Shown here one piece after another: positions 1-64,000 of a DNA stretch of 64,000 nt. Within the stretch, counting starts at the first letter, position 1. Each line of letters begins with the position of its first letter. The position numbers and the translations under genes were made by a program. Below the pieces are notes generated by a model. That model ran no database searches and was not told where the DNA came from. It saw only the letters and a program-made list of their open reading frames with translations. Source of the DNA: Ancylobacter amanitiformis. GTDB lineage: Bacteria; Pseudomonadota; Alphaproteobacteria; Rhizobiales; Xanthobacteraceae. The DNA is taken from NCBI RefSeq assembly GCF_030814815.1, contig NZ_JAUSVR010000009.1, positions 124,001 to 188,000 on the forward strand, in the 5' to 3' direction.

Positions 1-1
1 G

Positions 2-646
2 GGCGCCGAGACCGGAACCGCTGCGGCGGCCGACGACCATCTCCCCCTCTATCGCCAGTCAGCCTTCATCTTCGGCTATGACAGTTCTGCCCTGCCGCCG
101 CAGCCCTTTCTCCATCTCGATGGTGGCGAGGGCGAGGAGGGCGGCTCCGGCACGCTGGCGCGGGGCGAGGCGGATGCCACCGCCCGCGTGTCCAGCGGCC
201 CGAGCCCGGCCGAACGCCTCGGCCTTGACGGCAAGCGCCGCGAGCGCTCGGAGAAATGCCTGGCCGAGGCCGTCTATTTCGAGAGCCGCGGCGAACCCGT
301 GCGCGGGCAGGTCGCCGTCGCGCAGGTGGTGATGAACCGGGTATTCTCCGGCTATTACCCCGCCGATATCTGCCGCGCCGTGTACCAGAACGCCAACCGC
401 AAGTTCGCCTGCCAGTTCACCTTTGCCTGCGACAATGTGCGCGACCTCGTCACGGAGCCGCGCCTGTGGAAACAGGCCCGGCAGATCGCCGCGGACATGC
501 TCGACGGCCTGATCTGGGACGAGAAGGTGGGGCGCGCGACGCATTATCATGCACAGTCGGTGCACCCGAGATGGATCCGCGAGATGCGCCAGCTCGACCA
601 GATCGGCGAGCACACCTTCTACCGTCCCCGCCGCTGGACAGGATGA
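2..646 (+). CDS. SleB-type cell wall hydrolase, 5'-truncated by window edge
   Basis: The reading frame is open from the first bases of the window, so the N-terminus is missing; 214 residues remain. The C-terminal part matches the Hydrolase_2/SleB cell-wall hydrolase family. It has the block CLAEAVYFESRGEP, with the Glu expected to be catalytic, followed by GQVAVAQVVMNRV and the block DEKVGRATHYHA near the C-terminus. Family members cleave glycan strands in peptidoglycan. The region before the domain (about 65 visible residues) is low-complexity, rich in Gly, Ala and Glu, and is probably a linker after an unseen signal or anchor segment. An internal ATG at 188 could be mistaken for the start, but the upstream codons are in frame and open. 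The gene converges on the atp operon. Confidence 0.8.
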   Translation, partial: GAETGTAAAADDHLPLYRQSAFIFGYDSSALPPQPFLHLDGGEGEEGGSGTLARGEADATARVSSGPSPAERLGLDGKRRERSEKCLAEAVYFESRGEPVRGQVAVAQVVMNRVFSGYYPADICRAVYQNANRKFACQFTFACDNVRDLVTEPRLWKQARQIAADMLDGLIWDEKVGRATHYHAQSVHPRWIREMRQLDQIGEHTFYRPRRWTG

Positions 647-928
647 GGCGCGGGCGGACGCCGCCGTCCATTCGCGGTCCGCGGCCGCGCCGACTGCCGG
701 CTGAACGCCGGCTGAATTCCGGGACATTCCGACGCTTCTGCCGGCGCCCGATCCCGGCGGGAGGCCCAGAGCCGGCCCGAAGCCTATGGGGCTGCACGGG
801 TGAAAAGCCGAATGGCGGGTCAGCCACCCCTCCAAAGTGGGCGGCCGGTTCCCGGGAGGGCTTGTCACGCGTTCGGCGCGGCGCATCTGGAGCCGGCCAA
901 TGCCCTTCCAACGGCCCTCGGCTCCGGC

Positions 929-961
929 CGCGCGCGAGGCATCGCCGCGCGCGAGGCATCG
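929..961. repeat. 16-bp direct duplication
   Basis: CGCGCGCGAGGCATCG occurs at 929-944 and again at 946-961 with one base between, so the period is 17 bp. It lies in the gene-free stretch and shares its period with the array about 110 bp downstream, although the sequences differ. Confidence 0.8.
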
Positions 962-1069
962 GTTGCATACACTCTGGCGAAAATGCCTGCGGCGCTGTGT
1001 TGAACATCGGCAGGCACAGGACAGCCGTGACCCACCGTTGCCGGTCCGTTGGTCCGGCGCGCCCGCGGC

Positions 1070-1134
1070 GCGCAGGTCTTGAGTGGGCGCAGGTCTTGAG
1101 TGGGCGCAGGTCTTGAGTGGGCGCAGGTCTTGAG
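1070..1134. repeat. 17-bp tandem repeat, 3.8 copies
   Basis: The unit GCGCAGGTCTTGAGTGG is repeated perfectly at 1070-1086, 1087-1103 and 1104-1120, then partially (14 of 17 bases) at 1121-1134. The array is non-coding as far as can be seen. Perfect identity suggests recent slippage, so copy number may vary between strains. Confidence 0.9.
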
Positions 1135-1370
1135 CCCGAGCGTCGTCCGGTCCCGCGCGGACCGCCTCGGCGAGGCTCTCCGGCCAACCGCCTCGCCTCC
1201 GCTGGCCGGATAGGGCCGCGCGAGATCCGATCACCCGCGATCCCCACAGTCGCCGCATGCCTTGCTCGATCGCCGCTGGCGACGGATCCGGTCGCCGATG
1301 GCGATCCTCCCCATGGCGCAGCCCGGCGCCCTTCCGATCAAGGCACGCAAGACGCCGGATCGCCAAACGA

Positions 1371-1396
1371 AAAGGCCCGGCGTGAGCCGGGCCTTT
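1371..1396 (-). terminator. Intrinsic terminator of the atp F0 operon
   Basis: A perfect 11-bp stem (AAAGGCCCGGC at 1371-1381, GCCGGGCCTTT at 1386-1396) with a GTGA loop lies 38 bp past the atpF stop. Read on the minus strand, the stem ends in CCTTTT, a short T tract. It may also act on transcripts from the left. Confidence 0.8.
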
Positions 1397-1434
1397 CGGG
1401 ATCCGATCGAGAAAGGCGAAGGTGCGCGCCTGGC

Positions 1435-1917
1435 TCAGTTGAGCTTCGACTTCACCTCGGAAACCGCGGAGGTCAGGATCCGGTCCGCCGTCGCGCCCAC
1501 CACATTGGCGGTCAGCAGCGTCTCGGCCGCCTTGACGGCGGCCTCGGCGGCCGCGGCCTTGACATCGGCCACCGCCTGCTGCTCGGCCTGAGCGATCTTC
1601 TGCTCGGCCATCTTGGTGCGGCGGACGATGAGATCGTCGAGCTTCTGCTTCGCTTCCGACGCCAGCCGCTCCGCCTCGGCCTTCGCGGTGGTGATGATGG
1701 CCTCGGCTTCGGCCTCGGCCTCACGCTGGCGGCGCTTGTATTCAGCCACCAGCTTGTGCGCCTCGTCCTTCAGCCGGCGGGCCTCTTCCAGCTCCTGCCG
1801 GATACGGTCGCCACGCGAGTCAAGCTTGGCCGCCATGCTCGAAAAGCCGCCGGCCCGGACGACGATCGCCATGAAGACGATGAAGGCCACGGCGACCCAG
1901 AAAGTATCGCTACCCAT
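1435..1917 (-). CDS. atpF: F0F1 ATP synthase subunit b
   Basis: This 160-residue protein is the b subunit of the F0 stator, which links the membrane a-subunit to F1. One N-terminal membrane helix (about residues 5-23) is followed by a charged Ala/Glu/Lys coiled coil (about 35-140). That is the usual b-subunit plan and length. It is the last gene of the minus-strand operon, nine bases after the b' gene, and is followed by an intrinsic terminator. Purple bacteria and other alphaproteobacteria carry divergent b and b' in place of two identical b chains. The F1 genes (atpHAGDC) are not in the window, as expected for this group. Confidence 0.95.
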   Translation of the reverse strand: MGSDTFWVAVAFIVFMAIVVRAGGFSSMAAKLDSRGDRIRQELEEARRLKDEAHKLVAEYKRRQREAEAEAEAIITTAKAEAERLASEAKQKLDDLIVRRTKMAEQKIAQAEQQAVADVKAAAAEAAVKAAETLLTANVVGATADRILTSAVSEVKSKLN

Positions 1918-1926
1918 GGCGCGTCC

Positions 1927-2541
1927 TCAGCTCTTGATGGCGGTGTCGACCGCCGCCTCGACCGCGCCCGGGGCGGGCACGGTGCCGATCAGCTCACCCA
2001 CGATGGCGCCGGCCGCGTCCACGGCGATGCCGCGCACATTGGACATGGCCGCCGTCTTGGTCGCCGCGATCTGCTGCTCGGCGGCCGCCAGTTTGGCCGA
2101 CAGCTCGGCCTCCAGCGACTTGCGGCTCGCCTCGGCATCCGCCGTGAGCTTGTCGCGCGTCTCGGTGGCGATGCCATGTGCCTTGTTGCGGGCACCGGCG
2201 AGCGCCTTCTCATAGGCCACCGCCGCCGCCTCGCTCTCGGCCTTCAGCTTGCCGGCCTCCTCGAGGTCGTCGGCGATGCGATCATGCCGTTCCTCGAGAA
2301 TATTGGCGATGCGCGGCAGGGCGATGCGGCTCATCAGCAGGTAGAGCGCGCCGAACGCGATCGCCAGCCAGACAAGCTGCGAGGGAAAGGTATGGACGTC
2401 AAAGGGCGGAAACCCGCCGCCATGCGCTTCCGCTGGAGGCACTGCAATCTCCACGCCGCTCTCCGCCGGCAACGTGCCCGGCGCAGGCGTTCCCGCCTGG
2501 GCTATGACGAATGTACCGGCCGGACCTTGGGCCTCGGACAT
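1927..2541 (-). CDS. atpG: F0F1 ATP synthase subunit b'
   Basis: This 204-residue protein is the second stator chain (b', also called AtpF2 or AtpG). Residues 1-50 form a Pro/Ala/Gly-rich N-terminal extension absent from the shorter b chain. A membrane helix follows (about 53-75, with the typical [19 protein letters not shown]), then a long helical stretch with [19 protein letters not shown]. It pairs with the b subunit encoded just downstream to form the heterodimeric peripheral stalk. The gene lies between atpE and atpF, the standard alphaproteobacterial F0 order. An AGGAAG sequence upstream of ATG 2541 supports the start. Confidence 0.93.
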
Positions 2542-2620
2542 GGTTCAGGCTTCCTCAGTCAATGGGGACGTCGTGCGGCACGAGGGCATGTCGCGAGCGC
2601 CATGCCCTCGCGGCAGGGCG

Positions 2621-2848
2621 TCAGACCACGAACAGCAGAACCAGCGCGACGACCAGCGCGAAGATGCCGAGACCTTCCGCGAGCGCCGCACCGATGAAGG
2701 CGCGGGCGAACTGGCCATCGGCCGCCGACGGGTTGCGCAGCGCGCCCGAGAGGAAGCTGCCGAAGATGTTACCCACGCCGATAGCGGCAAGGCCCATGCC
2801 GAGACAAGCGAGACCGGCGCCGAGGAACTTGGCGGCAATCGGATCCAT
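2621..2848 (-). CDS. atpE: F0F1 ATP synthase subunit c
   Basis: This 75-residue proteolipid forms the rotating c-ring. Two hydrophobic helices flank a polar loop containing ALRNPSA. The second helix carries the proton-binding Glu in [16 protein letters not shown]. The motif [12 protein letters not shown] in helix 1 is typical of alphaproteobacterial c subunits. An AGGAG site precedes the ATG at 2848. It lies 64 bp after atpB and 79 bp before the b' gene. The larger gaps around atpE fit its need for extra expression, since many c copies are made per complex; this is inference. Confidence 0.97.
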
Positions 2849-2912
2849 GGTCTTCTCCTATTTGAATTCGCTGAGTGAGTTGAAGGCTGGATGAGGTCCC
2901 GCGACGCGCCGA

Positions 2913-3677
2913 TCAGTGGCCCGGATGCAGAGCGTCGTTGAGATAGATGCAGGTCAGCACCGCGAAGACGTAGGCCTGCAGGAAAGCGACAAGGAATTCG
3001 AGCGCGGTGAGCGCCACGACCATGGCAAGCGGCAGCACGGCGCCGAGCCAGCCGGCAATGCCCGCGCTGGTCATCATCACGATGAAGCCCGCGAACACCT
3101 TCATGGCGATGTGGCCGGCGAGCATGTTGGCGAACAGGCGCAGCGACAGGCTGATGGGCCGCGAGAGGAACGAGATCAGCTCGATCACGACCATGAAGGG
3201 CAACAGGAAGGCCGGCACGCCCGAGGGCACGAACAGGTGCAGGAAATGGGTGCCGTGGCGGACGAAGCCGTAAATGATGACCGTCAGGATCACCAGCAGC
3301 GCCAGCGCGGCGGTGACGATGAGATGGCTGGTGACGGTGAACGAATACGGGATCATGCCGACGAAATTCGCCGTCAGCACGAAGATGAAGAGCGAGAACA
3401 CGAGGGGGAAGAACTTCATCCCCTCATTGCCGGCCGTGCTGCGCACGGTCGAGGCGACGAACTCGTAGGACAGCTCGGCAAGCGACTGCAGGCGGTTGGG
3501 CACCAGCGTGCGGCCGCGCGTCGCGAAGGTGAGGAAGAAGAACACCAGCGCCACGATGCCGAACATGAAGGCGGCGGAATTGGTGAAGGCGAGCTCGACG
3601 CCCCCCGGAGCTCCCAGGTCCACGATCTTGTGGATCTGGAACTGGTGGATCGGATCGATCACGGTTCCGCTGGCCAT
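2913..3677 (-). CDS. atpB: F0F1 ATP synthase subunit a
   Basis: This 254-residue membrane protein provides the two half-channels for proton transfer to the c-ring. It contains the family hallmark [14 protein letters not shown], with the essential Arg, and a C-terminal helix rich in Ala/Leu/Phe with [22 protein letters not shown], which carries the conserved Glu and Gln positions. The N-terminus [18 protein letters not shown] matches the usual alphaproteobacterial start. It is second in the operon after atpI. Length is normal for the family. Confidence 0.97.
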
Positions 3678-3817
3678 CGCCGGTCGTTGCCCTCAAACGT
3701 GGCGCCGCAGGGCGCCCGCCCCTGTCTCAGACACCCGCCCCGAGGCCGGCATCGCTCGAAATTTCGTTGACGGACCCGCCGCAAGGCCGGCCGTCGCATC
3801 CCCACGTCACGCTCGCG

Positions 3818-4201
3818 TCACGCCCCGCCCTTCGGCGGCGTCTTCGGCCCGGTTTCCCCGGCAGCGCGCAGCATATTCATGATTCCCGCGCCGAAGCCCA
3901 GAAGCATGAACCCGATCATCCCCCACGGCGTGATGCCAAGGAGCCGGTCGATCGCCCAGCCGAGGCCGGCGCCCACCAGGACCCCCGCGACAAACTCGCT
4001 TCCCAAACGGAAAGCGAGCGCCATGCCGGCCGAAGAGGACGTCCGGTCCGGGACCTTTGACGCCTTCTCTTCCGCTTGCCGCTCGGCACGCACCTTGTCC
4101 AGCGCGCTGCCCAGCCCGCTTAGCCGGCCCGAGAGCTCGGTGTCGGAAACCTCCGGCCGGCCTGAGTCCTTTTGGCCGTCCGTTCTGTCCCGGTCGCCCA
4201 T
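3818..4201 (-). CDS. atpI: ATP synthase assembly protein AtpI (AtpI/AtpZ type)
   Basis: This 127-residue protein heads the F0 operon, 140 bp before atpB. The first half is polar and probably helical (residues 1-55). The second half has two membrane segments (about 58-78 and 85-107) separated by a short DRLLGITPWG turn, the pattern of the ATPase_gene1 (AtpI/AtpZ) family. Members help insert or assemble the c-ring and may take part in cation transport. The ATG at 4201 fits the family N-terminus. Upstream there is an AT-rich patch (4290-4335), the likely operon promoter region. Confidence 0.88.
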   Translation of the reverse strand: MGDRDRTDGQKDSGRPEVSDTELSGRLSGLGSALDKVRAERQAEEKASKVPDRTSSSAGMALAFRLGSEFVAGVLVGAGLGWAIDRLLGITPWGMIGFMLLGFGAGIMNMLRAAGETGPKTPPKGGA

Positions 4202-4494
4202 GATCTATGCTCAGTCCTTGCCGGAGAAGGATTTCCCATCCCCGAAACCGGGCGCACCATAGTGATCGGCCCAAGGGGTGTCAAGAACGTGAACTCATGT
4301 TTTAAGCATTTGAAAAATATGGAGAAAAGCAACAGGGGACGCTCTGTCGCAGGCATTGCGCCACACCGCCTCGCACCAAGGGAAGGCAGAGGGCGGAGGA
4401 TCGCCGTGTTTTTGGCATGCCAGCGGCGCCTGAGGAATACGCCGAACACCCCCCTGCGCCTCGTCCCCGGCCTGCCGCCGCCGGCATGGCGCGT

Positions 4495-7400
4495 TCAGCT
4501 CGCCTCACGATAGGTCTCGGCTGTGGCGAGATCGACCGAGACGAGCTTGGACACGCCGCGCTCGGCCATGGTCACGCCGAACAACCGGTTCATGCGGCTC
4601 ATGGTGATGGGGTTATGCGTAATCGTGATGAAACGCGTCTCGGTGAGGCGGCGCATCTCGTCCAGAAGGTTGCAAAATCGCTCGACATTCGAGTCGTCGA
4701 GCGGCGCATCCACCTCGTCGAGCACGCAGATCGGCGCCGGATTGGTGAGGAATACCGCGAAGATGAGTGCCATGGCGGTGAGCGCCTGCTCGCCCCCTGA
4801 AAGCAGCGAGAGCGATTGCGGCTTCTTGCCCGGCGGCTTGGCGATGATGTCGAGCCCCGCCTCCAGCGGGTCGTCCGAATCGGTCAGCACGAGCCGTGCC
4901 TCGCCACCCCCGAACAGCGTACCGAACAATTGCTGGAAATGCCCGTCGACCACGGTGAAACTGGCCTGCAGCCGTTCGCGTGCCTCACGATTGAGGCTGT
5001 AAATGCCCTGGCGCAGCCGCTTGATCGCTTCCGTCAGGTCCTCGCGCTCGGCCGAGAGGCCCTGCTGCTGGCCCTCGACCTCGGCCAGTTCCTCCTCGGC
5101 GCGCAGATTGACCGCGCCCAGCCGCTCGCGCTCGCGCTTCAGCCGGTCGAGATCGGTCTCGACCGTCGCGGCGTCGGGCAGCGGCGCGTCGGCCTCCAGC
5201 CCGGCAATGGCGCGCGCGCTGTCCGGCGGGCCGTCGAGACTGTCGGAAATCTCACGCAGCAGCTGCTCGCGGCGCTCGCGTGCGGCATCCAGCCGCGCCT
5301 CGCCCCGCGCGCGCTCCTCGCGCGCCACCGCGAGCGCGTCGAGCGCGGCGCGGGCCGCCCGCTCGGCCTCGACCTGCGCGCCCTCACTGCTGGCGAGGCG
5401 ATCAGCTGATTCGCGTCGCGCGGCCTCGGCCCGGGCGATCTCGTCGAGCAGGGCGCGGCGGCGGGCGGCAAAGGCCGCCGGGGCCTCGTCGAACGCCGCA
5501 CGCTCCTCGGCGGCTTCCTCGACGCGCGCCTCCAGCGCAGCCACCCGCTCGCCGGTGCCGCTGGCGCGGGCCTGCCACGAGGCCCGCTCGCCGGCGATCG
5601 CCTGCAGGCGGCGCACGCGCTGCTCGCGCTCGCGGGTGAGCCCCTCGGCGCGGGCTCTCGCTTCCGCCAGCGCCGCACGATCCTGTGCCACGCGGCTGCG
5701 CGCCTCGACCAGATGCGCCTCGCTCTCCATTCCAGCCGGCAGTTCGGCCAGCTGCGCCTGCGCAGCCGCGAGACCGGCGGCGCTGGCGGTGCGCTCCGTC
5801 TCCAGCCGATCGAGGCTCGCCGCCAGCGCGGAAAGCTTGGCCTCCTGCTCGGCCGCCTGGCGCTCGGCGCGGGCGAGATCGTCACGCGCCGCCTCCATGG
5901 CGCGCAGCGCCGCGCGCCTCGCCTCGCGGGCAGCATTCTCGCGCGAGCCGGCCGCGCGCAGGGCCGCCTCGGCACTTTCCAGCACGCGGCGGTGATTTCC
6001 CACCTCGGCGCGCGCCGCGATTCGCTCCGCCTCGATATCGGCCAGCCGGTTGCGCTCGGCGAGGCGGCGCGCGGCGGCGGTCGGCGCATCGGCCGCGGCG
6101 GTCAGCCCGTCCCAGCGCCACAGGTCGCCCTCGCGCGAGACCAGCCGCTGGCCCGGGCGCAACTGGGCCGCAAGGCGCGCGCCCTCGCTCCGTTCGACCA
6201 CTCCGATCTGCGCGAGGCGGCGCGCCAGTTCGGCCGGCGCCTCGACATGACGGGCGAGCGTCTCGGCGCCCGCAGGCAGCGGCGCATCGCCGTCATCGCA
6301 GGTCAGCGCCCAGTGCACGGGCGCCTCGACCTCGGCCGGGGCGTCGAGATCATCGCCCAGCGCCGCGCCGAGCGCGGTCTCGAAGCCGCGCGCCACGCGG
6401 ATCTGGTCGATCACCGGCGCCCAGCGGCGCGGCGCGCCGACATCGAGCAGCTTGGCGAGGGTGCGGGCCTCGGTGTCGAGCCGCTGGGCCACGCGCTCGG
6501 CCTCGGCGAGCGGACGGCGGGCGTGATCGAGCGCGGCGCGGGCTTCCACATGGGCGGCTTCCGCCTCCTGCGCCGCCGCCTCGGCGGCCTCGAACGCCTC
6601 GCGGGTGATTTCGGCGCTGGCGCGGCGCTCCTCAAGGCGCACGCCGTCGACGCCCGCCTCCAGCCGGCGCCGCTCCTCGGCGAGCTGGGCGACATCGCGC
6701 TCCAGCCGGGCATGGCGCTCGCCCGCCTCGCGCACCGAGCGCTCCAGCGCCCCGCGCCGGGCGGTGCGTTCGGCATGGGTGGCGGTGGCCTCGGTGAAGG
6801 CGCGCTCCGATTCGGCCAGCGCCTGCGCGGCGTCCTCGCGCGCCTCGCCCGCCTCTCCCTCGGCTTCCGCCGCTTCTTCCTGATGGGCGGCGAGTTCCTC
6901 GGCTTCCTCGGCCAGCCGGCCCAGCACGCTGCCGGCATCGGCGGCGAGCGCGCGCTCGCGCTCCATGTCGCCGGCAAGCTGGGACAGGCGGCGATCCAGC
7001 TCGGCGCGGCGGGCGCCGGCGCGCGCCTCCTCCCGGTCAAGCTCGCCCTGCGCCAGCGTCAGACGCTGCAGGGCGGCCGCGCTCGCGGCATCGGCCTCGC
7101 GCAGCGCCGGCAACCCATGGGCGGCGATGGCGGCAAGCCGGGCGCTGTCGCCCTGTTGCACGGTGCACTCCGCGACGGACCGCACCGCGAGGTCGAGCGC
7201 GCGGCTCGCCTCGTTCAGTGCCCCGGAGGCCTCCAGCCAGCGCAGCCAGAACAGCGTCGCCTCCGCCGTGCGAATATCGGTGGAGACCGCGCGGTAGCGC
7301 GCCGCCTGGCGCGCCTGGCGGCGCAGCGCGTCGAGCTGGCTGGTGATCTGGCCGATCACGTCGTCGAGCCGGGTGAGATTGGCTTCGGCGGCGCGCAGGC

Positions 7401-7947
7401 GCATTTCCGCCTCGTGCCGGCGGGCATGCAGGCCGGCAACGCCCGCCGCCTCTTCCAGCAGCCGCCGGCGAGCCGTGGGCTTGGCCCCGACGATCTCGCC
7501 GATCTGCCCCTGTCGCACCATGGACGGCGAGCGCGAGCCCGAGGAGGCATCGGCGAACAGCATCTGCACGTCGCGCGCGCGCGCCTCGCGCCCATTGATG
7601 CGATAGGCGGAGCCCTGCTCGCGCTCGATGCGCCGGGAGATTTCCAGCAGGTCGGCATCGTTGAACACCGCCGGCGCCGAGCGATCGCCATTGTCGACGA
7701 CGAGCACCACTTCCGCGGTATTGCGCGAGGGGCGCGTGGTGGTGCCGCCGAAAATGACGTCGTCCATCCCCTCGGCGCGCATCGCCTTGTAGGAATTCTC
7801 GCCCATCACCCAGCGCAGCGCCTCGACCAGATTCGACTTGCCGCAGCCATTCGGGCCCACCACGCCGGTGAGGCCGGGCTCGATCAGCATGTCGGTCGGC
7901 TCGACGAAGGTCTTGAAGCCGGTGAGACGCAGGCGGGTGAATTTCAT
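4495..7947 (-). CDS. smc: Chromosome segregation protein SMC
   Basis: This 1150-residue SMC ATPase folds into an antiparallel coiled coil with a hinge, and with kleisin partners (ScpAB) compacts and resolves sister chromosomes. Walker A is GPNGCGKSN at residues 31-39. A long Ala/Arg/Glu-rich coiled coil follows, then a globular hinge around 500-620, a second coil, the ABC signature LSGGEQALTAMAL and Walker B ICVLDEVDAPLDD near the C-terminus. The frame continues upstream to 8175, but the family N-terminus MKFTRLRLTGFKTF fixes the start at ATG 7947. In many Hyphomicrobiales smc follows a dsbA-like gene in a mutY-DUF721-dsbA block. Here that block exists at 11.8-14.5 kb, but smc lies apart. Confidence 0.95.
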   Translation of the reverse strand: MKFTRLRLTGFKTFVEPTDMLIEPGLTGVVGPNGCGKSNLVEALRWVMGENSYKAMRAEGMDDVIFGGTTTRPSRNTAEVVLVVDNGDRSAPAVFNDADLLEISRRIEREQGSAYRINGREARARDVQMLFADASSGSRSPSMVRQGQIGEIVGAKPTARRRLLEEAAGVAGLHARRHEAEMRLRAAEANLTRLDDVIGQITSQLDALRRQARQAARYRAVSTDIRTAEATLFWLRWLEASGALNEASRALDLAVRSVAECTVQQGDSARLAAIAAHGLPALREADAASAAALQRLTLAQGELDREEARAGARRAELDRRLSQLAGDMERERALAADAGSVLGRLAEEAEELAAHQEEAAEAEGEAGEAREDAAQALAESERAFTEATATHAERTARRGALERSVREAGERHARLERDVAQLAEERRRLEAGVDGVRLEERRASAEITREAFEAAEAAAQEAEAAHVEARAALDHARRPLAEAERVAQRLDTEARTLAKLLDVGAPRRWAPVIDQIRVARGFETALGAALGDDLDAPAEVEAPVHWALTCDDGDAPLPAGAETLARHVEAPAELARRLAQIGVVERSEGARLAAQLRPGQRLVSREGDLWRWDGLTAAADAPTAAARRLAERNRLADIEAERIAARAEVGNHRRVLESAEAALRAAGSRENAAREARRAALRAMEAARDDLARAERQAAEQEAKLSALAASLDRLETERTASAAGLAAAQAQLAELPAGMESEAHLVEARSRVAQDRAALAEARARAEGLTREREQRVRRLQAIAGERASWQARASGTGERVAALEARVEEAAEERAAFDEAPAAFAARRRALLDEIARAEAARRESADRLASSEGAQVEAERAARAALDALAVAREERARGEARLDAARERREQLLREISDSLDGPPDSARAIAGLEADAPLPDAATVETDLDRLKRERERLGAVNLRAEEELAEVEGQQQGLSAEREDLTEAIKRLRQGIYSLNREARERLQASFTVVDGHFQQLFGTLFGGGEARLVLTDSDDPLEAGLDIIAKPPGKKPQSLSLLSGGEQALTAMALIFAVFLTNPAPICVLDEVDAPLDDSNVERFCNLLDEMRRLTETRFITITHNPITMSRMNRLFGVTMAERGVSKLVSVDLATAETYREAS

Positions 7948-8165
7948 GTCCCGAGGGTGCCGCTCCGCGACCACAAGTTCAAGTGGCATCGAGGGGACGA
8001 TCCACGACATGTTGCGTGGCGCACGGCTCCGCGCCTCCTGTGATGGCGGATCGCGCGGCCGGTCAGAAAGGCTGACCAAAGACGAATTGCCGGAAGGCGG
8101 CTTCTGCCGGCAGATTGGGCGTCGACGAACCATCCTGCCCTTGAATCCCGACATGGAGGCAGAAC

Positions 8166-8717
8166 ATGCGCCCACCCGTGCTCGACATGTTCGATCTGCG
8201 CATCCTGCGCGAATTGCAGGAGGATGGCCGCCTCACCAACGCGGAACTCTCCGAGCGCATCGGCCTCTCGCCCTCGCCCTGCCTGCGGCGCACCCGCCGG
8301 CTGGAGGAGGAAGGGCTGATCGCCGGCTACCAGGCGCGGCTGGGCGCCCCGCGGCTCGGGCTTGGCGTGCTCGCCTTCATCCATGTGCATCTGGAGCGGC
8401 AGGTCGACGCGGCCGCGCGCGACTTCGAGGCGGCGGTGCTGGCGCTGCCGCAGGTCATTGCCTGCCATAGCGTGACCGGCGACAGCGATTACCTCCTGCA
8501 TGTGGTCTGCGAGGATCTGGAGGGCTTCGCGCATTTCGCCCATGACATCTTGATGGGCCTGCCGGGCGTGCGCGGGGTGCGCTCCTCGCTGGCGCTGAAG
8601 CGGGTAAAGGAGAGCCAGCGCCTGCCGCTCGACCACCTGCGTGCCGGGCCCGCCGCCCCCGAATCCGCTGCTGAAAAGCTGGGCAACGACAGCCCGAGCC
8701 CAAAAAGGCGGCCCTGA
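8166..8717 (+). CDS. Lrp/AsnC family transcriptional regulator
   Basis: This 183-residue protein has an N-terminal winged helix-turn-helix (about residues 8-55: FDLRILRELQEDGRLTNAEL, then the recognition helix SPCLRRTRRLEEEG). A C-terminal RAM/AsnC ligand-binding domain follows (about 65-145, with the GDSDYLLHV strand). Such regulators form octamers and sense amino acids. A GGAGG site at 8155-8159 sits at good distance from ATG 8166. The C-terminus extends about 25 Pro/Ala-rich residues beyond the usual end. The next gene is a DMT-family exporter with an inverted repeat in front, a natural target for this regulator. That link is inference. Confidence 0.9.
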   Translation: MRPPVLDMFDLRILRELQEDGRLTNAELSERIGLSPSPCLRRTRRLEEEGLIAGYQARLGAPRLGLGVLAFIHVHLERQVDAAARDFEAAVLALPQVIACHSVTGDSDYLLHVVCEDLEGFAHFAHDILMGLPGVRGVRSSLALKRVKESQRLPLDHLRAGPAAPESAAEKLGNDSPSPKRRP

Positions 8718-8746
8718 CGGCAGAATCTGCCTTGCCGGCCTTTTTC
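8702..8746 (+). terminator. Branched intrinsic terminator after lrp-like gene
   Basis: AAAAAGGC...GCCGGCCTTTTT forms the outer stem, and GGCAG-AAT-CTGCC forms a small inner hairpin. The structure overlaps the stop codon at 8715-8717 and ends in five T residues at 8741-8745. Confidence 0.65.
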
Positions 8747-8776
8747 GCCTCCCGAGAACGCAAGGACATGCCGAGT

Positions 8777-8797
8777 TAGGTCAACTACACTGACCTA
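8777..8797. promoter_or_regulatory. Inverted repeat TAGGTCA-N7-TGACCTA
   Basis: A perfect 7-bp inverted repeat (8777-8783 and 8791-8797) with a 7-base spacer, 47 bp before the exporter gene. The half-sites are AT-richer than the surroundings. Placement suggests an operator at the exporter promoter, perhaps for the neighbouring Lrp-type protein. No known consensus is claimed. Confidence 0.5.
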
Positions 8798-8844
8798 TAT
8801 CGACATCATCCTTCACGGACACGGGACATCCCGGGAGGCGCGTC

Positions 8845-9834
8845 ATGGCATTCGTCGCAGACATGTTGACGCCGTTCGTGTCGCGCACCGCCGGCACGGC
8901 ACGCGAAGGCCTCGCGCGCTCGCCGGCCGCGCTGGCCGTGCTGGCGCTGTCGGGGGCGGCGCTGCTCTGGTCCGGCAATTTCCTGGCCGGCCATCTCGCC
9001 TCCGGCCTCATCCCGCCGGCGACGCTCTCCGCCGCCCGCTGGCTGCTGGCGCTCCTTCTGCTCCTGCCCTTCACCTGGCGCGAAATCCGTGCCCAGCGGG
9101 CGGAAATCGCCCGCCGCTGGCCGCTCTGGATCGCCGCGGGCGTGCTCAACATCGCCGTGTTCACGGTGCTCATCTATATGGGCCTCGCCCATACCAGCCT
9201 GGTCAACGGCTCCATTATCGGCTCGGCGGCGCCCATCGTGGTGGGGCTGTTCGGCTGGCTCATCCTCGCCGAGCGCACGGGCCTGCGCACCCGCCTCGCG
9301 CTCGCCATTTCCACCGCCGGCGTCGCGCTGATCGTGCTGCGCGGCGATATCGGCAATCTCGCCCGCCTCGACCTGCATTTCGGCGACCTGATGCTGTTCC
9401 TCGGCATCGCCGCCTTCGCACTTTATGCGGTGCTGCTGAAGCGCTTTCCCACCCGCCTCTCGGCCGCCGCCGCGCTCACCGTCTCCATTCCCTTCGGGCT
9501 CATCGCGCTCGCCCCCATCGCGGCGTGGGAGATCGCCGCCGGCGGCCTCGCCACCGGCGGGCTGAGCCCGGCCGATCTCGGCCACGCCGCGCTGATCGTG
9601 GTCTATGTCGCGAGCCTGCCCACGCTCGGCTTCGTGCTGTGGGGACGCGGCGTCGCCGTGCTCGGCCCGACCCGCGCCGGCCAGTTCCTGCAACTCGTGC
9701 CGGTCTTCGGCACCGCGCTGGCCGTGGGCGTTCTGGGCGAGGCGCTGAGCCTGCACCATGCGCTCGGCTTCGCTCTCGTGCTCGCCGGCCTCGCTTTGTG
9801 CGACCGCCGCCTGCCCCAGCCCGCCCGCGGCTGA
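8845..9834 (+). CDS. DMT superfamily transporter (two EamA domains)
   Basis: This 329-residue protein has about ten hydrophobic helices organised as two EamA repeats (roughly residues 30-165 and 175-318). The first starts SGAALLWSGNFLAGHLASG, and the second repeat ends in the FGTALAVGVLGEALSLHHALGFALVLAGL pattern typical of drug/metabolite exporters. The substrate cannot be read from the sequence; many such proteins export amino acids or threonine/homoserine-like compounds. The start ATG 8845 is preceded by GGGAGG. The adjacent Lrp/AsnC-type regulator and the operator-like repeat suggest amino-acid-responsive control. Confidence 0.88.
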   Translation: MAFVADMLTPFVSRTAGTAREGLARSPAALAVLALSGAALLWSGNFLAGHLASGLIPPATLSAARWLLALLLLLPFTWREIRAQRAEIARRWPLWIAAGVLNIAVFTVLIYMGLAHTSLVNGSIIGSAAPIVVGLFGWLILAERTGLRTRLALAISTAGVALIVLRGDIGNLARLDLHFGDLMLFLGIAAFALYAVLLKRFPTRLSAAAALTVSIPFGLIALAPIAAWEIAAGGLATGGLSPADLGHAALIVVYVASLPTLGFVLWGRGVAVLGPTRAGQFLQLVPVFGTALAVGVLGEALSLHHALGFALVLAGLALCDRRLPQPARG

Positions 9835-11397
<1,563 letters not shown>

Positions 11398-11435
11398 GTG
11401 GGGGATGAGGTGCCGGGCGAACCGGCTCACATGAA

Positions 11436-11459
11436 AAAGGCCGCCTCGCGGCGGCCTTT
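11436..11459. terminator. Bidirectional intrinsic terminator
   Basis: Perfect 10-bp stem AAAGGCCGCC / GGCGGCCTTT with a TCGC loop, flanked by further A residues on the left. It lies between the convergent ccrM and csbD-like genes and could serve both. Confidence 0.85.
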
Positions 11460-11509
11460 GTCCGGTGGGTCGGACCTTCGCCGTCAAGCGGCCCGAACCT
11501 GCAGGGAGG

Positions 11510-11698
11510 TCAGAGATTGGCGGCCTTCTTGACCGCATCCTTGGCCTTGCCGACGGCCTGCTGGCCCTCGCCCTTCAGCTCCTGGACCTTGCCTTCGGCT
11601 TCCAGCTTCTCGGAGCCGGTCATCTTGCCGACGCCCTGCTTCACATTGCCGATGGCCTCGTTGGCGAGACCCTTGGCCTTATCCGCGGCGCTACCCAT
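11510..11698 (-). CDS. CsbD family stress protein
   Basis: This 62-residue hydrophilic protein is rich in Lys, Ala, Gly and Glu. It has the family pattern [20 protein letters not shown] followed by [19 protein letters not shown] and [12 protein letters not shown]. CsbD-like proteins are small, abundant and stress-induced in many bacteria; their molecular role is not settled. The ATG at 11698 was chosen because GGAGA lies eight bases upstream and CsbD proteins usually begin MGS. ATGs at 11713 and 11728 would add 5 or 10 residues. It shares a terminator with ccrM. Confidence 0.85.
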
Positions 11699-11786
11699 CG
11701 TTGCATTCTCCATGTCTGCCGCCTTCATCAGCGGCCTGCCGGAATAACGCGCGACCCCCAGCGAAGTTCAATCGAACGGCGGCAAC

Positions 11787-12884
11787 TTAACCGATATACT
11801 CCAATACCTTACGCATGACCGAGGGAAAGGCCTCGGCATCGAAGCCCTCCGGCCGCACCCATCGATGCCCCTTGGGCGCGGGCGTGAGGGCCGGCGCACG
11901 CGCCCGCCAGATGGCGAGTTCCAGCGCGAAATGGCTGAACACGTGACCGACCGCGGCATTGAGCGGCTGCCATTCCAGCGCCATCGGCGCCGCGAGGGCG
12001 GGATCGGCCGGGCCGCCTTCGACCCAGTCCGTGGAGGGCACCTCGCTCATGCCGCCGAGCAGCCCGCGCGGCGGGCGCGAGCGCACCAGCACCGCCCCAT
12101 CGGCCCGCACCGCGAGGAAGGCGACGCCTTGCCGGGTCGGGCGCACGGACTTCGCCGCCTTCACCGGGTAGCGCTCGGGCGCGCCGGCCGCATGGGCAGC
12201 GCAACTCCCCTGCCACGGGCAGAGCGCGCAGGCCGGCTTGCGCGGCGTGCACAGGGTAGCGCCGAGATCCATCATCGCCTGCGCGAAATCGCCGTGGCGG
12301 GTCTCCGGCAGCAAGGTGAGCGCCAGCGCGCGCAGCCGTGCCTTCGCCCTGGGAAGCGCCTCCTCCACCGCGAACAACCGCGCGAGAACACGCTCCCAAT
12401 TGCCATCGACCGCCGCCGCCCGGCGCTCGAAGGCGATGGAGGCGATGGCTGCCGCGGTATAGGGGCCGATGCCCGGTAGTTCGAGCAGCGCCGCCTCGGT
12501 GTCAGGGAATGCCCCGCCATGGCGCTCCACCACGGCGCGGGCGCAGGCGTGCAGGTTGCGGGCGCGGGCGTAATAGCCGAGCCCCGCCCAGGCCGAGAGC
12601 ACTTCTTCCAGGGGCGCGGCGGCCAGCGCCTTGACGCTCGGCCAGCGCGCGAGGAAGGCCGCGTAATAGGGCGCGACCGTCACGACCGTGGTCTGCTGCA
12701 ACATGATCTCGGAGAGGAAGACGCGGTAGGGATCCTGCCGCGTGCCCGGCTCGGCGCGCCAGGGCAGCCGCCGCTGGTGCCGGTCATACCAGGCGAGCAG
12801 CGCGCCGGGATCCGGTGCCGACATCGCGGCCGGGCGGGAGGGATCGGGTCGCGGGGGAATGGCTGGATCGGCGGGGCGCGGCAT
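11787..12884 (-). CDS. mutY: A/G-specific adenine glycosylase MutY
   Basis: This 365-residue base-excision repair enzyme removes adenine mispaired with 8-oxoguanine. Visible features are LSEIMLQQTTV with the catalytic Glu, the helix-hairpin-helix LPGIGPYTAAAIASIAF, the catalytic Asp in AAVDGNWERVLARLF, and an iron-sulfur cluster motif C-X6-C-X2-C-X5-C (CTPRKPACALCPWQGSC). A C-terminal NUDIX-like domain (about residues 240-360, GMSEVPSTDW...VGHVFSHFALEL) reads 8-oxoG. The usual DGNVxRVL has Trp in place of Val. An internal ATG at 12824 is an alternative start. It is divergent from the DUF721 gene, a common alphaproteobacterial arrangement. Confidence 0.96.
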   Translation of the reverse strand: MPRPADPAIPPRPDPSRPAAMSAPDPGALLAWYDRHQRRLPWRAEPGTRQDPYRVFLSEIMLQQTTVVTVAPYYAAFLARWPSVKALAAAPLEEVLSAWAGLGYYARARNLHACARAVVERHGGAFPDTEAALLELPGIGPYTAAAIASIAFERRAAAVDGNWERVLARLFAVEEALPRAKARLRALALTLLPETRHGDFAQAMMDLGATLCTPRKPACALCPWQGSCAAHAAGAPERYPVKAAKSVRPTRQGVAFLAVRADGAVLVRSRPPRGLLGGMSEVPSTDWVEGGPADPALAAPMALEWQPLNAAVGHVFSHFALELAIWRARAPALTPAPKGHRWVRPEGFDAEAFPSVMRKVLEYIG

Positions 12885-13042
12885 GCCATCTTCTAGCTTG
12901 GGATCCGCCTAAAGTGGTTCGCCTGCCTTGCGCCGGCAAGGCTTATCCGCAACAGACTTGGTCCTTACCGGCCTGCCCGCGCCGCGCATGCCGCCCGAAC
13001 CTTACCCGGCCGGGCCTCACCAACCGGAATATCCCCGCCCGC

Positions 13043-13702
13043 ATGTCCCGCCTTCCGACCATTCCGTCCCGAGACGCTCCCATTCGCAAGCCGCACGCGA
13101 AGCCATACGCCCGCGGGCGCCGGGGGCCGGCCCCTCTCGCCGACCTGATCGACGCGACCATCGCCGAGAGCTGCCGCCAGCGCGGCATCGCCTCGGTCGA
13201 GATCGTCACGCGCTGGGCGGACATTGTCGGCGAGACGCTGGCCGCGCGCGCGCTGCCGATCAAGCTCGCCTGGCCGACGCGCGCGGAGAATGTGGAACCG
13301 GGCGTGCTGCATGTGCGGGTGGAGGGCGGTTACGCCATCGAATTGCAGCACGACGCGCCTGTGGTGATCGAGCGGGTGAACCGCTATTTCGGCTGGCGCT
13401 GCATCGGGCGGCTGGCGCTGCGCCAGGGTCCGGTGGCCGCGCTGCGCCCCGTTCGGCGCCGTTTCATCGAGCCCGATGCCGCCGAATGCGGCGCGGTCGC
13501 CCGCCGGCTCGGCGCCTTCGAGGATGATGCGCTCGCAGGGGCGCTGGCCCGGCTCGGGGCGCTGGTCGCGCGCGAACGCGGCGACCTCGGGGCGTCAGTC
13601 GCGCGCGAACGCGGCGACCTGGGGGCGCCGTCGCCGCGCGCGCGCGGCGACACGGCACCGTCCGGCGTGACAAAGCGCCCCGATTCGTTCACGCAGCGGT
13701 GA
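13043..13702 (+). CDS. DUF721 (DciA-like) protein with C-terminal repeats
   Basis: This 219-residue protein has a DUF721 domain at about residues 25-150 (PLADLIDATIAESCRQRG...VTRWADIVGETLAARALPIKL...LHVRVEGGYAIELQHDAPVVIERVNRYFG). DciA, another DUF721 protein, loads the replicative helicase in many bacteria; the alphaproteobacterial versions are divergent and their role is less certain. The frame is open upstream, but the ATG at 13043 gives the family start. The C-terminus is unusual: three 11-residue repeats (LGALVARERGD, LGASVARERGD, LGAPSPRARGD) followed by a disordered tail. It sits between mutY and the dsbA-like gene. Confidence 0.85.
   Translation: MSRLPTIPSRDAPIRKPHAKPYARGRRGPAPLADLIDATIAESCRQRGIASVEIVTRWADIVGETLAARALPIKLAWPTRAENVEPGVLHVRVEGGYAIELQHDAPVVIERVNRYFGWRCIGRLALRQGPVAALRPVRRRFIEPDAAECGAVARRLGAFEDDALAGALARLGALVARERGDLGASVARERGDLGAPSPRARGDTAPSGVTKRPDSFTQR
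13553..13651 (+). repeat. 33-bp in-frame tandem repeat, three copies
   Basis: Units at 13553-13585, 13586-13618 and 13619-13651 encode LG(A)-x-x-x-R-x-RGD peptides at the C-terminus of the DUF721 protein. The first two differ at two base positions; the third is more diverged. Because the unit is a multiple of three, copy change would keep the frame. Confidence 0.85.
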
Positions 13703-13805
13703 CGTGGACGGCAGCTGCCGTACCGTTGCCATGTTCGCGCGCTGCCTGTACGCGCTTTGATAGTCTGACGCCGGCGTCCGTCCGGCCTTCCCCTGGAGAC
13801 CGACC

Positions 13806-14492
13806 ATGATCGACCGCCGTCGCTTTATCGAAGGGCTCGGCACCGCGGCCCTTACCACCGCCGCGCTCGTCGCGCTTTCCGGGCCGGACGCGCTGAATTT
13901 CGGCAAGATGTCGTTCATCGGCGCCGCCGAGGCGCAGACGGTCGATGCCGCCAAGCTGCTGGAACCGGGCCCGCTGCCCGACCAGGTGCTGGGCAAGGCC
14001 GATGCGCCCGTCACCATCATCGAATATGCCTCGATGACCTGCGGCCACTGCGCGCATTTCCATGCCACCACCTTTCCGGTGCTGAAGGAAAAATACATCG
14101 ACACCGGCAAGGTGCGCTTCATCCTGCGCGAATTCCCGCTCGATATCGTCGCCAAGGCCGCCTTCATGCTGGCCCGCTGCGCTGGCGAGGGGAAATACTA
14201 TCCCCTGACCGACACGCTGTTCGACAACCAGAAGGCCTGGGCCTTCAACAACAACCCCGCCCAGGCCCTGCTCGCCATCGCCAAGCAGAGCGGCATGACC
14301 GAACAGCAGTTCAACGCCTGTCTGAACGATGCCAAGCTCGCCGGCCAGATCGACGAGGTTGCCCAGCGCGGCGCCAAGGAATTCGGCATCGATTCGACGC
14401 CGACCTTCTTCGTCAACGGCAAGAAGATTTCCGGCGCCATGACCCCGGAAGAGCTGGACAAGGAACTGGCCCCGCTGCTCGGCGCGAACTGA
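13806..14492 (+). CDS. DsbA-family periplasmic thiol:disulfide oxidoreductase
   Basis: This 228-residue exported protein has a thioredoxin-like fold. The N-terminus MIDRRRFIEGLG resembles a twin-arginine signal and is followed by a hydrophobic stretch and an AEA cleavage site near residue 43. The redox motif CGHC is at 79-82. The cis-Pro motif DSTPTFFVNG is near the C-terminus. This is the DsbA type found in alphaproteobacteria next to mutY, and it may act in disulfide formation or isomerisation. In related genomes smc follows; here a hairpin and a convergent VOC gene follow. Confidence 0.9.
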   Translation: MIDRRRFIEGLGTAALTTAALVALSGPDALNFGKMSFIGAAEAQTVDAAKLLEPGPLPDQVLGKADAPVTIIEYASMTCGHCAHFHATTFPVLKEKYIDTGKVRFILREFPLDIVAKAAFMLARCAGEGKYYPLTDTLFDNQKAWAFNNNPAQALLAIAKQSGMTEQQFNACLNDAKLAGQIDEVAQRGAKEFGIDSTPTFFVNGKKISGAMTPEELDKELAPLLGAN

Positions 14493-14651
14493 ACCGGCGG
14501 CGCACCGTCGCGTCGCACGGGGATAGGCCGCGCCGGCCGTGCCCTTCCCGGCACGCGCGGCTCGTCGGCCGGCGGGTGCCCATACGTCGGCGGCGGCCAG
14601 TTCCCGGATACGCGCCGGGATATGCGCGCCGCCAGCCGAAGCGTCCCATCG

Positions 14652-14677
14652 CAATGCCCGGCCCCGGCCGGGCATTG
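14652..14677. terminator. Hairpin between dsbA-like and VOC genes
   Basis: Perfect 11-bp stem CAATGCCCGGC / GCCGGGCATTG with a CCCG loop between two convergent genes. The T tract is weak on both strands, so termination strength is uncertain. Confidence 0.6.
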
Positions 14678-14700
14678 TCATATCCGCCCTATGCGCCGGC

Positions 14701-15201
14701 TCAGTCCGGCAGGGTGAGCCGGCCGTCCGGCCCGAGCGCGAAGCCGGGATTATGGGCGATCTCCCAGGGATAACCGTCGGGATCGGCGACATAGCCGCTA
14801 TAGCCGCCCCAGAAGGTCGGCTGGGCCGGTCGCAGCGCCCGCCCGCCGGCGGCCACGGCGCGAATGAGCGTGGCGTCGACCTCCGCCGGGCTCATCCGGT
14901 TGCAGGCCAGCGCCATCCCGCCGAACGCGCCCGGCCGTCCCGGCACCACCCCGGCCTCGGCGGCCAGTTCGTGGCGCGGGTAAAGCGAGAGCACCACCGC
15001 CCCGGCCGCGAAGAAGGCCACGCCATCGGCCTCGCGCAGCCGGCGCGCGAGGCCGAGCGCCTCGTAGAAGGCGATCGAGCGCGCCAGATCGACCACGCCC
15101 AGCGTGACCAGGGAAACGTGCAGCGGCGCGATGGCACGCCGTGCCGGCACCGGTACGCTCCCCTCATTCAGCCCGTCATTCATGATGGCTGCCGTGCTCA
15201 T
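14701..15201 (-). CDS. VOC family (glyoxalase-like) protein
   Basis: This 166-residue protein has one vicinal-oxygen-chelate domain. It starts PLHVSLVTLGVVDLARSIAFYEALG (about residues 26-50) and ends with GGYSGYVADPDGYPWEIAHNP, where the Glu is a likely metal ligand. The substrate is unknown. Its start codon overlaps the stop of the upstream radical SAM gene as ATGA (15198-15201), which implies translational coupling. It would therefore share any SOS control that acts on that gene. Confidence 0.85.
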   Translation of the reverse strand: MSTAAIMNDGLNEGSVPVPARRAIAPLHVSLVTLGVVDLARSIAFYEALGLARRLREADGVAFFAAGAVVLSLYPRHELAAEAGVVPGRPGAFGGMALACNRMSPAEVDATLIRAVAAGGRALRPAQPTFWGGYSGYVADPDGYPWEIAHNPGFALGPDGRLTLPD

Positions 15202-16454
15202 GTAGCCTCCCCGAACAGCGACAATTGCTCACCCTTCTGCGGCGGGCGGCGGAAATGGCGTGTCGTCAGCCGCAGATGGCGCTTGTTGAGCCCGAGCCGC
15301 TCCGTCGCGATCTCGAAACGGCGGGCCATGGTCCAGGCATAGGGACCCGTGCCGGTCATGCGCTGGCCGAAGGTCGAATCATATTCCTTGCCGCCATGCA
15401 GATCCTTCAGCAGCGAGAGCACATGGCGGTAGCGGTCCGGGAAATGCGCGAGCAGCCATTCCTTGAACAGGTCGCGGATCTCCAGCGGCACGCGCAGCAT
15501 GACATAGCCGGCCTCGCTCGCCCCGGCCGCGACGGCGGCGTCCAGGATGCGCTCCATTTCCGCGTCGGTCACCGCCGGAATCACCGGCGCCACCAGCACG
15601 GCGGTCGGCACGCCCGCCTCGCTGAGCCGGCGGATCGTGTCGATCCGCCGCGCGGGCGTCGCGGCGCGCGGCTCCATGATGCGGGCGAGCTTGGGGTCGA
15701 GCGAGGTGACGGAAAGCGCCACCTTGGCGAGGCCGCGCGCGGCCATGGGGGCGAGGATGTCGAGGTCGCGCAGCACCAGCGCGGACTTGGTGACGATGCC
15801 GACCGGATGGCCGAAATCGCTCAGCACTTCCAGAATGCGCCGCGTCAGCCGCCACTCGCGCTCGATCGGCTGGTAGCCGTCCGTGTTGATGCCGAGCGCG
15901 ATGGTGCGCGGCTCATAGCCGGGCTTGGCCAGTTCCTTGGCGAGCAGTTCCGGCGCGTCCGGCTTGGCGAACAGCTTGGTCTCGAAATCGAGCCCGGCGG
16001 ACAGGCCCTGATAGGCATGGGTCGGCCGCGCGAAACAGTAGACGCAGCCATGCTCGCAGCCGCGATAGGGGTTGATCGAACGGTCGAAGCCGACATCGGG
16101 GGAATCGTTGCGGTTGATGATGGTGCGCGGCTTCTCCACCGTCACGCTGGTGCGGAAGGGCGGCAGCTCGTCGAGGCTCTGCCAGCCATCGTCGAACGCC
16201 TCGCGCGCGTGCGGCTCGAACCGGCCCGCCGCGTTGGAGACCGCGCCGCGCCCGCGCCGGCGCTCGCCATCGATGACCGCCGGCGCCATCGCCTCGGGCA
16301 GCACGTCCATTTCCGACACGGTGGAAAGGTCGCGCGCCGCCGCGCGGCTCTCTTCCTCGCGGCGCGCCCGGCGCTCCTGCGCCAGCCGGCCGAGATGCTT
16401 TGGCGGCACGCGCGCGCCGGCGGCAGAAGGGATATCGAGGGTGCGACGTTCCAT
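15198..16454 (-). CDS. PA0069-family (SplB-like) radical SAM protein
   Basis: This 418-residue protein has the radical SAM cluster motif CEHGCVYC (C-X3-C-X2-C) after GFDRSINPYRG, an arrangement typical of the PA0069 group. The TIM-barrel blocks TKSALVLRDLDIL, VALSVTSLD and GVPTAVLVAPVIPAVTD follow. The C-terminus ends with a short QLSLF-like motif. The group belongs to the same superfamily as spore photoproduct lyase, but its substrate is not established. The frame is open to 16496, but MERRTLDIPS at ATG 16454 is the sensible start. A GTTC-N7-GTTC LexA box lies 25 bp upstream, so DNA-damage induction is likely. It is the first gene of a coupled pair with the VOC gene. Confidence 0.9.
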   Translation of the reverse strand: MERRTLDIPSAAGARVPPKHLGRLAQERRARREEESRAAARDLSTVSEMDVLPEAMAPAVIDGERRRGRGAVSNAAGRFEPHAREAFDDGWQSLDELPPFRTSVTVEKPRTIINRNDSPDVGFDRSINPYRGCEHGCVYCFARPTHAYQGLSAGLDFETKLFAKPDAPELLAKELAKPGYEPRTIALGINTDGYQPIEREWRLTRRILEVLSDFGHPVGIVTKSALVLRDLDILAPMAARGLAKVALSVTSLDPKLARIMEPRAATPARRIDTIRRLSEAGVPTAVLVAPVIPAVTDAEMERILDAAVAAGASEAGYVMLRVPLEIRDLFKEWLLAHFPDRYRHVLSLLKDLHGGKEYDSTFGQRMTGTGPYAWTMARRFEIATERLGLNKRHLRLTTRHFRRPPQKGEQLSLFGEAT

Positions 16455-16479
16455 GCCCACGGTTTTAAACCGGACACAG

Positions 16480-16494
16480 GAACATATCAAGAAC
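16480..16494 (-). promoter_or_regulatory. LexA (SOS) box upstream of radical SAM gene
   Basis: On the plus strand GAAC (16480-16483), ATATCAA, GAAC (16491-16494); on the coding strand this reads GTTC-N7-GTTC, an exact match to the known alphaproteobacterial LexA site. It lies 25 bp from the radical SAM start and 110 bp from the divergent glycosyltransferase gene. Confidence 0.75.
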
Positions 16495-16603
16495 ACATAT
16501 CGATCTATGTCACATGGCGCTATACGCCAGCAGTCGGGTGCGATAGGCAGGTTGAGACGCGCCGCCGGTTTCGCCCACCGGTTTTCGTCCGCCGGTTTCC
16601 TGC

Positions 16604-17224
16604 ATGATTCCGAACCGTTACGTCCAAGGAGTGGCTCAACGCGTGATCTCGGTGGTCATTCCCACGGGCGAGAGCCACAGACTGCTGGTGCCCACCCTCG
16701 CCGCGCTGGTCCCCGGCGCCGCCGCCGGCGTGGTGCGCGAGGTGCTGCTCGTTGACGCCAGCGCCTCCGCCGATGTCGAGGAGATTGCCGACGCGGCGGG
16801 CTGCGAATATCTGCGTGGCACCGCCGACATGGGCGCGCGGCTGCGGCAGGGCGCCGAAGCCGCGTCCTCGCCCTGGCTGATGTTCCTCTCGCCCGCCGCG
16901 CTGCTGCAGGATGGCTGGACGCGCGAGGTGCACACCTTCGCCGAGCAGAGCGAACGGATGGATGCCAGCGGGCGCCGCGCCGCCACGTTCCGCCTCGCTC
17001 TCGACGGGTTCGGCGTCACGCCCCGCCTTCGTGAAGCGCTGGCGGTGGGCCGCCACGCGCTCACCGGGCGGCCGCGCCCCGAGCAGGGCCTGCTGATCCA
17101 CCGCCGCTTCTATGACGAGTTGGGCGGCCACCGGCCCGGCCCGCAATCCATGCGGCGCCTGATGGCGAAGACCGGCCGGGGGCGCCTCGTGCTGCTGCGC
17201 TCGCAGATCCTGCTGCCACAATAG
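16604..17224 (+). CDS. GT2-like (glycosyltransferase A fold) protein
   Basis: This 206-residue protein has the N-terminal nucleotide-sugar fold strand VISVVIPTGESHRLLVPTLAAL, then EVLLVDASASADVEEIADAAG and SSPWLMFLSPAALLQDGW. The last block replaces the usual DxD region. A clear DxD metal motif is missing, so activity is doubtful. Such short GT2 proteins in alphaproteobacteria are often annotated as glycosyltransferases without tested function. The ATG at 16604 gives the longest form. GTG 16643 has an AAGGAG site 12 bases upstream and may be the true start. It is divergent from the SOS-linked radical SAM gene and convergent with moaB. Confidence 0.7.
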   Translation: MIPNRYVQGVAQRVISVVIPTGESHRLLVPTLAALVPGAAAGVVREVLLVDASASADVEEIADAAGCEYLRGTADMGARLRQGAEAASSPWLMFLSPAALLQDGWTREVHTFAEQSERMDASGRRAATFRLALDGFGVTPRLREALAVGRHALTGRPRPEQGLLIHRRFYDELGGHRPGPQSMRRLMAKTGRGRLVLLRSQILLPQ

Positions 17225-17231
17225 CGCGGCG

Positions 17232-17807
17232 TCAGGCCGGCGCGCGCAGCTTGCCGCGCTTCAGGTGCTCGTCGAGCCGCGGCAGGATTTCCACGAAATT
17301 GCAGGGCCCGTGACGGATGTCGAGTTGCTGGGCCAGAATGCCGTCCCAGCCGTCGCGACAGGCGCCGGGCGAGCCCGGCAGGCAGAAGATGTAGGTGGAA
17401 TTGGCCACCCCCGCCGTCGCGCGGCTCTGCAGCGTGGACGTGCCGATCTTCTGGAAGGAGATCAGGTGGAAAATAGTCGAGAAGCCTTCCATGCGCTTCT
17501 CGAACAAAGGCTCCACCGCTTCCGGCGTGACATCGCGGCCGGTGAAGCCGGTGCCGCCGGTGGTGATGACGACATCAACCGAGGTATCGGCGATCCAGCC
17601 GGCGACGCGGGCGCGGATGTCATCCACCTCGTCCGGCACGATGGCGCGCTCCGCCAGCCGATGACCCGCCGCCTCCAGCCGCTCCACCAGCGTGTTGCCC
17701 GAGCGATCATCGGCAGATGTGCGGGTGTCGGAAATGGTCAGCACCGCGATGGCCAGCGGGACGAAGGGCTTGTCGGTCGAATCGGCACGCGTCGAACCGG
17801 CACTCAT
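17232..17807 (-). CDS. moaB: Molybdenum cofactor biosynthesis protein MoaB
   Basis: This 191-residue member of the MoaB/Mog fold probably adenylates molybdopterin before metal insertion. It starts PLAIAVLTISDTRTSADDRSGNTL, carries the family loop VITTGGTGFTGRDVTPEAVEPL and continues with MEGFSTIFHLISFQKIGTS. The C-terminal NSTYIFCLPGSPGACRDGWD is also typical. Length is slightly above the E. coli protein. No other molybdenum cofactor gene is nearby, so its regulation cannot be inferred from context. Confidence 0.93.
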   Translation of the reverse strand: MSAGSTRADSTDKPFVPLAIAVLTISDTRTSADDRSGNTLVERLEAAGHRLAERAIVPDEVDDIRARVAGWIADTSVDVVITTGGTGFTGRDVTPEAVEPLFEKRMEGFSTIFHLISFQKIGTSTLQSRATAGVANSTYIFCLPGSPGACRDGWDGILAQQLDIRHGPCNFVEILPRLDEHLKRGKLRAPA

Positions 17808-17877
17808 GGAAGACCTCGCGGATGGAAGACGTCGCGGACACCTCGCGCGGCGAAGCGCGTCGCACGAAAAACGCGCG

Positions 17878-18789
17878 TCAGCTCCGCCCCTGGAAGGTGT
17901 TGCACTGCTTCATGGACCCGCTTTCCAGCCCCGTGCGGAACCATCGCACGCGCTGGGCCGACGTGCCATGGGTGAAGCTGTCCGGCACCACCTGGCCCTG
18001 CTGCTGCTTCTGCAGCCGATCGTCGCCGATGGCGGAGGCGGCGTTGAGCGCCTCCTCGATGTCGCCTTCCTCGAGAACCTTCCACTTGGCATCGGCATGG
18101 TGCGCCCAGACGCCGGCGAGGCAATCGGCCATCAGTTCAACCCGCACGGACAGCGCGTTGGCCTCCGTGCGGGAGACCTCGCGCTGGCGCGCCTGCACCT
18201 TGGCGAGCAGGCCGATCTGGTTCTCGACGTGATGGCCGACCTCATGGGCAATGACATAGGCGGCGGCGAAATCGCCCGGCGCGTTGAAGCGCTGTTTCAT
18301 CTCGTTGAAGAAAGACGTGTCGAGATAGATCTTCTCGTCAAGCGGGCAATAGAACGGCCCCATGGCCGACTGGGCGGCGCCGCAGGCCGAGCGCGTGCCA
18401 CCGGTGAACAGCACGAGGCCGGGATCCTTGTAGGTGGCGCCCTGCGCCTTGAAGATAGGCGTCCACACATCCTCGGTCTGCGCCAGCACGGCGGCCGCGA
18501 ACTGGCCGAGCTGGTCCTGCGGCGCGGCGCGCGAGGAAGGCGCGGGCGCCTGACGCTGCGGCTGGCTGGTGCTGGCTTGATCGCCGCCGCCCATGAGAAT
18601 CTCGGCACCACCGATCAGCACGGCCGGATTGATGCCGGTCGCCCAGGCGATCAGCCCGACGACGATGAGCCCGCCAATGCCGAGACCGCCGCGCCCGCCC
18701 GGCATGCGCCCGCCGAAGCCGCCGCCCGAGCCGCCGTCACCGCGCCGATCCTCGACATTGTCGCTGCGCCGGAAGTCTTCCCACCGCAT
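17878..18789 (-). CDS. YpfJ-type neutral zinc metallopeptidase
   Basis: This 303-residue protein starts MRWEDFRRSDNVEDRRG, the standard N-terminus of the KPN_02809/YpfJ family. A Gly-rich cytoplasmic linker follows, then one membrane helix (about residues 35-60) and a soluble domain with the zinc motif HEVGHHVE. Cysteines in RSACGAAQSAMGPFYCPLD are family features. The physiological substrate of this peptidase family is not established. An in-frame ATG at 18810 would add seven residues. Confidence 0.9.
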   Translation of the reverse strand: MRWEDFRRSDNVEDRRGDGGSGGGFGGRMPGGRGGLGIGGLIVVGLIAWATGINPAVLIGGAEILMGGGDQASTSQPQRQAPAPSSRAAPQDQLGQFAAAVLAQTEDVWTPIFKAQGATYKDPGLVLFTGGTRSACGAAQSAMGPFYCPLDEKIYLDTSFFNEMKQRFNAPGDFAAAYVIAHEVGHHVENQIGLLAKVQARQREVSRTEANALSVRVELMADCLAGVWAHHADAKWKVLEEGDIEEALNAASAIGDDRLQKQQQGQVVPDSFTHGTSAQRVRWFRTGLESGSMKQCNTFQGRS

Positions 18790-18938
18790 CGTCGCCTCCT
18801 CGGCCGGCACGGACGCCCGCCATCACGATCCCCACCGACCATACTGGCCAGCGCGGCCGTGATCCAGCCGCACCACAGCGGCAATGCGCTCGGGCGCCGC
18901 CGGTTCCATGGTGCGGCGGCGCCCGAGGGACATTGGCC

Positions 18939-19619
18939 TCACCGGGTCGGGGCGGAAAGCCCTTCGATGAACTGGTGCGTCAGGCTGAGATCGGGCGAGG
19001 AGAGCCCGTGACCGGCCGGCAGAATCCGGTGCGTCACCCGCGCGCCGGCCGCCTCAAGGGCTGCGGCGAGGCGGGCGGCATTCTCCGCCGGCACGATCGG
19101 ATCGCTGTCGCCGGACAGCATGAGCACCGGCACGGCGTCGATCACCGCCGCAGGCGGCTGGCGGAAGGGCGACATGGCGCGCAGCAGCACCGCGCCCGAG
19201 AGCACCCCCGGCCGCAGCATGAGCAGGGCGGCGGCGATGTTGGCGCCGTTGGAGAAGCCGAGCGCCACCGGTGCCGCCAGACCATGCTCGGCCCGCGCGG
19301 CCTCGACGAAATCGGCGAGTTCATGCGTGCGCCGCGCAAGGTCCTCCTCATCGAACACCCCTTCCGCGAAACGGCGGAAGAAGCGGTTCGCGCCACCCTC
19401 GCTCACCTTGCCGCGCGGCGAGAGCAGCGCCGCGCCCGGCGCCACACGCTGGCCGAGGCCGATGAGGTCGTCCTCGCTGCCGCCGGTGCCGTGCAGCAGC
19501 AGGAGCGGCGGGCGCCCCGGGGCGGAGGCCGGCACATAGCGATGGATGAAGCTGGCGACCGCCGACGCGCGGCCGGTCGCAGTCGAATCGGTAACACTCA
19601 TCGAATCGGGAACACTCAT
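18939..19619 (-). CDS. Alpha/beta hydrolase (carboxylesterase/phospholipase type)
   Basis: This 226-residue alpha/beta hydrolase has the oxyanion motif LLLLHGTGGSEDDLIGLG, the nucleophile elbow GFSNGAN, the acid in LSGDSDPIVP and the His in ILPAGHGLS. The SGDSDPIVP arrangement and size fit the dienelactone-hydrolase/YpfH-like group. It is encoded just after a VOC ring-cleaving dioxygenase gene, a pairing common in MhqO-MhqD type operons that detoxify quinones. That fits hydrolysis of a ring-opened product. The frame extends to 19691, but MSVPDSMSVT at 19619 is preferred. Confidence 0.85.
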   Translation of the reverse strand: MSVPDSMSVTDSTATGRASAVASFIHRYVPASAPGRPPLLLLHGTGGSEDDLIGLGQRVAPGAALLSPRGKVSEGGANRFFRRFAEGVFDEEDLARRTHELADFVEAARAEHGLAAPVALGFSNGANIAAALLMLRPGVLSGAVLLRAMSPFRQPPAAVIDAVPVLMLSGDSDPIVPAENAARLAAALEAAGARVTHRILPAGHGLSSPDLSLTHQFIEGLSAPTR

Positions 19620-19697
19620 GGCACCCTCCTGTCGGATGATGGTGGCGGCATGCGCCCCGCCGCACGAAGGCGCGGCGGGGCGCTGGAGCAATCAGGC

Positions 19698-20630
19698 TCA
19701 GGCGATCTCGGGGAGCACCGCCTCGATCTGGCGGCGGCGGCCTTCCAGGAAATCCGGCAGCTTCAGCGCTTCGCCGAGCGTGGTGCGCGGCTCGTCGGCA
19801 TCGAAGCCGGGAACGTCGGTGGCGATCTCGAACAGGACGTGGCCGGGTTCGCGGAAATAGACCGAGCGGAAATAGTTGCGGTCCTTCTGCTCCGTGGTGT
19901 GGATGCCGTGATTCTCGACCAGCTTGCGCACCATCTCCTCCTGCGCCGCGTCGTCGGCCGCGCGGAAGGCGATGTGGTGCACCGAGCCGCCGCCCATGCG
20001 GGCCGGCAGGAAGCCGCCGGCCTCATGGATGTCGACAATACCGCCAATATCCGTGCCCTCGGCCTTGAAGCGCACCAGCGAGCCCTCGCGGCCGATTTCC
20101 TTGAAGCCGAATATGTCGGTGAGGATGGCGCCGGTGGGCGCGGCCTCGGCGAGCAGCAGATTCACGCTGTGGAAGCCGCGAATCGCATGCTCGGCCGGCA
20201 CGTCGGTGCCGATCCAGGCCGCCTCGTTCTCGATGCCGGGAACGCCGATCAGCGAGAGGCGCATGCCGTGCGGGTCCTTGAAGGCAAGGACCGTCTCGCC
20301 GAAGCGGTGCACGATCGGCTGGTGGACGATGCCCTTCTCGATGAAGCGCTGCGTCCAGTAGCCGATGGAGCCCGCCGGCACGCGGAAGGCGGTCTCCTGC
20401 GTCTCGCCGATGCCGAGGCGGCCGGGCGCCACATGGTCCCACGGGAAGAAGGTGAGAATGGTGCCGGGCGCTCCGGCCTCATCACCGTAATAGAAGTGAT
20501 AGGTGCCCGGATCGTCGAAATTGACGGTCTTCTTGACCAGACGCAGACCCAGCGCGCGGGTGTAGAACTCGACATTGCGGCGGGCGTTGCCGGCGATCGC
20601 CGTCACGTGATGGATGCCATTGCGGTTCAT
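19698..20630 (-). CDS. Ring-cleaving VOC dioxygenase (MhqO/LinE type)
   Basis: This 310-residue protein has two VOC domains. It starts MNRNGIHHVTAIAGNARRNV and continues FYTRALGLRLVKKTVNFDDP and YHFYYGDEAG. The second domain starts GFHSVNLLL and contains GGGSVHHIAFRA and GHVLFEIATDVPGF, where the second His and the Glu are metal ligands. This is the Fe(II)-dependent hydroquinone/catechol ring-cleavage type linked to quinone stress. The hydrolase gene follows after 78 bp and a LysR regulator is divergent, so regulated aromatic or quinone detoxification is likely. ATG 20630 matches the family start. Confidence 0.9.
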   Translation of the reverse strand: MNRNGIHHVTAIAGNARRNVEFYTRALGLRLVKKTVNFDDPGTYHFYYGDEAGAPGTILTFFPWDHVAPGRLGIGETQETAFRVPAGSIGYWTQRFIEKGIVHQPIVHRFGETVLAFKDPHGMRLSLIGVPGIENEAAWIGTDVPAEHAIRGFHSVNLLLAEAAPTGAILTDIFGFKEIGREGSLVRFKAEGTDIGGIVDIHEAGGFLPARMGGGSVHHIAFRAADDAAQEEMVRKLVENHGIHTTEQKDRNYFRSVYFREPGHVLFEIATDVPGFDADEPRTTLGEALKLPDFLEGRRRQIEAVLPEIA

Positions 20631-20773
20631 GATGCGGCCCTCGGGTGGAGCGCGATCCGCGCTCGGTTGGTGCGGTTGAGCGCGGTCTGCGCCCTGATTT
20701 GGTGGTGAGCACGTCGCCGCGCTCGTCATGGGCAGAAGATAACCCGGCACACACGCAATGCCATGGCCTATCA

Positions 20774-20789
20774 ATTGCGTTGACGCAAT
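20774..20789. promoter_or_regulatory. Inverted repeat ATTGCG-TTGA-CGCAAT in divergent promoter
   Basis: A perfect 6-bp inverted repeat between the dioxygenase and lysR genes. It fits the LysR-type T-N11-A rule and overlaps TTGACG, a good -35 hexamer for lysR (TATGGT lies 18 bases on). It is the best candidate operator for the adjacent LysR protein. Confidence 0.55.
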
Positions 20790-20878
20790 CTCACTCCTGC
20801 TGCTATGGTGAGGAACGTCCAAAATCCTGGAATTCACGAGACACCGCAAAAGCTTATCGACATCTTGGGAGAACGAGC

Positions 20879-21859
20879 GTGGCGGAGCCCTTCAAGAATC
20901 TCGGCTGGGACGATTTCCGCCTGATCAAGGCGGTCGCGGATGCGCGCGGGCTGCCTGCCGCCGCCGCCGCCATCGGCGTCAATCATTCCACCGTGTTCCG
21001 CCGCCTCAAGCAGATCGAGGAATCGCTGGGGTCCGCGCTGTTCGAGCGCCACCGCACCGGCTATGCGCTCACCCCCGCCGGCGAGGAAATGGTGGCGCTG
21101 GCCAACCGGCTGGACGAGGAGATCACCGCGGCGGCGCGCAAGCTGGCCGGACGCGAGCCCGCTCCATCAGGCGAACTGCGCGTGACAACGCCGGATTCGC
21201 TGCTCATCCATTTGCTGATGCCAATGCTCGCCACCTTCCGCGAGCGCTACCCCGAGGTGCGGCTCGATATCGTTCTGAGCAACCAGGCGCTGAACCTCTC
21301 CAAGCGCGATGCCGACGTGGCGGTGCGCGCCACCGATCATCCCCCGGAAAATCTGGTCGGCCGCCGGGTCGCGCGCATCGCCTGGGCGCTGTACGGGCGG
21401 GCGCAGGACTTCCCCACGCCGGGCGATGTGACCAAGGACCAGCTGGATGCCCGCAACTGGGTCTCGCTCGGCGACACGCTCGGCGCGCTCAAAGCCGTGA
21501 AATTCGTGCAGGAGAATGTCGCGCCCGAACGCGTCGCCTACAAGATCAACAGCGTGCTGGGCCTTGCCGAGGCGGTGGAGGCGGGCCTGGGCATCGGCCA
21601 CATTCCCTGCCTCATCGGTGATTCACGCCCCTCGCTGGTGCGGCTGGCGCCGCCCGACGACGATTATGCCGCCGATCTGTGGCTGCTGACCCACCCGGAC
21701 CTGCGGCATTCGCCGCGCGTGCGCGCCTTTCTGGATTTTCTCGCGGTGGAGATCGCCCGGCACCGCCGCTTCATCGAGGGAGAAGCCGGCCATCAGCGCG
21801 ATGTGCCGCTCATCGATCCGCCGCACGAGGCATCATCCGCGCGCGAGACTATGACTTGA
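20879..21859 (+). CDS. LysR family transcriptional regulator
   Basis: This 326-residue regulator has an N-terminal winged helix-turn-helix (NLGWDDFRLIKAVADARGL, then AAAIGVNHSTVFRRLKQIEES). An effector-binding domain follows from about residue 90 (SGELRVTTPDSLLIHLLMP, then FRERYPEVRLDIVLSN). The frame runs upstream to 20645, but GTG 20879 with GGGAGAA twelve bases before gives the normal N-terminus. It is divergent from the dioxygenase-hydrolase pair and is its likely regulator. The next gene, ohrR-like, is convergent and its stop lies inside the last codons of this gene. Confidence 0.9.
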   Translation: MAEPFKNLGWDDFRLIKAVADARGLPAAAAAIGVNHSTVFRRLKQIEESLGSALFERHRTGYALTPAGEEMVALANRLDEEITAAARKLAGREPAPSGELRVTTPDSLLIHLLMPMLATFRERYPEVRLDIVLSNQALNLSKRDADVAVRATDHPPENLVGRRVARIAWALYGRAQDFPTPGDVTKDQLDARNWVSLGDTLGALKAVKFVQENVAPERVAYKINSVLGLAEAVEAGLGIGHIPCLIGDSRPSLVRLAPPDDDYAADLWLLTHPDLRHSPRVRAFLDFLAVEIARHRRFIEGEAGHQRDVPLIDPPHEASSARETMT

Positions 21860-22340
21860 CCCGGGCGATCAGCGTGTCGCGGACGCGTGTCAGATCGTCG
21901 GTCAGGGCGTGAATGGCCGGACCGTCCCGCTCGATACAGGCCCCGATCCGGGCCGGGATGCCTTCCGCCTCGCCACGCAGCGCGCGGCCCTTGTCGGTGA
22001 GATGGATGCGCACCTGCCGCTCGTCGACGGCGTCGCGCACGCGCCGCACCAGCCCCGCCGCTTCCATGCGCTTGAGCAGGGGAGTGAGCGTGTTGGTCTC
22101 AAGCATGAGCCGCTCGCCGATCTGGCCCACGGTCACGCCGTCCTGCGTCCACAGCGTCACCATCGCGAGATATTGCGGATAGGTGAGTCCAAGCCGGTCC
22201 AGCAGGGGCTTGTAGACGCGATTGAAAGCGTGATTGGCCGAATAGACGGCAAAGCACAGGAACGTGTCGAGCTTCAGTAGTTCGTCTTCAGACATGGCGA
22301 CCGCAGCTGGCTTGTTCCCCGCAGCCTGCCTTGTGCCCAT
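21849..22340 (-). CDS. ohrR: OhrR-type MarR regulator of organic peroxide response
   Basis: This MarR-family repressor has the OhrR signature LDTFLCFAVYSANHAFNRVYKPLL, containing the peroxide-sensing Cys, followed by LGLTYPQYLAMVTLW. A winged helix (VGQIGERLMLETNTLTPLLKRMEAAG) follows. OhrR normally represses ohr and is released when the Cys is oxidised by organic hydroperoxides. No ohr gene is in the window, so the target is elsewhere or unknown. ATG 22340 gives 163 residues, ATG 22295 (MSEDELLK) gives 148, and GTG 22349 is also possible. Its 3' end overlaps the lysR gene by 11 bp. Confidence 0.88.
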   Translation of the reverse strand: MGTRQAAGNKPAAVAMSEDELLKLDTFLCFAVYSANHAFNRVYKPLLDRLGLTYPQYLAMVTLWTQDGVTVGQIGERLMLETNTLTPLLKRMEAAGLVRRVRDAVDERQVRIHLTDKGRALRGEAEGIPARIGACIERDGPAIHALTDDLTRVRDTLIARVKS

Positions 22341-22459
22341 CGCCACCACAAGCGGGATTTTGCGTAAGCGGCGCCGCGCCGGGCGGCGATGACGATTTGA
22401 TGAAGCCGCCGCACTCCTCTATAGGATCGTGAAAACCGCCATTTCGAGGAACAGCGCCA

Positions 22460-23482
22460 ATGTCGGGCAAGGTCGCCACGACGAAGCCGGACAGCTTTGC
22501 CGAGCCCGCGCCCCTCGCCGAGCTGAGCGCGACCGGCCGCCGCTCGGCGCGGCTGCGCCTCAGGGCCGCCTGGATGTACTATGTCGAGGGCATGACGCAG
22601 AGCGCCATCGCCGAGGCGCTGGACATCGGCCGCGTCACCGTGGTGCGCCTGCTCGCCGATGCACGGGCGCTCAATGAAGTGAAGATCTCGCTCTCGCGCG
22701 AGATTGCCGAACTGCCCCGGTTGGAAATGGAGCTGCAGAAGGCCTTCGGCCTGCGCGAGGCGGTGGTGGCGCCGGTCTCCGGCCCGCTGGCCGACCCCAC
22801 CAGCGCCATCGGCGCGGCCACCGGCCAGGTCATTTCCGACCTCATCCGCGCGGACATGAAGATCGGCTTCGGCTGGGGGCGCACGCTGATGCGCGCGCTC
22901 GGCTTCATCGACGAGAAGGCGGTGGCGAATGTCTCGGTCATCTCGCTGCTCGGCGGCATCACCAAGGCCCGCCAGTACAACCCGGCCGAATTCGCCTGGC
23001 AGCTCTCGCGCATCTTCCAGGCCGATTGCCACCTCATCGCCGCCCCCGCCATCGTCGACAGCGTCGAGACCAAGCAGGCGCTGATCGAGCGCTGCGGCCT
23101 CGGCACGGTCTACAGCCTCGCGCGCGAAATGGACGCCGTGGTGCTCAGCGTCGGCGAGATGGACGCGGAGAGCACCTCGCTGCGCTTCGGCTTCTTTTCC
23201 GACGCCGACTGGGCCTCGCTGATCGCCGCCGGCGCGGTGGGCGACGTGATCTACAATTTCATCGACATCGAGGGCCGGCCGGTCGACCACCCGATCAACC
23301 GCCGCGTCATGTCGATCCCGGTCGAGACCCTGCAGGCCACCCCGGAGCGCATCCTCACGTCCGGCGGACCGGGCAAGACGCAGGCGGTGATCGGCGCGCT
23401 GCGGCTCCTGCGCCCCACCTTGTTCATCACCGACGAGATCACCGCCGCGGCGGTGCTGCAGCAGGTGGCGGCCGGCGCCTGA
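22460..23482 (+). CDS. SorC/DeoR-type sugar-binding transcriptional regulator
   Basis: This 340-residue protein has an N-terminal helix-turn-helix (about residues 30-75, AWMYYVEGMTQSAIAEALDI then VTVVRLLADARA). A SorC-type sugar-phosphate-binding domain follows, with IGFGWGRTLMRAL, VSVISLLGG and the C-terminal TDEITAAAVLQQ. Members respond to phosphorylated sugars and control nearby catabolic operons. The next gene on the same strand, 180 bp on, encodes a SAF-domain oxidoreductase and is the only candidate target in view. It is divergent from ohrR. Confidence 0.88.
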   Translation: MSGKVATTKPDSFAEPAPLAELSATGRRSARLRLRAAWMYYVEGMTQSAIAEALDIGRVTVVRLLADARALNEVKISLSREIAELPRLEMELQKAFGLREAVVAPVSGPLADPTSAIGAATGQVISDLIRADMKIGFGWGRTLMRALGFIDEKAVANVSVISLLGGITKARQYNPAEFAWQLSRIFQADCHLIAAPAIVDSVETKQALIERCGLGTVYSLAREMDAVVLSVGEMDAESTSLRFGFFSDADWASLIAAGAVGDVIYNFIDIEGRPVDHPINRRVMSIPVETLQATPERILTSGGPGKTQAVIGALRLLRPTLFITDEITAAAVLQQVAAGA

Positions 23483-23662
23483 ACGGCGCGCGCATTCGGG
23501 CACCGGCGCGGCGCCCGACCGGCCTTTCCATCCGCCCGGGAAATGCATTAGGGAAGACGAGGTTCCGCAAGGAACATTTGTGCGCGGCCGGATTGTTGAG
23601 TACCGAGAGACAGGACGCGGGGCGACGGGCCCGTGCCGACGGCCGGGGGAAGGATTTCAGCG

Positions 23663-24997
23663 ATGTTCGTCCAGAACGGGATTGTGCGCACCGGCATCGC
23701 CGCCGAGCTGGCCAGGCACGTCGAGACGCACGGGCCCATCACCATCGGCCTCGCCGGGGCCGGCCAGATGGGCACCGATCTCATCGTGCAGGCCGCGCTG
23801 ATGCCCGGCGTGCGGATCGGCGCCGTGGTCGAGCTTAACGCGCAACTCGCCGTCGACGCCGCGCTGATGGCCGGCCACGCCCGCGAGGACATCATATCCG
23901 TCGGCTCGGCCAGCGCGATCGACCGCGCCATCGAGAGCGGCCGCTTCGCCATCACCGACGATTACCGCGCCATGTGCGCGGCCGGGCATATCGATGTGGT
24001 GATCGACGCCACCGGCAGCCCGAATATCGGCACGCTGGTGTCGCTGGAGGCGATCCGCAACGGCAAGCATGTCGTGCTGCTGAGCGTGGAGGCCGACATC
24101 ACCATCGGTCGCTACCTCAAGCAGGAAGCCCGCGCCGCCGGCGTGGTGCTGACCGGAGCCGCCGGCGACGAGCCGGCCGCCACGGTGGAACTGATCGGCT
24201 TCGCCCAGGCGCTCGGCTTCGAGATCGTCTGCGCCGGCAAGGCCAAGAACAACGCCTTCAAGCCGGACGCCATTCCCGACGAGTTCGAGGAGGAGGCGCG
24301 GGCGCGCAACATGAACCCGCGCATGCTGGTCGAGTTCGTCGACGGCTCCAAGACCATGGTGGAGATGACCGCGCTCGCCAACGCCACCGGGCTGGTGCCG
24401 GACGTGCCGGGCATGCACGGCCCCCATGCCGACCGCGACGTGCTGGCGCAGGTTCTGTGCACCAAGGAGGATGGCGGCATCCTCTCGCGCTCCGGCGTGG
24501 TCGACTTCACCCTCGGCAAGGGCGTGGCGCCCGGCGTGTTCTGCATCGTCAAGCCGCGCCATCCGCGCGTGATCGAGCGCATGGCGGACCTCAAGGTCGG
24601 GCCGGGCCCCTGTTTCGCGCTGATCCGCCCCTATCACCTCACCAGCCTCGAAGTGCCGCTCTCGGCGGCGCGCGCGGTGCTGCACGGCACACCCGACATG
24701 GAGGTGCTGGACCATCCGGTGGCGGAGTGCACGGCCGTCGCCAAGCGCGACCTCGCGCCGGGCCAGACGCTGGGCCGCATCGGCGAATATGATTATCGCG
24801 GCTACACGATGAGCTGGCGCGATGCCCGCGACAGCTTCGCCCTGCCGCTGGGCCTCGCCGAGCGGGCGCGCGTGGTGAAGCCGGTCGCCAAGGGCGAGCG
24901 GCTGACCTATGACAATTGCGTGCCGGACGAGCAGCTGATCGTCACCCAGATCCGCCGGCGGCTCGACCAGGCCGACGCGCAATATCTGGCGGCGTGA
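23663..24997 (+). CDS. Rossmann NAD(P) oxidoreductase with C-terminal SAF domain
   Basis: This 444-residue protein has an N-terminal Rossmann fold (about residues 18-35, ITIGLAGAGQMGTDLI). A homoserine-dehydrogenase-like core includes IDATGSPNIGTLVSLEAI and TGAAGDEPAATVELIGFA. The last 100 residues carry a SAF-type domain (AVAKRDLAPGQTLGRIGEYDYRG). Proteins of this plan occur beside sugar-acid or polyol catabolic genes, but the reaction is not established. ATG 23663 with upstream GGGGGAAGG is preferred over the earlier in-frame ATG at 23633. The preceding SorC-type regulator suggests a sugar-derived substrate. Confidence 0.75.
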   Translation: MFVQNGIVRTGIAAELARHVETHGPITIGLAGAGQMGTDLIVQAALMPGVRIGAVVELNAQLAVDAALMAGHAREDIISVGSASAIDRAIESGRFAITDDYRAMCAAGHIDVVIDATGSPNIGTLVSLEAIRNGKHVVLLSVEADITIGRYLKQEARAAGVVLTGAAGDEPAATVELIGFAQALGFEIVCAGKAKNNAFKPDAIPDEFEEEARARNMNPRMLVEFVDGSKTMVEMTALANATGLVPDVPGMHGPHADRDVLAQVLCTKEDGGILSRSGVVDFTLGKGVAPGVFCIVKPRHPRVIERMADLKVGPGPCFALIRPYHLTSLEVPLSAARAVLHGTPDMEVLDHPVAECTAVAKRDLAPGQTLGRIGEYDYRGYTMSWRDARDSFALPLGLAERARVVKPVAKGERLTYDNCVPDEQLIVTQIRRRLDQADAQYLAA

Positions 24998-25093
24998 GCG
25001 GACCTCTCTCGGAACCCTGATTTCTCCCATAGCGCCTCCCGGACGGCCATGACGCCGATCCGGGATCGCTGGACATTCGCGAGCGGGCGGCCT

Positions 25094-25369
25094 TCAGCCG
25101 TGGCCCGGCGTGCCGAGCCCAGCGAAATGCGCATTGGCGAGGCGCGCCTCGGCCTCGGCCAGCGCATCGGCGAGCTGGCGCACCTGCGCGGGATCGAGCA
25201 CCAGCTGGAGCGCGGGCACCGGCTCGCCGGGCTTGGGGGCCTGCGTGCCGATCTCAAGGCGCAGCCCCACCTTTTCCGTGCCGAACAGCGCGGTGGTGAA
25301 GGCCAGCATCGGCCACACTTTCAGATGGCCATTGTCGTCCTTTTCCCAATCGTCGAAACGGCCGGCCAT
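25094..25369 (-). CDS. Conserved small protein of unknown function
   Basis: This 91-residue acidic protein starts MAGRFDDWEKDDNGHLKVWP and contains EKVGLRLEIGTQAPKPGEP, then a helical segment DPAQVRQLADALAEAEARLA. It has no membrane helix, signal or known motif. GC usage is like its neighbours. The ATG at 25369 has a GAGGAGA-like site upstream; an in-frame GTG/ATG at 25402 would add 11 residues. It lies between the SAF oxidoreductase gene (convergent) and dnaE2, and is probably a single-gene unit. Confidence 0.6.
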   Translation of the reverse strand: MAGRFDDWEKDDNGHLKVWPMLAFTTALFGTEKVGLRLEIGTQAPKPGEPVPALQLVLDPAQVRQLADALAEAEARLANAHFAGLGTPGHG

Positions 25370-25561
25370 GGAAGTCTCCTCATCAATCCCGTGGGGCGCC
25401 ACCGCGCCCGATCATCCACCATCGTGAACCCGCGGGACGAAACGCGCCGAGATGGCTGGAGCATTTTGGCGAACCCGCATTCACCGGACATGCTCTAGCA
25501 TCGATTGCACCGCGCGCGACAGATCGACGGCGAGGACGTCGGGTCCACACTCCCGGCGCCA

Positions 25562-28500
25562 TCAATGGAAGTCGCGCGATTTCGGCAGGATGCGCACCTG
25601 GCGCGGATGGCCATGGCCGGAGCGCCGGCCGGCCAGAAGATGGCCCTCCCCCGACCTTCCCCGCTCCCGCTCATCCACCCGCTCATCCCGGCCCGGATCG
25701 ACCTGCGGGCGCGGCAGATCGCGCACATCCTCGAACAGCCGGGCGAGTTCCACCGAGCGGTCGATCACCCGCTCGCCCATGACATGGACGACGCCCTCCT
25801 TGCTCTTCTGCACCCGCCCTTCCACCACGACGAGGCGCGCGCCCATCACCTGCGCGCGGTAGCGCTCGAACTGGCGCGCCCAGAGCAGCACGTTGACGAT
25901 ACCAGTCTCGTCCTCCAGCGTCATGAAGATGGCATTGCCCTTGCCCGGCCGCTGGCGCACCAGCACCACGCCGGCGGCGCGCACCAGCGCCCCGTCGCGC
26001 GCGCCCGCCACACCCGTGCTCGACAACACGCCCTCGGCGGCGAAGAGGTCGCGCAGCATGCCCATCGGATGGCCCTTGAGGGAGAGCCGCGTCGTCTGGT
26101 AGTCGACCGCGATCTGCTCGGGCAGCGGCATGAGCGGCAGCCGCGCATCGAGATCCGCGCCAAGCTCGCGCGCATCGGCGGCGGCGAAGAGCGGCAGCGG
26201 CGCGTCGTCCGGCAGGCGGCGCACCGCCCAGGCAGCCTCCCGCCGGTCAATATCCATCGAGCGGAAAGCATCGGCATCGGCCAATTTGCGCAGCGCCGCG
26301 TTCGGCAGGCGGGTGCGGTGGGCCAACGTCTCGACATCGGCAAAGAAGCCCCCCGCCCGCGCCTGCGCGAGCTGCTCCGACCACGCCGCGCTGAACCCGT
26401 CGATCTGGCGGAAACCGAGCCTGAGCGCCAGCGGCACGCCGGGCGCGTCGCGTTCCAGCGTATTGTCGTGCACGCTGTAATTGACGTCGACGGCGCGCAG
26501 CTCGACGCCATGCTCGCCGGCATCCCGCACGATCTGCGCCGGCGCATAGAAGCCCATGGGCTGCGAATTGAGCAGCGCCGCCGCGAAGATGGCGGGGTAG
26601 CGGCACTTGAGAAAGGCGGAGATATAGACCAGCTTGGCGAACGAGGCGGCATGGCTCTCGGGAAAGCCATATTCGCCAAAGCCCCGGATCTGCTCGAAGC
26701 AGCGCGCGGCGAAGGCACGCTCATAGCCGCGCGCCACCATGCGCTCGACCAGCATGTGCTGGAATTTGCCGATGGTGCCGTGATGCCGGAAGGTCGCCAT
26801 CGCCCGGCGCAGCCGGTTCGCCTCCTCCGGCGTGAACTCGGCGGCCACCATGGCGAGCTTCATCGCCTGTTCCTGGAACAGCGGCACCCCCAGCGTGCGC
26901 TTGAGCACGTCCTTCAGCTCATCGCGGGGATGAGCCGGGCCGGGCGAGGGATAGGCGACGGGGTCCGTGCCGTCCCGCCGCCGCAGATAGGGGTGCACCA
27001 TGTTGCCCTGGATCGGGCCGGGCCGCACGATCGCCACCTGGATGACGAGGTCGTACAGCGATCGCGGCTTCATGCGCGGCAGCATGTTGATCTGCGCCCG
27101 GCTCTCCACCTGGAACACGCCGATGGAATCGCCCCTCTGCAGCATGGCGTAGACATCCGCCTGCTCCTTCGGCACCTCGGCGAGCCCCCAGTCGGTGGCT
27201 TCATGCGCCTGCAGGAGGTCCAGCGCCTTGCGGATACAGGTGAGCATGCCGAGCGCCAGCACGTCGACCTTGAGCAGGCCGAGCGTGTCGATGTCGTCCT
27301 TGTCCCATTCGATGAAGGTTCGATCCTTCATGGCGGCATTGCCGATCGGCACCGTCTCGTCGAGCCGGTGCTGCGTCAGCACGAAGCCGCCGACATGCTG
27401 GGAGAGATGGCGCGGAAAGCCGATGAGGCGGGTGGCGAAGCGGACCGCGCGCGCCACCATCGGGTTGCCGGGGTCGAGCCCCGCCTCGCGCGCCTGGCTG
27501 TCCTGGATGTCCGCGCCCCAGCTGCCCCACACCGTGCCGGCCAGACGCGCGGTGACGTCCTCGGTGAGGCCCAGCGCCTTGCCGACATCGCGGATGGCGC
27601 TGCGCGGGCGATAGGAGATGACCGTGGCGACAATGCCGGCACGGTCGCGGCCATAGCGCTGGTAGATGTACTGGATCACCTCCTCGCGCCGCTCATGTTC
27701 GAAATCGACGTCGATATCCGGCGGTTCCTCGCGCTCCTTGGAGATGAAGCGGGAGAAGAGAAGCTCATTGTCGAATGGATCGACCGCCGTGATGTCCAGC
27801 ACATAGCAGACGGCGGAATTGGCGGCGGAACCCCGCCCCTGGCAGAGGATGCGCCGGCGCTCGGCAAAATCCACGATGTCGCGAATGGTGAGGAAATAGG
27901 GCGCATAGCCGAGTTCATCGATGAGGGCGAGTTCGGTGGCGAGCTGGCGCTCCACCTTTGCCGGCACGCCCTCGGGATAGCGCAACCCGGCGCGCTGCCA
28001 GGTCATCGTCTCCAGCCATTGCTGCGGCGTGTGGCCGGGCGGCACGGGCTCTTCCGGATATTCGTATTTCAGTTCGTCCAGCGAGAAATCGATGCGCGCG
28101 AGGAAGTTCTGCGTCTCCGCCACCGCCTCCGGCGCGTCGCGGAACAGGCGGGCCATCTCGGCCGGCGGCTTCAGATGGCGCTCGGCATTGGCGTGCAGCC
28201 GGCGCCCGGCCGCCTCCAGGCTCACCCCCTCGCGAATGCAGGTGAGCACGTCCTGCAGGTCGCGCTCATTCGGGTGGTGGTAGAGCACGTCATTGGTGGC
28301 GAGCAGCGGCACGCCCTCCTCCGCCGCCAGTGCCTTCAGCCGGGCGAGACGCCGGCGGTCGTCGCCTCGTCGCGCCATCGTCGCGCCGAGCCAGAGCGCG
28401 CCGGGCGCGGCCTGCGCGAGAGCGCCGAGCACGGGGCGCAGGCCCGAGACCCCGCCGGCCGGCATGTCATGGGGCGGCAGGAGGATGAGCGAGAGGCCGC

Positions 28501-29155
28501 CGGCATCGCCGAGCAGGTCCTCGAGACGCAGGATGCATTCGCCCTTGGCGCCGCGCAGGTTTCCCGTCGTGAGCAGGCGGCAGAGCCGGGCCCAGCCGGC
28601 GCGCGTCTGCGCATGGGCGAGGATGTCGGGCGTGCCATCGGCAAAGGCGAGCCGCGCCCCGACCGCCAGGGTGAAGGGCAGCGCGGGGTGAAGGCCGGCA
28701 TCGGCCGCCGCTTCCGCCGAGAGCCGCAGGCAGCGCGGGAAAGCCTCTTCCCCGGCCTCTTCCCCGGCCTCTTCCCCGGCCTCCTGCCCAGCCTCCTGCC
28801 CAGCCTCCTGCCCAGCCGCCTTCCGGTCGCTGCCGGCCCGCCCGGGAGAGGGCGGCACCCGGGGTCTTTTCGGACCGGCGGCGGGCGGCGTCTCGCGCAG
28901 GGCGCTCTCGCCGCGCTCCCGTTCTGCCTCAGGCGCCTCCCGCCGGGCTTTCCAGAAGCCGGCATAGAGCCCCCGCGCCTCCTTCAGCGCCGCATGGGCG
29001 CGCACCACGCCCGCCACCGTGTTGCGGTCGGCAATGCCGAGGCCGCCATGGCCGAGCAGCAGCGCCTGCGCGACCAGATCCGACGCCTTCGACGCCCCGC
29101 GCAGGAAGGAGAAATTGGAGGCGCAAACCATCTCCGCGAAGAAGGCGGCGCTCAC
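25562..29155 (-). CDS. dnaE2: Error-prone DNA polymerase III alpha DnaE2 (ImuC)
   Basis: This 1197-residue C-family polymerase performs damage-induced mutagenic translesion synthesis with ImuA and ImuB. The N-terminal PHP region begins ASNFSFLRGASKASDLVAQA. The palm motif PPDIDVDFEHERREEVIQY carries catalytic aspartates. The C-terminus has the OB-fold block EDETGIVNVLLWARQFERYR. The protein is about 100 residues longer than most DnaE2 proteins because of a Pro/Arg/Glu-rich insertion at about residues 70-150 within the PHP region, containing three EEAG and three QEAG repeats. It is downstream of imuB after a 198-bp gap with duplicated sequence. Expression probably depends on the LexA box before imuA. 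Confidence 0.95.
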   Translation of the reverse strand: MSAAFFAEMVCASNFSFLRGASKASDLVAQALLLGHGGLGIADRNTVAGVVRAHAALKEARGLYAGFWKARREAPEAERERGESALRETPPAAGPKRPRVPPSPGRAGSDRKAAGQEAGQEAGQEAGEEAGEEAGEEAFPRCLRLSAEAAADAGLHPALPFTLAVGARLAFADGTPDILAHAQTRAGWARLCRLLTTGNLRGAKGECILRLEDLLGDAGGLSLILLPPHDMPAGGVSGLRPVLGALAQAAPGALWLGATMARRGDDRRRLARLKALAAEEGVPLLATNDVLYHHPNERDLQDVLTCIREGVSLEAAGRRLHANAERHLKPPAEMARLFRDAPEAVAETQNFLARIDFSLDELKYEYPEEPVPPGHTPQQWLETMTWQRAGLRYPEGVPAKVERQLATELALIDELGYAPYFLTIRDIVDFAERRRILCQGRGSAANSAVCYVLDITAVDPFDNELLFSRFISKEREEPPDIDVDFEHERREEVIQYIYQRYGRDRAGIVATVISYRPRSAIRDVGKALGLTEDVTARLAGTVWGSWGADIQDSQAREAGLDPGNPMVARAVRFATRLIGFPRHLSQHVGGFVLTQHRLDETVPIGNAAMKDRTFIEWDKDDIDTLGLLKVDVLALGMLTCIRKALDLLQAHEATDWGLAEVPKEQADVYAMLQRGDSIGVFQVESRAQINMLPRMKPRSLYDLVIQVAIVRPGPIQGNMVHPYLRRRDGTDPVAYPSPGPAHPRDELKDVLKRTLGVPLFQEQAMKLAMVAAEFTPEEANRLRRAMATFRHHGTIGKFQHMLVERMVARGYERAFAARCFEQIRGFGEYGFPESHAASFAKLVYISAFLKCRYPAIFAAALLNSQPMGFYAPAQIVRDAGEHGVELRAVDVNYSVHDNTLERDAPGVPLALRLGFRQIDGFSAAWSEQLAQARAGGFFADVETLAHRTRLPNAALRKLADADAFRSMDIDRREAAWAVRRLPDDAPLPLFAAADARELGADLDARLPLMPLPEQIAVDYQTTRLSLKGHPMGMLRDLFAAEGVLSSTGVAGARDGALVRAAGVVLVRQRPGKGNAIFMTLEDETGIVNVLLWARQFERYRAQVMGARLVVVEGRVQKSKEGVVHVMGERVIDRSVELARLFEDVRDLPRPQVDPGRDERVDERERGRSGEGHLLAGRRSGHGHPRQVRILPKSRDFH
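28743..28814 (-). repeat. 12-bp tandem repeat, six units, inside dnaE2
   Basis: Three copies of GCCTCTTCCCCG (28743-28778) followed by three of GCCTCCTGCCCA (28779-28814) on the plus strand. They encode (Q/E)EAG repeats at about residues 114-138 of DnaE2. The two-block structure suggests a duplication, divergence, then separate amplification of each variant. Confidence 0.9.
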
Positions 29156-29286
29156 GGCCGGCTCCTTGCCGGGAGGTTCGCGTCCTCCCCGCCCCCGCCG
29201 TGCGGCCGGGATCGTCCGCGCGCGCCATCGCGGGCCGGCCGGCGACGATGCGCGAGGGCGGACATGGCCAAGGCCTGGCGCGCGCG

Positions 29287-29361
29287 GACCGGCATCCTGG
29301 GACGTTCCTTCATGGGACCTGCCTTCATGGGACCGGCATCCTGGGACGTGCCTTCATGGGA
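29287..29361. repeat. 31-bp direct repeat at the imuB-dnaE2 junction
   Basis: GACCGGCATCCTGGGACG followed by T/G and CCTTCATGGGA occurs at 29287-29317 and 29331-29361 with one mismatch. A third partial copy of the CCTTCATGGGA end lies between them. The right copy includes the imuB stop codon, so the array looks like a tandem duplication of the imuB 3' end into the spacer. Confidence 0.8.
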
Positions 29362-31003
29362 ACAGACCGTGCAGGAACCAGCGCGGCTCCCCGCTCTCAC
29401 GCCCGTAGAGCCCGGCGCGGAACAGCCAGAAGCGACGGCCCTCGCGGTTCTCGACACGGTAATAGTCGCGCGTCGCGGGCAGCGCGGTGCCCTCCGGCAG
29501 GCGCCACCATTCCGGGGCGATGCGCTCGGGCCCCTCCGCGCGGGCCACCTCGTGCACCACGCGCCGCCAGCGGAAGCGCAAGGGCGGGCCATCCGGCACC
29601 TCGGCCAGCGCCTCGATCGGCTGGGGCGGGTCGAACAGGCTGAGCGGGCGCGGCGGCAGATCCGCCGGGAGGGCGAGCGAGAGGGTGGGTGACGTGGCCG
29701 ATGCCTGCGCGGCGGGGATCAGCGCGCTCGCCCGGCCGGGATCATGCGTGTCGCGCATCAGCACGCGCAGCACCCGTTCGCGTCCGAGCCGCACGGCGAG
29801 CCGGTCGATGAGCGCGGCCACCTCCTCCTCCTCGACCGCGCGCCCGTCCAGGCTCACCTGGGCGGGGGTGAGCGGCTCGGCGCGCAGCACCGCGAGGCGC
29901 ACCAGATCGAAGCCGAAGCCTGGATCGATGGGATCGGCCAGCGCCTCGATCTTCTCGTGCCACAGCCGGGCCAGCGCGGCACCATCGCGCGAGGGTCGCG
30001 CCGTCTCGATGGTCAGCCGGCGCACCGCCCCGTCGGCGCGGAAGAACGCGGCCTCGAAGGCCCGCCCGCCCTCCCCGCGCGCTTCCAGCATCAAGGCGAG
30101 GTCGTCGACCAGCAGCGCCAGCGTCGCCTCGATATCCTCCGCCCGGGCGATCGGCTCGGCAAAGCGCCGCTCGGCAATGGCCGCCGGCAGCGGCCGGCGC
30201 GGCACGATGCGGATATCCTCATGGCCCAGCGTGCGGTTGAGCCGGGTCAGCAATTCCGCGCCGAAGCGCGCCGCGAGCGGCGTGGCCGGGCGCTCGGCAA
30301 GGTCGCCGATGGTCTTCAGCCCCGCGCGCGACAGCCCCGTCACCACGGCTTCGTCGACGCCGAGCCGCAGGACGGGCAGCGGCGCCACCGCGCGCGCCTC
30401 CCCGCCCGGCGCGACGATGCCGCCCCGCCCCGCCCGCACCAGCGCCCGCGCGGCATCGGGCGTGCCGGCGACCACGGCGCCGGCGCCGAGCCCGTGCCGG
30501 TGCAGATGCGCCAGCAGCCGCACGCGCATCGCCGCCTCGCCACCGAACAGATGCGCGCAGCCGGTAATGTCGAGCACCAGCCCGTCCGGCGCGTCGAGCG
30601 CCACCAGCGGGGTCCAGCGGTCGCAATCATCGGCCACCGTCTCGAGAAAGGCGGCATCGGCCACCGGATCGTGATCGACCACCGCCAGATCGGGAAGGCG
30701 CGCGCGGGCATCCGCCAGCGTCAGGCCGGGGGCGAGCCCGCGCCGCGCCGCCGCACGGTCGACAGCGGCGAGACGCAGCGCATTCTTCGCCTTCTCGACG
30801 AAGACGCGCGGCGGCGGGGCAAGGGGATCCGGCGCCCGTGCGCCTTCAGCCGGTGCGGCGGAACGCGGCGATAAGGCCATCCCCGACCCCGCGCCGCGTC
30901 CCCCGCTCCGCATCCGCTGCACCCGCTCCAGCCGGTCGGCCGGCAGGAACGGGAACCACAGCGCGAGATAGCGCGGCGAGGTCGCGGAAGGAACATGTCT
31001 CAT
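29354..31003 (-). CDS. imuB: Y-family polymerase-like protein ImuB
   Basis: This 549-residue mutasome subunit resembles Y-family polymerases but in the ImuB group lacks catalytic acids; it recruits DnaE2 and the beta clamp. It starts MRHVPSATSPRYLALWFPFLP, followed by the palm/fingers with DGLVLDITGCAHLFGGEAAM and HhH-like GLSRAGLKTIGDLAERP. A possible clamp-binding sequence is PLSLFDPPQP (residues about 455-465). The C-terminus ends with YYRVENREGRRFWLFRAGLYG. The frame is open upstream to 31105 inside imuA; ATG 31003 is preferred and still overlaps imuA by 158 bp. Confidence 0.93.
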   Translation of the reverse strand: MRHVPSATSPRYLALWFPFLPADRLERVQRMRSGGRGAGSGMALSPRSAAPAEGARAPDPLAPPPRVFVEKAKNALRLAAVDRAAARRGLAPGLTLADARARLPDLAVVDHDPVADAAFLETVADDCDRWTPLVALDAPDGLVLDITGCAHLFGGEAAMRVRLLAHLHRHGLGAGAVVAGTPDAARALVRAGRGGIVAPGGEARAVAPLPVLRLGVDEAVVTGLSRAGLKTIGDLAERPATPLAARFGAELLTRLNRTLGHEDIRIVPRRPLPAAIAERRFAEPIARAEDIEATLALLVDDLALMLEARGEGGRAFEAAFFRADGAVRRLTIETARPSRDGAALARLWHEKIEALADPIDPGFGFDLVRLAVLRAEPLTPAQVSLDGRAVEEEEVAALIDRLAVRLGRERVLRVLMRDTHDPGRASALIPAAQASATSPTLSLALPADLPPRPLSLFDPPQPIEALAEVPDGPPLRFRWRRVVHEVARAEGPERIAPEWWRLPEGTALPATRDYYRVENREGRRFWLFRAGLYGRESGEPRWFLHGLFP

Positions 31004-31712
31004 GGTCCCACTCCAGATTCCAGGTGCCGCCCTCCACCGGCCGCGCGCCCTCCCCGCCGCGATGGCGCAGCAGCGTGGCGGTGAAGGCCGGCGCGCCCGG
31101 CGCATTGGCCTCCCCGGGCGTGGAAGCGGCCGGCGCCACCTGCCAGCGCGTCGCCACCGCCGTGGGCAGGGCGCGCGCGCTCATGCGCAGGAGGAAGCTC
31201 GTCACCCCCGACGCGGCCGCCCGCAGCGACAGGCGCCGCGTGGCGGTGAGGTCGAGCGCCCGAGGCTCGCCGAAAGGTTCGATGATGAGGGCGCCGAGCC
31301 CGGCGCAGCGCACGCTGTCGCCGGCCGCGCGCAGCACCTCGGTGGCATCGGGCGCGCGCACCAGCACGAGCCGCGCCGGATCGAGGCCGAGCGCCTGGAG
31401 GCCCCGCGCCTCGGGACGGCCGAATTCGGCCTCGGCCGCGTCCTGCCTTATCCACAGAAGCGGCCGCGTACCCATATCCGTGCCGGCAAAGCTCGCCCGC
31501 AGCGCCAGCGCCAGGGTGAAGCCGGCCGCCGCCGGCAGGTCGGCCCCGCGTGCCGCCTGCACTTCATGCAGCGCCCCGCGCGCCAGCGTCACGCCCGCCC
31601 GCTCCGGCCCGCCGGCACCGAGGGAAAAACCATCGGCCATGCCGGGCAGGCGCGCCGCCTCCAATCCGGCGAGCATCTGCCTCAGCGCGGCGATATCGCG
31701 GACGGTGTCCAT
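30846..31712 (-). CDS. imuA: Mutasome protein ImuA
   Basis: This 288-residue RecA-like protein starts MDTVRDIAALRQMLAGLEAAR and contains GALHEVQAARGADLPAAAGF, PLLWIRQD and the ARLVLVRAPDATEVL core, then WNLEWDHETCSFRDLAALSR near the C-terminus, all typical of alphaproteobacterial ImuA. It is the first gene of the imuA-imuB-dnaE2 cassette, and a LexA box lies 17 bp upstream of ATG 31712. The last 52 codons overlap the imuB 5' end in another frame. The C-terminal tail after SRAVVPVPAGRP looks poorly constrained. Confidence 0.9.
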   Translation of the reverse strand: MDTVRDIAALRQMLAGLEAARLPGMADGFSLGAGGPERAGVTLARGALHEVQAARGADLPAAAGFTLALALRASFAGTDMGTRPLLWIRQDAAEAEFGRPEARGLQALGLDPARLVLVRAPDATEVLRAAGDSVRCAGLGALIIEPFGEPRALDLTATRRLSLRAAASGVTSFLLRMSARALPTAVATRWQVAPAASTPGEANAPGAPAFTATLLRHRGGEGARPVEGGTWNLEWDHETCSFRDLAALSRAVVPVPAGRPAGAGAADAERGTRRGVGDGLIAAFRRTG

Positions 31713-31729
31713 GCTGCGCGCTCCTGATT

Positions 31730-31744
31730 GTTCATGTTTTGTTC
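31730..31744 (-). promoter_or_regulatory. LexA (SOS) box upstream of imuA
   Basis: GTTC (31730-31733), ATGTTTT, GTTC (31741-31744) on the plus strand matches the alphaproteobacterial LexA site GTTC-N7-GTTC exactly. The position 17 bp before the imuA start fits repression of the mutasome operon in undamaged cells. Confidence 0.85.
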
Positions 31745-31808
31745 CTGCTAAAACGACTCGTTCCAGCCCAAGAGTCAAGCCGCCAGTCGCCCGCGCGGGG
31801 CCGCGGTA

Positions 31809-32315
31809 TCAGCGTCCACCATTGGTCGGCGCGGCCGGCACGCCCTTCTCGCGGAAGGTCCAGACGGCATTGGCGCCGTAATGCCAGAGCACCAGCAGCC
31901 CGGTGACGCCGACCTGCGCGAGGAGATAGGGCACGCCCAGCCGGCCGGCGATGAGCGCCATCAGCCCGGCATTCAGCAGGAGACCGACGCCGGCGACCAG
32001 GAAGAACTTGGTCATCGCTTCGCGATGCGGCTTCGCGGAGCGGAACACGACATGGCGGCTGAACTGATAGTTCACGAGGGCACCGACGAGAAAGCCCGCT
32101 GTCGAGCCGGCGACCGGGCCGGCCAGGCCGCCCTGTACCAGCGTGATCAGCACCGCGTAATGCGCCGCCGTGCCGACACCCCCGAGCGCCGCGAACAGCA
32201 GGATATGGCGCAGCCGTGCCAGAAGAGCGGCCCGGTCGAGGCCCGAAGGCTTCGGCGGCTTCGTCTCCGGCATCCCGTGGGCCCGGCTATCCACAGCGTG
32301 CTCCATCTGGGTCAC
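31809..32315 (-). CDS. GtrA family membrane protein
   Basis: This 168-residue protein has four membrane helices in a GtrA/DPMS domain (about residues 35-160), with the motif TAGFLVGALVNYQFSRHVVFRS between helices 2 and 3 and the C-terminal NAVWTFREKG. GtrA-type proteins are thought to flip polyprenyl-phosphate-linked sugars across the membrane. It is the third gene of an operon with a GtrB-like GT2 and a GT39-type transferase, which supports lipid-linked sugar transfer to an envelope component. It is 20 bp after the GT39 gene. Confidence 0.9.
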   Translation of the reverse strand: MTQMEHAVDSRAHGMPETKPPKPSGLDRAALLARLRHILLFAALGGVGTAAHYAVLITLVQGGLAGPVAGSTAGFLVGALVNYQFSRHVVFRSAKPHREAMTKFFLVAGVGLLLNAGLMALIAGRLGVPYLLAQVGVTGLLVLWHYGANAVWTFREKGVPAAPTNGGR

Positions 32316-32335
32316 ATCTCCGGCACACCGCCCTG

Positions 32336-34147
32336 TCAGGGCTTGGCCTTCGCCACCTGCGGGCCGGCTTCCCCAAGCGAGGAAACCAGAGGCGCGTTGG
32401 GAGAAGGCGCGAAGATGTCGTCATCGCCATCCTCGTCCGCCGGCAGTTCCTGCCCCACCGGCTTGTGCCCCGCCCGCATGTCCGTCACCGTCGCGAAGGG
32501 AATGCCCATCCGGCTCACCGTCGCATAGGGCATGCCCTTGGCGTCGTCGCAGCCGATATTGGTGGCGGTCAGCAGGAAGTCCGCCTCGTCCCAGTCATCC
32601 ACCATGTCGACATTGGGGCCGAGATAGGAGGAGACCTGCAGGTCCTCCGCGCATACCGCCACCTTGTAGCGGTGGGGCATGTGCACGGCGGCGATGGCTT
32701 CCTCGTGGTCCAGCCCCTTGCGCAGGTCCAGCGCCGCTTCGCGCAGGCTCGACGACCAGTAGTCGCCCTCGAAACGGCCCCAGGCACCGGGTGTGCCGCC
32801 GACCAGCTGGTTATAGGCGACATATTCGTAAGGGTGCAGCCGGACAAGGCTCGCCGCATTGAGCGCGAACAGCGCCGCCGCCACCGCCGCGAAGCCCACG
32901 CCCAGCGCCCGCGAGCGCGGCCACAGGAGGCGCCAGCCGGCGGTGAGGCCGAGCGCCGCCAGCACCGTCACCGGCGGGATCACGAAGAGGAAATGCCGGA
33001 TGCCGTTATAGAGCGGAGGCCCGTCGAGCAGGGTGAAGACGACCGGCGTGCCGATCGCCAGCAGCAGCGGCAGGAAGGCGACGAGCCGGCGCGGATGCAG
33101 GGCGGTCGCCTCCACCACCGCCTCCGCGACCGCCCCCTGGCGCAGCAGCCGCACCAGCGCGAACGCCGCCGCGACCAGCGCCACGACGATGCCGAACAGC
33201 GTCAGCTCCGGCAGCTTGATAAGGAGATATTCCGTCATGTAGGTCGACGGGATCTGGTCGATCGGCACCAGCTTGCCATTGATCAGCGTCGACAGGTCGA
33301 AGGAGAAATTGTTGAAGGCGCCCATGGCCTTGAACAGGTTGCTGGGCGGCAGCACCGACCACGGCCAGGTGACCGCCATGATGGCGAGGGCGACGAGGCC
33401 CGAGACGATGAGCCGCGGCAGCAGCCGGAATGGCAGCCACACGCTGCGGAACACCAGCGCGCCCGCGCCGACCGTCACCAGCAGGTAGAACACCGCGAAC
33501 ACGCCGCCGACCCGGAGGCCGAGCGCGCAGCCCACCGCCGCGCCCAGCCCGACGATGACGCGCCAGCTCGGCAGATCCGGCAGCCGCGCCACCAGCACGG
33601 TGATGAAATACAGGCTCCACACCATCGCCGCCGCGAAGGGCACGTCCTTGGTGTGGGTGAACATCGCCCCGCCATACATGCCGGTAAAGGCCAGCAGCAG
33701 CAGGGCAACGATGCCCGCCTTCTCGCCGCCGAGCAGCTTGCCGAGCCGCCACACGCCGATCAGCCCCATGAAGCCGAACCCGGCCGAGAGCAGATGACGC
33801 CATTCATAGACCGGCAGCGGCACATGGTGCTGCAGGCCGGCCGCGATCATGTCGAACAGGCCGCCATAGAGGAACAGGTTGATGTAGTGGAACGCCCGGT
33901 CGTCGGTGAAGCCGCTGGCGTACCAGGCGATCAGCAGTTCGCCATAGGTATGCTGCACCAGTTCGTCATTGCTGATGCCGTAATCGCGGAAGGTGAGGAG
34001 AATGAACGCCGCCACCGCCGCGAACACGGCAAGGCTCACGGCGCGCGTGAGCGTGACCGACCGCCAGGCCCGCGCCACGGCACGCGCCGCGAGCGGAGCG
34101 GGCCGGGCTGCCGCCACGGCGGGAAATTGCGAACTGTGAAGGCTCAC
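32336..34147 (-). CDS. GT39/PMT-type integral membrane glycosyltransferase
   Basis: This 603-residue multispanning protein has the GT-C feature of an acidic pair in the first periplasmic loop (YGISNDELVQHTYGE). Later blocks include GAMFTHTKDVPFAAAMVWSL and a C-terminal soluble part after about residue 470 (VRLHPYEYVAYNQLVGG). Such enzymes transfer sugars from polyprenyl phosphate to periplasmic acceptors. The start is GTG 34147, which overlaps the stop of the upstream GT2 gene as GTGA, indicating coupling. The acidic tail ADEDGDDDIF is unusual. The donor is probably made by the GT2 protein and flipped by GtrA. Confidence 0.88.
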   Translation of the reverse strand: MSLHSSQFPAVAAARPAPLAARAVARAWRSVTLTRAVSLAVFAAVAAFILLTFRDYGISNDELVQHTYGELLIAWYASGFTDDRAFHYINLFLYGGLFDMIAAGLQHHVPLPVYEWRHLLSAGFGFMGLIGVWRLGKLLGGEKAGIVALLLLAFTGMYGGAMFTHTKDVPFAAAMVWSLYFITVLVARLPDLPSWRVIVGLGAAVGCALGLRVGGVFAVFYLLVTVGAGALVFRSVWLPFRLLPRLIVSGLVALAIMAVTWPWSVLPPSNLFKAMGAFNNFSFDLSTLINGKLVPIDQIPSTYMTEYLLIKLPELTLFGIVVALVAAAFALVRLLRQGAVAEAVVEATALHPRRLVAFLPLLLAIGTPVVFTLLDGPPLYNGIRHFLFVIPPVTVLAALGLTAGWRLLWPRSRALGVGFAAVAAALFALNAASLVRLHPYEYVAYNQLVGGTPGAWGRFEGDYWSSSLREAALDLRKGLDHEEAIAAVHMPHRYKVAVCAEDLQVSSYLGPNVDMVDDWDEADFLLTATNIGCDDAKGMPYATVSRMGIPFATVTDMRAGHKPVGQELPADEDGDDDIFAPSPNAPLVSSLGEAGPQVAKAKP

Positions 34148-35226
34148 GAGACAAGTCCATCCGGCACGAGCGAGGGGACGCGCCGATCGGCGGCAGGGGC
34201 GGCAACCGGGGAGACGGCGGCGGAAGAGACGGCGGAGGAGGAGACGAACGCAGAAGAAACCGCAGCGGGCGCCGCGAAGCCGATCTCGTCCGCGACAAGA
34301 TAGAGCGGGCGCCGCTTCACCTCGGTGAAGATGCGGCCGACATATTCGCCGATCACGCCGAGGCTGATGAGTTGCACGCCGGAGACGAACAGCATGCTGA
34401 CCATGATCGTCGGAAAGCCCGGCGTGCGCACGCCGAAGAACAGCGCCTCGCCGATGAGGTAAACGCCGTAAAGGCCGGACAGAAGGGCGAGGACGACGCC
34501 CACGAAGGACCACACGCGCAGCGGCACCATCGAGAAGGACGACAGGCCGTCGATCGCGTAGCGCAGCAGCCCGATCATGTTGAACGAGCTGACCCCGCCG
34601 ACGCGCTCGGCCACCTCGAACTCGATCTCCTCCTGACGGAAGCCGACCCAGCTGGTGATGCCCTTCATGAAGCGGTTACGCTCCGGCAGGGCATTGATGG
34701 CGTCGACCACGCGACGGTCGAACAGGCGGAAATCACCGGCGCCCTCGGGGATGTTCACTTCGCTGAGGGCGTGGAAGAAATGGTAGAAGCCACGCGAGAA
34801 CAGCCGGCGCGGCAAGGGATCGGTACTGCGCGACCGGCGTACCGCGATGACCATCTGGGCGCCGGCCTTCCAGCGCTCGATCATCTCGGGAATGACCTCG
34901 GGCGGATGCTGCAGGTCGGCATCCATCAGCACGACGATATCGCCGGCCGCGGCCCTGAGGCCAGCCGCCATGGCCGATTCCTTGCCGAAGTTGCGGGCAA
35001 AACGCAGTGCCTTAACGGCAGGATCGCGCCGACCCAGATCGGTCAACGCATCGAAACTGCCATCCCGGCTGCCGTCGTCAATAAAGACGAACTCACGCTG
35101 CATCCCGGGATAACAATCCAGCACTGCCGAGAGGCGCGCATGCAAAGATTCCAGGCAGGCAGCCTCATTATATACAGGCACAACCACCGAAATAAGATGG
35201 GGCGACCTTTGGGCAGCGCTCGACAT
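34144..35226 (-). CDS. GtrB-like GT2 polyprenyl-phosphate glycosyltransferase
   Basis: This 360-residue protein has a GT-A domain: ISVVVPVYNEAACLESLHAR, FIDDGSRDGS and DADLQHPPEVI, the metal-binding DxD. Two C-terminal membrane helices follow (about 230-255 and 265-290), the GtrB/DPM1-like plan that makes polyprenyl-phosphate sugars. The last 45 residues are an Ala/Ser/Val repeat region (AVSSAFVSSSAVSSAAVS) absent from typical members, perhaps from repeat growth. It heads a three-gene operon and is divergent from the ChbG/HpnK gene. Confidence 0.9.
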   Translation of the reverse strand: MSSAAQRSPHLISVVVPVYNEAACLESLHARLSAVLDCYPGMQREFVFIDDGSRDGSFDALTDLGRRDPAVKALRFARNFGKESAMAAGLRAAAGDIVVLMDADLQHPPEVIPEMIERWKAGAQMVIAVRRSRSTDPLPRRLFSRGFYHFFHALSEVNIPEGAGDFRLFDRRVVDAINALPERNRFMKGITSWVGFRQEEIEFEVAERVGGVSSFNMIGLLRYAIDGLSSFSMVPLRVWSFVGVVLALLSGLYGVYLIGEALFFGVRTPGFPTIMVSMLFVSGVQLISLGVIGEYVGRIFTEVKRRPLYLVADEIGFAAPAAVSSAFVSSSAVSSAAVSPVAAPAADRRVPSLVPDGLVS

Positions 35227-35362
35227 AATGGCAAGGCCATCTTTACTTGATACCTGCCGAGGCGACAGGCGACCGTCGAAATTTCTAGGGCAATTTTTGC
35301 TTTATCGAAGCCCATGATCACGTATAGTCCGATTGTGATATTTGTTTGGCTTCCTAATACGC

Positions 35363-36250
35363 ATGGATGACGACCTGAAGGCGATAGTAGTTTGCGCCGA
35401 TGATTACGGCTTGAGCATGGGTATTTGCGATGCAATCGAAGCCCTGATCGAGCGCGGACGGCTTTCGGCAACCGGCGCGATGAGCGGACTGCCCAGCTGG
35501 CGCCGGCGGGCTGGCGACTTCAAGGCGCTGGTGCGCGCCCACCCCGCCGATGTCGGCCTTCACTTCACCCTGACCGGCCAGCGCGCGCTGTCACCGGCGC
35601 GCGGCCTCGCCCGCGACGGGCGTCTCCCGGAAATCGGCGGGCTGATTGCGCGCGCGCTGGCGGGAGCGCTGCCCCGCGCCGCGATCCGCGACGAATTGCG
35701 CGCCCAGCTCGACGCGTTCGAGGATGCCTGGAACGCCCCGCCGGACTTTCTCGACGGCCATCAGCATGCCCACGTCTTGCCGGGCATAAGGGATATCGTG
35801 ATCGCGGAACTGGCCACGCGCTATCCCGGCCATGCCCTCTGGCTGCGCAACTGCACCGAGCCGGCCACCTGGGCGCGCCGGCGCCGCCTCGGTTGGCGCA
35901 AGGCGATGATCATCGGCACGCTCGGCCTGGGCAGCGCGCGCGCGGCCACGCGGGCGGGCTTCGCCGTCAATGACAGTTTTCGCGGCCTGTATGATTTCGG
36001 GCCCGTGCCGGCCTATCGCGAGGTGTTTCGCGCCAGCCTCGCGGGGCCGGGCGCACGCATCCTGGTGCATTGCCACCCCGGCACGGTCGACGAGGAACTG
36101 CGCCGCCTCGATCCGCTGCTGGAGCCGCGCGAGCGCGAACTCGCCTATCTCGCCTCGGAGGCCTGCGGCGAGGATCTGCGGGCCGCGAGCATGCGCCCGT
36201 CCCGATTCGCCGCCACCGGCGCTCCGGCAATCTCAGCCGCGCAGGACTGA
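35363..36250 (+). CDS. ChbG/HpnK family carbohydrate deacetylase
   Basis: This 295-residue YdjC-fold deacetylase starts MDDDLKAIVVCADDYGLS, with the metal-binding Asp pair. It continues with VGLHFTLTGQRAL and the His-rich FLDGHQHAHVLPGI, both metal or catalytic motifs. The family removes N-acetyl groups from glycans; HpnK is the hopanoid-linked branch. TTG 35342 would add seven residues but ATG 35363 is preferred. Its position opposite the lipid-glycosylation operon suggests it trims an acetylated sugar used there. The 3' end overlaps the convergent DUF983 gene by 18 bp. Confidence 0.88.
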   Translation: MDDDLKAIVVCADDYGLSMGICDAIEALIERGRLSATGAMSGLPSWRRRAGDFKALVRAHPADVGLHFTLTGQRALSPARGLARDGRLPEIGGLIARALAGALPRAAIRDELRAQLDAFEDAWNAPPDFLDGHQHAHVLPGIRDIVIAELATRYPGHALWLRNCTEPATWARRRRLGWRKAMIIGTLGLGSARAATRAGFAVNDSFRGLYDFGPVPAYREVFRASLAGPGARILVHCHPGTVDEELRRLDPLLEPRERELAYLASEACGEDLRAASMRPSRFAATGAPAISAAQD

Positions 36251-36640
36251 GGGCGGAGGCGCCTCGGGGGCGACCAGACGCCCCTCCTCCGCCTTGTAAT
36301 AATACTGGCTTGCCACCAGCCAGCCCTTCAGCGGCCGCAGCGGGGGTATGCAGGTCAGCAGCATGAACGGCACCGTCGTCACCAGATGCACCCAATAGGG
36401 CGCCTGATAGGCCATCTCGATCCACAGGCCGAACACGACCGACGGCACGCAGCCGAAACAGATGACGAAGAAGGCCGGGCCATCCGCCGGATCGGCGAAG
36501 GAATAATCGAGCCCGCACACCTCGCAGCTCGGCGCCAGCGTCAGGAAGCCGCGAAACAGCTTGCCCTGTCCGCAGCGCGGGCAGCAGCCGCGCACGCCGC
36601 ATTCAAAGGGCGAAAGCTTCGGCCAATCCGACGTCGCCAT
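36233..36640 (-). CDS. DUF983 membrane protein with zinc-ribbon-like cysteines
   Basis: This 135-residue protein starts MATSDWPKLSPFECGVRGCCPRCGQGKLFRGFL and has a second pair in CEVCGLDYSF, giving a likely C-X2-C / C-X2-C metal site. Two hydrophobic helices follow (about 60-82 and 88-108). DUF983 is common in alphaproteobacteria, often near cytochrome oxidase genes, but has no tested role. GGGAG before ATG 36640 decides the start; ATG 36655 is possible. Upstream lies an unusually AT-rich region with repeated TGCAT motifs. Confidence 0.85.
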   Translation of the reverse strand: MATSDWPKLSPFECGVRGCCPRCGQGKLFRGFLTLAPSCEVCGLDYSFADPADGPAFFVICFGCVPSVVFGLWIEMAYQAPYWVHLVTTVPFMLLTCIPPLRPLKGWLVASQYYYKAEEGRLVAPEAPPPSVLRG

Positions 36641-36710
36641 CTGGGTCTCCCGCATCTGAGCCTTGTGCGGCCCGGCACTGGCGGAGGCTCCGCCACCCCG
36701 GAAAATGGTC

Positions 36711-36790
36711 AGGAATGCATACAATGTCAAGAAATCAATGCATATAAATATGCAGTCAATATGCATTCACTTAGAAAATTGAATGCAGAT
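36711..36790. promoter_or_regulatory. AT-rich cluster of TGCAT motifs with perfect palindrome
   Basis: In about 80 bases, AATGCAT occurs at 36714-36720 and 36737-36743, ATATGCAT at 36758-36765 and AATGCAG near 36782. TGCATAT-AA-ATATGCA (36739-36754) is a perfect 7-bp inverted repeat. Base composition differs sharply from the surroundings. It lies upstream of the DUF983 gene and may be a multi-site operator or promoter. Confidence 0.5.
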
Positions 36791-36926
36791 CCGGTATTGC
36801 CCGTCGGGAGGACGGCGTTAACCTATTCCGCGCAAGGTCGTCAGACCGGCAGCCAGGCGATTCCCGCGTGCGCGTGCCGGCGCCCACCTCGCCCCCCGCC
36901 GCAGTTCCGACCACGAGTTCCCGGTA

Positions 36927-37145
36927 ATGAGTAACGTCATTCCCTTTCCCGCCCGGCCCGAGCCTTCCGATACGGAGGCCGACGCCTATGGCGATCTCGA
37001 CATCTTCACCGCCGTCGATGTCGCGATTCGCGATCTGCGCGATCTCGCCGAGCGGCTGCACGCCGACGACGCCGGCAAGGCGCAGGCCCAGGAATGCCTC
37101 ACCATGCTGTGCCGCGCGCTGGAGAATTCCAGCGCCTGGGGCTAG
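36927..37145 (+). CDS. Small conserved hypothetical protein
   Basis: This 72-residue acidic protein starts MSNVIPFPARPEP, an N-terminus often seen on short alphaproteobacterial cytosolic proteins. A helical region follows (DIFTAVDVAIRDLRDLAERLHADDAGKAQAQECLTML). It has no membrane segment or known motif. Upstream context gives no operon partner: DUF983 is divergent and exoD convergent. Function is unknown. Confidence rests on the start, codon pattern and clean ends. Confidence 0.6.
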   Translation: MSNVIPFPARPEPSDTEADAYGDLDIFTAVDVAIRDLRDLAERLHADDAGKAQAQECLTMLCRALENSSAWG

Positions 37146-37278
37146 ACGCTCCTCGGGCGGGCGGCAGCTCCCCCGGCGCACTCCCGATCGTCGATCGGCC
37201 CGCCATGCCCGGCGCGGCCGCACGACCGCGCGCGCCGTCGCCTGAGCGGCCGCCACGGGACGGCGCCATGCCCGGCGC

Positions 37279-37974
37279 TCAACCGATGAAGCTGTGCAGA
37301 AGGTACAGCCCGGCCTTCACGAAGGCCCAGACCACGCCGGACACCAGCCCGAGCGAGGCGATCGCCACCACCGCGCCGATCAGGATCCAGATCCCGTCAC
37401 GCTCCAATATGCCGAGCGCCAGGATGCAGATGGCCAGCGCCGGCAGCATGTTGCCGAGCGGGATCGGCAGAATCAGCACCACCGCCAGCACGAAGCAGAT
37501 GAAGCCGACCACATATTCCGCCGGGGGATGGGCGAACAGGCCGAGCCGCGGGCGCAGCAGCCGCTCCGCTCGGGCGAGCCACGGCGTCGCCTTGGCGACA
37601 AAGGCGGCGAAATCCTTGCGCGCGATGGAACGGCGCGAGATCAGCGGCGGCAGCCAGGGCGAGCGGCCGAGAGCCAGCTGGATGGTGAGGAAGACCAGCG
37701 GCGCCCCCAGCACCGTGGAAGTGCCCGGCGGCGTGGGAATGACATTGGGCAGGGCGAAGATCAGCAGCAGCGGTCCAAATGCGCGCTCCTGCATGACACG
37801 CAGGAAATCGCCGATGGCGATGCGCTCCTGCGTGCTGTCGCTGGCGATCCGGTTCAGGATCTGCGACAGCCGGGTCGTATCGTCCGGCGGCGCCTCTTCG
37901 GCACCCGGTGCGTCCTCGTCGGACGAAAGATCGCGCTGCACGGCGAACGCTGCTCCCCCACGGCCCGCCGGCAC
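37279..37974 (-). CDS. exoD: Exopolysaccharide synthesis protein ExoD family
   Basis: This 231-residue membrane protein matches the ExoD family. A soluble N-terminus (TTRLSQILNRIASDSTQERIAIGDFL) is followed by RAFGPLLLIFALPNVIPTPPGTSTVLGAPL and several helices, ending GAVVAIASLGLVSGVVWAFVKAGLYLL. In rhizobia exoD affects exopolysaccharide production and alkaline tolerance; its mechanism is unknown. The gene stands alone, convergent with the small 36927 gene. The exact start is uncertain because several Met and Val codons precede the conserved part. Confidence 0.87.
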   Translation of the reverse strand: MPAGRGGAAFAVQRDLSSDEDAPGAEEAPPDDTTRLSQILNRIASDSTQERIAIGDFLRVMQERAFGPLLLIFALPNVIPTPPGTSTVLGAPLVFLTIQLALGRSPWLPPLISRRSIARKDFAAFVAKATPWLARAERLLRPRLGLFAHPPAEYVVGFICFVLAVVLILPIPLGNMLPALAICILALGILERDGIWILIGAVVAIASLGLVSGVVWAFVKAGLYLLHSFIG

Positions 37975-38035
37975 ACGTGCCCGGCATCCGTTACGTCAGT
38001 TTCATCCGCCCTAGATAGAGTGTGGATGTGACATT

Positions 38036-38077
38036 GGCCAGAAGGCGCGGGCCAGAAGGCGCGGGCCAGAAGGCGCG
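38036..38077. repeat. 14-bp tandem repeat, three perfect copies
   Basis: GGCCAGAAGGCGCG is repeated at 38036-38049, 38050-38063 and 38064-38077. It is intergenic, just past the stop of a 30-residue gene, between that gene and exoD. Perfect identity indicates recent expansion. Confidence 0.9.
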
Positions 38078-38092
38078 GCGGCCGGTGGGGCC

Positions 38093-38185
38093 TCAGGTCC
38101 AGCTGAACAGGAACGCGCCCACCGCCAGCAGGGTGATCACGATGACGGCGATCGAGTGCTTCATCGTCCAGTTGTGCAACGTCAT
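38093..38185 (-). CDS. 30-residue small membrane protein
   Basis: A short frame encodes MTLHNWTMKHSIAV followed by a hydrophobic stretch (IVITLLAVGAFLFSW) and a final Thr. It is a single membrane helix with a basic N-side. A strong GGAGG lies eight bases before ATG 38185. The DNA just upstream is AT-richer, as in a promoter. It is too short for ordinary gene finding. No family is recognised, but the composition and ribosome site make translation likely. It is divergent from the Hsp70-like gene, 110 bp away. Confidence 0.6.
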   Translation of the reverse strand: MTLHNWTMKHSIAVIVITLLAVGAFLFSWT

Positions 38186-38295
38186 GGCGCGTCCTCCGCT
38201 TGTTTCATTCCGTGTGCCGGCTCCTCAACCGGACGTCAATTGAACAATCACGCGGGAAGCTTTAACGAGGCCCCCTTTTGCAGGAGAGCGTCCCC

Positions 38296-39579
38296 ATGGG
38301 GTTTTGCGGCCTCGATTTCGGCACGTCCAATACCACGCTGGGCATCTGGCGCGGCGGAGCCCCCATGCTCGCCCCGCTGGAAGACGGCAAGACCACGGTG
38401 CCGAGCGCGGTGTTCTATGATCCGCGCGGCCAGCTCACCATCGGCCGGGCCGCCATGGCGCGCTATGTCGCCGGCGAGGATGGCCGGCTCATGCGCTCGC
38501 TCAAGGCGGTGCTGGGCAGCGCGCTGATCGAGGAAAAAACCCAGATCGGCCGCCGCGCCGTGGCCTTCCGCGAGGTGATCGGCGACTTCATCGCCACGGT
38601 GAAGCGCCGGGCCGAGCAGGATACCGGCGCGGCGCTCGACAAGGTGGTGATGGGCCGGCCGGTCTTCTTCGTCGACGACGACGTGGCCGCCAACGCCCGG
38701 GCGGAAGAGGCCCTGATCTCCATCGCCGCCAGCATCGGCTTCCGCGAGGTCTCGACCCAGTTCGAGCCGATCGCCGCCGCGCTCGATTATGAACAGCAGG
38801 TCGCGGGCGAGGAGATCGCGCTCATCGCCGACATTGGCGGCGGCACCTCGGACTTTTCCATCGTGCGCCTCGGCCCCGCCCGCCACGCCCGCACCGAGCG
38901 CGCGGATGACATCCTCGCCAATGACGGCGTGCGCATCGGCGGCACGGATTTCGACCGCCATCTCAGCCTCGGCGCTCTGATGCCGCTGCTGGGCTACCGC
39001 AGCCCGATGAAGCGGCCGGGTCGCGACGTGCCCAGCGGCTATTTCCACGAATTGGCCACCTGGTCGAGCATCAACCGGCTCTACACCTCCCGCACCGTGC
39101 GCGAACTCAACGAGGTGCGGCGCGAGGCGGGCCAGCCGGCGCTGGTGGAACGGCTGATTCGCGTCATCGAGGAGCAGCGCGGCCATACGCTGGCCATGCA
39201 ATCGGAAGAGGCCAAGATCGCCCTCGCGGAGACACCGCGCGCGCAGGTCGACCTCGCCTGGCTGGAAGCGGGCCTCTCGGTGGGGCTCACGCCGGACGAA
39301 CTGGTCGGCCACACCTCGGAACTTGCCGCGCGCATCGCCCGGCGGGTCACCATCTGCCTCGCTCAGGCGGGGCTGAAGCCGGAGGCGATCGACGCGCTGT
39401 TCCTCACCGGCGGCTCCACCCGGCTCAATCATGTGCGGACCGCCATCGTCGCCGCGCTGCCGGGCGCGCGCGTGGTGGATGGCGACACGTTTGGCTCGGT
39501 CGGCACCGGGCTGGCGATCGAGGCCGCCCGGCGCTATGGCGCGCCGCGCCACAGCGAGGGCCGCGTCTCCGCCGCCTGA
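38296..39579 (+). CDS. YegD-type Hsp70 family protein
   Basis: This 427-residue protein has the Hsp70/actin ATPase fold: CGLDFGTSNTTLGIW (phosphate 1), IALIADIGGGTSDFSIVRL (phosphate 2) and DALFLTGGSTRLNHVRTAI (adenosine). The insertion between phosphate 2 and the C-terminal lobe, and the lack of a substrate-binding domain, fit E. coli YegD, a putative chaperone of unknown client. AGGAG precedes ATG 38296; an upstream in-frame TTG at 38278 is less likely. The gene stands alone. Confidence 0.9.
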   Translation: MGFCGLDFGTSNTTLGIWRGGAPMLAPLEDGKTTVPSAVFYDPRGQLTIGRAAMARYVAGEDGRLMRSLKAVLGSALIEEKTQIGRRAVAFREVIGDFIATVKRRAEQDTGAALDKVVMGRPVFFVDDDVAANARAEEALISIAASIGFREVSTQFEPIAAALDYEQQVAGEEIALIADIGGGTSDFSIVRLGPARHARTERADDILANDGVRIGGTDFDRHLSLGALMPLLGYRSPMKRPGRDVPSGYFHELATWSSINRLYTSRTVRELNEVRREAGQPALVERLIRVIEEQRGHTLAMQSEEAKIALAETPRAQVDLAWLEAGLSVGLTPDELVGHTSELAARIARRVTICLAQAGLKPEAIDALFLTGGSTRLNHVRTAIVAALPGARVVDGDTFGSVGTGLAIEAARRYGAPRHSEGRVSAA

Positions 39580-39687
39580 GAGCGCTCACGCAACGGCGCC
39601 GGGCATCGAAGGTGCCATGTTGCCGTTCTCGGGCCGAATCTCGGGGGGCGCCCCTCGAGAGTAGGCGGTCACAAGCGGAGCGCGATC

Positions 39688-39709
39688 GGTTATACCTGTA
39701 CATATAACC
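39688..39709. promoter_or_regulatory. Inverted repeat GGTTATA-N8-TATAACC upstream of diguanylate cyclase
   Basis: Perfect 7-bp inverted repeat (39688-39694 and 39703-39709) about 57 bp before the diguanylate cyclase start, in a locally AT-rich segment. It is suited to an operator overlapping the promoter. No regulator is assigned. Confidence 0.5.
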
Positions 39710-39766
39710 ACCCGACCTCACGGCCCCTCCCTGCCGGGAACCGCGACAGAAACGGCTTGTTGCAGC

Positions 39767-41245
39767 ATGCTTCATCTTCCCCACGAGGCCATGACGCCCA
39801 CCGAGACGGATCGCCGCGACTACGCGCTGATGTTCGAACTGGCGCCGATCTCGCTGTGGCTGGAGGACTACACGGAGCTGAAGGCGCTGTTCGATTCCTG
39901 GCGCGAACAGGGCGTGACCTCGCTGCGCGATTTCCTGCGCGCGCATCCGCACAAGGTGCAGCAATGCGCCGAGTGCATCCGCGTCCTCAGGGTCAACCAG
40001 CGCACGCTCGCCCTTTACGAGGCCGACAGCCTCGAACACCTGGTCGCCAATCTGCCCCAGGTGTTCCGCGCCGACATGCTCAAGACCTTCGTCGACGAAC
40101 TTTGCCAGCTGTGGAGCGGCTCCTCGACCTTCGTCAGCAACACGGTCAACTACACGCTGTCCGGCCAGCGCCTCGATATCCAGCTCAAGGGCACGGTACT
40201 GCCCGGCCATGAGAACACGTTCGGTCGGATCTTGCTGTCGATCGAGGACGTGACCGAGCGCGAGACCGCCCGGCGCCAGGCGGCACAGGCGGAAATCTAT
40301 GCCCGCGGCCTGTTCGAGCATTCCCCCGTATCGCTGTGGGTGGAGGATTTCTCCAGCGTCAAGCATCTCATCGATGACCTGCGCCAGCGCGGCATCGCCG
40401 ACCTCCGGGTGTTCACCGATGTCCACCCCGAATTCGTCGAGCGCTGCATCAGCGAGGTGCGCGTGGTGGATGTGAACCGCCACACGCTGGAACTGTTCGG
40501 GGCGACCAGCAAGGGCGAACTCATCGCCAATATCGGGCTGGTGTTCCGCGAGGACATGCACCGCCATTTCCGCGAGCAGTTGATCGACCTGTGGAACGGA
40601 AAGCTGTTCCACCAGCGCGAAGTGGTGAATTTCACGCTGGCGGGGGACGAACTTTTCGTCCACCTGCAGTTTTCGGTTCTGCCTGGCCACGAACAGGACT
40701 GGTCGCTGGTGCAGGTGTCGCTGACCGACATCACCGCGCGCAAGAAGGCCGAGGCCTATCTCGAATATCTCGGCAAGCACGACGTGCTCACCAAACTCTA
40801 CAACCGCTCTTTCTATGCCGACGAACTGAACCGGCTGGAGCGCAAGGGCCCCTTCCCCGTCACCGTCATCATGGTCGATCTCAACGATCTGAAGGTGGTG
40901 AACGACCAGCTCGGCCACGCCGCCGGCGACACGCTGCTGCGGCGCGCCGGCGAAGTGCTTGCCAAGGCGATCGACCGGCCCAATTGCGCCGCGCGAATCG
41001 GCGGCGACGAATTCGCCCTGCTGCTGCCGGGCACCGACGCGGCCGGCGGCCTCGCGGTGATGGAGAATATCGACCAGCTGCTCGGGGTGAACAACCAGTT
41101 CTATTCCGCCACCACGCTCTCGCTCTCCATGGGCATGGCGACCAGCGTCGCCGGCGAGCGGCTGGAACAGGTGGTCAAGCGCGCGGATTTCGCCATGTAC
41201 CGCCACAAGCGCGAGCAGGATTTGGCGGCCGCCTCCGGCAGCTGA
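39767..41245 (+). CDS. Diguanylate cyclase with duplicated PAS-like sensor
   Basis: This 492-residue soluble protein has two similar sensor domains (about residues 20-165 and 180-325). Both carry a FELAPISLWLEDY / FEHSPVSLWVEDF start and a shared VHPEFVERCISEVRVVDVNRHTLEL type block. A GGDEF domain follows (about 340-480) with NRSFYADELNRLE, the DLNDLKVVND metal motif and the active site RIGGDEFALL. This makes cyclic di-GMP. The usual inhibitory RxxD site five residues before GGDEF is absent (NCAAR is seen instead), so product inhibition may be lacking. No EAL domain and no membrane helix were found; ligand unknown. ATG 39767 or ATG 39791 could be the start. Confidence 0.9.
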   Translation: MLHLPHEAMTPTETDRRDYALMFELAPISLWLEDYTELKALFDSWREQGVTSLRDFLRAHPHKVQQCAECIRVLRVNQRTLALYEADSLEHLVANLPQVFRADMLKTFVDELCQLWSGSSTFVSNTVNYTLSGQRLDIQLKGTVLPGHENTFGRILLSIEDVTERETARRQAAQAEIYARGLFEHSPVSLWVEDFSSVKHLIDDLRQRGIADLRVFTDVHPEFVERCISEVRVVDVNRHTLELFGATSKGELIANIGLVFREDMHRHFREQLIDLWNGKLFHQREVVNFTLAGDELFVHLQFSVLPGHEQDWSLVQVSLTDITARKKAEAYLEYLGKHDVLTKLYNRSFYADELNRLERKGPFPVTVIMVDLNDLKVVNDQLGHAAGDTLLRRAGEVLAKAIDRPNCAARIGGDEFALLLPGTDAAGGLAVMENIDQLLGVNNQFYSATTLSLSMGMATSVAGERLEQVVKRADFAMYRHKREQDLAAASGS

Positions 41246-41287
41246 ACCTGACGCCACGCGCCCTCAAGCAGCGCTCACGCGGCCCTG

Positions 41288-41713
41288 TCACGTTCCCGCG
41301 GCAATCCCCGAACGCGCCAGCTCCGCCGTGTGCGCGAAACACAGCTTGTTGCCTTCGGGGTCGCGGCAATAGGCGGCGTAATAATCCGCGCCGTAATGCG
41401 GGCGCAGACCCGGAGCGCCCTCGTCGAAGCCGCCATTCTCCATGGCCGCCCGCCAGGCCGCCGCGGCGGCCTGCGGCGTGGGGGCGGCGAAGCTCACCTG
41501 CGCTCCATTGCCCCAGGTGGCCGGCAGACCATTGAACGGGAACTGCACGAAGAATTGCTGCCACGGCCGGCCGGGCACGATCCACGTGGCGCCCGCCGGC
41601 CCGGTATCCTCATAGGTGAAGTCGCGCACCAGCCCCAGCGGCGCCAGCACCGCCTCGTAAAACGCCGTCATCCGCGCCATGTCGCGCGCGCCGACCATGA
41701 TATGGCTGAACAT
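41288..41713 (-). CDS. VOC family (glyoxalase-like) protein
   Basis: This 141-residue single-domain protein starts MFSHIMVGARDMARMTAFYEAVLAPLG and ends with YYAAYCRDPEGNKLCFAHT, the usual metal-ligand pattern of small VOC proteins. The frame continues to 41941, but the ATG at 41713 has a GAGGGG site and the family start. Substrate unknown. It may act in detoxification or as a lyase-like homologue. Confidence 0.87.
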   Translation of the reverse strand: MFSHIMVGARDMARMTAFYEAVLAPLGLVRDFTYEDTGPAGATWIVPGRPWQQFFVQFPFNGLPATWGNGAQVSFAAPTPQAAAAAWRAAMENGGFDEGAPGLRPHYGADYYAAYCRDPEGNKLCFAHTAELARSGIAAGT

Positions 41714-41956
41714 TGTCCCGTCCCCTCGACCGATCCGCCCGCTCGGGCTGGCCAGCCCGACCCGCCCGCCCGACCCCCTGCTTGACCCGCCCACTTGACC
41801 CGCCTCATGGCCGAAGCGGTACGCAGGGTTCATGTTGCGTCGCCCCCCGGCACCCGCAAGCAAGGGTCGACAGCGGCGTGAATGCGCAGTAAACCGGGGC
41901 CCGAGAATTACATGGACTTCCGGGATGTTGGAAGTTTTCACTTAGATGGATTGTAA

Positions 41957-42730
41957 ATGAGCAATCTTCACCGCGAGCGCGTTCTATCCGTCCATCACTG
42001 GACCGACAACCTGTTCACCTTCACGACCACGCGCGATCCGGCCTTGCGCTTCAAGAACGGCCAGTTCGTGATGATCGGCCTCGAGGTGGAGGGAAAGCCG
42101 CTGCTGCGCGCCTATTCCATCGCCAGCGCCAATTACGAGGAAACGCTGGAATTCTTCTCCATCAAGGTGCCCAACGGCCCGCTGACCTCGCGGCTGCAGC
42201 ACCTGAAGGTGGGCGACGAGGTGATTGTCGGGCGCAAGCCGACCGGCACGCTGCTGGTCGATTATCTGGTGCCCGGCCGCCGGCTCTACCTGCTCGCCAC
42301 CGGCACGGGGCTGGCGCCCTTCCTCAGCCTCATCAAGGATCCCGAGACCTACGAGAATTACGACAAGGTCGTCCTGGTCCACGGCGTGCGCACGGTTGCC
42401 GAGCTGGCCTATCGCGAGCTGATCGAGGAGGAACTGCCCGATAACGAGTTCTTCGGCGAACTGGTGCTGGAAAAGTTGGTCTATTACCCGACCGTGACGC
42501 GCGAGCCCTTCCACAACCAGGGCCGCATCACCGACCTCATCACCTCGGGCAAGCTGTTCGCCGATCTCGGCCTGCCCCCGCTCGCCCGCGAGGATGACCG
42601 CGTCATGCTGTGCGGCTCACCGCAGCTGCTCGACGACATGCGCGTGATTCTCAAGGAGCGCGGCTTCGAGGAGGGCTCGACCACGGAGCCGGGCGACTTC
42701 GTGATCGAAAAGGCCTTCGTCGAGAAGTGA
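41957..42730 (+). CDS. fpr: Ferredoxin--NADP+ reductase
   Basis: This 257-residue bacterial FNR has the FAD motif RAYSIASANYEE, the flavin-phosphate/NADPH motifs VGRKPTGTLL and LLATGTGLAPFLSL, and the C-terminal AFVEK ending typical of subclass I Fpr. It exchanges electrons between NADPH and ferredoxin or flavodoxin, supporting Fe-S assembly, oxidative stress responses and perhaps nitrogen fixation. ATG 41957 has no strong ribosome site. It converges with the 42734 gene with three bases between stops. Confidence 0.95.
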   Translation: MSNLHRERVLSVHHWTDNLFTFTTTRDPALRFKNGQFVMIGLEVEGKPLLRAYSIASANYEETLEFFSIKVPNGPLTSRLQHLKVGDEVIVGRKPTGTLLVDYLVPGRRLYLLATGTGLAPFLSLIKDPETYENYDKVVLVHGVRTVAELAYRELIEEELPDNEFFGELVLEKLVYYPTVTREPFHNQGRITDLITSGKLFADLGLPPLAREDDRVMLCGSPQLLDDMRVILKERGFEEGSTTEPGDFVIEKAFVEK

Positions 42731-42733
42731 GCG

Positions 42734-43045
42734 TCAGCGCAGGCGCCGGTCCGGGCTCCAGCGCGGATCGGCCTCGCGCGCGGCCTCCTCGGGGGAGAGC
42801 ACACGGTATTCCGCCTCGATGACGTTGGGGCCGTCTTCGCGACGGGCGGCGGGGCGGCGGCCGAACAGCCGGTAGGCCAGCCCCGCGATCGCCACGACGG
42901 GGAAGACCACCAGGAACACGCTGGCCGCGACCAGCGCCAGCGCGGTGCCGACGGCAAGCGCCACGGCGACGACAATCGCCACCTGCCACCAGCTCACCCG
43001 GCGAACGGTGAATCGCATGCGATCGAACGGATCGGTCGAACTCAT
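42734..43045 (-). CDS. Small membrane protein of unknown function
   Basis: This 103-residue protein starts MSSTDPFDRMRFTVRRVSWW and has one long or two close hydrophobic helices (about residues 20-60, VAIVVAVALAVGTALALVAASVFLVVFPVVAIAGLAYRLF). A charged C-terminal tail contains IEAEYRVLSPEE. No catalytic motif is seen. A similar plan occurs in short alphaproteobacterial inner-membrane proteins. The ATG at 43045 is chosen because the upstream part of the frame is Arg/Trp-rich and unlike a protein start. Confidence 0.7.
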   Translation of the reverse strand: MSSTDPFDRMRFTVRRVSWWQVAIVVAVALAVGTALALVAASVFLVVFPVVAIAGLAYRLFGRRPAARREDGPNVIEAEYRVLSPEEAAREADPRWSPDRRLR

Positions 43046-43221
43046 CTCTTGGGTCTTTCCTCCTCGGCGGATATCCCGCTTCATGTGATATGGGCAGGCG
43101 CCGCCCGCATTCCAGCGTCGGCACCGCCAAATCCGACTATAAGGCCAAATGCGGCGTGGCCACGGCGCTGGCGCCGAACCGCGACCGAACAAGGCGCCGC
43201 ACGGCGACGACGGAGATGATC

Positions 43222-43710
43222 ATGGACCTGCGCCCCGCAAACGAAGACGACCTTCCCGGCGTGCTCGCCATCTACAATGACGCGGTGCTGAATTCGACGG
43301 CGATCTGGAACGACACGCCGACCGACCTCGCCAACCGGCGCGCCTGGCTCACGGATCGCCGCGCCAAATCCTATCCGATCGTGGTGGCGACGGAGGGCGA
43401 GCAGGTGCTGGGCTATGCGAGCTTCGGCGATTTCCGCCCGTTCGACGGCTTTCGCGTCTGCGTCGAGCATTCGGTCTATGTCGCGCAGGCCGCGCGCGGC
43501 CGGGGCATCGGCCGCCAGCTGGTCGGCGCCCTGTTCGAGCCGGCCCGCGCGCTCGGCAAGAAGGTGATGATCGGCGGCATCACGGCGGGCAATGCCGCCT
43601 CCATCGCCCTGCACGCGCGGCTCGGCTTCGTGCAGACCGCCTTCATGCCCGGCATCGGCACCAAGTTCGGCCAGCGGCTCGATCTCGTCTTCATGCAGAA
43701 GGACCTGTAA
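43222..43710 (+). CDS. GNAT N-acetyltransferase (phosphinothricin/MnaT type)
   Basis: This 162-residue acetyltransferase starts MDLRPANEDDLPGVLAIYND and contains FEVE-like VEHSVYVAQAARGRGIGRQLVG, the acetyl-CoA pyrophosphate loop Q/RxxGxG/A, and GGITAGNAASIALHARLGF. The pattern fits the Pat/MnaT group that acetylates amino acid analogues such as methionine sulfoximine, phosphinothricin or methionine. CGGAG at 43211 favours ATG 43222 over 43216. It is divergent from the 42734 gene. Confidence 0.9.
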   Translation: MDLRPANEDDLPGVLAIYNDAVLNSTAIWNDTPTDLANRRAWLTDRRAKSYPIVVATEGEQVLGYASFGDFRPFDGFRVCVEHSVYVAQAARGRGIGRQLVGALFEPARALGKKVMIGGITAGNAASIALHARLGFVQTAFMPGIGTKFGQRLDLVFMQKDL

Positions 43711-43798
43711 GGCGCCCGCGCACGTCGCGCCCGCGCGCGCTCGGAACAAAGAGCGCCGCCCGACGTTCCTAACCCACGACCTCGGAGGGATGTGGGAC

Positions 43799-43954
43799 AT
43801 GAACCGGAATGCGCTCTATGCGCTCGTCGCCGTGCTGCTCGTCGCGCTTGGCGCGGTGGGCGTCTATGCCTATCAGCAGCACGAAGAAGACAAGAACTCG
43901 CTGGAAATCAAGCTCGGCCCGAGCGGCATCAAGGTCGACCCGCCCAGCAACTGA
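43799..43954 (+). CDS. 51-residue membrane-anchored small protein
   Basis: Starts MNRNALYALVAVLLVALGAVGVYAY (one membrane helix or uncleaved signal), followed by a charged tail QQHEEDKNSLEIKLGPSGIKVDPPSN. CGGAGGGA lies eight bases upstream of ATG 43799. Similar short proteins with a helix and an LEIKLGPSGI-like tail are common in Hyphomicrobiales, function unknown. A terminator follows 40 bp after the stop, so it appears to be its own transcription unit. Confidence 0.7.
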   Translation: MNRNALYALVAVLLVALGAVGVYAYQQHEEDKNSLEIKLGPSGIKVDPPSN

Positions 43955-43994
43955 CGCGACAGGCTTCGCCGCGGCGCGACGGCGCGGGAATGAC

Positions 43995-44020
43995 AAAGGC
44001 CGGGCACATGCCCGGCCTTT
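43995..44020. terminator. Bidirectional intrinsic terminator
   Basis: Perfect 11-bp stem AAAGGCCGGGC / GCCCGGCCTTT with an ACAT loop, between the convergent small-protein gene and ahcY. Confidence 0.85.
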
Positions 44021-44064
44021 GCGCATCATCGGCAGGAAAAGCCGGCAGACAAGCCGGCCCTCGC

Positions 44065-45486
44065 TCAATAACGGTAGTGATCGGGCTTGAACGGGCCCTC
44101 GACCGGCACGCCGATATAGTCGGCCTGCTCGGGGCGCAGCTTGGTGAGCTTCACGCCCAGCTTGTCGAGATGCAGCGCGGCCACCTTCTCGTCGAGGAAC
44201 TTCGGCAGCGTGTACACCTTGCGGTCATACTTGTCCGGGTTCGCCCACAGCTCGATCTGCGCGAGCGTCTGGTTGGAGAAGGAGGACGACATCACGAAGG
44301 AGGGGTGGCCCATGGCGTTGCCAAGGTTCACCAGCCGGCCTTCCGACAGCAGGATGATGCGATTGCCCGAGGGCAGCTCGATCTCGTCCACCTGCGGCTT
44401 GATGTTGGTCCACTTGAAGTTCTTGAGACCCGCGACCTGGATCTCGTTGTCGAAATGGCCGATGTTGCAGACGATGGCGCGGTCCTTCATCTGCCGCACG
44501 TGGTCGACGGTGATGATGTCCTTGTTGCCGGTGGCGGTCACATAGATGTCGGCGCGGGAGAACGCGTCCTCGATGGTCGCGACCTCATAGCCCTCCATCG
44601 ACGCCTGCAGGGCGCAGATCGGATCGACTTCCGAGACGATGACGCGCGCGCCGGCCTGGCGCAGCGAGGCGGCGGAACCCTTGCCGACATCACCGAAGCC
44701 GGCGACGAAGGCCACCTTGCCGGCCAGCATCACGTCGGTGCCGCGACGGATGGCGTCCACCAGCGACTCGCGGCAGCCATAGAGATTGTCGAACTTCGAC
44801 TTGGTCACCGAATCGTTCACGTTGATCGCCGGGAACAGCAGCTTGTTCTGCTCGGCGAGCTTGTAGAGGCGGTGCACCCCCGTGGTGGTCTCTTCCGACA
44901 CGCCCTTGATCGAGGTCGCGACATGGGCGAACCAGCCCTTCGGCTTCTCCGCCAGCAGCTTCTTGATGAGGGCGAAGAAGATCTCCTCCTCCTCGGAGCC
45001 GGGCGTGTCGAGGAAAGCGGTGTCGCCATTCTCGGCGCGCAGGCCGTAATGCACCAGCATGGTGGCATCGCCGCCATCGTCGAGGATCAGGTTCGGCACC
45101 AGGAGTTCGCCCTCCTTGGCACCGTGCCAGTCGAACAGCTTGGCGGTGTAGTCCCAGTACTCGACAAGCGTCTCGCCCTTGAAGGCGAAGACCGGCGTGC
45201 CGGCGGCGGCGATGGCGGCGGCGGCGTGGTCCTGGGTCGAGAAGATGTTGCAGGAGACCCAGCGCACATCCGCGCCCAGCGCCTTCAGCGTCTCGATCAG
45301 CACCGCGGTCTGGATGGTCATGTGCAGCGAGCCGGCGATACGCGCGCCCTTGAGCGGCTGCGAGGGGCCATACTCCGCGCGGATGGCCATCAGCCCCGGC
45401 ATCTCGGTTTCCGCGAGCTCGATTTCCTTGCGGCCGAAAGCGGCGAGGCTGATGTCCTTGACGATATATTCGCTGGCGATAGCCAT
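44065..45486 (-). CDS. ahcY: Adenosylhomocysteinase (SAH hydrolase)
   Basis: This 473-residue enzyme splits S-adenosylhomocysteine to adenosine and homocysteine, keeping methyl transfer (including CcrM) from product inhibition. The N-terminal substrate part contains [25 protein letters not shown]. The NAD-binding Rossmann motif is [11 protein letters not shown], and the C-terminus ends in the standard PFKPDHYRY. Active-site features [11 protein letters not shown] and NIGHFDNEI are intact. ATG 45486 matches the family start [12 protein letters not shown]; the frame is open further upstream. A near-perfect palindrome 90-110 bp upstream is a probable operator. Confidence 0.97.
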
Positions 45487-45572
45487 AATGGCGTCCCTTC
45501 TGCCTTGAGGCGGAACTTGCGGGCGGTTGGATTGCGCCGGGTTTAGCAGCCCGGATCGGTGAATACAATAAC

Positions 45573-45594
45573 GATATAAAGATGTCTTTATGTC
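45573..45594. promoter_or_regulatory. Palindrome ATAAAGA-TG-TCTTTAT upstream of ahcY
   Basis: A perfect 7-bp inverted repeat (45576-45582, 45585-45591) extends to 10-bp arms with one mismatch (45573-45594). It lies upstream of ahcY and over the possible ATG 45590 of the divergent SGNH gene. ArsR-family SahR regulators control ahcY in some proteobacteria; whether this is such a site is inference. Confidence 0.6.
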
Positions 45595-45598
45595 AGGC

Positions 45599-46354
45599 AT
45601 GAGAAGACGGACGATGCGGGCGAGCGGCGCAGCCATTGGCGCACTGGCTTTCATGGCCGTCGGGCTGGCGCTGGCGGCGCTGCTGGCGGGGCGCGGGCTC
45701 GACTATTTTTTTCTGGAGCGGGCGCGCCTGCGGCTGGAGCCGGTATTCGACCGGGTGTTCCGGGAGGCCAACGCGGCGCTGCCGCACACCGGCGCGCCCC
45801 GGCTGGTGATCTTCGGCGATTCCCGCGCCGTGCAGTTGCGCCTCGCCGCGCCCGAGGGATGGCAGCGGGTCGAGCGGGCCATCAGCGGCGAGACCACGGC
45901 GCAGATGCGCTACCGCATCGCACAGGACGTGGTGGGCCTCGCGCCGCGTGCGGTGGTGCTGTTTGCCGGCATCAACGATCTCGTCGCCGCCGCCGCCCTG
46001 CCCGGGCAGACGCATGCCGGGCTGGACGCCACGGTCGCCAACCTGACCGACTTCGTCCGGCAGGCGCGCGCCGCCGGCATCGAGGTGGTTCTGCTCACCA
46101 TCGTCCGCCCGGCGGCGGTTCGCCTCATCCGCTGGCCGATCTGGCCGGCGGGCGTCGCGGAACTCGTCGCCGCCGCCAATGTGCGCCTGCGCGCACTGGC
46201 CGGCCCCGGCGTCACGGTGATCGATGCGGACGGGATACTATCGGGTGGCGCGGCGGTTCTGCCCGCGCGCTTCGCCACGGACGAGGTGCATCTGTCGGAC
46301 GAGGCGAACGCCCTCCTGCGGCGGGAGATCCTCGCCGCGCTGCACGCGCAATGA
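45599..46354 (+). CDS. Membrane-anchored SGNH/GDSL hydrolase
   Basis: About 251 residues. An N-terminal hydrophobic helix (about 10-35) is followed by the SGNH blocks FGDSRA (nucleophile Ser), ISGETT, AGINDL (block III, Asn) and [10 protein letters not shown] (Asp/His). Such proteins act as esterases or acetyl-transfer enzymes on envelope glycans. An earlier ATG at 45590 sits inside the palindrome, so ATG 45599 or ATG 45614 is more likely. It converges on the HPr gene with three bases between stops. Confidence 0.85.
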
Positions 46355-46357
46355 ACG

Positions 46358-46642
46358 CTACTCGCCCTCGCCGAATCGGTCGGACACCAGCGCGTCCAGC
46401 GCGTCGACCACCGCGCCTGCCTGACGGCCGGAGGCCTCCACGAAAATGGTGGTGCCGGGCGCCGCGGCGAGCATCATGAGGCCCATGATGGAGGTTCCGC
46501 TCACCGTCTCGCCGCAGCGCGTCACGCGCACATCCGCGTCGAAGCGCTCGACGGTCTGCACGAACTTGGCGGATGCGCGCGCATGCAGCCCCCGCTTGTT
46601 GACGATGGAAAGCTCGCGCTGGATGGCCTGATCGGTCGTCAC
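46358..46642 (-). CDS. ptsH: HPr-type phosphocarrier protein
   Basis: This 94-residue HPr has the phosphorylated His20 in RGLHARASAKFVQ and the Ser region SGTSIMGLMMLAA, where HprK acts. It carries phosphate from enzyme I to EIIA proteins. In alphaproteobacteria it works in a regulatory PTS with no sugar permease. The start is GTG 46642, four bases after the EIIA gene. It is the last gene of the chvI-chvG-hprK-EIIA-HPr run. Confidence 0.93.
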   Translation of the reverse strand: MTTDQAIQRELSIVNKRGLHARASAKFVQTVERFDADVRVTRCGETVSGTSIMGLMMLAAAPGTTIFVEASGRQAGAVVDALDALVSDRFGEGE

Positions 46643-46646
46643 GCGG

Positions 46647-47048
46647 CTATTTCCCGGCCAGGACCCGGCTGGCGACGTTGATATATTTGCGCCCGGCCTC
46701 CTGTGCCTGCATCACCGCCTCGGCCAGCGGCACTTCCGCGCGCACGGTGGCCAGCTTGACCAGCATGGGCAGGTTGATGCCGGCGAGCACCTCGATATCC
46801 GGCTCCGTCATCACCGAGATGGCGAGATTGGAGGGCGTGCCGCCGAACATGTCGGTGAGAATGACCACGCCGCCGCCGCCATTGACCACGCCGACCGCCT
46901 CGACGATGTCCTTGCGGCGCTGCTCGATATCGTCGTCCGGGCCAATGGTGATCGATTCGATCTGGGACTGCGGTCCCATCACGTGTTCCAGCGCAGCACG
47001 GAACTCGCTGGCAAGATGTCCGTGCGTTACGAGTACGAGACCTATCAT
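46647..47048 (-). CDS. PTS EIIA-Man domain protein
   Basis: This 133-residue EIIA of the mannose family starts MIGLVLVTHGHLASEFRAALE, where the first His (His9) is the phosphorylation site. GGGVVILTDMFGGTPSNLAI and EVLAGINLPMLVKLA complete the fold. No EIIB or EIIC is present, as in other alphaproteobacteria where this protein takes part in regulatory phosphate relay. GGAG precedes ATG 47048; the frame upstream to 47081 is less likely coding. Confidence 0.92.
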   Translation of the reverse strand: MIGLVLVTHGHLASEFRAALEHVMGPQSQIESITIGPDDDIEQRRKDIVEAVGVVNGGGGVVILTDMFGGTPSNLAISVMTEPDIEVLAGINLPMLVKLATVRAEVPLAEAVMQAQEAGRKYINVASRVLAGK

Positions 47049-47196
47049 TCGGCTCCGCCGCACCAGTTCGTCGGCACGCATCCATGCTGTGCGGGGCGTC
47101 CGGGGGAGGCAGTTCCGGCAGCCCCTTCACGGGGCGCACATCATCGTTGCACCGCACACGAATAGCAAGACCCGCCGGCGGGGATAGCCGGCATAT

Positions 47197-47676
47197 TCAC
47201 GGGATCGGCATGTCCGAAAACGGCGCGGTCAGCAGCACGGCAAGCACCTGCTGGAGCGGATCGCCACTCTTGAGAACCGGCAGCCGCCTCAGTTCGACAC
47301 CGTCGATCCGCGCGCGGCAGGCGGCTTCTTCCGGCAGGCGGGCGGCATCGGGCGCATCGAGATCGACCACCAGATCGAGCACCGTCTCGACATCGAACGG
47401 CAGCCGGCGCAGCCCGGCGCCGCGCACTTCGATGAGGCCGGCGAGGCCATGCGGCGCCGATGCGACCAGCCTGCCGGCGCGGGTCTCAAGCCGCACCCGA
47501 TCGTCGGCTACCAGCCTCACCGGCGGCACCCGCCCCACGCCGCCCGCGAGGATGAGAGCGAAGGCAAGATGCGACTTGCCCGCGCCGGAGGCCCCGCGAA
47601 GCAACACGCCCCGCCCGCCGATGCTGACGCAGGAGGCGTGGATCGAGCCGTGCACGGTCGGCGCGTTCATGCTCAC
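47197..47676 (-). CDS. hprK: HPr kinase/phosphorylase (short alphaproteobacterial form)
   Basis: This 159-residue protein has only the C-terminal kinase domain of HprK. The P-loop GASGAGKS is at 28-35, LVADDRVRLETRAGRLVA is in the middle and GLIEVRGAGLRRLPF is the conserved catalytic block. It phosphorylates HPr on Ser. Its GTG start overlaps the chvG stop as GTGA (ATG 47670 is the alternative), so it is probably coupled to chvG translation. That supports a link between envelope stress sensing and PTS phosphorylation. Confidence 0.92.
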   Translation of the reverse strand: MSMNAPTVHGSIHASCVSIGGRGVLLRGASGAGKSHLAFALILAGGVGRVPPVRLVADDRVRLETRAGRLVASAPHGLAGLIEVRGAGLRRLPFDVETVLDLVVDLDAPDAARLPEEAACRARIDGVELRRLPVLKSGDPLQQVLAVLLTAPFSDMPIP

Positions 47677-49562
47677 ACCGCCGGCAGCCGCACGATGAAG
47701 CGGGCACCGGCGACGCGCGGTGCGGCGGGAGCCTCGCGCCGCTCCTCCCCGTCCTCCGCCTTCGGCCGGGCCTTGCGCGTGCGCGGCTTCGCCTTGGCCA
47801 GGTCCGCAAGCCGGTTTTCCGCCCAGATCCGCCCGCCATGGGCCTCGACGATCTGCCGGGAGATGGACAGCCCGAGCCCGGAATTCTGGCCGAAGCCCTG
47901 CTCTTCCGGCCGGTCGGTATAGAAGCGCTCGAAGATGCGCGAGAGCGCGTGCGGAGGGATGCCCGGCCCGTCATCATCGACGATGATCTCAACCGCGTCC
48001 TTGAGCCGGCGGCAGGTCACGCGCACCTCGCCCCCCTTCGGGGAGAAGGAGCGGGCATTGTCGATCAGGTTGTTGATGACCTGCCCGAGCCGGGAATCGT
48101 GTCCCGGCACGATGAAGGGCCCGCTCGTGCCCGGCGCGTGCTCGAAGGCGAGCGTCACGCTCACGCCGTCGCCGCGCACCACATCATTGTGCACGCTGGT
48201 GACGGTGCCGAGCAGCCGCGTCAGATCGACCGGCGCGGCCTCCTGCCGCTGCAGCTCCGCATCGAGTCGCGAAGCATCGGAAATGTCGGTGATCAGCCGG
48301 TCCAGCCGCTTCACATCGTGCTGGATGACTTCCATCAGCCGCCCGCGCGAAACGTCGTTGCGGGCCAGCGGCAGCGTTTCCACCGCCGAGCGCAGGGAGG
48401 TGAGCGGGTTCTTGAGTTCGTGCGAGACGTCCGCCGCGAAGCTCTCGATCGCCTCGATGCGCGAGTAGAGCGTGTCCGTCATGTCGCGCAGCGCGCCGGA
48501 GAGATGGCCGATCTCGTCGGAGCGACCGGTGAAATCGGGGATCTCGACGCGCGAGCGGGTTCGCCGGCGGACCCGCTCGGCGGCATCCGCCAGACGGCGC
48601 ACCGGACCGGCAATGGTGCCGGCGAGCAGCAGCGAGAGCATCACCATCACCGCCATGGCGACAAGGAAGACGCGCACGATGACGAGGCGCTCGGCCGTCA
48701 CCGCCTCCTCGATCTCCCCGCTATGGGTGGAGAGCAGCAATGCGCCGAGAATGGCGCGGAAGCGCTGGACCGGCACCGCCACCGAGACGATGACCTGCCC
48801 GCGCTCGTTCACCTGCACCGAATAGGCGTTGCGCCCCTTCAGCGCGTCCGCGACCTCGGCATAGCCCTTGCCGTTATTGGGGCCGAGATCCTTGTAGAGC
48901 GGCAGGTCGCCACGCTCGAACCAGAGCCTCAGCCGGTTCCAGGTCTTCTCGAACCAGTTCGGCCGGCGCTCGGTCGGCGGGGCCATCTCGAAGCGGAGGA
49001 TTTCGCCCTTGGAATAGAGCGAGCGGGAATCCAGCAGCAGCCCGCCGTCGCGGTCATAGATGCGGGCATTGGTGCCGGTCGGCTCGACGAGGCGCTTGAG
49101 CACCTGGGCGACGCGCTCGGGATTGATGGGAAATTCCAGCGGCGCGAAGCCCTCCTCCCCCGGCCCGTAGCTCTCGCCGGCCTGAAGCTCCAGGAGCCGC
49201 TCGGGGTCGATGGTGATGGCGTTGGTCTCGACCTGCGCCGACCCGGCAATGGCGGCGGCGATGATCTCGCCCTGCACCAGAAGGCTCTGCACGCGGGCAT
49301 CGATCAGGCCGGCGCGGAATTCGGAGAGGTAGAGAATACCGGAGACCAGCGCCACCATGCCCGCCAGATTCAGCAGCACGATGCGCCGGGTCAGGCTGGA
49401 AAAGCTCTGGAAGGCGACGAAGTTGCGCAGCCGCCGGAACGCCCCGAGAATCCCGGCAAAGCGCCCGCGCGCGCCCTTCGGCGCGGCCTCTTCCACGGAT
49501 TCGGCCTCGTCGAGAAAATCCTCGCCATCGGCCGGGGTCCGGGAGGATGGGGTATCGAGCAA
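47673..49562 (-). CDS. chvG: Sensor histidine kinase ChvG
   Basis: This 629-residue kinase has a cytoplasmic N-terminus, a first membrane helix (about 60-82) and a periplasmic domain of about 200 residues. A second helix (about 300-325), a HAMP segment and the phosphoacceptor motif FAADVSHELKNPLTSLRSAVE follow, then ATP-binding boxes NLIDNARSFSP, DDDGPGIPPHAL and GLGLSISRQIVEAHGG. ChvG/ExoS senses acid and envelope stress and signals to ChvI. The start is TTG 49562 with GGAG upstream, eight bases after chvI. Near the C-terminus (about residues 585-615) is a basic Lys/Arg-rich insertion. Confidence 0.94.
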   Translation of the reverse strand: MLDTPSSRTPADGEDFLDEAESVEEAAPKGARGRFAGILGAFRRLRNFVAFQSFSSLTRRIVLLNLAGMVALVSGILYLSEFRAGLIDARVQSLLVQGEIIAAAIAGSAQVETNAITIDPERLLELQAGESYGPGEEGFAPLEFPINPERVAQVLKRLVEPTGTNARIYDRDGGLLLDSRSLYSKGEILRFEMAPPTERRPNWFEKTWNRLRLWFERGDLPLYKDLGPNNGKGYAEVADALKGRNAYSVQVNERGQVIVSVAVPVQRFRAILGALLLSTHSGEIEEAVTAERLVIVRVFLVAMAVMVMLSLLLAGTIAGPVRRLADAAERVRRRTRSRVEIPDFTGRSDEIGHLSGALRDMTDTLYSRIEAIESFAADVSHELKNPLTSLRSAVETLPLARNDVSRGRLMEVIQHDVKRLDRLITDISDASRLDAELQRQEAAPVDLTRLLGTVTSVHNDVVRGDGVSVTLAFEHAPGTSGPFIVPGHDSRLGQVINNLIDNARSFSPKGGEVRVTCRRLKDAVEIIVDDDGPGIPPHALSRIFERFYTDRPEEQGFGQNSGLGLSISRQIVEAHGGRIWAENRLADLAKAKPRTRKARPKAEDGEERREAPAAPRVAGARFIVRLPAV

Positions 49563-49569
49563 GGAGCCG

Positions 49570-50268
49570 CTACTCCTTGAAACGATAGCCGACGCCGTAC
49601 AGCGTCTCGATCATCTCGAAATTGTCGTCCGTCACCTTGAACTTCTTGCGCAGCCGCTTGATGTGGCTGTCGATGGTGCGGTCGTCGACATAGACCTGGT
49701 CGTCATAGGCCGCGTCCATCAGCGCGTTGCGGCTCTTCACCACGCCGGGCCGGGTGGCCAGCGCCTGCAGGATGAGGAACTCGGTGACGGTCAGCGTCAC
49801 GTTCTCGCCCTTCCAGGTGCAGGTGTGGCGCTCCGGGTCCATGCGCAGCAGCCCGCGCTCCAGCACCTTGGCGCTGTCGGTCTCGCGCGGCAGCGCCCCG
49901 TCCTTGGGCGCCACGCGGCGCAGCACCGCCTTGACCCGCTCGACCAGCAGGCGCTGGGAGAACGGCTTCTTGATGAAATCGTCGGCGCCCATCTTGAGGC
50001 CGAACAATTCGTCGATCTCGTCATCCTTCGACGTGAGGAAGATGACCGGCATGTCGCTCTTCTGGCGCAGCCGGCGCAGCAGTTCCATCCCGTCCATGCG
50101 CGGCATCTTGATATCGAAGATGGCGAGGTCGGGCGGGTTCGTCTTGAAACCGTCCAGCGCCGTCGCGCCATCCGTGTAGGTCTGGATCCGGTAGCCCTCG
50201 GATTCCAGTGCTATCGACACGGACGTCAGGATGTTGCGGTCGTCGTCGACGAGGGCGATGGTCGGCAT
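49570..50268 (-). CDS. chvI: Response regulator ChvI
   Basis: This 232-residue OmpR-type regulator starts [22 protein letters not shown], has the phosphoacceptor Asp in [20 protein letters not shown] and the Lys in [15 protein letters not shown] winged helix domain ends [18 protein letters not shown] and GVGYRFKE. It works with ChvG to control envelope, exopolysaccharide and metabolic genes. The frame runs to 50346 but ATG 50268 is the family start. In many rhizobia pckA lies divergent from chvI; here a HugZ-like gene and then a PckA homologue follow. Confidence 0.95.
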
Positions 50269-50475
50269 CTGCACTCTTTCCTGTTCGGCAGCTTCTTGCG
50301 CAGTATGCGGTGAACCGTGCGGGCGTGGCCATAATGTGACACGCAAATCGATTCAACAGAAATTAGCGCGTTTCGAGAGACATAGCCAATACCGCCTGCG
50401 CGCCTTGACGCCAGGGGCCTTGCGGAGTCACCTCAGCCAAGGTTTGACGGCCAGATCTTGGCGAGGGCAGAAAGC

Positions 50476-51237
50476 ATGAACACGCCCCCTTCCGCAACCG
50501 AAGCATTCGACCCCGCCGGGGCCACGCGGCGGCTGATCCGCGAGGCGCGCGTCGCCGCGCTGGCCACGCTCGACGCGGACGGCACGCCCTATGTGTCGCT
50601 GGTCCAGCTCTCCACCCGGCCCGATGGCGCGCCGCTGCTGCTGCTCTCCAGCCTCGCGCGCCACACGCACAATCTCACCCGCGACGCGCGGGCCTGCCTG
50701 CTGGTGGACGAGCGCCGGCTGGGTGACGAATTGCAGGGGGCACGGGCGAGCCTGAAGGGCGCCATCGCCCGCCTCGACGATGAGACGGCGATCGCCACGG
50801 CGCGCCGCCGCTTCCTCGCCCGCCACGCGGAGGCCGCCGGTTTCGCGGGCTTCGCCGATTTCGCCTTCTACCGCATGGAACCCGAGAGCGCGCATCTGGT
50901 GGCCGGCTTCGGGCGCATTGCCGATGTGGAGCGCGAGGGGCTCATGACCGATGTGTCGGATGCCGGCGAACTCCTCGCCGCGGAAGAGGGCGCCATCGCC
51001 CACATGAACGCCGACCACCGGGATGCGATCGGCCTCTATGCGCTGCACCTCGCGGGAGCCGGGCCGGGCGACTGGCGGATCGTCGGCATCGACCCGGAAG
51101 GCTGCGATCTGATGGCGGGAACCGAACTCAGGCGCCTCACCTTCCCTCGCCGCGTCACCACGGCGCGGGGCATGAGAGAAATTTTGGTGGAACTGGCCGG
51201 TGCGGCGCGCGGCGTAACGATTGATTCGGCTCAATAG
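50476..51237 (+). CDS. HugZ-like FMN-binding split-barrel protein
   Basis: This 253-residue protein has an N-terminal pyridoxamine-phosphate-oxidase-like split barrel (about 20-150, RVAALATLDADGTPYVSLVQL). A C-terminal DUF2470-type domain follows (about 165-245, EEGAIAHMNADHRDAIGLYA). This plan is shared with HugZ heme oxygenases and related FMN proteins. Heme use is not proved. It is divergent from chvI and 144 bp ahead of the PckA-like gene on the same strand. Confidence 0.85.
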   Translation: MNTPPSATEAFDPAGATRRLIREARVAALATLDADGTPYVSLVQLSTRPDGAPLLLLSSLARHTHNLTRDARACLLVDERRLGDELQGARASLKGAIARLDDETAIATARRRFLARHAEAAGFAGFADFAFYRMEPESAHLVAGFGRIADVEREGLMTDVSDAGELLAAEEGAIAHMNADHRDAIGLYALHLAGAGPGDWRIVGIDPEGCDLMAGTELRRLTFPRRVTTARGMREILVELAGAARGVTIDSAQ

Positions 51238-51381
51238 TTTATCACGGGACGCCGTCCACTGGAATCCGCCGTCATGGGTTCGGCCCGGTTTTGTCACAGA
51301 TTTGACCGGGATGGGCGGGCACAACGTCGGCATGGGCACCGATCCTGCCCCCCGTTTGTCACGCGTCAGGAGGAGCCGACC

Positions 51382-52980
51382 TTGCACCAGACCGGCACAC
51401 GCAACGAGCAGCACGGCATTGAGGCCATCGGCCTCGCCGGCACCGGCAAAGTCTTCTGGAATCTGGCGGAGGCCGCGCTGTGCGAACGCTCCATCGCCCG
51501 TGGCGAAAGCCACATGTCCGCCTTCGGCGCGCTGGTCGCCGATAGCGGCGCGCCGGCCGGGCGAAGCCCGGAGGATCGCTTCATCGTGCGCGACGAGGCC
51601 AGCGAAGCCGATGTGTGGTGGGACAATGTCAACGCTCTCTCACGCGAGACCTTCGAGCAGCTGAAGGCGGATGCCCTCGCCCATGCCGGCGGGCGCACCC
51701 TTTTCGCGCAGGACCTCGAAGCCGGCGCCGATCCCGCCTTCCGCACCCCCGTGCGCGTCTTCACCGAGCACGCCTGGCAGGCGCTGTTCATCCGCGACCT
51801 GCTGCATCGGCCCGACAGCGCCGAACTCGCCACATTCGTGCCCGAACTCACCGTGCTGTGCCTGCCGAGCTTCAGGGCCGAGCCGGATCGCCACGGTGTG
51901 CGCTCGCGCACGGTGATCGCCTGCGACCTCACAGGCGGCCTTGTGCTGATCGGGGGAACGCAGCACGCCGGCGAGATGGCCAAGGCAATCTTCAGCGTGC
52001 TGACCTACACCCTGCCCGCGCGCGGCGTGCTGCCGCTGCATGCCGCCGCCAACATGGGCGAGGCGGGCGACGTCGCCTTGTTCATCGGCGAGAGCGGCGC
52101 GGGCAAGACCGCCCTCGCCGCCGACGCCACGCGCCTGCTGATCGGCGATGACGAAACCGGCTGGAGCCGCACCGGCGTCTTCAACGTGGAAAACGGCTGT
52201 TGCGTCCGCACCCAGGGCCTCGCCGCGGCGGAGCCCGCGCTTGCCGCCGCCGCCCAGCAGTTCGGCGCGGTGCTGGAGAATGTGGCGCTGGATGGCGACA
52301 CCCGGCTGCCCATGTTCGATGCCCCCGCGCGGGCGGAAGGCGCGCGGGCGGTGTTCCCCCTCGCCGCCCTCGCCCATGCCGCGCCCGAGGCGCGCGGCGC
52401 CGCGCCGCGTCATCTCTTCCTGCTGGTGCAGGATCCCCATGGCGTGCTGCCCCCGCTCGCCCGGCTGACCCCGGCGCAGGCGCTCTATCATTTCCTCTCC
52501 GGCTATACCGCCGGGCCGACCGATGCCGCCGAGCCCGAGGTGCGGTTCTCCGCCGGCTTCTCCGGCTCCCTGCTGCTGCGCCATCCCTCCACCTATGGTC
52601 GGCAGCTGCGCGAACTGATCGGCGCGCGGGATGTGGAGTGCTGGATCGTCAATACCGGTTGGACCGGCGGCAAGGCCGGCACCGGCCGGCGCATGCCCAT
52701 CGAGGTGACGCGCCACCTCGTCGCCGCCGTGCTGGAAGATCGCCTGATGGAAGCTGAATGGCGCACCGACCCGCATTTCGGCTTCGCCGTGCCGATGGCG
52801 GTCGAAGGCGTCGACAGCCGTCTGCTCGATCCGGCGCGCGGCTGGGCCAGTCGCATGGACTACGCCATGACCGCTCGCCGGCTGGTCAGCCTGTTCAGCG
52901 ACAATTTCGCCCGCTTCGAGAACGCGGTCGACGATGAGATCCGCCACGCCCAGCCCGGCATGGCGATCGCCGCCGAGTAG
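51382..52980 (+). CDS. PEP carboxykinase (ATP) homologue with altered active site
   Basis: This 532-residue protein is homologous over its full length to ATP-type PckA, which turns oxaloacetate into PEP in gluconeogenesis. GRSPEDRFIVRD, FAQDLEAGADP, RFRVFTEHAW-like and NTGWTGGKAGTGRRMPI are recognisable. However, several catalytic motifs are changed: GGTQHAGEMAKAIF where YAGEMKK is usual, LHAAAN for MHCSAN, GESGAGKTALA for GLSGTGKTTLS, DDETGW for DDEHGW, VENGCCVR for FEGGCYAK, and YTAGPTD where YTAKVAGTE is expected. The P-loop Lys and the Lys/His/Asp metal ligands remain. TTG 51382 with AGGAGG upstream is the start. It sits where pckA lies in related genomes. Confidence 0.8.
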   Translation: MHQTGTRNEQHGIEAIGLAGTGKVFWNLAEAALCERSIARGESHMSAFGALVADSGAPAGRSPEDRFIVRDEASEADVWWDNVNALSRETFEQLKADALAHAGGRTLFAQDLEAGADPAFRTPVRVFTEHAWQALFIRDLLHRPDSAELATFVPELTVLCLPSFRAEPDRHGVRSRTVIACDLTGGLVLIGGTQHAGEMAKAIFSVLTYTLPARGVLPLHAAANMGEAGDVALFIGESGAGKTALAADATRLLIGDDETGWSRTGVFNVENGCCVRTQGLAAAEPALAAAAQQFGAVLENVALDGDTRLPMFDAPARAEGARAVFPLAALAHAAPEARGAAPRHLFLLVQDPHGVLPPLARLTPAQALYHFLSGYTAGPTDAAEPEVRFSAGFSGSLLLRHPSTYGRQLRELIGARDVECWIVNTGWTGGKAGTGRRMPIEVTRHLVAAVLEDRLMEAEWRTDPHFGFAVPMAVEGVDSRLLDPARGWASRMDYAMTARRLVSLFSDNFARFENAVDDEIRHAQPGMAIAAE

Positions 52981-53024
52981 TCGCCACCAAGTCGTCGCTG
53001 ACGAGTCGCCGCTGACGAGTAGCG

Positions 53025-53058
53025 CCGGGTGCCCCGCCCCTCGGGGAGAGGCACCCGG
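53025..53058. terminator. Hairpin between pckA-like and antiporter genes
   Basis: A 9-bp outer stem CCGGGTGCC / GGCACCCGG encloses a CCCC-TC-GGGG inner stem, between two convergent genes. No T tract follows on either strand, so it may act through Rho-independent stalling only weakly. Confidence 0.5.
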
Positions 53059-53100
53059 ACCCGTTGGCCCGAAGAGCCGCCCGCGCCGCGCGCGGTCGCC

Positions 53101-54543
53101 TCAGAGGAAATAGAGCCAGGTCAGCAGCGCGAAACACGGCAGCAGGAAGATGCCCGACCACGCCATGTAGCCGAAGAAGCTCGGCATCGCGACGCCGCGG
53201 CTCTTGGCGATGGCCAGCACCATGAAGTTCGGCGCGTTGCCGATATAGGTGAGCGCGCCCATGAACACCGCGCCGGCCGAAATCGCTTCCAGCGTCACCG
53301 CATGGGTGGTCATCAGCGCGGCCGGATCGCCTCCCGCCAGATTGAAGAACACCAGATAGGTCGGCGCATTGTCGAGGAAGCCGGAGAGCAGGCCGGTCAT
53401 CCAGAAATAGCCGGCATTGAACGGCTCGCCTCCCTCCTGGGTGACGAGGGCGACCAGCGGCGACAGCGCCCCGTCCGCCCCCGCCTTCAGGATGGCGATG
53501 ACCGGGATGATGGTGAGGAAGATCGCCGCGAACAGCTTGGCCACCTCGCGGATCGGCTCCCAGTCGAAGCCGTTGCGCTCGCGGATGAAGGCCGGCGTGA
53601 TCTTGAGCGAGACCAGGGCGAGCAGCACGAGCGCGACATCGCGCGCCACCGAGGGCAACGGCACATGGGTGCCGAGCACGTTGAACTCGATGCCCGGCTT
53701 CCACAGCGCGCTCATCAGGATGGCGGCGATCACGCCGCCCAGCAGCGGCAGGTTGCGCAAGCCCCGCAGCCCCAGCCGCTCGTCGCCCGGCGTCGGGTCG
53801 CGCTTGGCCGGCAGGTTGTCCTCCCGCCCGTAGAAATGCCGATCCAGCAGGTAGAAGGCCACGAGCAGGATCACCGCCACCACCGCCGTGTCGTGGAACA
53901 GGTGCTGCGTGGTCCAGAAGAAATCGACGCCCTTCAGGAAGCCGAGGAATAGCGGCGGATCGCCGAGCGGGGTGAGCGAGCCCCCGATATTCGACACCAG
54001 GAAGATGAAGAACACCACCGTATGCACATTGTGGCGCCGCTCGTCATTGGCGCGCAGCAGCGGGCGGATCAGCACCATCGAGGCCCCGGTGGTGCCGATG
54101 ACGCTCGCCAATACCGTGCCGATGGCGAGCAGGCCGGTATTCACCGCCGGGCTGCCCTTCAGATTGCCGGTCAGCAGGATGCCGCCGGAAATGGTGAACA
54201 GCGAGAATAGCAGGATGATGAAGGGGATGTATTCCAGCAGCCCCGCATGCGCGACCTCATAGACCGCGAGCCCCGCGCCCTGGACGGCGATGAACGGCGC
54301 GAGGAGGGTGAGCGCCCAGAACAGCGCGACCTTGCCATAATGGTGGTGCCAGAAATGCCCGGCCACCAGCGGAATCACCGCGATCGACAGCAGCATGCCG
54401 ACGAAGGGAATAGCCCACAGCAGCGACAGGCTGGCCCCGTCCAGCCCCATGCCGTCGGCGGCAGCGGCGGGCGTTGCCGCCAGCGCCAGGCCGAGCGCGG
54501 CGATCGGGAGAGAGGAAAGGGCGGCGGCTTTCGTCGTCGGCAT
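53101..54543 (-). CDS. nhaD: NhaD-type Na+/H+ antiporter
   Basis: This 480-residue ion-transporter-superfamily protein has a cleavable-looking N-terminus (MPTTKAAALSSLPIAALGLALA, ending AAAA) and about 12 hydrophobic helices. FLVSNIGGSLTPLGDPPLFLGFLKGVDFFW and the C-terminal LDNAPTYLVFFN and YIGNAPNFMVLAIAKSRGVAMPSFFGYM are typical of NhaD/arsenite-permease-like antiporters. It would export sodium in exchange for protons. The frame is open to 55293 across recR's antisense strand; ATG 54543 is the family start. Confidence 0.87.
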   Translation of the reverse strand: MPTTKAAALSSLPIAALGLALAATPAAAADGMGLDGASLSLLWAIPFVGMLLSIAVIPLVAGHFWHHHYGKVALFWALTLLAPFIAVQGAGLAVYEVAHAGLLEYIPFIILLFSLFTISGGILLTGNLKGSPAVNTGLLAIGTVLASVIGTTGASMVLIRPLLRANDERRHNVHTVVFFIFLVSNIGGSLTPLGDPPLFLGFLKGVDFFWTTQHLFHDTAVVAVILLVAFYLLDRHFYGREDNLPAKRDPTPGDERLGLRGLRNLPLLGGVIAAILMSALWKPGIEFNVLGTHVPLPSVARDVALVLLALVSLKITPAFIRERNGFDWEPIREVAKLFAAIFLTIIPVIAILKAGADGALSPLVALVTQEGGEPFNAGYFWMTGLLSGFLDNAPTYLVFFNLAGGDPAALMTTHAVTLEAISAGAVFMGALTYIGNAPNFMVLAIAKSRGVAMPSFFGYMAWSGIFLLPCFALLTWLYFL

Positions 54544-54768
54544 GACATCTCCCGTGGCGGCATCAAGTGGCCCTCCCCCGGTTAGCAACCCCCCTCCCGG
54601 GTGTCGAGAAAAACCGGGCGGCCCCGACCCGAAGGGGCCCTGCCGGGATCGCCATCGGCCCGACAAGCGCTGATGTGATGGAGCGCACGGGCCCGCCCGT
54701 GGCGCGGCGCCGCAGGCTGCGCTAGACCGGCATATTCCGCCGGCGCGCCTGCCGGCCGTGAGGACGCC

Positions 54769-55374
54769 ATGCCCCGTGCCGTTGCCGGCCCCGAGATCGA
54801 ACGCCTGATCCAGCTTCTCGCCCGCGTGCCGGGGCTCGGCCCCCGCTCGGCGCGGCGAGCGGCGCTGCACCTCATCAAGAAGCGCGAGCAGCTGATGGGC
54901 CCGCTGGCCAGCGCCTTCGAGGACGTGCTCGGCAAGATCGCGACCTGTCGGGTCTGCGGCAACATCGATGTGCGCGACCCGTGCTCGATCTGCACCGATG
55001 TGACGCGCGACCCCAACCTCCTCATCGTCGTCGCCGACGTGTCCGATCTCTGGGCGCTGGAACGGGCCGGCGCGCTCAACGCCCGCTATCATGTGCTCGG
55101 CGGCACGCTCTCCCCGCTCGATGGCATCGGGCCGGATGATCTCAACCTCGCCTCGCTGATCGCCCGCGCCCATGACGGCACGGTGCAGGAAGTGCTGCTG
55201 GCGCTGGGCGCCACCGTCGACGGGCAGACCACTGCCCATTACATCACCGAGCTGCTGCGCGATTGCGGCGTGCGCGTCACCCGCCTCGCCCATGGCGTAC
55301 CGGTGGGCGGCGAGCTGGAATATCTCGACGAGGGCACGCTGTCGGCGGCCATCAAGTCGCGCACCAGCCTCTGA
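54769..55374 (+). CDS. recR: Recombination mediator RecR
   Basis: This 201-residue protein has an N-terminal helix-hairpin-helix ([19 protein letters not shown]), a zinc finger [16 protein letters not shown], a Toprim domain ([29 protein letters not shown]) and a C-terminal Walker-B-like region [25 protein letters not shown]. With RecO/RecF it loads RecA on gapped DNA. Usual partners dnaX and ybaB, often just upstream, are absent: the upstream 225 bases hold no gene and the nhaD gene is divergent. The stop is six bases from the convergent ampG stop. Confidence 0.96.
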
Positions 55375-55380
55375 GGGCGT

Positions 55381-56739
55381 TCAGGGCTTGCGCGCCGCCA
55401 GCTCGCGGAAATGCCCGCGCGCCTGCAGATAGGCGAGGATGCCGAGCCCCGGCACGGCCGCCAGCGCGGTCACCGCGAAAAACACCATCCACCCTGTCTG
55501 CGCCGCCACGAAACCGGCGGTGGAGGCCAGGAAGGTGCGCCCCACCGCCGCCAGCGCGGTGAGCAGCGCATATTGCGTGGCGGTGTGCGCCCGGTCGCCG
55601 CACAGCGCCGAGATATAGGCGACGAAGATCACCGTGCCGATGGCGCCGGTGAAATTCTCGACGATGATGGTCAGCGTCAGCGCGCCGAGATCGACGCCCA
55701 TCCAGGCCTGCCAGGAAAACACCAGGTTCGACGCCATCTGCAGGATACCGGCGATCCACAGGCTGGTCACCAGCGGCAGCGCCCGGGCGATCAGCCCGCC
55801 GGCAAAGCCGCCCAGCAGCGCGGCGGCGAAGCCCACGCCCTTGACGATGCCGGCATAGGCCGCCTTGTCGAAGCCGATATCGATGACGAAGGCGCCGGTC
55901 AGCACCCCGGCAAAGGCATCGCAGAACTTGAAGAACACCACGAAGCCGAGCACGGCGACCGCGCTGCGGCGCGAGAAGAACTCGCCGAAGGCGCCGACCG
56001 CCGTCTCGCCGATGCGCGCGAACACGCCCACGTCATGGGAAATCACCGGCCCGCCGGCCGGCTCCCGCGCCAGCAGCGTGGCGAAGAAGCCGACGCTCAC
56101 CATCAGCGCGGCGGCGATGTAGCCATAGGCCCACACATCCGCGCGCGCGACGCCGATCGCCTCGAACCACGCCACCAGCAGCACGACGCCGGCGCCCGAG
56201 GCCAGCATACCCACGCGATAGGCCGCGACATAGCCGGCCATGCCGGCCGCCTGCTCGCGCGTCTCCAGGCTCTCGACGCGGAAAGCGTCCACCACGATGT
56301 CCTGCGTCGCCGAGGCGCAGGCCACGAGGAACGCCCCGAGCGCGACATGCCAGGGCGACAATACCGGGTCCTGGAAGCCCAGCCACACGACGGCGAGCGC
56401 CAGCAGCCCCTGCGTGAACACCAGCCAGCCCCGCCGGCGCCCCAGCCAGCGCCCGAGCAGCGGCACGTCCAGCGCATCGACCAGCGGCGCCCAGATGAAC
56501 TTGAAATTGTAGGGAACGCCGACCAGCGCGAACAGCCCGATCGTGGTGAGGTTCACCTTGGCTTCCGCCATCCAGATAGTCAGCGTCGCGCCGGAGAGCG
56601 CCAGCGGCAGGCCGGAGGAAAAGCCGAGCAGGATGACGATGAGCACGCGCGGGCGCAGATAAACCGCGAGGCTGGCGAGCAAGCCATCCTCGGCATCCGG
56701 GGCCCGCGGTGGGGCGGCATCCTTGGCGGCCTCGGTCAT
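55381..56739 (-). CDS. ampG: AmpG-type muropeptide permease (MFS)
   Basis: This 452-residue MFS protein has about 12-14 helices and AmpG hallmarks: GFSSGLPLALSGATLTIWMAEA, GLFALVGVPYNFKFIWAPLVDALD and ACASATQDIVVDAFRVE. AmpG imports GlcNAc-anhydro-muropeptides in peptidoglycan recycling and beta-lactamase induction. It is on the same strand as, and 108 bp after, the transglutaminase/ATP-grasp operon, so co-transcription is possible but unproved. N-terminal residues 1-25 are Pro/Ala-rich and cytoplasmic. Confidence 0.9.
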   Translation of the reverse strand: MTEAAKDAAPPRAPDAEDGLLASLAVYLRPRVLIVILLGFSSGLPLALSGATLTIWMAEAKVNLTTIGLFALVGVPYNFKFIWAPLVDALDVPLLGRWLGRRRGWLVFTQGLLALAVVWLGFQDPVLSPWHVALGAFLVACASATQDIVVDAFRVESLETREQAAGMAGYVAAYRVGMLASGAGVVLLVAWFEAIGVARADVWAYGYIAAALMVSVGFFATLLAREPAGGPVISHDVGVFARIGETAVGAFGEFFSRRSAVAVLGFVVFFKFCDAFAGVLTGAFVIDIGFDKAAYAGIVKGVGFAAALLGGFAGGLIARALPLVTSLWIAGILQMASNLVFSWQAWMGVDLGALTLTIIVENFTGAIGTVIFVAYISALCGDRAHTATQYALLTALAAVGRTFLASTAGFVAAQTGWMVFFAVTALAAVPGLGILAYLQARGHFRELAARKP

Positions 56740-56847
56740 GGGTCGGTCGTGCCCCCGTTGATCCCCGCGCCGAATCGCGTGGCGACGCGAGCGTTGTTCC
56801 TAACCCGGCCGGCCGGTCCTGTCGCGACGGCGCGTCCGTCCGGCGCG

Positions 56848-57759
56848 TCAGTCCGGCTCGAGCTCGCGGGCGGGCGGGGCCTCGGGCATCGGGATGACGT
56901 CGACCTCGACCGAGAGCTTCTGCTTGCCCGAGCCGATCAGCACGCCGCCGATCGGCGCCACGTCGCTATAATCGCGGCCATTGGCCAGCACGACATGGTC
57001 GGTGGCGACGATCAGCGCATTGGTCGGATCGAGCCCCTGCCAGCCATCCTCTTCCCCGCACCACACCGACACCCAGGCGTGGGTCGCATCCGCGCCCTGC
57101 AGCCGCTCCTTGCCGGGCGGCGGCTCGGTGCGCAGGAAGCCCGAGACATAGGCGGCCGGCAGGCCGAGCCCGCGCAGCCCGGCGATCATGATATGGGCGA
57201 AGTCCTGGCACACGCCGGCCCGCAGGTTGAACGCCTCCAGCGCCGGCGTGGTGACGTCCGTCGCGCGCGGATCATAGGTGAATTCCTCGTAGATCCGGCG
57301 CATCAGGTCGATGGCGCCGGCCAGCATCGGCCGGCCGGGCGGGAAGCTCTTCGCGGTCCATTCGGTGATGGCCGGGCTCAGCGGCACGGCGGGGCTGGGA
57401 AACATGTGGTGCGCCGGCGAATGGGGGCCGGGATCGAGGCAGGACGACGACGCCTCGCGCACCGCCTCCCAGGCGGGCGAGGCGGCGGGATCGAGCGCCG
57501 GGCCGGCCGTCACCTCCACCCGCGCCCGCGTGCGCACCCGGAATTGGGTATGCGGCGTCTCGATGCGGATATGCACCACCGTATTGCCGAAGAAATCGCG
57601 CGTTTCGATCCACTCCACCGGCTCGGGCTCGACGGCGAAATGGCTCGCCACCACCCGCTGGCCCGGACGGGCGACCGGCACCATGCGCACCACATGGCGG
57701 GCGACCGGCACGGCATGGGCATAGGAATAGGCCGTGGTCTGGTGAATGTCGTAGATCAT
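56848..57759 (-). CDS. Transglutaminase-like protein (operon gene 3)
   Basis: This 303-residue protein has an N-terminal beta domain (MIYDIHQTTAYSYAHAVPVARH, RMVPVARPGQRV) and a transglutaminase-core protease fold with Cys in RAGVCQDFAHIMI, His in ATHAWVSVWC and Asp in GLDPTN. The triad is complete. Such proteins may act as peptidases or as amide-forming enzymes rather than true transglutaminases. It starts 10 bp after the ATP-grasp gene and completes the three-gene set. No signal peptide is visible, so a cytosolic role is likely. Confidence 0.92.
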   Translation of the reverse strand: MIYDIHQTTAYSYAHAVPVARHVVRMVPVARPGQRVVASHFAVEPEPVEWIETRDFFGNTVVHIRIETPHTQFRVRTRARVEVTAGPALDPAASPAWEAVREASSSCLDPGPHSPAHHMFPSPAVPLSPAITEWTAKSFPPGRPMLAGAIDLMRRIYEEFTYDPRATDVTTPALEAFNLRAGVCQDFAHIMIAGLRGLGLPAAYVSGFLRTEPPPGKERLQGADATHAWVSVWCGEEDGWQGLDPTNALIVATDHVVLANGRDYSDVAPIGGVLIGSGKQKLSVEVDVIPMPEAPPARELEPD

Positions 57760-57769
57760 GGCGCCCGCC

Positions 57770-60283
57770 TCACGACACCAGATCCCACGGCGTTTCCACC
57801 GGCTGGCGATGGATGAAATAGCGCTCGGCGACGTCGTTCGACAGTTCCATCAGCTGGCCCTCGATCTCGCGCAGGCGCGCGTCGTCGAAGTCGAGCGCGT
57901 CGAACGCCCGCATCGAGGCGACGAGGCGGGCGGCGAGCCGCTCCTCGGGCGGGGGCGGCTCATCCCCCAGATGACCCGGCAACTGGTCGAGATGCGCCAT
58001 GATGGCGTCGATCTGGTAGGCCAGCGAGCGCGGATTGACCGATTCCAGCAGCACAAGGTCGAGCACCGGCGCGCGGCTCTCCACCATCACATAGCGCGAG
58101 CGGTAGGTGATCTGGCTGTCGCACAGTTCCAGCAGCACATCGAGCGCGCCGGCGGTGGGCGCTTCGCCGGCCAGCGTGCGGGCGAAGCGGCAGGTGGCGA
58201 TGGCACGCTCGATGCGCCGGCCGAGATCGAGAAAGCGCCAGCCGGCGAGGCGGTTCATGTTTTCCGAGGCAAGGCCGGAAAAGGCGGCGAGCGCGCGCAG
58301 CGCCCGGTCGGAGCGCTCATAGGCGTCCGGCTCCGCGCTGGCGGCGGGCACCGGCTCGGCCATCATCAGCGACAGGTCGGCCAGGGTGCGCCAGGCATCC
58401 GGCGACAGGCGGTCGCGAATGACCGAGGCGGTATGGCGTGCCGCCTCGATGATGTTGGGCAGCGAGCCGTGGAGGTCGCGGCGGGACAGCGCGGCCAGCG
58501 CATGCCGCGCCGGCTTGGTGGTGGCGAGGTCCGCCGGCATCGCGCCCCAGAGCTGGAGCAGGCTCACCAGCCCGCCGAGCGAGGAACCCCCGCCCTCCAG
58601 CGAGGAGGACAGCCGGCCCATCAGCGTGCGCAGCAGCCGCAGCGTCGTCTCGGCCCGCTCGATATAGCGCCCGAGCCAGAAGAAATTATCCGCCGCCCGG
58701 CTCGGCAGCGGCCCGGTCTGGCGCTTGATCTCCACCCGGTCCACCGCCGGCAGCAGCGAGGTCTGCTCGGTCGGGCCGGCGTCGAGCACCCACACATCCG
58801 CCGAGCGGCCGCCGCTCTGCATGGTGACGGCGCGCGCGTCCAGGCTGTCGGACACCCGGCAGAAGCCGCCGGGCATCACCTTCCAGCCGGTCTCGGTCGC
58901 GGTGAGGAAGATGCGCAGGATGAACGGGCGCGGCTCCAGCTTGCCATTGCGCCACACCGGCATGGTCGACAGGCGCGCCGCCTCCTGGCCGACGAAGTCG
59001 ACCCCGCGCGCGCGGATCGCCGCCTTGATGCGGGCACGGTGGGCACGGTCGAGATCGGCGCCGATCACCGAGCCCTTGTCGAGCAGGCCGGGCAGCGTGC
59101 GCTGGAAGGCCGGCGAGATGACGAGGTCCTCGAAACTGTCGAGCACGCGTTCGCGCTCGGCTTTCTGGCCGCACCACCAGGTGGCGACATTGGGCAGGAT
59201 AGGCGCCTCGCCCAGCACGCGCTGGCCGAGCTTGGGCAGGAAGCCCATCAGCGCGGGCGCCTCCACCACGCCGACGCCGACGGCGTTCACCACCGCCACC
59301 CCGCCCGAGCGGATGGCCTGCACCAGCCCGGGAATGCCGAGCCGCGACCGCGGATTGAGCTCCAGCGGATCGGCATAATCGGAATCGAGGCGGCGCAGCA
59401 GTACGTCCACCCGCTTGAGCCCGGCCACCGTGCGCACGAACACCACATTGTCGCGCACCGTGAGGTCCTCGCCCTCCAGCAGCACGAAGCCGAGATAGCG
59501 CGCGAGATAGGCGTGCTCGAAATAGGTCTCGTTCAGCGGGCCGGGCGTGAGCAGCCCCACCCGCCCCTCGCCCGAGCGGTCCAGCCGAGTCAGCCCCGCC
59601 CGCATCGCCTGGAAGTAGCTCGCCAGCCGCACCACGTTGAGCGAGCGGGCAAGATCGGGCAGCGCCCGGCCGATGGCGATGCGGTTCTCCAGCGCATATC
59701 CCGCCCCGGATGGCGACTGGGTGCGATCCGACACCACCCACCAGCTCCCGTCCGGGCCGCGCCCGACATCGGCGGCATAGATACGCAGAAAGGTGCCGCC
59801 ATTCGGGTCGACGCCGACCATCGGACGCAGGAAATCCGGCGAGCCGGCGATGGCCGCCGCCGGCAGCGCGCCCGAGCGCACCAGCTGGCCATCGCCATAG
59901 ATATCCGCCAGCACCGCCTCGACCAGCTGGGCGCGCTGGATCAGCCCGCGCTCCAGCGCCTGCCATTCGCGCTCGTCGATGACGAGCGGCAGATGCGACA
60001 GCGGCCAGGGGCGCTCGCCGCCATTGGGATCGTCATAGACGCGGTAGAACACACCGGAGCGGTAAAGGTGTCGGTCGGCCGCCTGGAAGCGGCGATTGAC
60101 CTCCTCCACCCCCATCTCGGCGAGCGCGGCGAGCATGGAATGCCAGTGCGCGCGCGGGTACCCCTCGGCATCCACGAGTTCGTCGTGCACGCCGGGCAGC
60201 GTCTTGTACCCCGCCAACAGCGCCTCGACCGCCTCTTCCTCGAAGCGGCGTGTGCGCGCCTGTGGCTCACTGCGTCTGGGCAT
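57770..60283 (-). CDS. Circularly permuted ATP-grasp fused to alpha-E domain
   Basis: This 837-residue fusion has a circularly permuted ATP-grasp domain in the first ~480 residues (VNRRFQAADRHLYRSGVFYRVYDD, GGTFLRIYAADVGRGPDGSWWVVSDRTQSPSG, ENRIAIGRALPDL, GLLTPGPLNETYFEHAYLARYLG). An alpha-helical alpha-E domain occupies about 500-837 (NFFWLGRYIERAETTLRLL, RYVMVESRAPVLDLVLLE). ATP-grasp enzymes join carboxylates to amines through acylphosphates, so a peptide-bond-forming role is expected. The two domains are often separate genes; here they are fused. It is between two transglutaminase-type genes. Confidence 0.93.
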   Translation of the reverse strand: MPRRSEPQARTRRFEEEAVEALLAGYKTLPGVHDELVDAEGYPRAHWHSMLAALAEMGVEEVNRRFQAADRHLYRSGVFYRVYDDPNGGERPWPLSHLPLVIDEREWQALERGLIQRAQLVEAVLADIYGDGQLVRSGALPAAAIAGSPDFLRPMVGVDPNGGTFLRIYAADVGRGPDGSWWVVSDRTQSPSGAGYALENRIAIGRALPDLARSLNVVRLASYFQAMRAGLTRLDRSGEGRVGLLTPGPLNETYFEHAYLARYLGFVLLEGEDLTVRDNVVFVRTVAGLKRVDVLLRRLDSDYADPLELNPRSRLGIPGLVQAIRSGGVAVVNAVGVGVVEAPALMGFLPKLGQRVLGEAPILPNVATWWCGQKAERERVLDSFEDLVISPAFQRTLPGLLDKGSVIGADLDRAHRARIKAAIRARGVDFVGQEAARLSTMPVWRNGKLEPRPFILRIFLTATETGWKVMPGGFCRVSDSLDARAVTMQSGGRSADVWVLDAGPTEQTSLLPAVDRVEIKRQTGPLPSRAADNFFWLGRYIERAETTLRLLRTLMGRLSSSLEGGGSSLGGLVSLLQLWGAMPADLATTKPARHALAALSRRDLHGSLPNIIEAARHTASVIRDRLSPDAWRTLADLSLMMAEPVPAASAEPDAYERSDRALRALAAFSGLASENMNRLAGWRFLDLGRRIERAIATCRFARTLAGEAPTAGALDVLLELCDSQITYRSRYVMVESRAPVLDLVLLESVNPRSLAYQIDAIMAHLDQLPGHLGDEPPPPEERLAARLVASMRAFDALDFDDARLREIEGQLMELSNDVAERYFIHRQPVETPWDLVS

Positions 60284-60388
60284 GCCAACCTCTATGCGCG
60301 CCCGAGACCCTGCGAGGCAACCCGCCCGTGACCGCGCCGGCGTCGCGGTCCACCGCTCGATGCGCGCGGGCTCCCTCCATCGCCCGGG

Positions 60389-63300
60389 TCAGACCCGGGC
60401 CGGTCGTCGGAGGTCGAGCGTGGCCGGGAACTCCGACGACGGCTCCTCGGGCGGCACGAACAGATAGCCCGGCGTGTGGCCATAATCCTGGAAGCGCGCC
60501 AGACGGCGCGCCTGCGCCTCGTAGGAATTCACCGGGAACGTGTCGTAGTTCCGCCCGCCCGGATGCGCCACATGGTAGACGCAGCCGCCCAGCGAGCGGT
60601 TGGACCACAGGTCGACGATATCGAAGGTCAGCGGCGCGTGCACCGGAATGGTGGGGTGCAGGCCCGAGGCCGGCTGCCACGCCTTGAAGCGCACGCCGGC
60701 GACGAACTCGCTGAACCGCCCGGTGGGCCCCAGCGGCAGGCGCCGGCCGTTGCAGGTGATGATATGGCGGATCGGGTTCAGCCCCTCCACCTTCACCTGC
60801 AGGCGCTCGACCGAGGAATCGACGAAGCGCACCGTGCCGCCGACCGCCCCTTCCTCGCCCAGCACATGCCACGGTTCCAGCGCCTGGCGCAGTTCCAGCG
60901 TCACGCCGCCATGCTCGACCTGGCCGAAATAGGGGAAGCGGAACTCGCGCTGCGCCTCGAACCAGCTCGGATCGACCCGGTAGCCGGCACGGCCGAGATC
61001 GTGCAGCACATCGAGGAAATCGGCCCACACGAAATGCGGCAGCATGAAGCGGTCATGCAGCGCCGTGCCCCAGCGGGCCAGCGGGCCCTCCTGCGGTTCG
61101 CGCCAGAACCAGGCGATGAGCGCGCGCAGCAGCAATTGCTGGGCGAGGCTCATGCGCCAGTCCGGCGGCATCTCGAACGAGCGGAATTCGACAAGCCCCA
61201 GCCGGCCGGTCGGCCCGTCCGGCGAGAACAGCTTGTCGATGCAGATTTCCGAGCGGTGCGTGTTGCCGGTGACGTCGGTCAGCAGATTGCGGAACAGCCG
61301 GTCGACCAGCCAGGGCGGGGGCGTCTGCCCCTTGCCCGGCGCCGGCACGTTGGCCATGGCGATTTCGAGTTCGTAGAGCGAATCGTGCCGCGCCTCGTCG
61401 ATGCGCGGCGCCTGGCTGGTCGGGCCGATGAACAGGCCCGAGAACAGGAAGGACAGCGAGGGGTGCCGCTGCCAGTAGGTCACCAGGCTCTTGAGCAGGT
61501 CCGGCCGGCGCAGGAACGGGCTGTCCGCCGGCGTGGCGCCGCCCACCACCACATGATTGCCGCCGCCGGTGCCGGTGTGGCGCCCATCCACCATGAACTT
61601 CTCGGTGCCGAGCCGCGACAGCCGCGCTTCCTCATAGAGGTCGCGGGTGATCTCGACGCAGGTCTTCCAGTTCGCGGCCGGGTGAACGTTCACCTCGATC
61701 ACGCCGGGATCGGGCGCGACGCGGATGACGTTGAGCCGCGGATCGACCGGGGGCGTGTAGCCCTCGATATGTACCGGCATGCCGAGATCGCCCGCCGTCA
61801 CCTCGATGGCGGCGAGCAGTTCGAGATAGTCCTCCAGTCGCTCGGTCGGCGGCATGAAGACGCAGAGCCGGCCATCGCGCGGCTCGATCGTCAGCGCCGT
61901 GCGCACCGCGCCGGTGCCGGTCAGCACCTGGTCGACCTGCTCGGTATGGCCGTCCTCGGTCGAGGTGCGGCGATAGAGCTGGTGCAGCGTCTCGACATCC
62001 GGCAACTCGCCGGTGATCGTCATGGGGTCGGCGGGATTGACGTAAGGGTACGCCGCGGGCGGCACCCAGGGCAGCGCGGCCAGCGGCAGGCGGAAGCCGA
62101 CCGGCGAATCGCCCGGCATGAGGAACAGCTTGCCGCGCCGGAAACGCCATTTCTCGCTGACCCAGCCGCGCTGCGCCCGCGCCTGCCAGCGCTGCACCGG
62201 CAGCACATAGCCGGTCGGCCGGCCAAGGCCGCGCTCGAACACGCGCGCGATCCGCGCGCGGTCCTCCGGGCTCTCCAGCTTGGAATCCAGCGGATCCACG
62301 TTCACCGGCAGGTCGCCCTCCTTGAGGATCCAGTGGGCGGGATCCTCATAGGCGGGTTCGACATAGCCGGGCGCGAGGCCGAGGCGCTCGGCGAGGCCCT
62401 CGGTGAAGACGCGCGCCTCTTCCGGCCCCGCGCCGGCGAGATTCTCGGTGGCGATCAGGTTGGGATCGCGCCAGATCGGCCGGCCGTCCTTGCGCCAGTA
62501 GAGCGAGAAGGTCCAGCGCGGCAGGCTCTCGCCGGGATACCACTTGCCCTGGCCGTAATGCATCATGCCGCCGGGAGCGAAGCGCCGGCGCAGGCGGCGG
62601 ATCAGGTCGTCGGCGCGCATGCGCTTGGTGGGGCCGACGGCGGAGGTGTTCCACTCCGCACCCTGGTAGTCGTCGATCGAGATGAAAGTCGGCTCGCCGC
62701 CCATGGTGAGGCGCACATCCTGCGCGGCGAGGTCGGCGTCGACCTTGTCGCCGAGCGCGTCCAGCGCCGCCCAGGCGTCATCCGAGAAGGGCAGCGTGAC
62801 CCTCGGCTTCTCCGCCACGCGCGTCACGCGCATGATGAAGTCGAACTCGGTCGTGGTGTCCTCGGTGGCCGTGTAGCCGCCGGTGATGGCGGCGGCGGAG
62901 GTGTAGTTCGGGGTGGCGCAGAGCGGCAGGTGGCTCTCGCCGCACAGAAGGCCCGAAGTGGGGTCGAGGCCGATCCAGCCGGCGCCGGGCAGGTAGACCT
63001 CGCACCAGGCGTGCAGGTCGGTGAAGTCGACCTCCGTGCCGGTCGGCCCGTCCAGCGCCTTCACGTCGGGCTTGAGCTGGACGAGGTAGCCGGAGACGAA
63101 GCGCGCGGCAAGGCCGAGCCGGCGCAGGACCTGCACCAGCAGCCAGCCGGAATCGCGGCAGGAGCCCGAGGCCAGCGCCAGCGTCTCGTCGGGCTTCTGC
63201 ACGCCCGGCTCCAGGCGGATGAGGTAGCCGACCTTCTGTTGCAGCGTGCGGTTCAGTTCGACCAGGAAGTCGATCGTGGTGATCGGGCCGCTCGGCCGCA

Positions 63301-63700
63301 CCTGCTCGACATAGGCATCGAGCAGCGGACCGCCTTCCTCCAGTTCGAGATAGGGAATGAGTTCCTTTGCCAGATCCGGGGGATAGGCGAAGGGGAAGCC
63401 CTCGGCGAATTCCTCGATGAAGAAATCGAACGGATTATAGACCGTCATGTCCGCGATGAGGTCGACCTCGACGCGGAACTCGGTGGTCGGCTCGGGGAAG
63501 ACGAAGCGCGCCATCCAGTTGCCGAACGGGTCCTGCTGCCAGTTCACGAAGTGGTTCGACGGCGTGACCTTGAGCGAATAGCTCTTCACCGGGGTCCGGC
63601 AATGGGGCGCGGGACGCAGACGGATGATCTGGGGCCCCAGCGTGACCGGCCGATCATACTTGTAGGCCGTGACGTGATGCAGGCTGGCAAAGATTGTCAT
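60389..63700 (-). CDS. Transglutaminase-DUF2126 fusion protein (operon gene 1)
   Basis: This 1103-residue protein has an N-terminal transglutaminase module (residues 1-300). It starts [19 protein letters not shown] and has Cys in [16 protein letters not shown], His in DLHAWCEVY and Asp in IGLDPTSG. A large DUF2126 region follows (about 340-1090), with [23 protein letters not shown]-like [28 protein letters not shown] and [19 protein letters not shown]2126 resembles glutamate-cysteine-ligase/COOH-NH2 ligase folds. The frame is open to 63808 but ATG 63700 is the family start. It leads the three-gene operon, 105 bp before the ATP-grasp gene. Confidence 0.93.
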
Positions 63701-63865
63701 AGGCACCAACTGGACAAGGAACCCCGAGCGGACGGACGGTCGCCCGCCCGTACGATGGCAGATTGTGGACGGAAGGGAACGCACGAATCGTGCCGCGCGA
63801 CACTCCACCGGCAGGCCCGGCCCACGACGTTGCGCGAGGGAGCCAGGCTGCCGGCAAAATGACGC

Positions 63866-63909
63866 CCCGCCTCAATATGCGGCAATGGGGTGCTGCTTAT
63901 TGAGGCGGG
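63866..63909. terminator. Long perfect hairpin before DUF2126 operon
   Basis: CCCGCCTCAATA (63866-63877) and TATTGAGGCGGG (63898-63909) form a 12-bp stem, with a further six pairs (one G-T) inside and a six-base loop. It lies between the stop of a gene entering from the right edge and the DUF2126 operon, so a terminator is the simplest reading; the T tract is short. Confidence 0.55.
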
Positions 63910-63921
63910 CATGTGCCGGCA

Positions 63922-64000
63922 TCACGGCGCCGGCTGCGCGCTGGCGGGCGGTTCGCCCGAAGGCGGCACGGCGGCGGTCGCGGGCTTCTTGCCCCGGCTC
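63922..64000 (-). CDS. C-terminal end of an unknown protein (partial)
   Basis: A minus-strand frame open from the window edge ends at a TGA (63922-63924) after SRGKKPATAAVPPSGEPPAS and a few more residues. The Pro/Ala-rich tail is typical of a disordered C-terminus but names no family. The hairpin at 63866-63909 follows at the right distance for a terminator, which supports a real gene end. Confidence 0.35.
   Translation of the reverse strand, partial: SRGKKPATAAVPPSGEPPASAQPAP

Follow-up and report, generated by a model that had tools for sequence, protein, structure and literature searches.

We analyzed a 64,000-nucleotide stretch of the Ancylobacter amanitiformis genome (contig NZ_JAUSVR010000009.1, positions 124,001 to 188,000), referred to here as the window. 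On its forward strand, at 51382..52980, lies a pckA gene for PEP carboxykinase (PEPCK), the textbook gluconeogenic enzyme. The reading frame begins at a TTG codon, is open throughout and encodes 532 residues that diverge from canonical PckA. A strong Shine-Dalgarno sequence precedes it (AGGAGGAG, 51368..51375, forward strand), and similar purine-rich sites lie 5' of the start in congeners with canonical and with divergent pckA. Further upstream, sequence comparison identified a candidate element, TTTTGTCACAGATTTGACCGGGA (51289..51311, forward strand). Elements of this type, TTT-GYCACA-N-AATCGACCCGGAA, are found 5' of pckA in congeners, and the GYCACA core was counted by eye in 24 of 30 genomes, both canonical and divergent. 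A search of the PMC literature, as far as its text was accessible, returned no published ChvI or BvrR motif matching the element.

The gene between chvI and pckA encodes a HugZ-like PNPOx/DUF2470 protein (50458..51237, forward strand, domain matches), which is fast evolving, with a dN/dS of 0.50 between the window and A. tetraedralis. On the reverse strand are a response regulator (49570..50346, Pfam response regulator match), a sensor kinase (47673..49562, Pfam Stimulus_sens_1, Sensor_TM1 and HisKA) and a short HPr kinase C-terminal domain protein (47197..47676, domain matches). We take the regulator and the sensor kinase to be ChvI and ChvG, and the neighboring permease (53101–54600) is presumably NhaD.

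The order NPr-EIIA-HprK-ChvG-ChvI-HugZ-PckA was present in 29/29 congeners, canonical and divergent, and PckA lies beside HprK, ChvG, ChvI and HugZ in 7/7 relatives from the family. Since the chvI-chvG-hprK neighborhood is common to canonical and divergent pckA, it is ancestral. PEPCK and HPr kinase share a P-loop fold, and the constant adjacency raises the possibility that PckA has come to work with, or to phosphorylate, components of the neighboring PTS-Ntr/HprK/ChvGI circuit; this would be one particular form of the explanation that we favor below. Protein phosphorylation has been reported for mammalian PCK1 (PMC9138534), pckA of Agrobacterium is reportedly regulated by ChvG-ChvI (cited in PMC3687685) and BvrR is reported to bind upstream of pckA in Brucella (PMC9491525). 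However, the same neighborhood accompanies canonical pckA, and a dN/dS comparison revealed no acceleration of HprK in the divergent pairs, so that no rate correlation with HprK is visible. We consider membership of this circuit improbable, and the signalling role tied to the nearby hprK, which the sequence-only reading had put forward, is not supported so far.

In a profile search of the window genome this gene was the sole match to PEPCK_ATP, and nothing matched PEPCK_GTP. A second pckA or a GTP-PEPCK in the genome was rejected on this result. Sequencing or assembly error is unlikely because PckA of A. tetraedralis DSM 5895 (G005), 98% identical to the window protein, agrees with it at each of the 19 key residues compared. 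The best-scoring rows after A. tetraedralis were canonical congeners, at 63–66% identity among the rows compared. That a distinct divergent family was acquired horizontally is not favored, since the position of the locus is identical in 29/29 congeners. We read the window gene as an ortholog of pckA, the only copy in an Ancylobacter genome that carries autotrophy genes.

The window protein scored 516 bits against PF01293 (ATP-dependent PEPCK, gathering score 26.5) and fell below the cut-offs of both NCBIfam pckA equivalogs, TIGR00224 (456.5 bits, cut-off 590.05) and NF006822 (692 bits, cut-off 806), which 5/5 canonical congeners tested, of seven, exceeded. Only PEPCK families matched it, with no match to Hpr_kinase_C or TIGR00679. 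AlphaFold models were built from 6-row alignments, and the window model, which is not independent of the sequence, has a predicted PEPCK fold (pLDDT 78.1, TM 0.89 to T. thermophilus PEPCK 1j3b). The model of A. defluvii PckA is of low confidence (pLDDT 63.3), and its ATP-PEPCK hits, at TM 0.62–0.69, are weak evidence. One Foldseek hit, 9a4u, is by its PDB title an integrative crosslinking model of PCKA with QOX2 and may hint that a bacterial PckA has a partner outside metabolism.

Active-site residues of the window protein

We aligned the window protein to E. coli K-12 Pck and use the E. coli numbering, with window residue numbers given separately. All coordinates refer to the forward strand, and the Mn2+, substrate and nucleotide roles of the residues are those we assume from E. 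coli Pck structures. HAGEMAK (51964..51984, residues 195–201, E. coli 207–213) carries Tyr207His and Lys212Ala but keeps Lys213. LHAAAN (52036..52053, residues 219–224, E. coli 231–236) carries Met231Leu and Cys233Ala and keeps His232. In the P-loop GESGAGKTALA (52087..52119, residues 236–246, E. coli 248–258), Leu249Glu, Thr252Ala, Thr256Ala and Ser258Ala surround the retained Lys254 and Thr255. His271Thr is found in DDETGW (52147..52164, residues 256–261), where Asp268 and Asp269 are kept, and Tyr286Cys, Ala287Val and Lys288Arg in VENGCCVR (52186..52209, residues 269–276). Arg322 (52345..52347), equivalent to E. coli Arg333, is kept here and in 23/23 divergent congeners. The shortened segment YTAGPTD (52504..52524) carries Lys390Gly and has no residues aligned to E. 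coli 392–394 (A392-T394). Every motif change listed in the sequence-only reading was found in the translation and borne out by this alignment, as was the retention of the P-loop lysine and the metal-binding Lys, His and Asp.

To place these changes, we compared 37 canonical rows plus E. coli, which gave 111 invariant positions; the rows were picked by sequence and not by assay, and the invariance is thus partly by construction. They comprise 7 Ancylobacter sequences, 5 from other family members, 3 named hits (Aurantimonas, Mesorhizobium alhagi and Rhodobacterales, canonical by their residues), 18 from other members of the order and 4 from family f35. The window protein is changed at 27 of the 111 positions, including Y207, K212, Y286, K288 and K390, and the substitutions are not common in canonical enzymes.

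The Mn2+ ligands Lys213, His232 and Asp269 are all present, as are R65, R333, K254, T255, D268, E297, R449 and T455, whereas the substrate set of Arg65, Tyr207, Lys212 and Arg333 is incomplete through Tyr207His and Lys212Ala. Given the retained Mn2+ ligands, Arg65, Arg333 and P-loop Lys and Thr, the window protein may still be a PEPCK, of altered specificity or weak activity. One reading extends this: the protein would still be a PEPCK, or a closely related enzyme acting on an acyl substrate, whose kinetics or specificity have shifted, and PEPCK function would be missing from the most divergent congeners alone. The retained residues and the predicted fold would agree with it. By their titles, PDB entries also exist for E. 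coli Pck altered at Y207 or K212, with thiosulfate, methanesulfonate or oxaloacetate as the bound ligand, which suggests that the Y207/K212 face tunes ligands. Against it stand the 27 altered invariants and the scores below both NCBIfam cut-offs that the canonical congeners tested exceed. We regard this reading as less probable than the explanation favored below.

A graded series of pckA genes in Ancylobacter

A PEPCK_ATP match was found in 30/30 Ancylobacter genomes. The gene is canonical in 7 and divergent in 23, and the divergent genes form a graded series. Canonical proteins score 689–713 bits; divergent ones run from 552 bits downward, the lowest matching only in two pieces (G016, 134 + 46 bits), and their genes shorten to as few as 494 codons. 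Residue tables and the PckA tree omit two draft genomes of the family, G030 (locus L066) and G031 (L067), whose assemblies show pckA divided between two frames, through a real break or an assembly error, and duplicate loci were merged.

Comparison of the 23 divergent proteins indicates which parts of the active site have changed. On the substrate side, Tyr207 is kept in none, Lys212 in 1 and Arg65 in 3, and of the Mn2+ ligands Lys213 is kept in 3, His232 in 5 and Asp269 in 5. All three ligands together with Tyr207 are gone from 18 proteins, where position 269 is Gly in 17 and Ser in 1. On the nucleotide side, Asp268, Arg449, Thr/Ser255 and Thr/Ser455 are each kept in 23/23 and Lys254 of the P-loop in 21/23, while Ser250 remains in only 7/23 and Glu297 in 9/23. 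New states are also shared, with M231L in 23/23, S258A in 22/23 and K288R in 20/23. The P-loop lysine is lost in two divergent genomes, G001 (L037) and G011 (L047), a lineage that may have abandoned ATP binding.

In the 18 most changed proteins, six oxaloacetate/Mn residues were kept at a frequency of 0.009, against 0.545 for 93 other invariants, and 0 of 20,000 random draws were as low. Twelve ATP/Mg residues were kept at 0.856 against 0.597 when similar residues were counted (P 0.002), and at 0.657 by identity alone, which was not significant (P 0.14; 0.12 in another run). Thirteen representatives gave the same picture. At the level of sequence, loss on the substrate side is clear, and the apparent preferential keeping of the nucleotide side depends on counting conservative replacements, for example of Thr by Ser or of Lys by Arg. 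The window protein, with its metal ligands, Arg65, Arg333 and P-loop Lys and Thr, reads as an early member of the series. The claim that normal catalysis has been lost is partly supported: the 18 congeners without Mn2+ ligands make it the likely direction of change, and the window protein itself, given its retained residues, may still have PEPCK activity.

All 23 divergent frames are open with no internal stop. In a neutral simulation of 10 pairs, some of which share a genome, the mean was 2.0–8.7 stops per pair and 0–14% of 200 runs were stop-free. By the NG86 method, dN/dS between the window and A. tetraedralis pckA is 0.082, consistent with the purifying selection looked for, and the window gene has neither a broken frame nor a dN/dS near 1. 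Nine other divergent pairs gave 0.21–0.48 and three canonical pairs 0.07–0.20. Codon models of the 7 canonical and 17 of the 23 divergent genes, in which the window and A. tetraedralis pair lies outside the modelled clades, gave omega values of 0.211, 0.136 and 0.132 for three divergent clades, compared with 0.089 for canonical pckA and 0.05–0.08 for ChvG and the neighboring permease. Divergent genes also retain their ribosome binding site, start and GC3. Because the frames are intact and omega is 0.13–0.21 in three clades, the divergent genes are not pseudogenes; because omega exceeds the canonical value, constraint is also partly relaxed.

PPDK, RuBisCO and PEP carboxylase were found in 30/30 Ancylobacter genomes. 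Eleven relatives, among them three divergent species of a second genus, g46, were also tested for PPDK, and 10 scored above the cut-off. RuBisCO and PEP carboxylase proteins have been reported in S. novella cells (PMC3797975). Autotrophy or PPDK was considered as the switch between canonical and divergent pckA, and does not discriminate between them. Since PPDK is present equally in canonical species and relatives, it permits the change and does not determine which lineages changed. PPDK, PEP carboxylase and RuBisCO make PEPCK dispensable and do not explain why the protein is retained. It could be argued that an unneeded pckA is drifting towards a pseudogene and was caught before the frames broke. 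The universal PPDK, the higher omega and the length variation in the divergent clades fit such decay, as do the 91 of 397 genomes sampled across the order that gave no PEPCK_ATP match and the report that pckA of Brucella abortus has a premature stop and PEP is made by PpdK (PMC5896264, PMC9491525). Nevertheless, 23/23 open frames are far from the simulated neutral outcome, omega in three clades is far below 1, the start signal and GC3 are kept, and no genome of the 30 has dropped the gene. We judge simple decay quite improbable.

Probable repeated origin and a second genus

We built a marker tree from five neighboring markers, all from the pckA locus. The window and A. tetraedralis are sister to canonical G025 (95/98), and canonical G007, G010 and G021 fall in one clade with ten divergent species (99/99). 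A single origin was found in 0/200 bootstrap trees; the best tree has 5 changes and its well-supported branches force at least 3. Assuming irreversible loss, the marker tree has 6 departures (4–7 in 1000 bootstraps), with Asp269 lost 5 times (3–5 in bootstraps). The first marker tree was rooted with G030 and G032–G035 as outgroups (without G031 and G036), and a later one with only G030 and G035. The tree of PckA itself, from which G036 was omitted, needs only 2 changes. Long divergent branches may attract each other in that tree. All the markers, for their part, come from the same locus, and if it had recombined, the marker tree could show repeated loss that did not take place.

We looked for comparable proteins elsewhere. 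PEPCK_ATP matches were found in 306/397 genomes of the order sample and in 162/385 of the class sample. Six low scorers of the order sample were followed: three (G176, G314 and G093) are pieces at contig ends, and the other three are full-length divergent proteins of one Rhizobiales genus, g46 (family f35), whose pckA genes occupy the same place and are again graded. G228 (L089) is mildly changed, with His in place of Lys213. G304 (L088) has lost all three metal ligands, including Asp269Gly, and G146 (L087) keeps only the Lys213 equivalent, with Asp269Gly and His232 lost; both frames are open. In G146, Arg333 is Thr and Asp268 is Glu, so that in this genome the ATP side is going too. The three form one clade on the marker tree (96/97), from which G205 was omitted because markers beside its pckA were not found. 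Among the low and mid scorers, the residue-level reading covered these six, and the number of divergent forms elsewhere is thus a lower bound; the remaining low and mid scorers include G038, G207, G280, G317, G345 and G425 in the order sample and G451, G457, G495, G602 and G621 in the class sample. Judged from the low scorers followed, divergent forms look rare outside Ancylobacter. Together, the linked-marker tree and the second genus support repeated loss of the oxaloacetate side of the active site.

Possible function of the retained protein and comparison with known systems

The evolutionary pattern is real and unusual, and from it we infer a protein with reduced PEPCK activity, retained ATP binding and a new or pre-existing second role. 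We favor, with moderate confidence, the explanation that PckA no longer serves oxaloacetate chemistry and persists as a protein that binds ATP, or as a kinase. PEPCK catalysis would have become dispensable in Ancylobacter, after which pckA would repeatedly have lost the oxaloacetate/Mn2+/CO2 half of the active site. The ATP/Mg2+ half would have been largely kept, along with the reading frame, translation start and place, and the product would be retained for a function that does without oxaloacetate. The residues retained suggest ATP binding, perhaps with phosphate transfer to another acceptor, and the protein would most likely be an ATP-binding regulatory pseudoenzyme or a kinase with another phosphate acceptor. 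The window protein would represent an early stage, at which Tyr207His, Lys212Ala, Tyr286Cys and the shortened 390–394 segment should impair or redirect catalysis.

A broader and more doubtful proposal is that rhizobial PckA has an ancestral second role without oxaloacetate chemistry, as an ATP-binding signalling or scaffold protein possibly tied to ChvGI and PTS-Ntr. This role alone would have been kept by selection where PPDK and carbon fixation made PEPCK dispensable. An ATP-binding pseudoenzyme or a new kinase would then have arisen some six times within Ancylobacter, and independently in the second genus.

Automatic pckA annotation in these species may mislead metabolic models. Close relatives that have repeatedly lost half of one active site while keeping the frame amount to a natural experiment, from which a so far hidden role of PckA in bacteria could emerge. 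Cultured species should suit such tests: A. tetraedralis DSM 5895 has a divergent gene, and Starkeya novella (G010) has a canonical one and could serve as the control. Among the matches listed in PMC, where subscription papers are mostly outside scope, no title or abstract opening described a PckA that is retained with altered catalysis, be it in Ancylobacter or in any other organism.

We compared the Ancylobacter proteins to known systems. Relative to PckA as defined by PF01293 and TIGR00224/NF006822, the window gene is orthologous, in the same place and full length, its product has the same predicted fold, and both the P-loop and the metal ligands are present. It differs in the 27/111 changed invariants and in scoring below the curated equivalog cut-offs, and 18 congeners differ further in lacking all three Mn2+ ligands. 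The E. coli Pck variants 6at3 (Y207F), 6asn (K212I F216V) and 6asm (G209S K212C), known here by their PDB titles, share changes at Tyr207 and Lys212. These are laboratory variants of one or two residues, whereas the Ancylobacter series is a natural, many-residue remodelling. Mammalian PCK1 is likewise a PEPCK for which phosphotransfer outside gluconeogenesis has been reported (PMC9138534), but it is a GTP enzyme, and a protein substrate of Ancylobacter PckA is hypothetical. The inactivated pckA of Brucella abortus, B. melitensis and B. ovis is a likeness in dispensability where PPDK makes PEP (PMC5896264, with PpdK dependence reported for B. abortus), and in B. abortus pckA is also described as lying upstream of and opposite to bvrR (PMC9491525). 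There, however, a frameshift and premature stop break pckA, whereas in Ancylobacter the frame is kept and the changes are under purifying selection.
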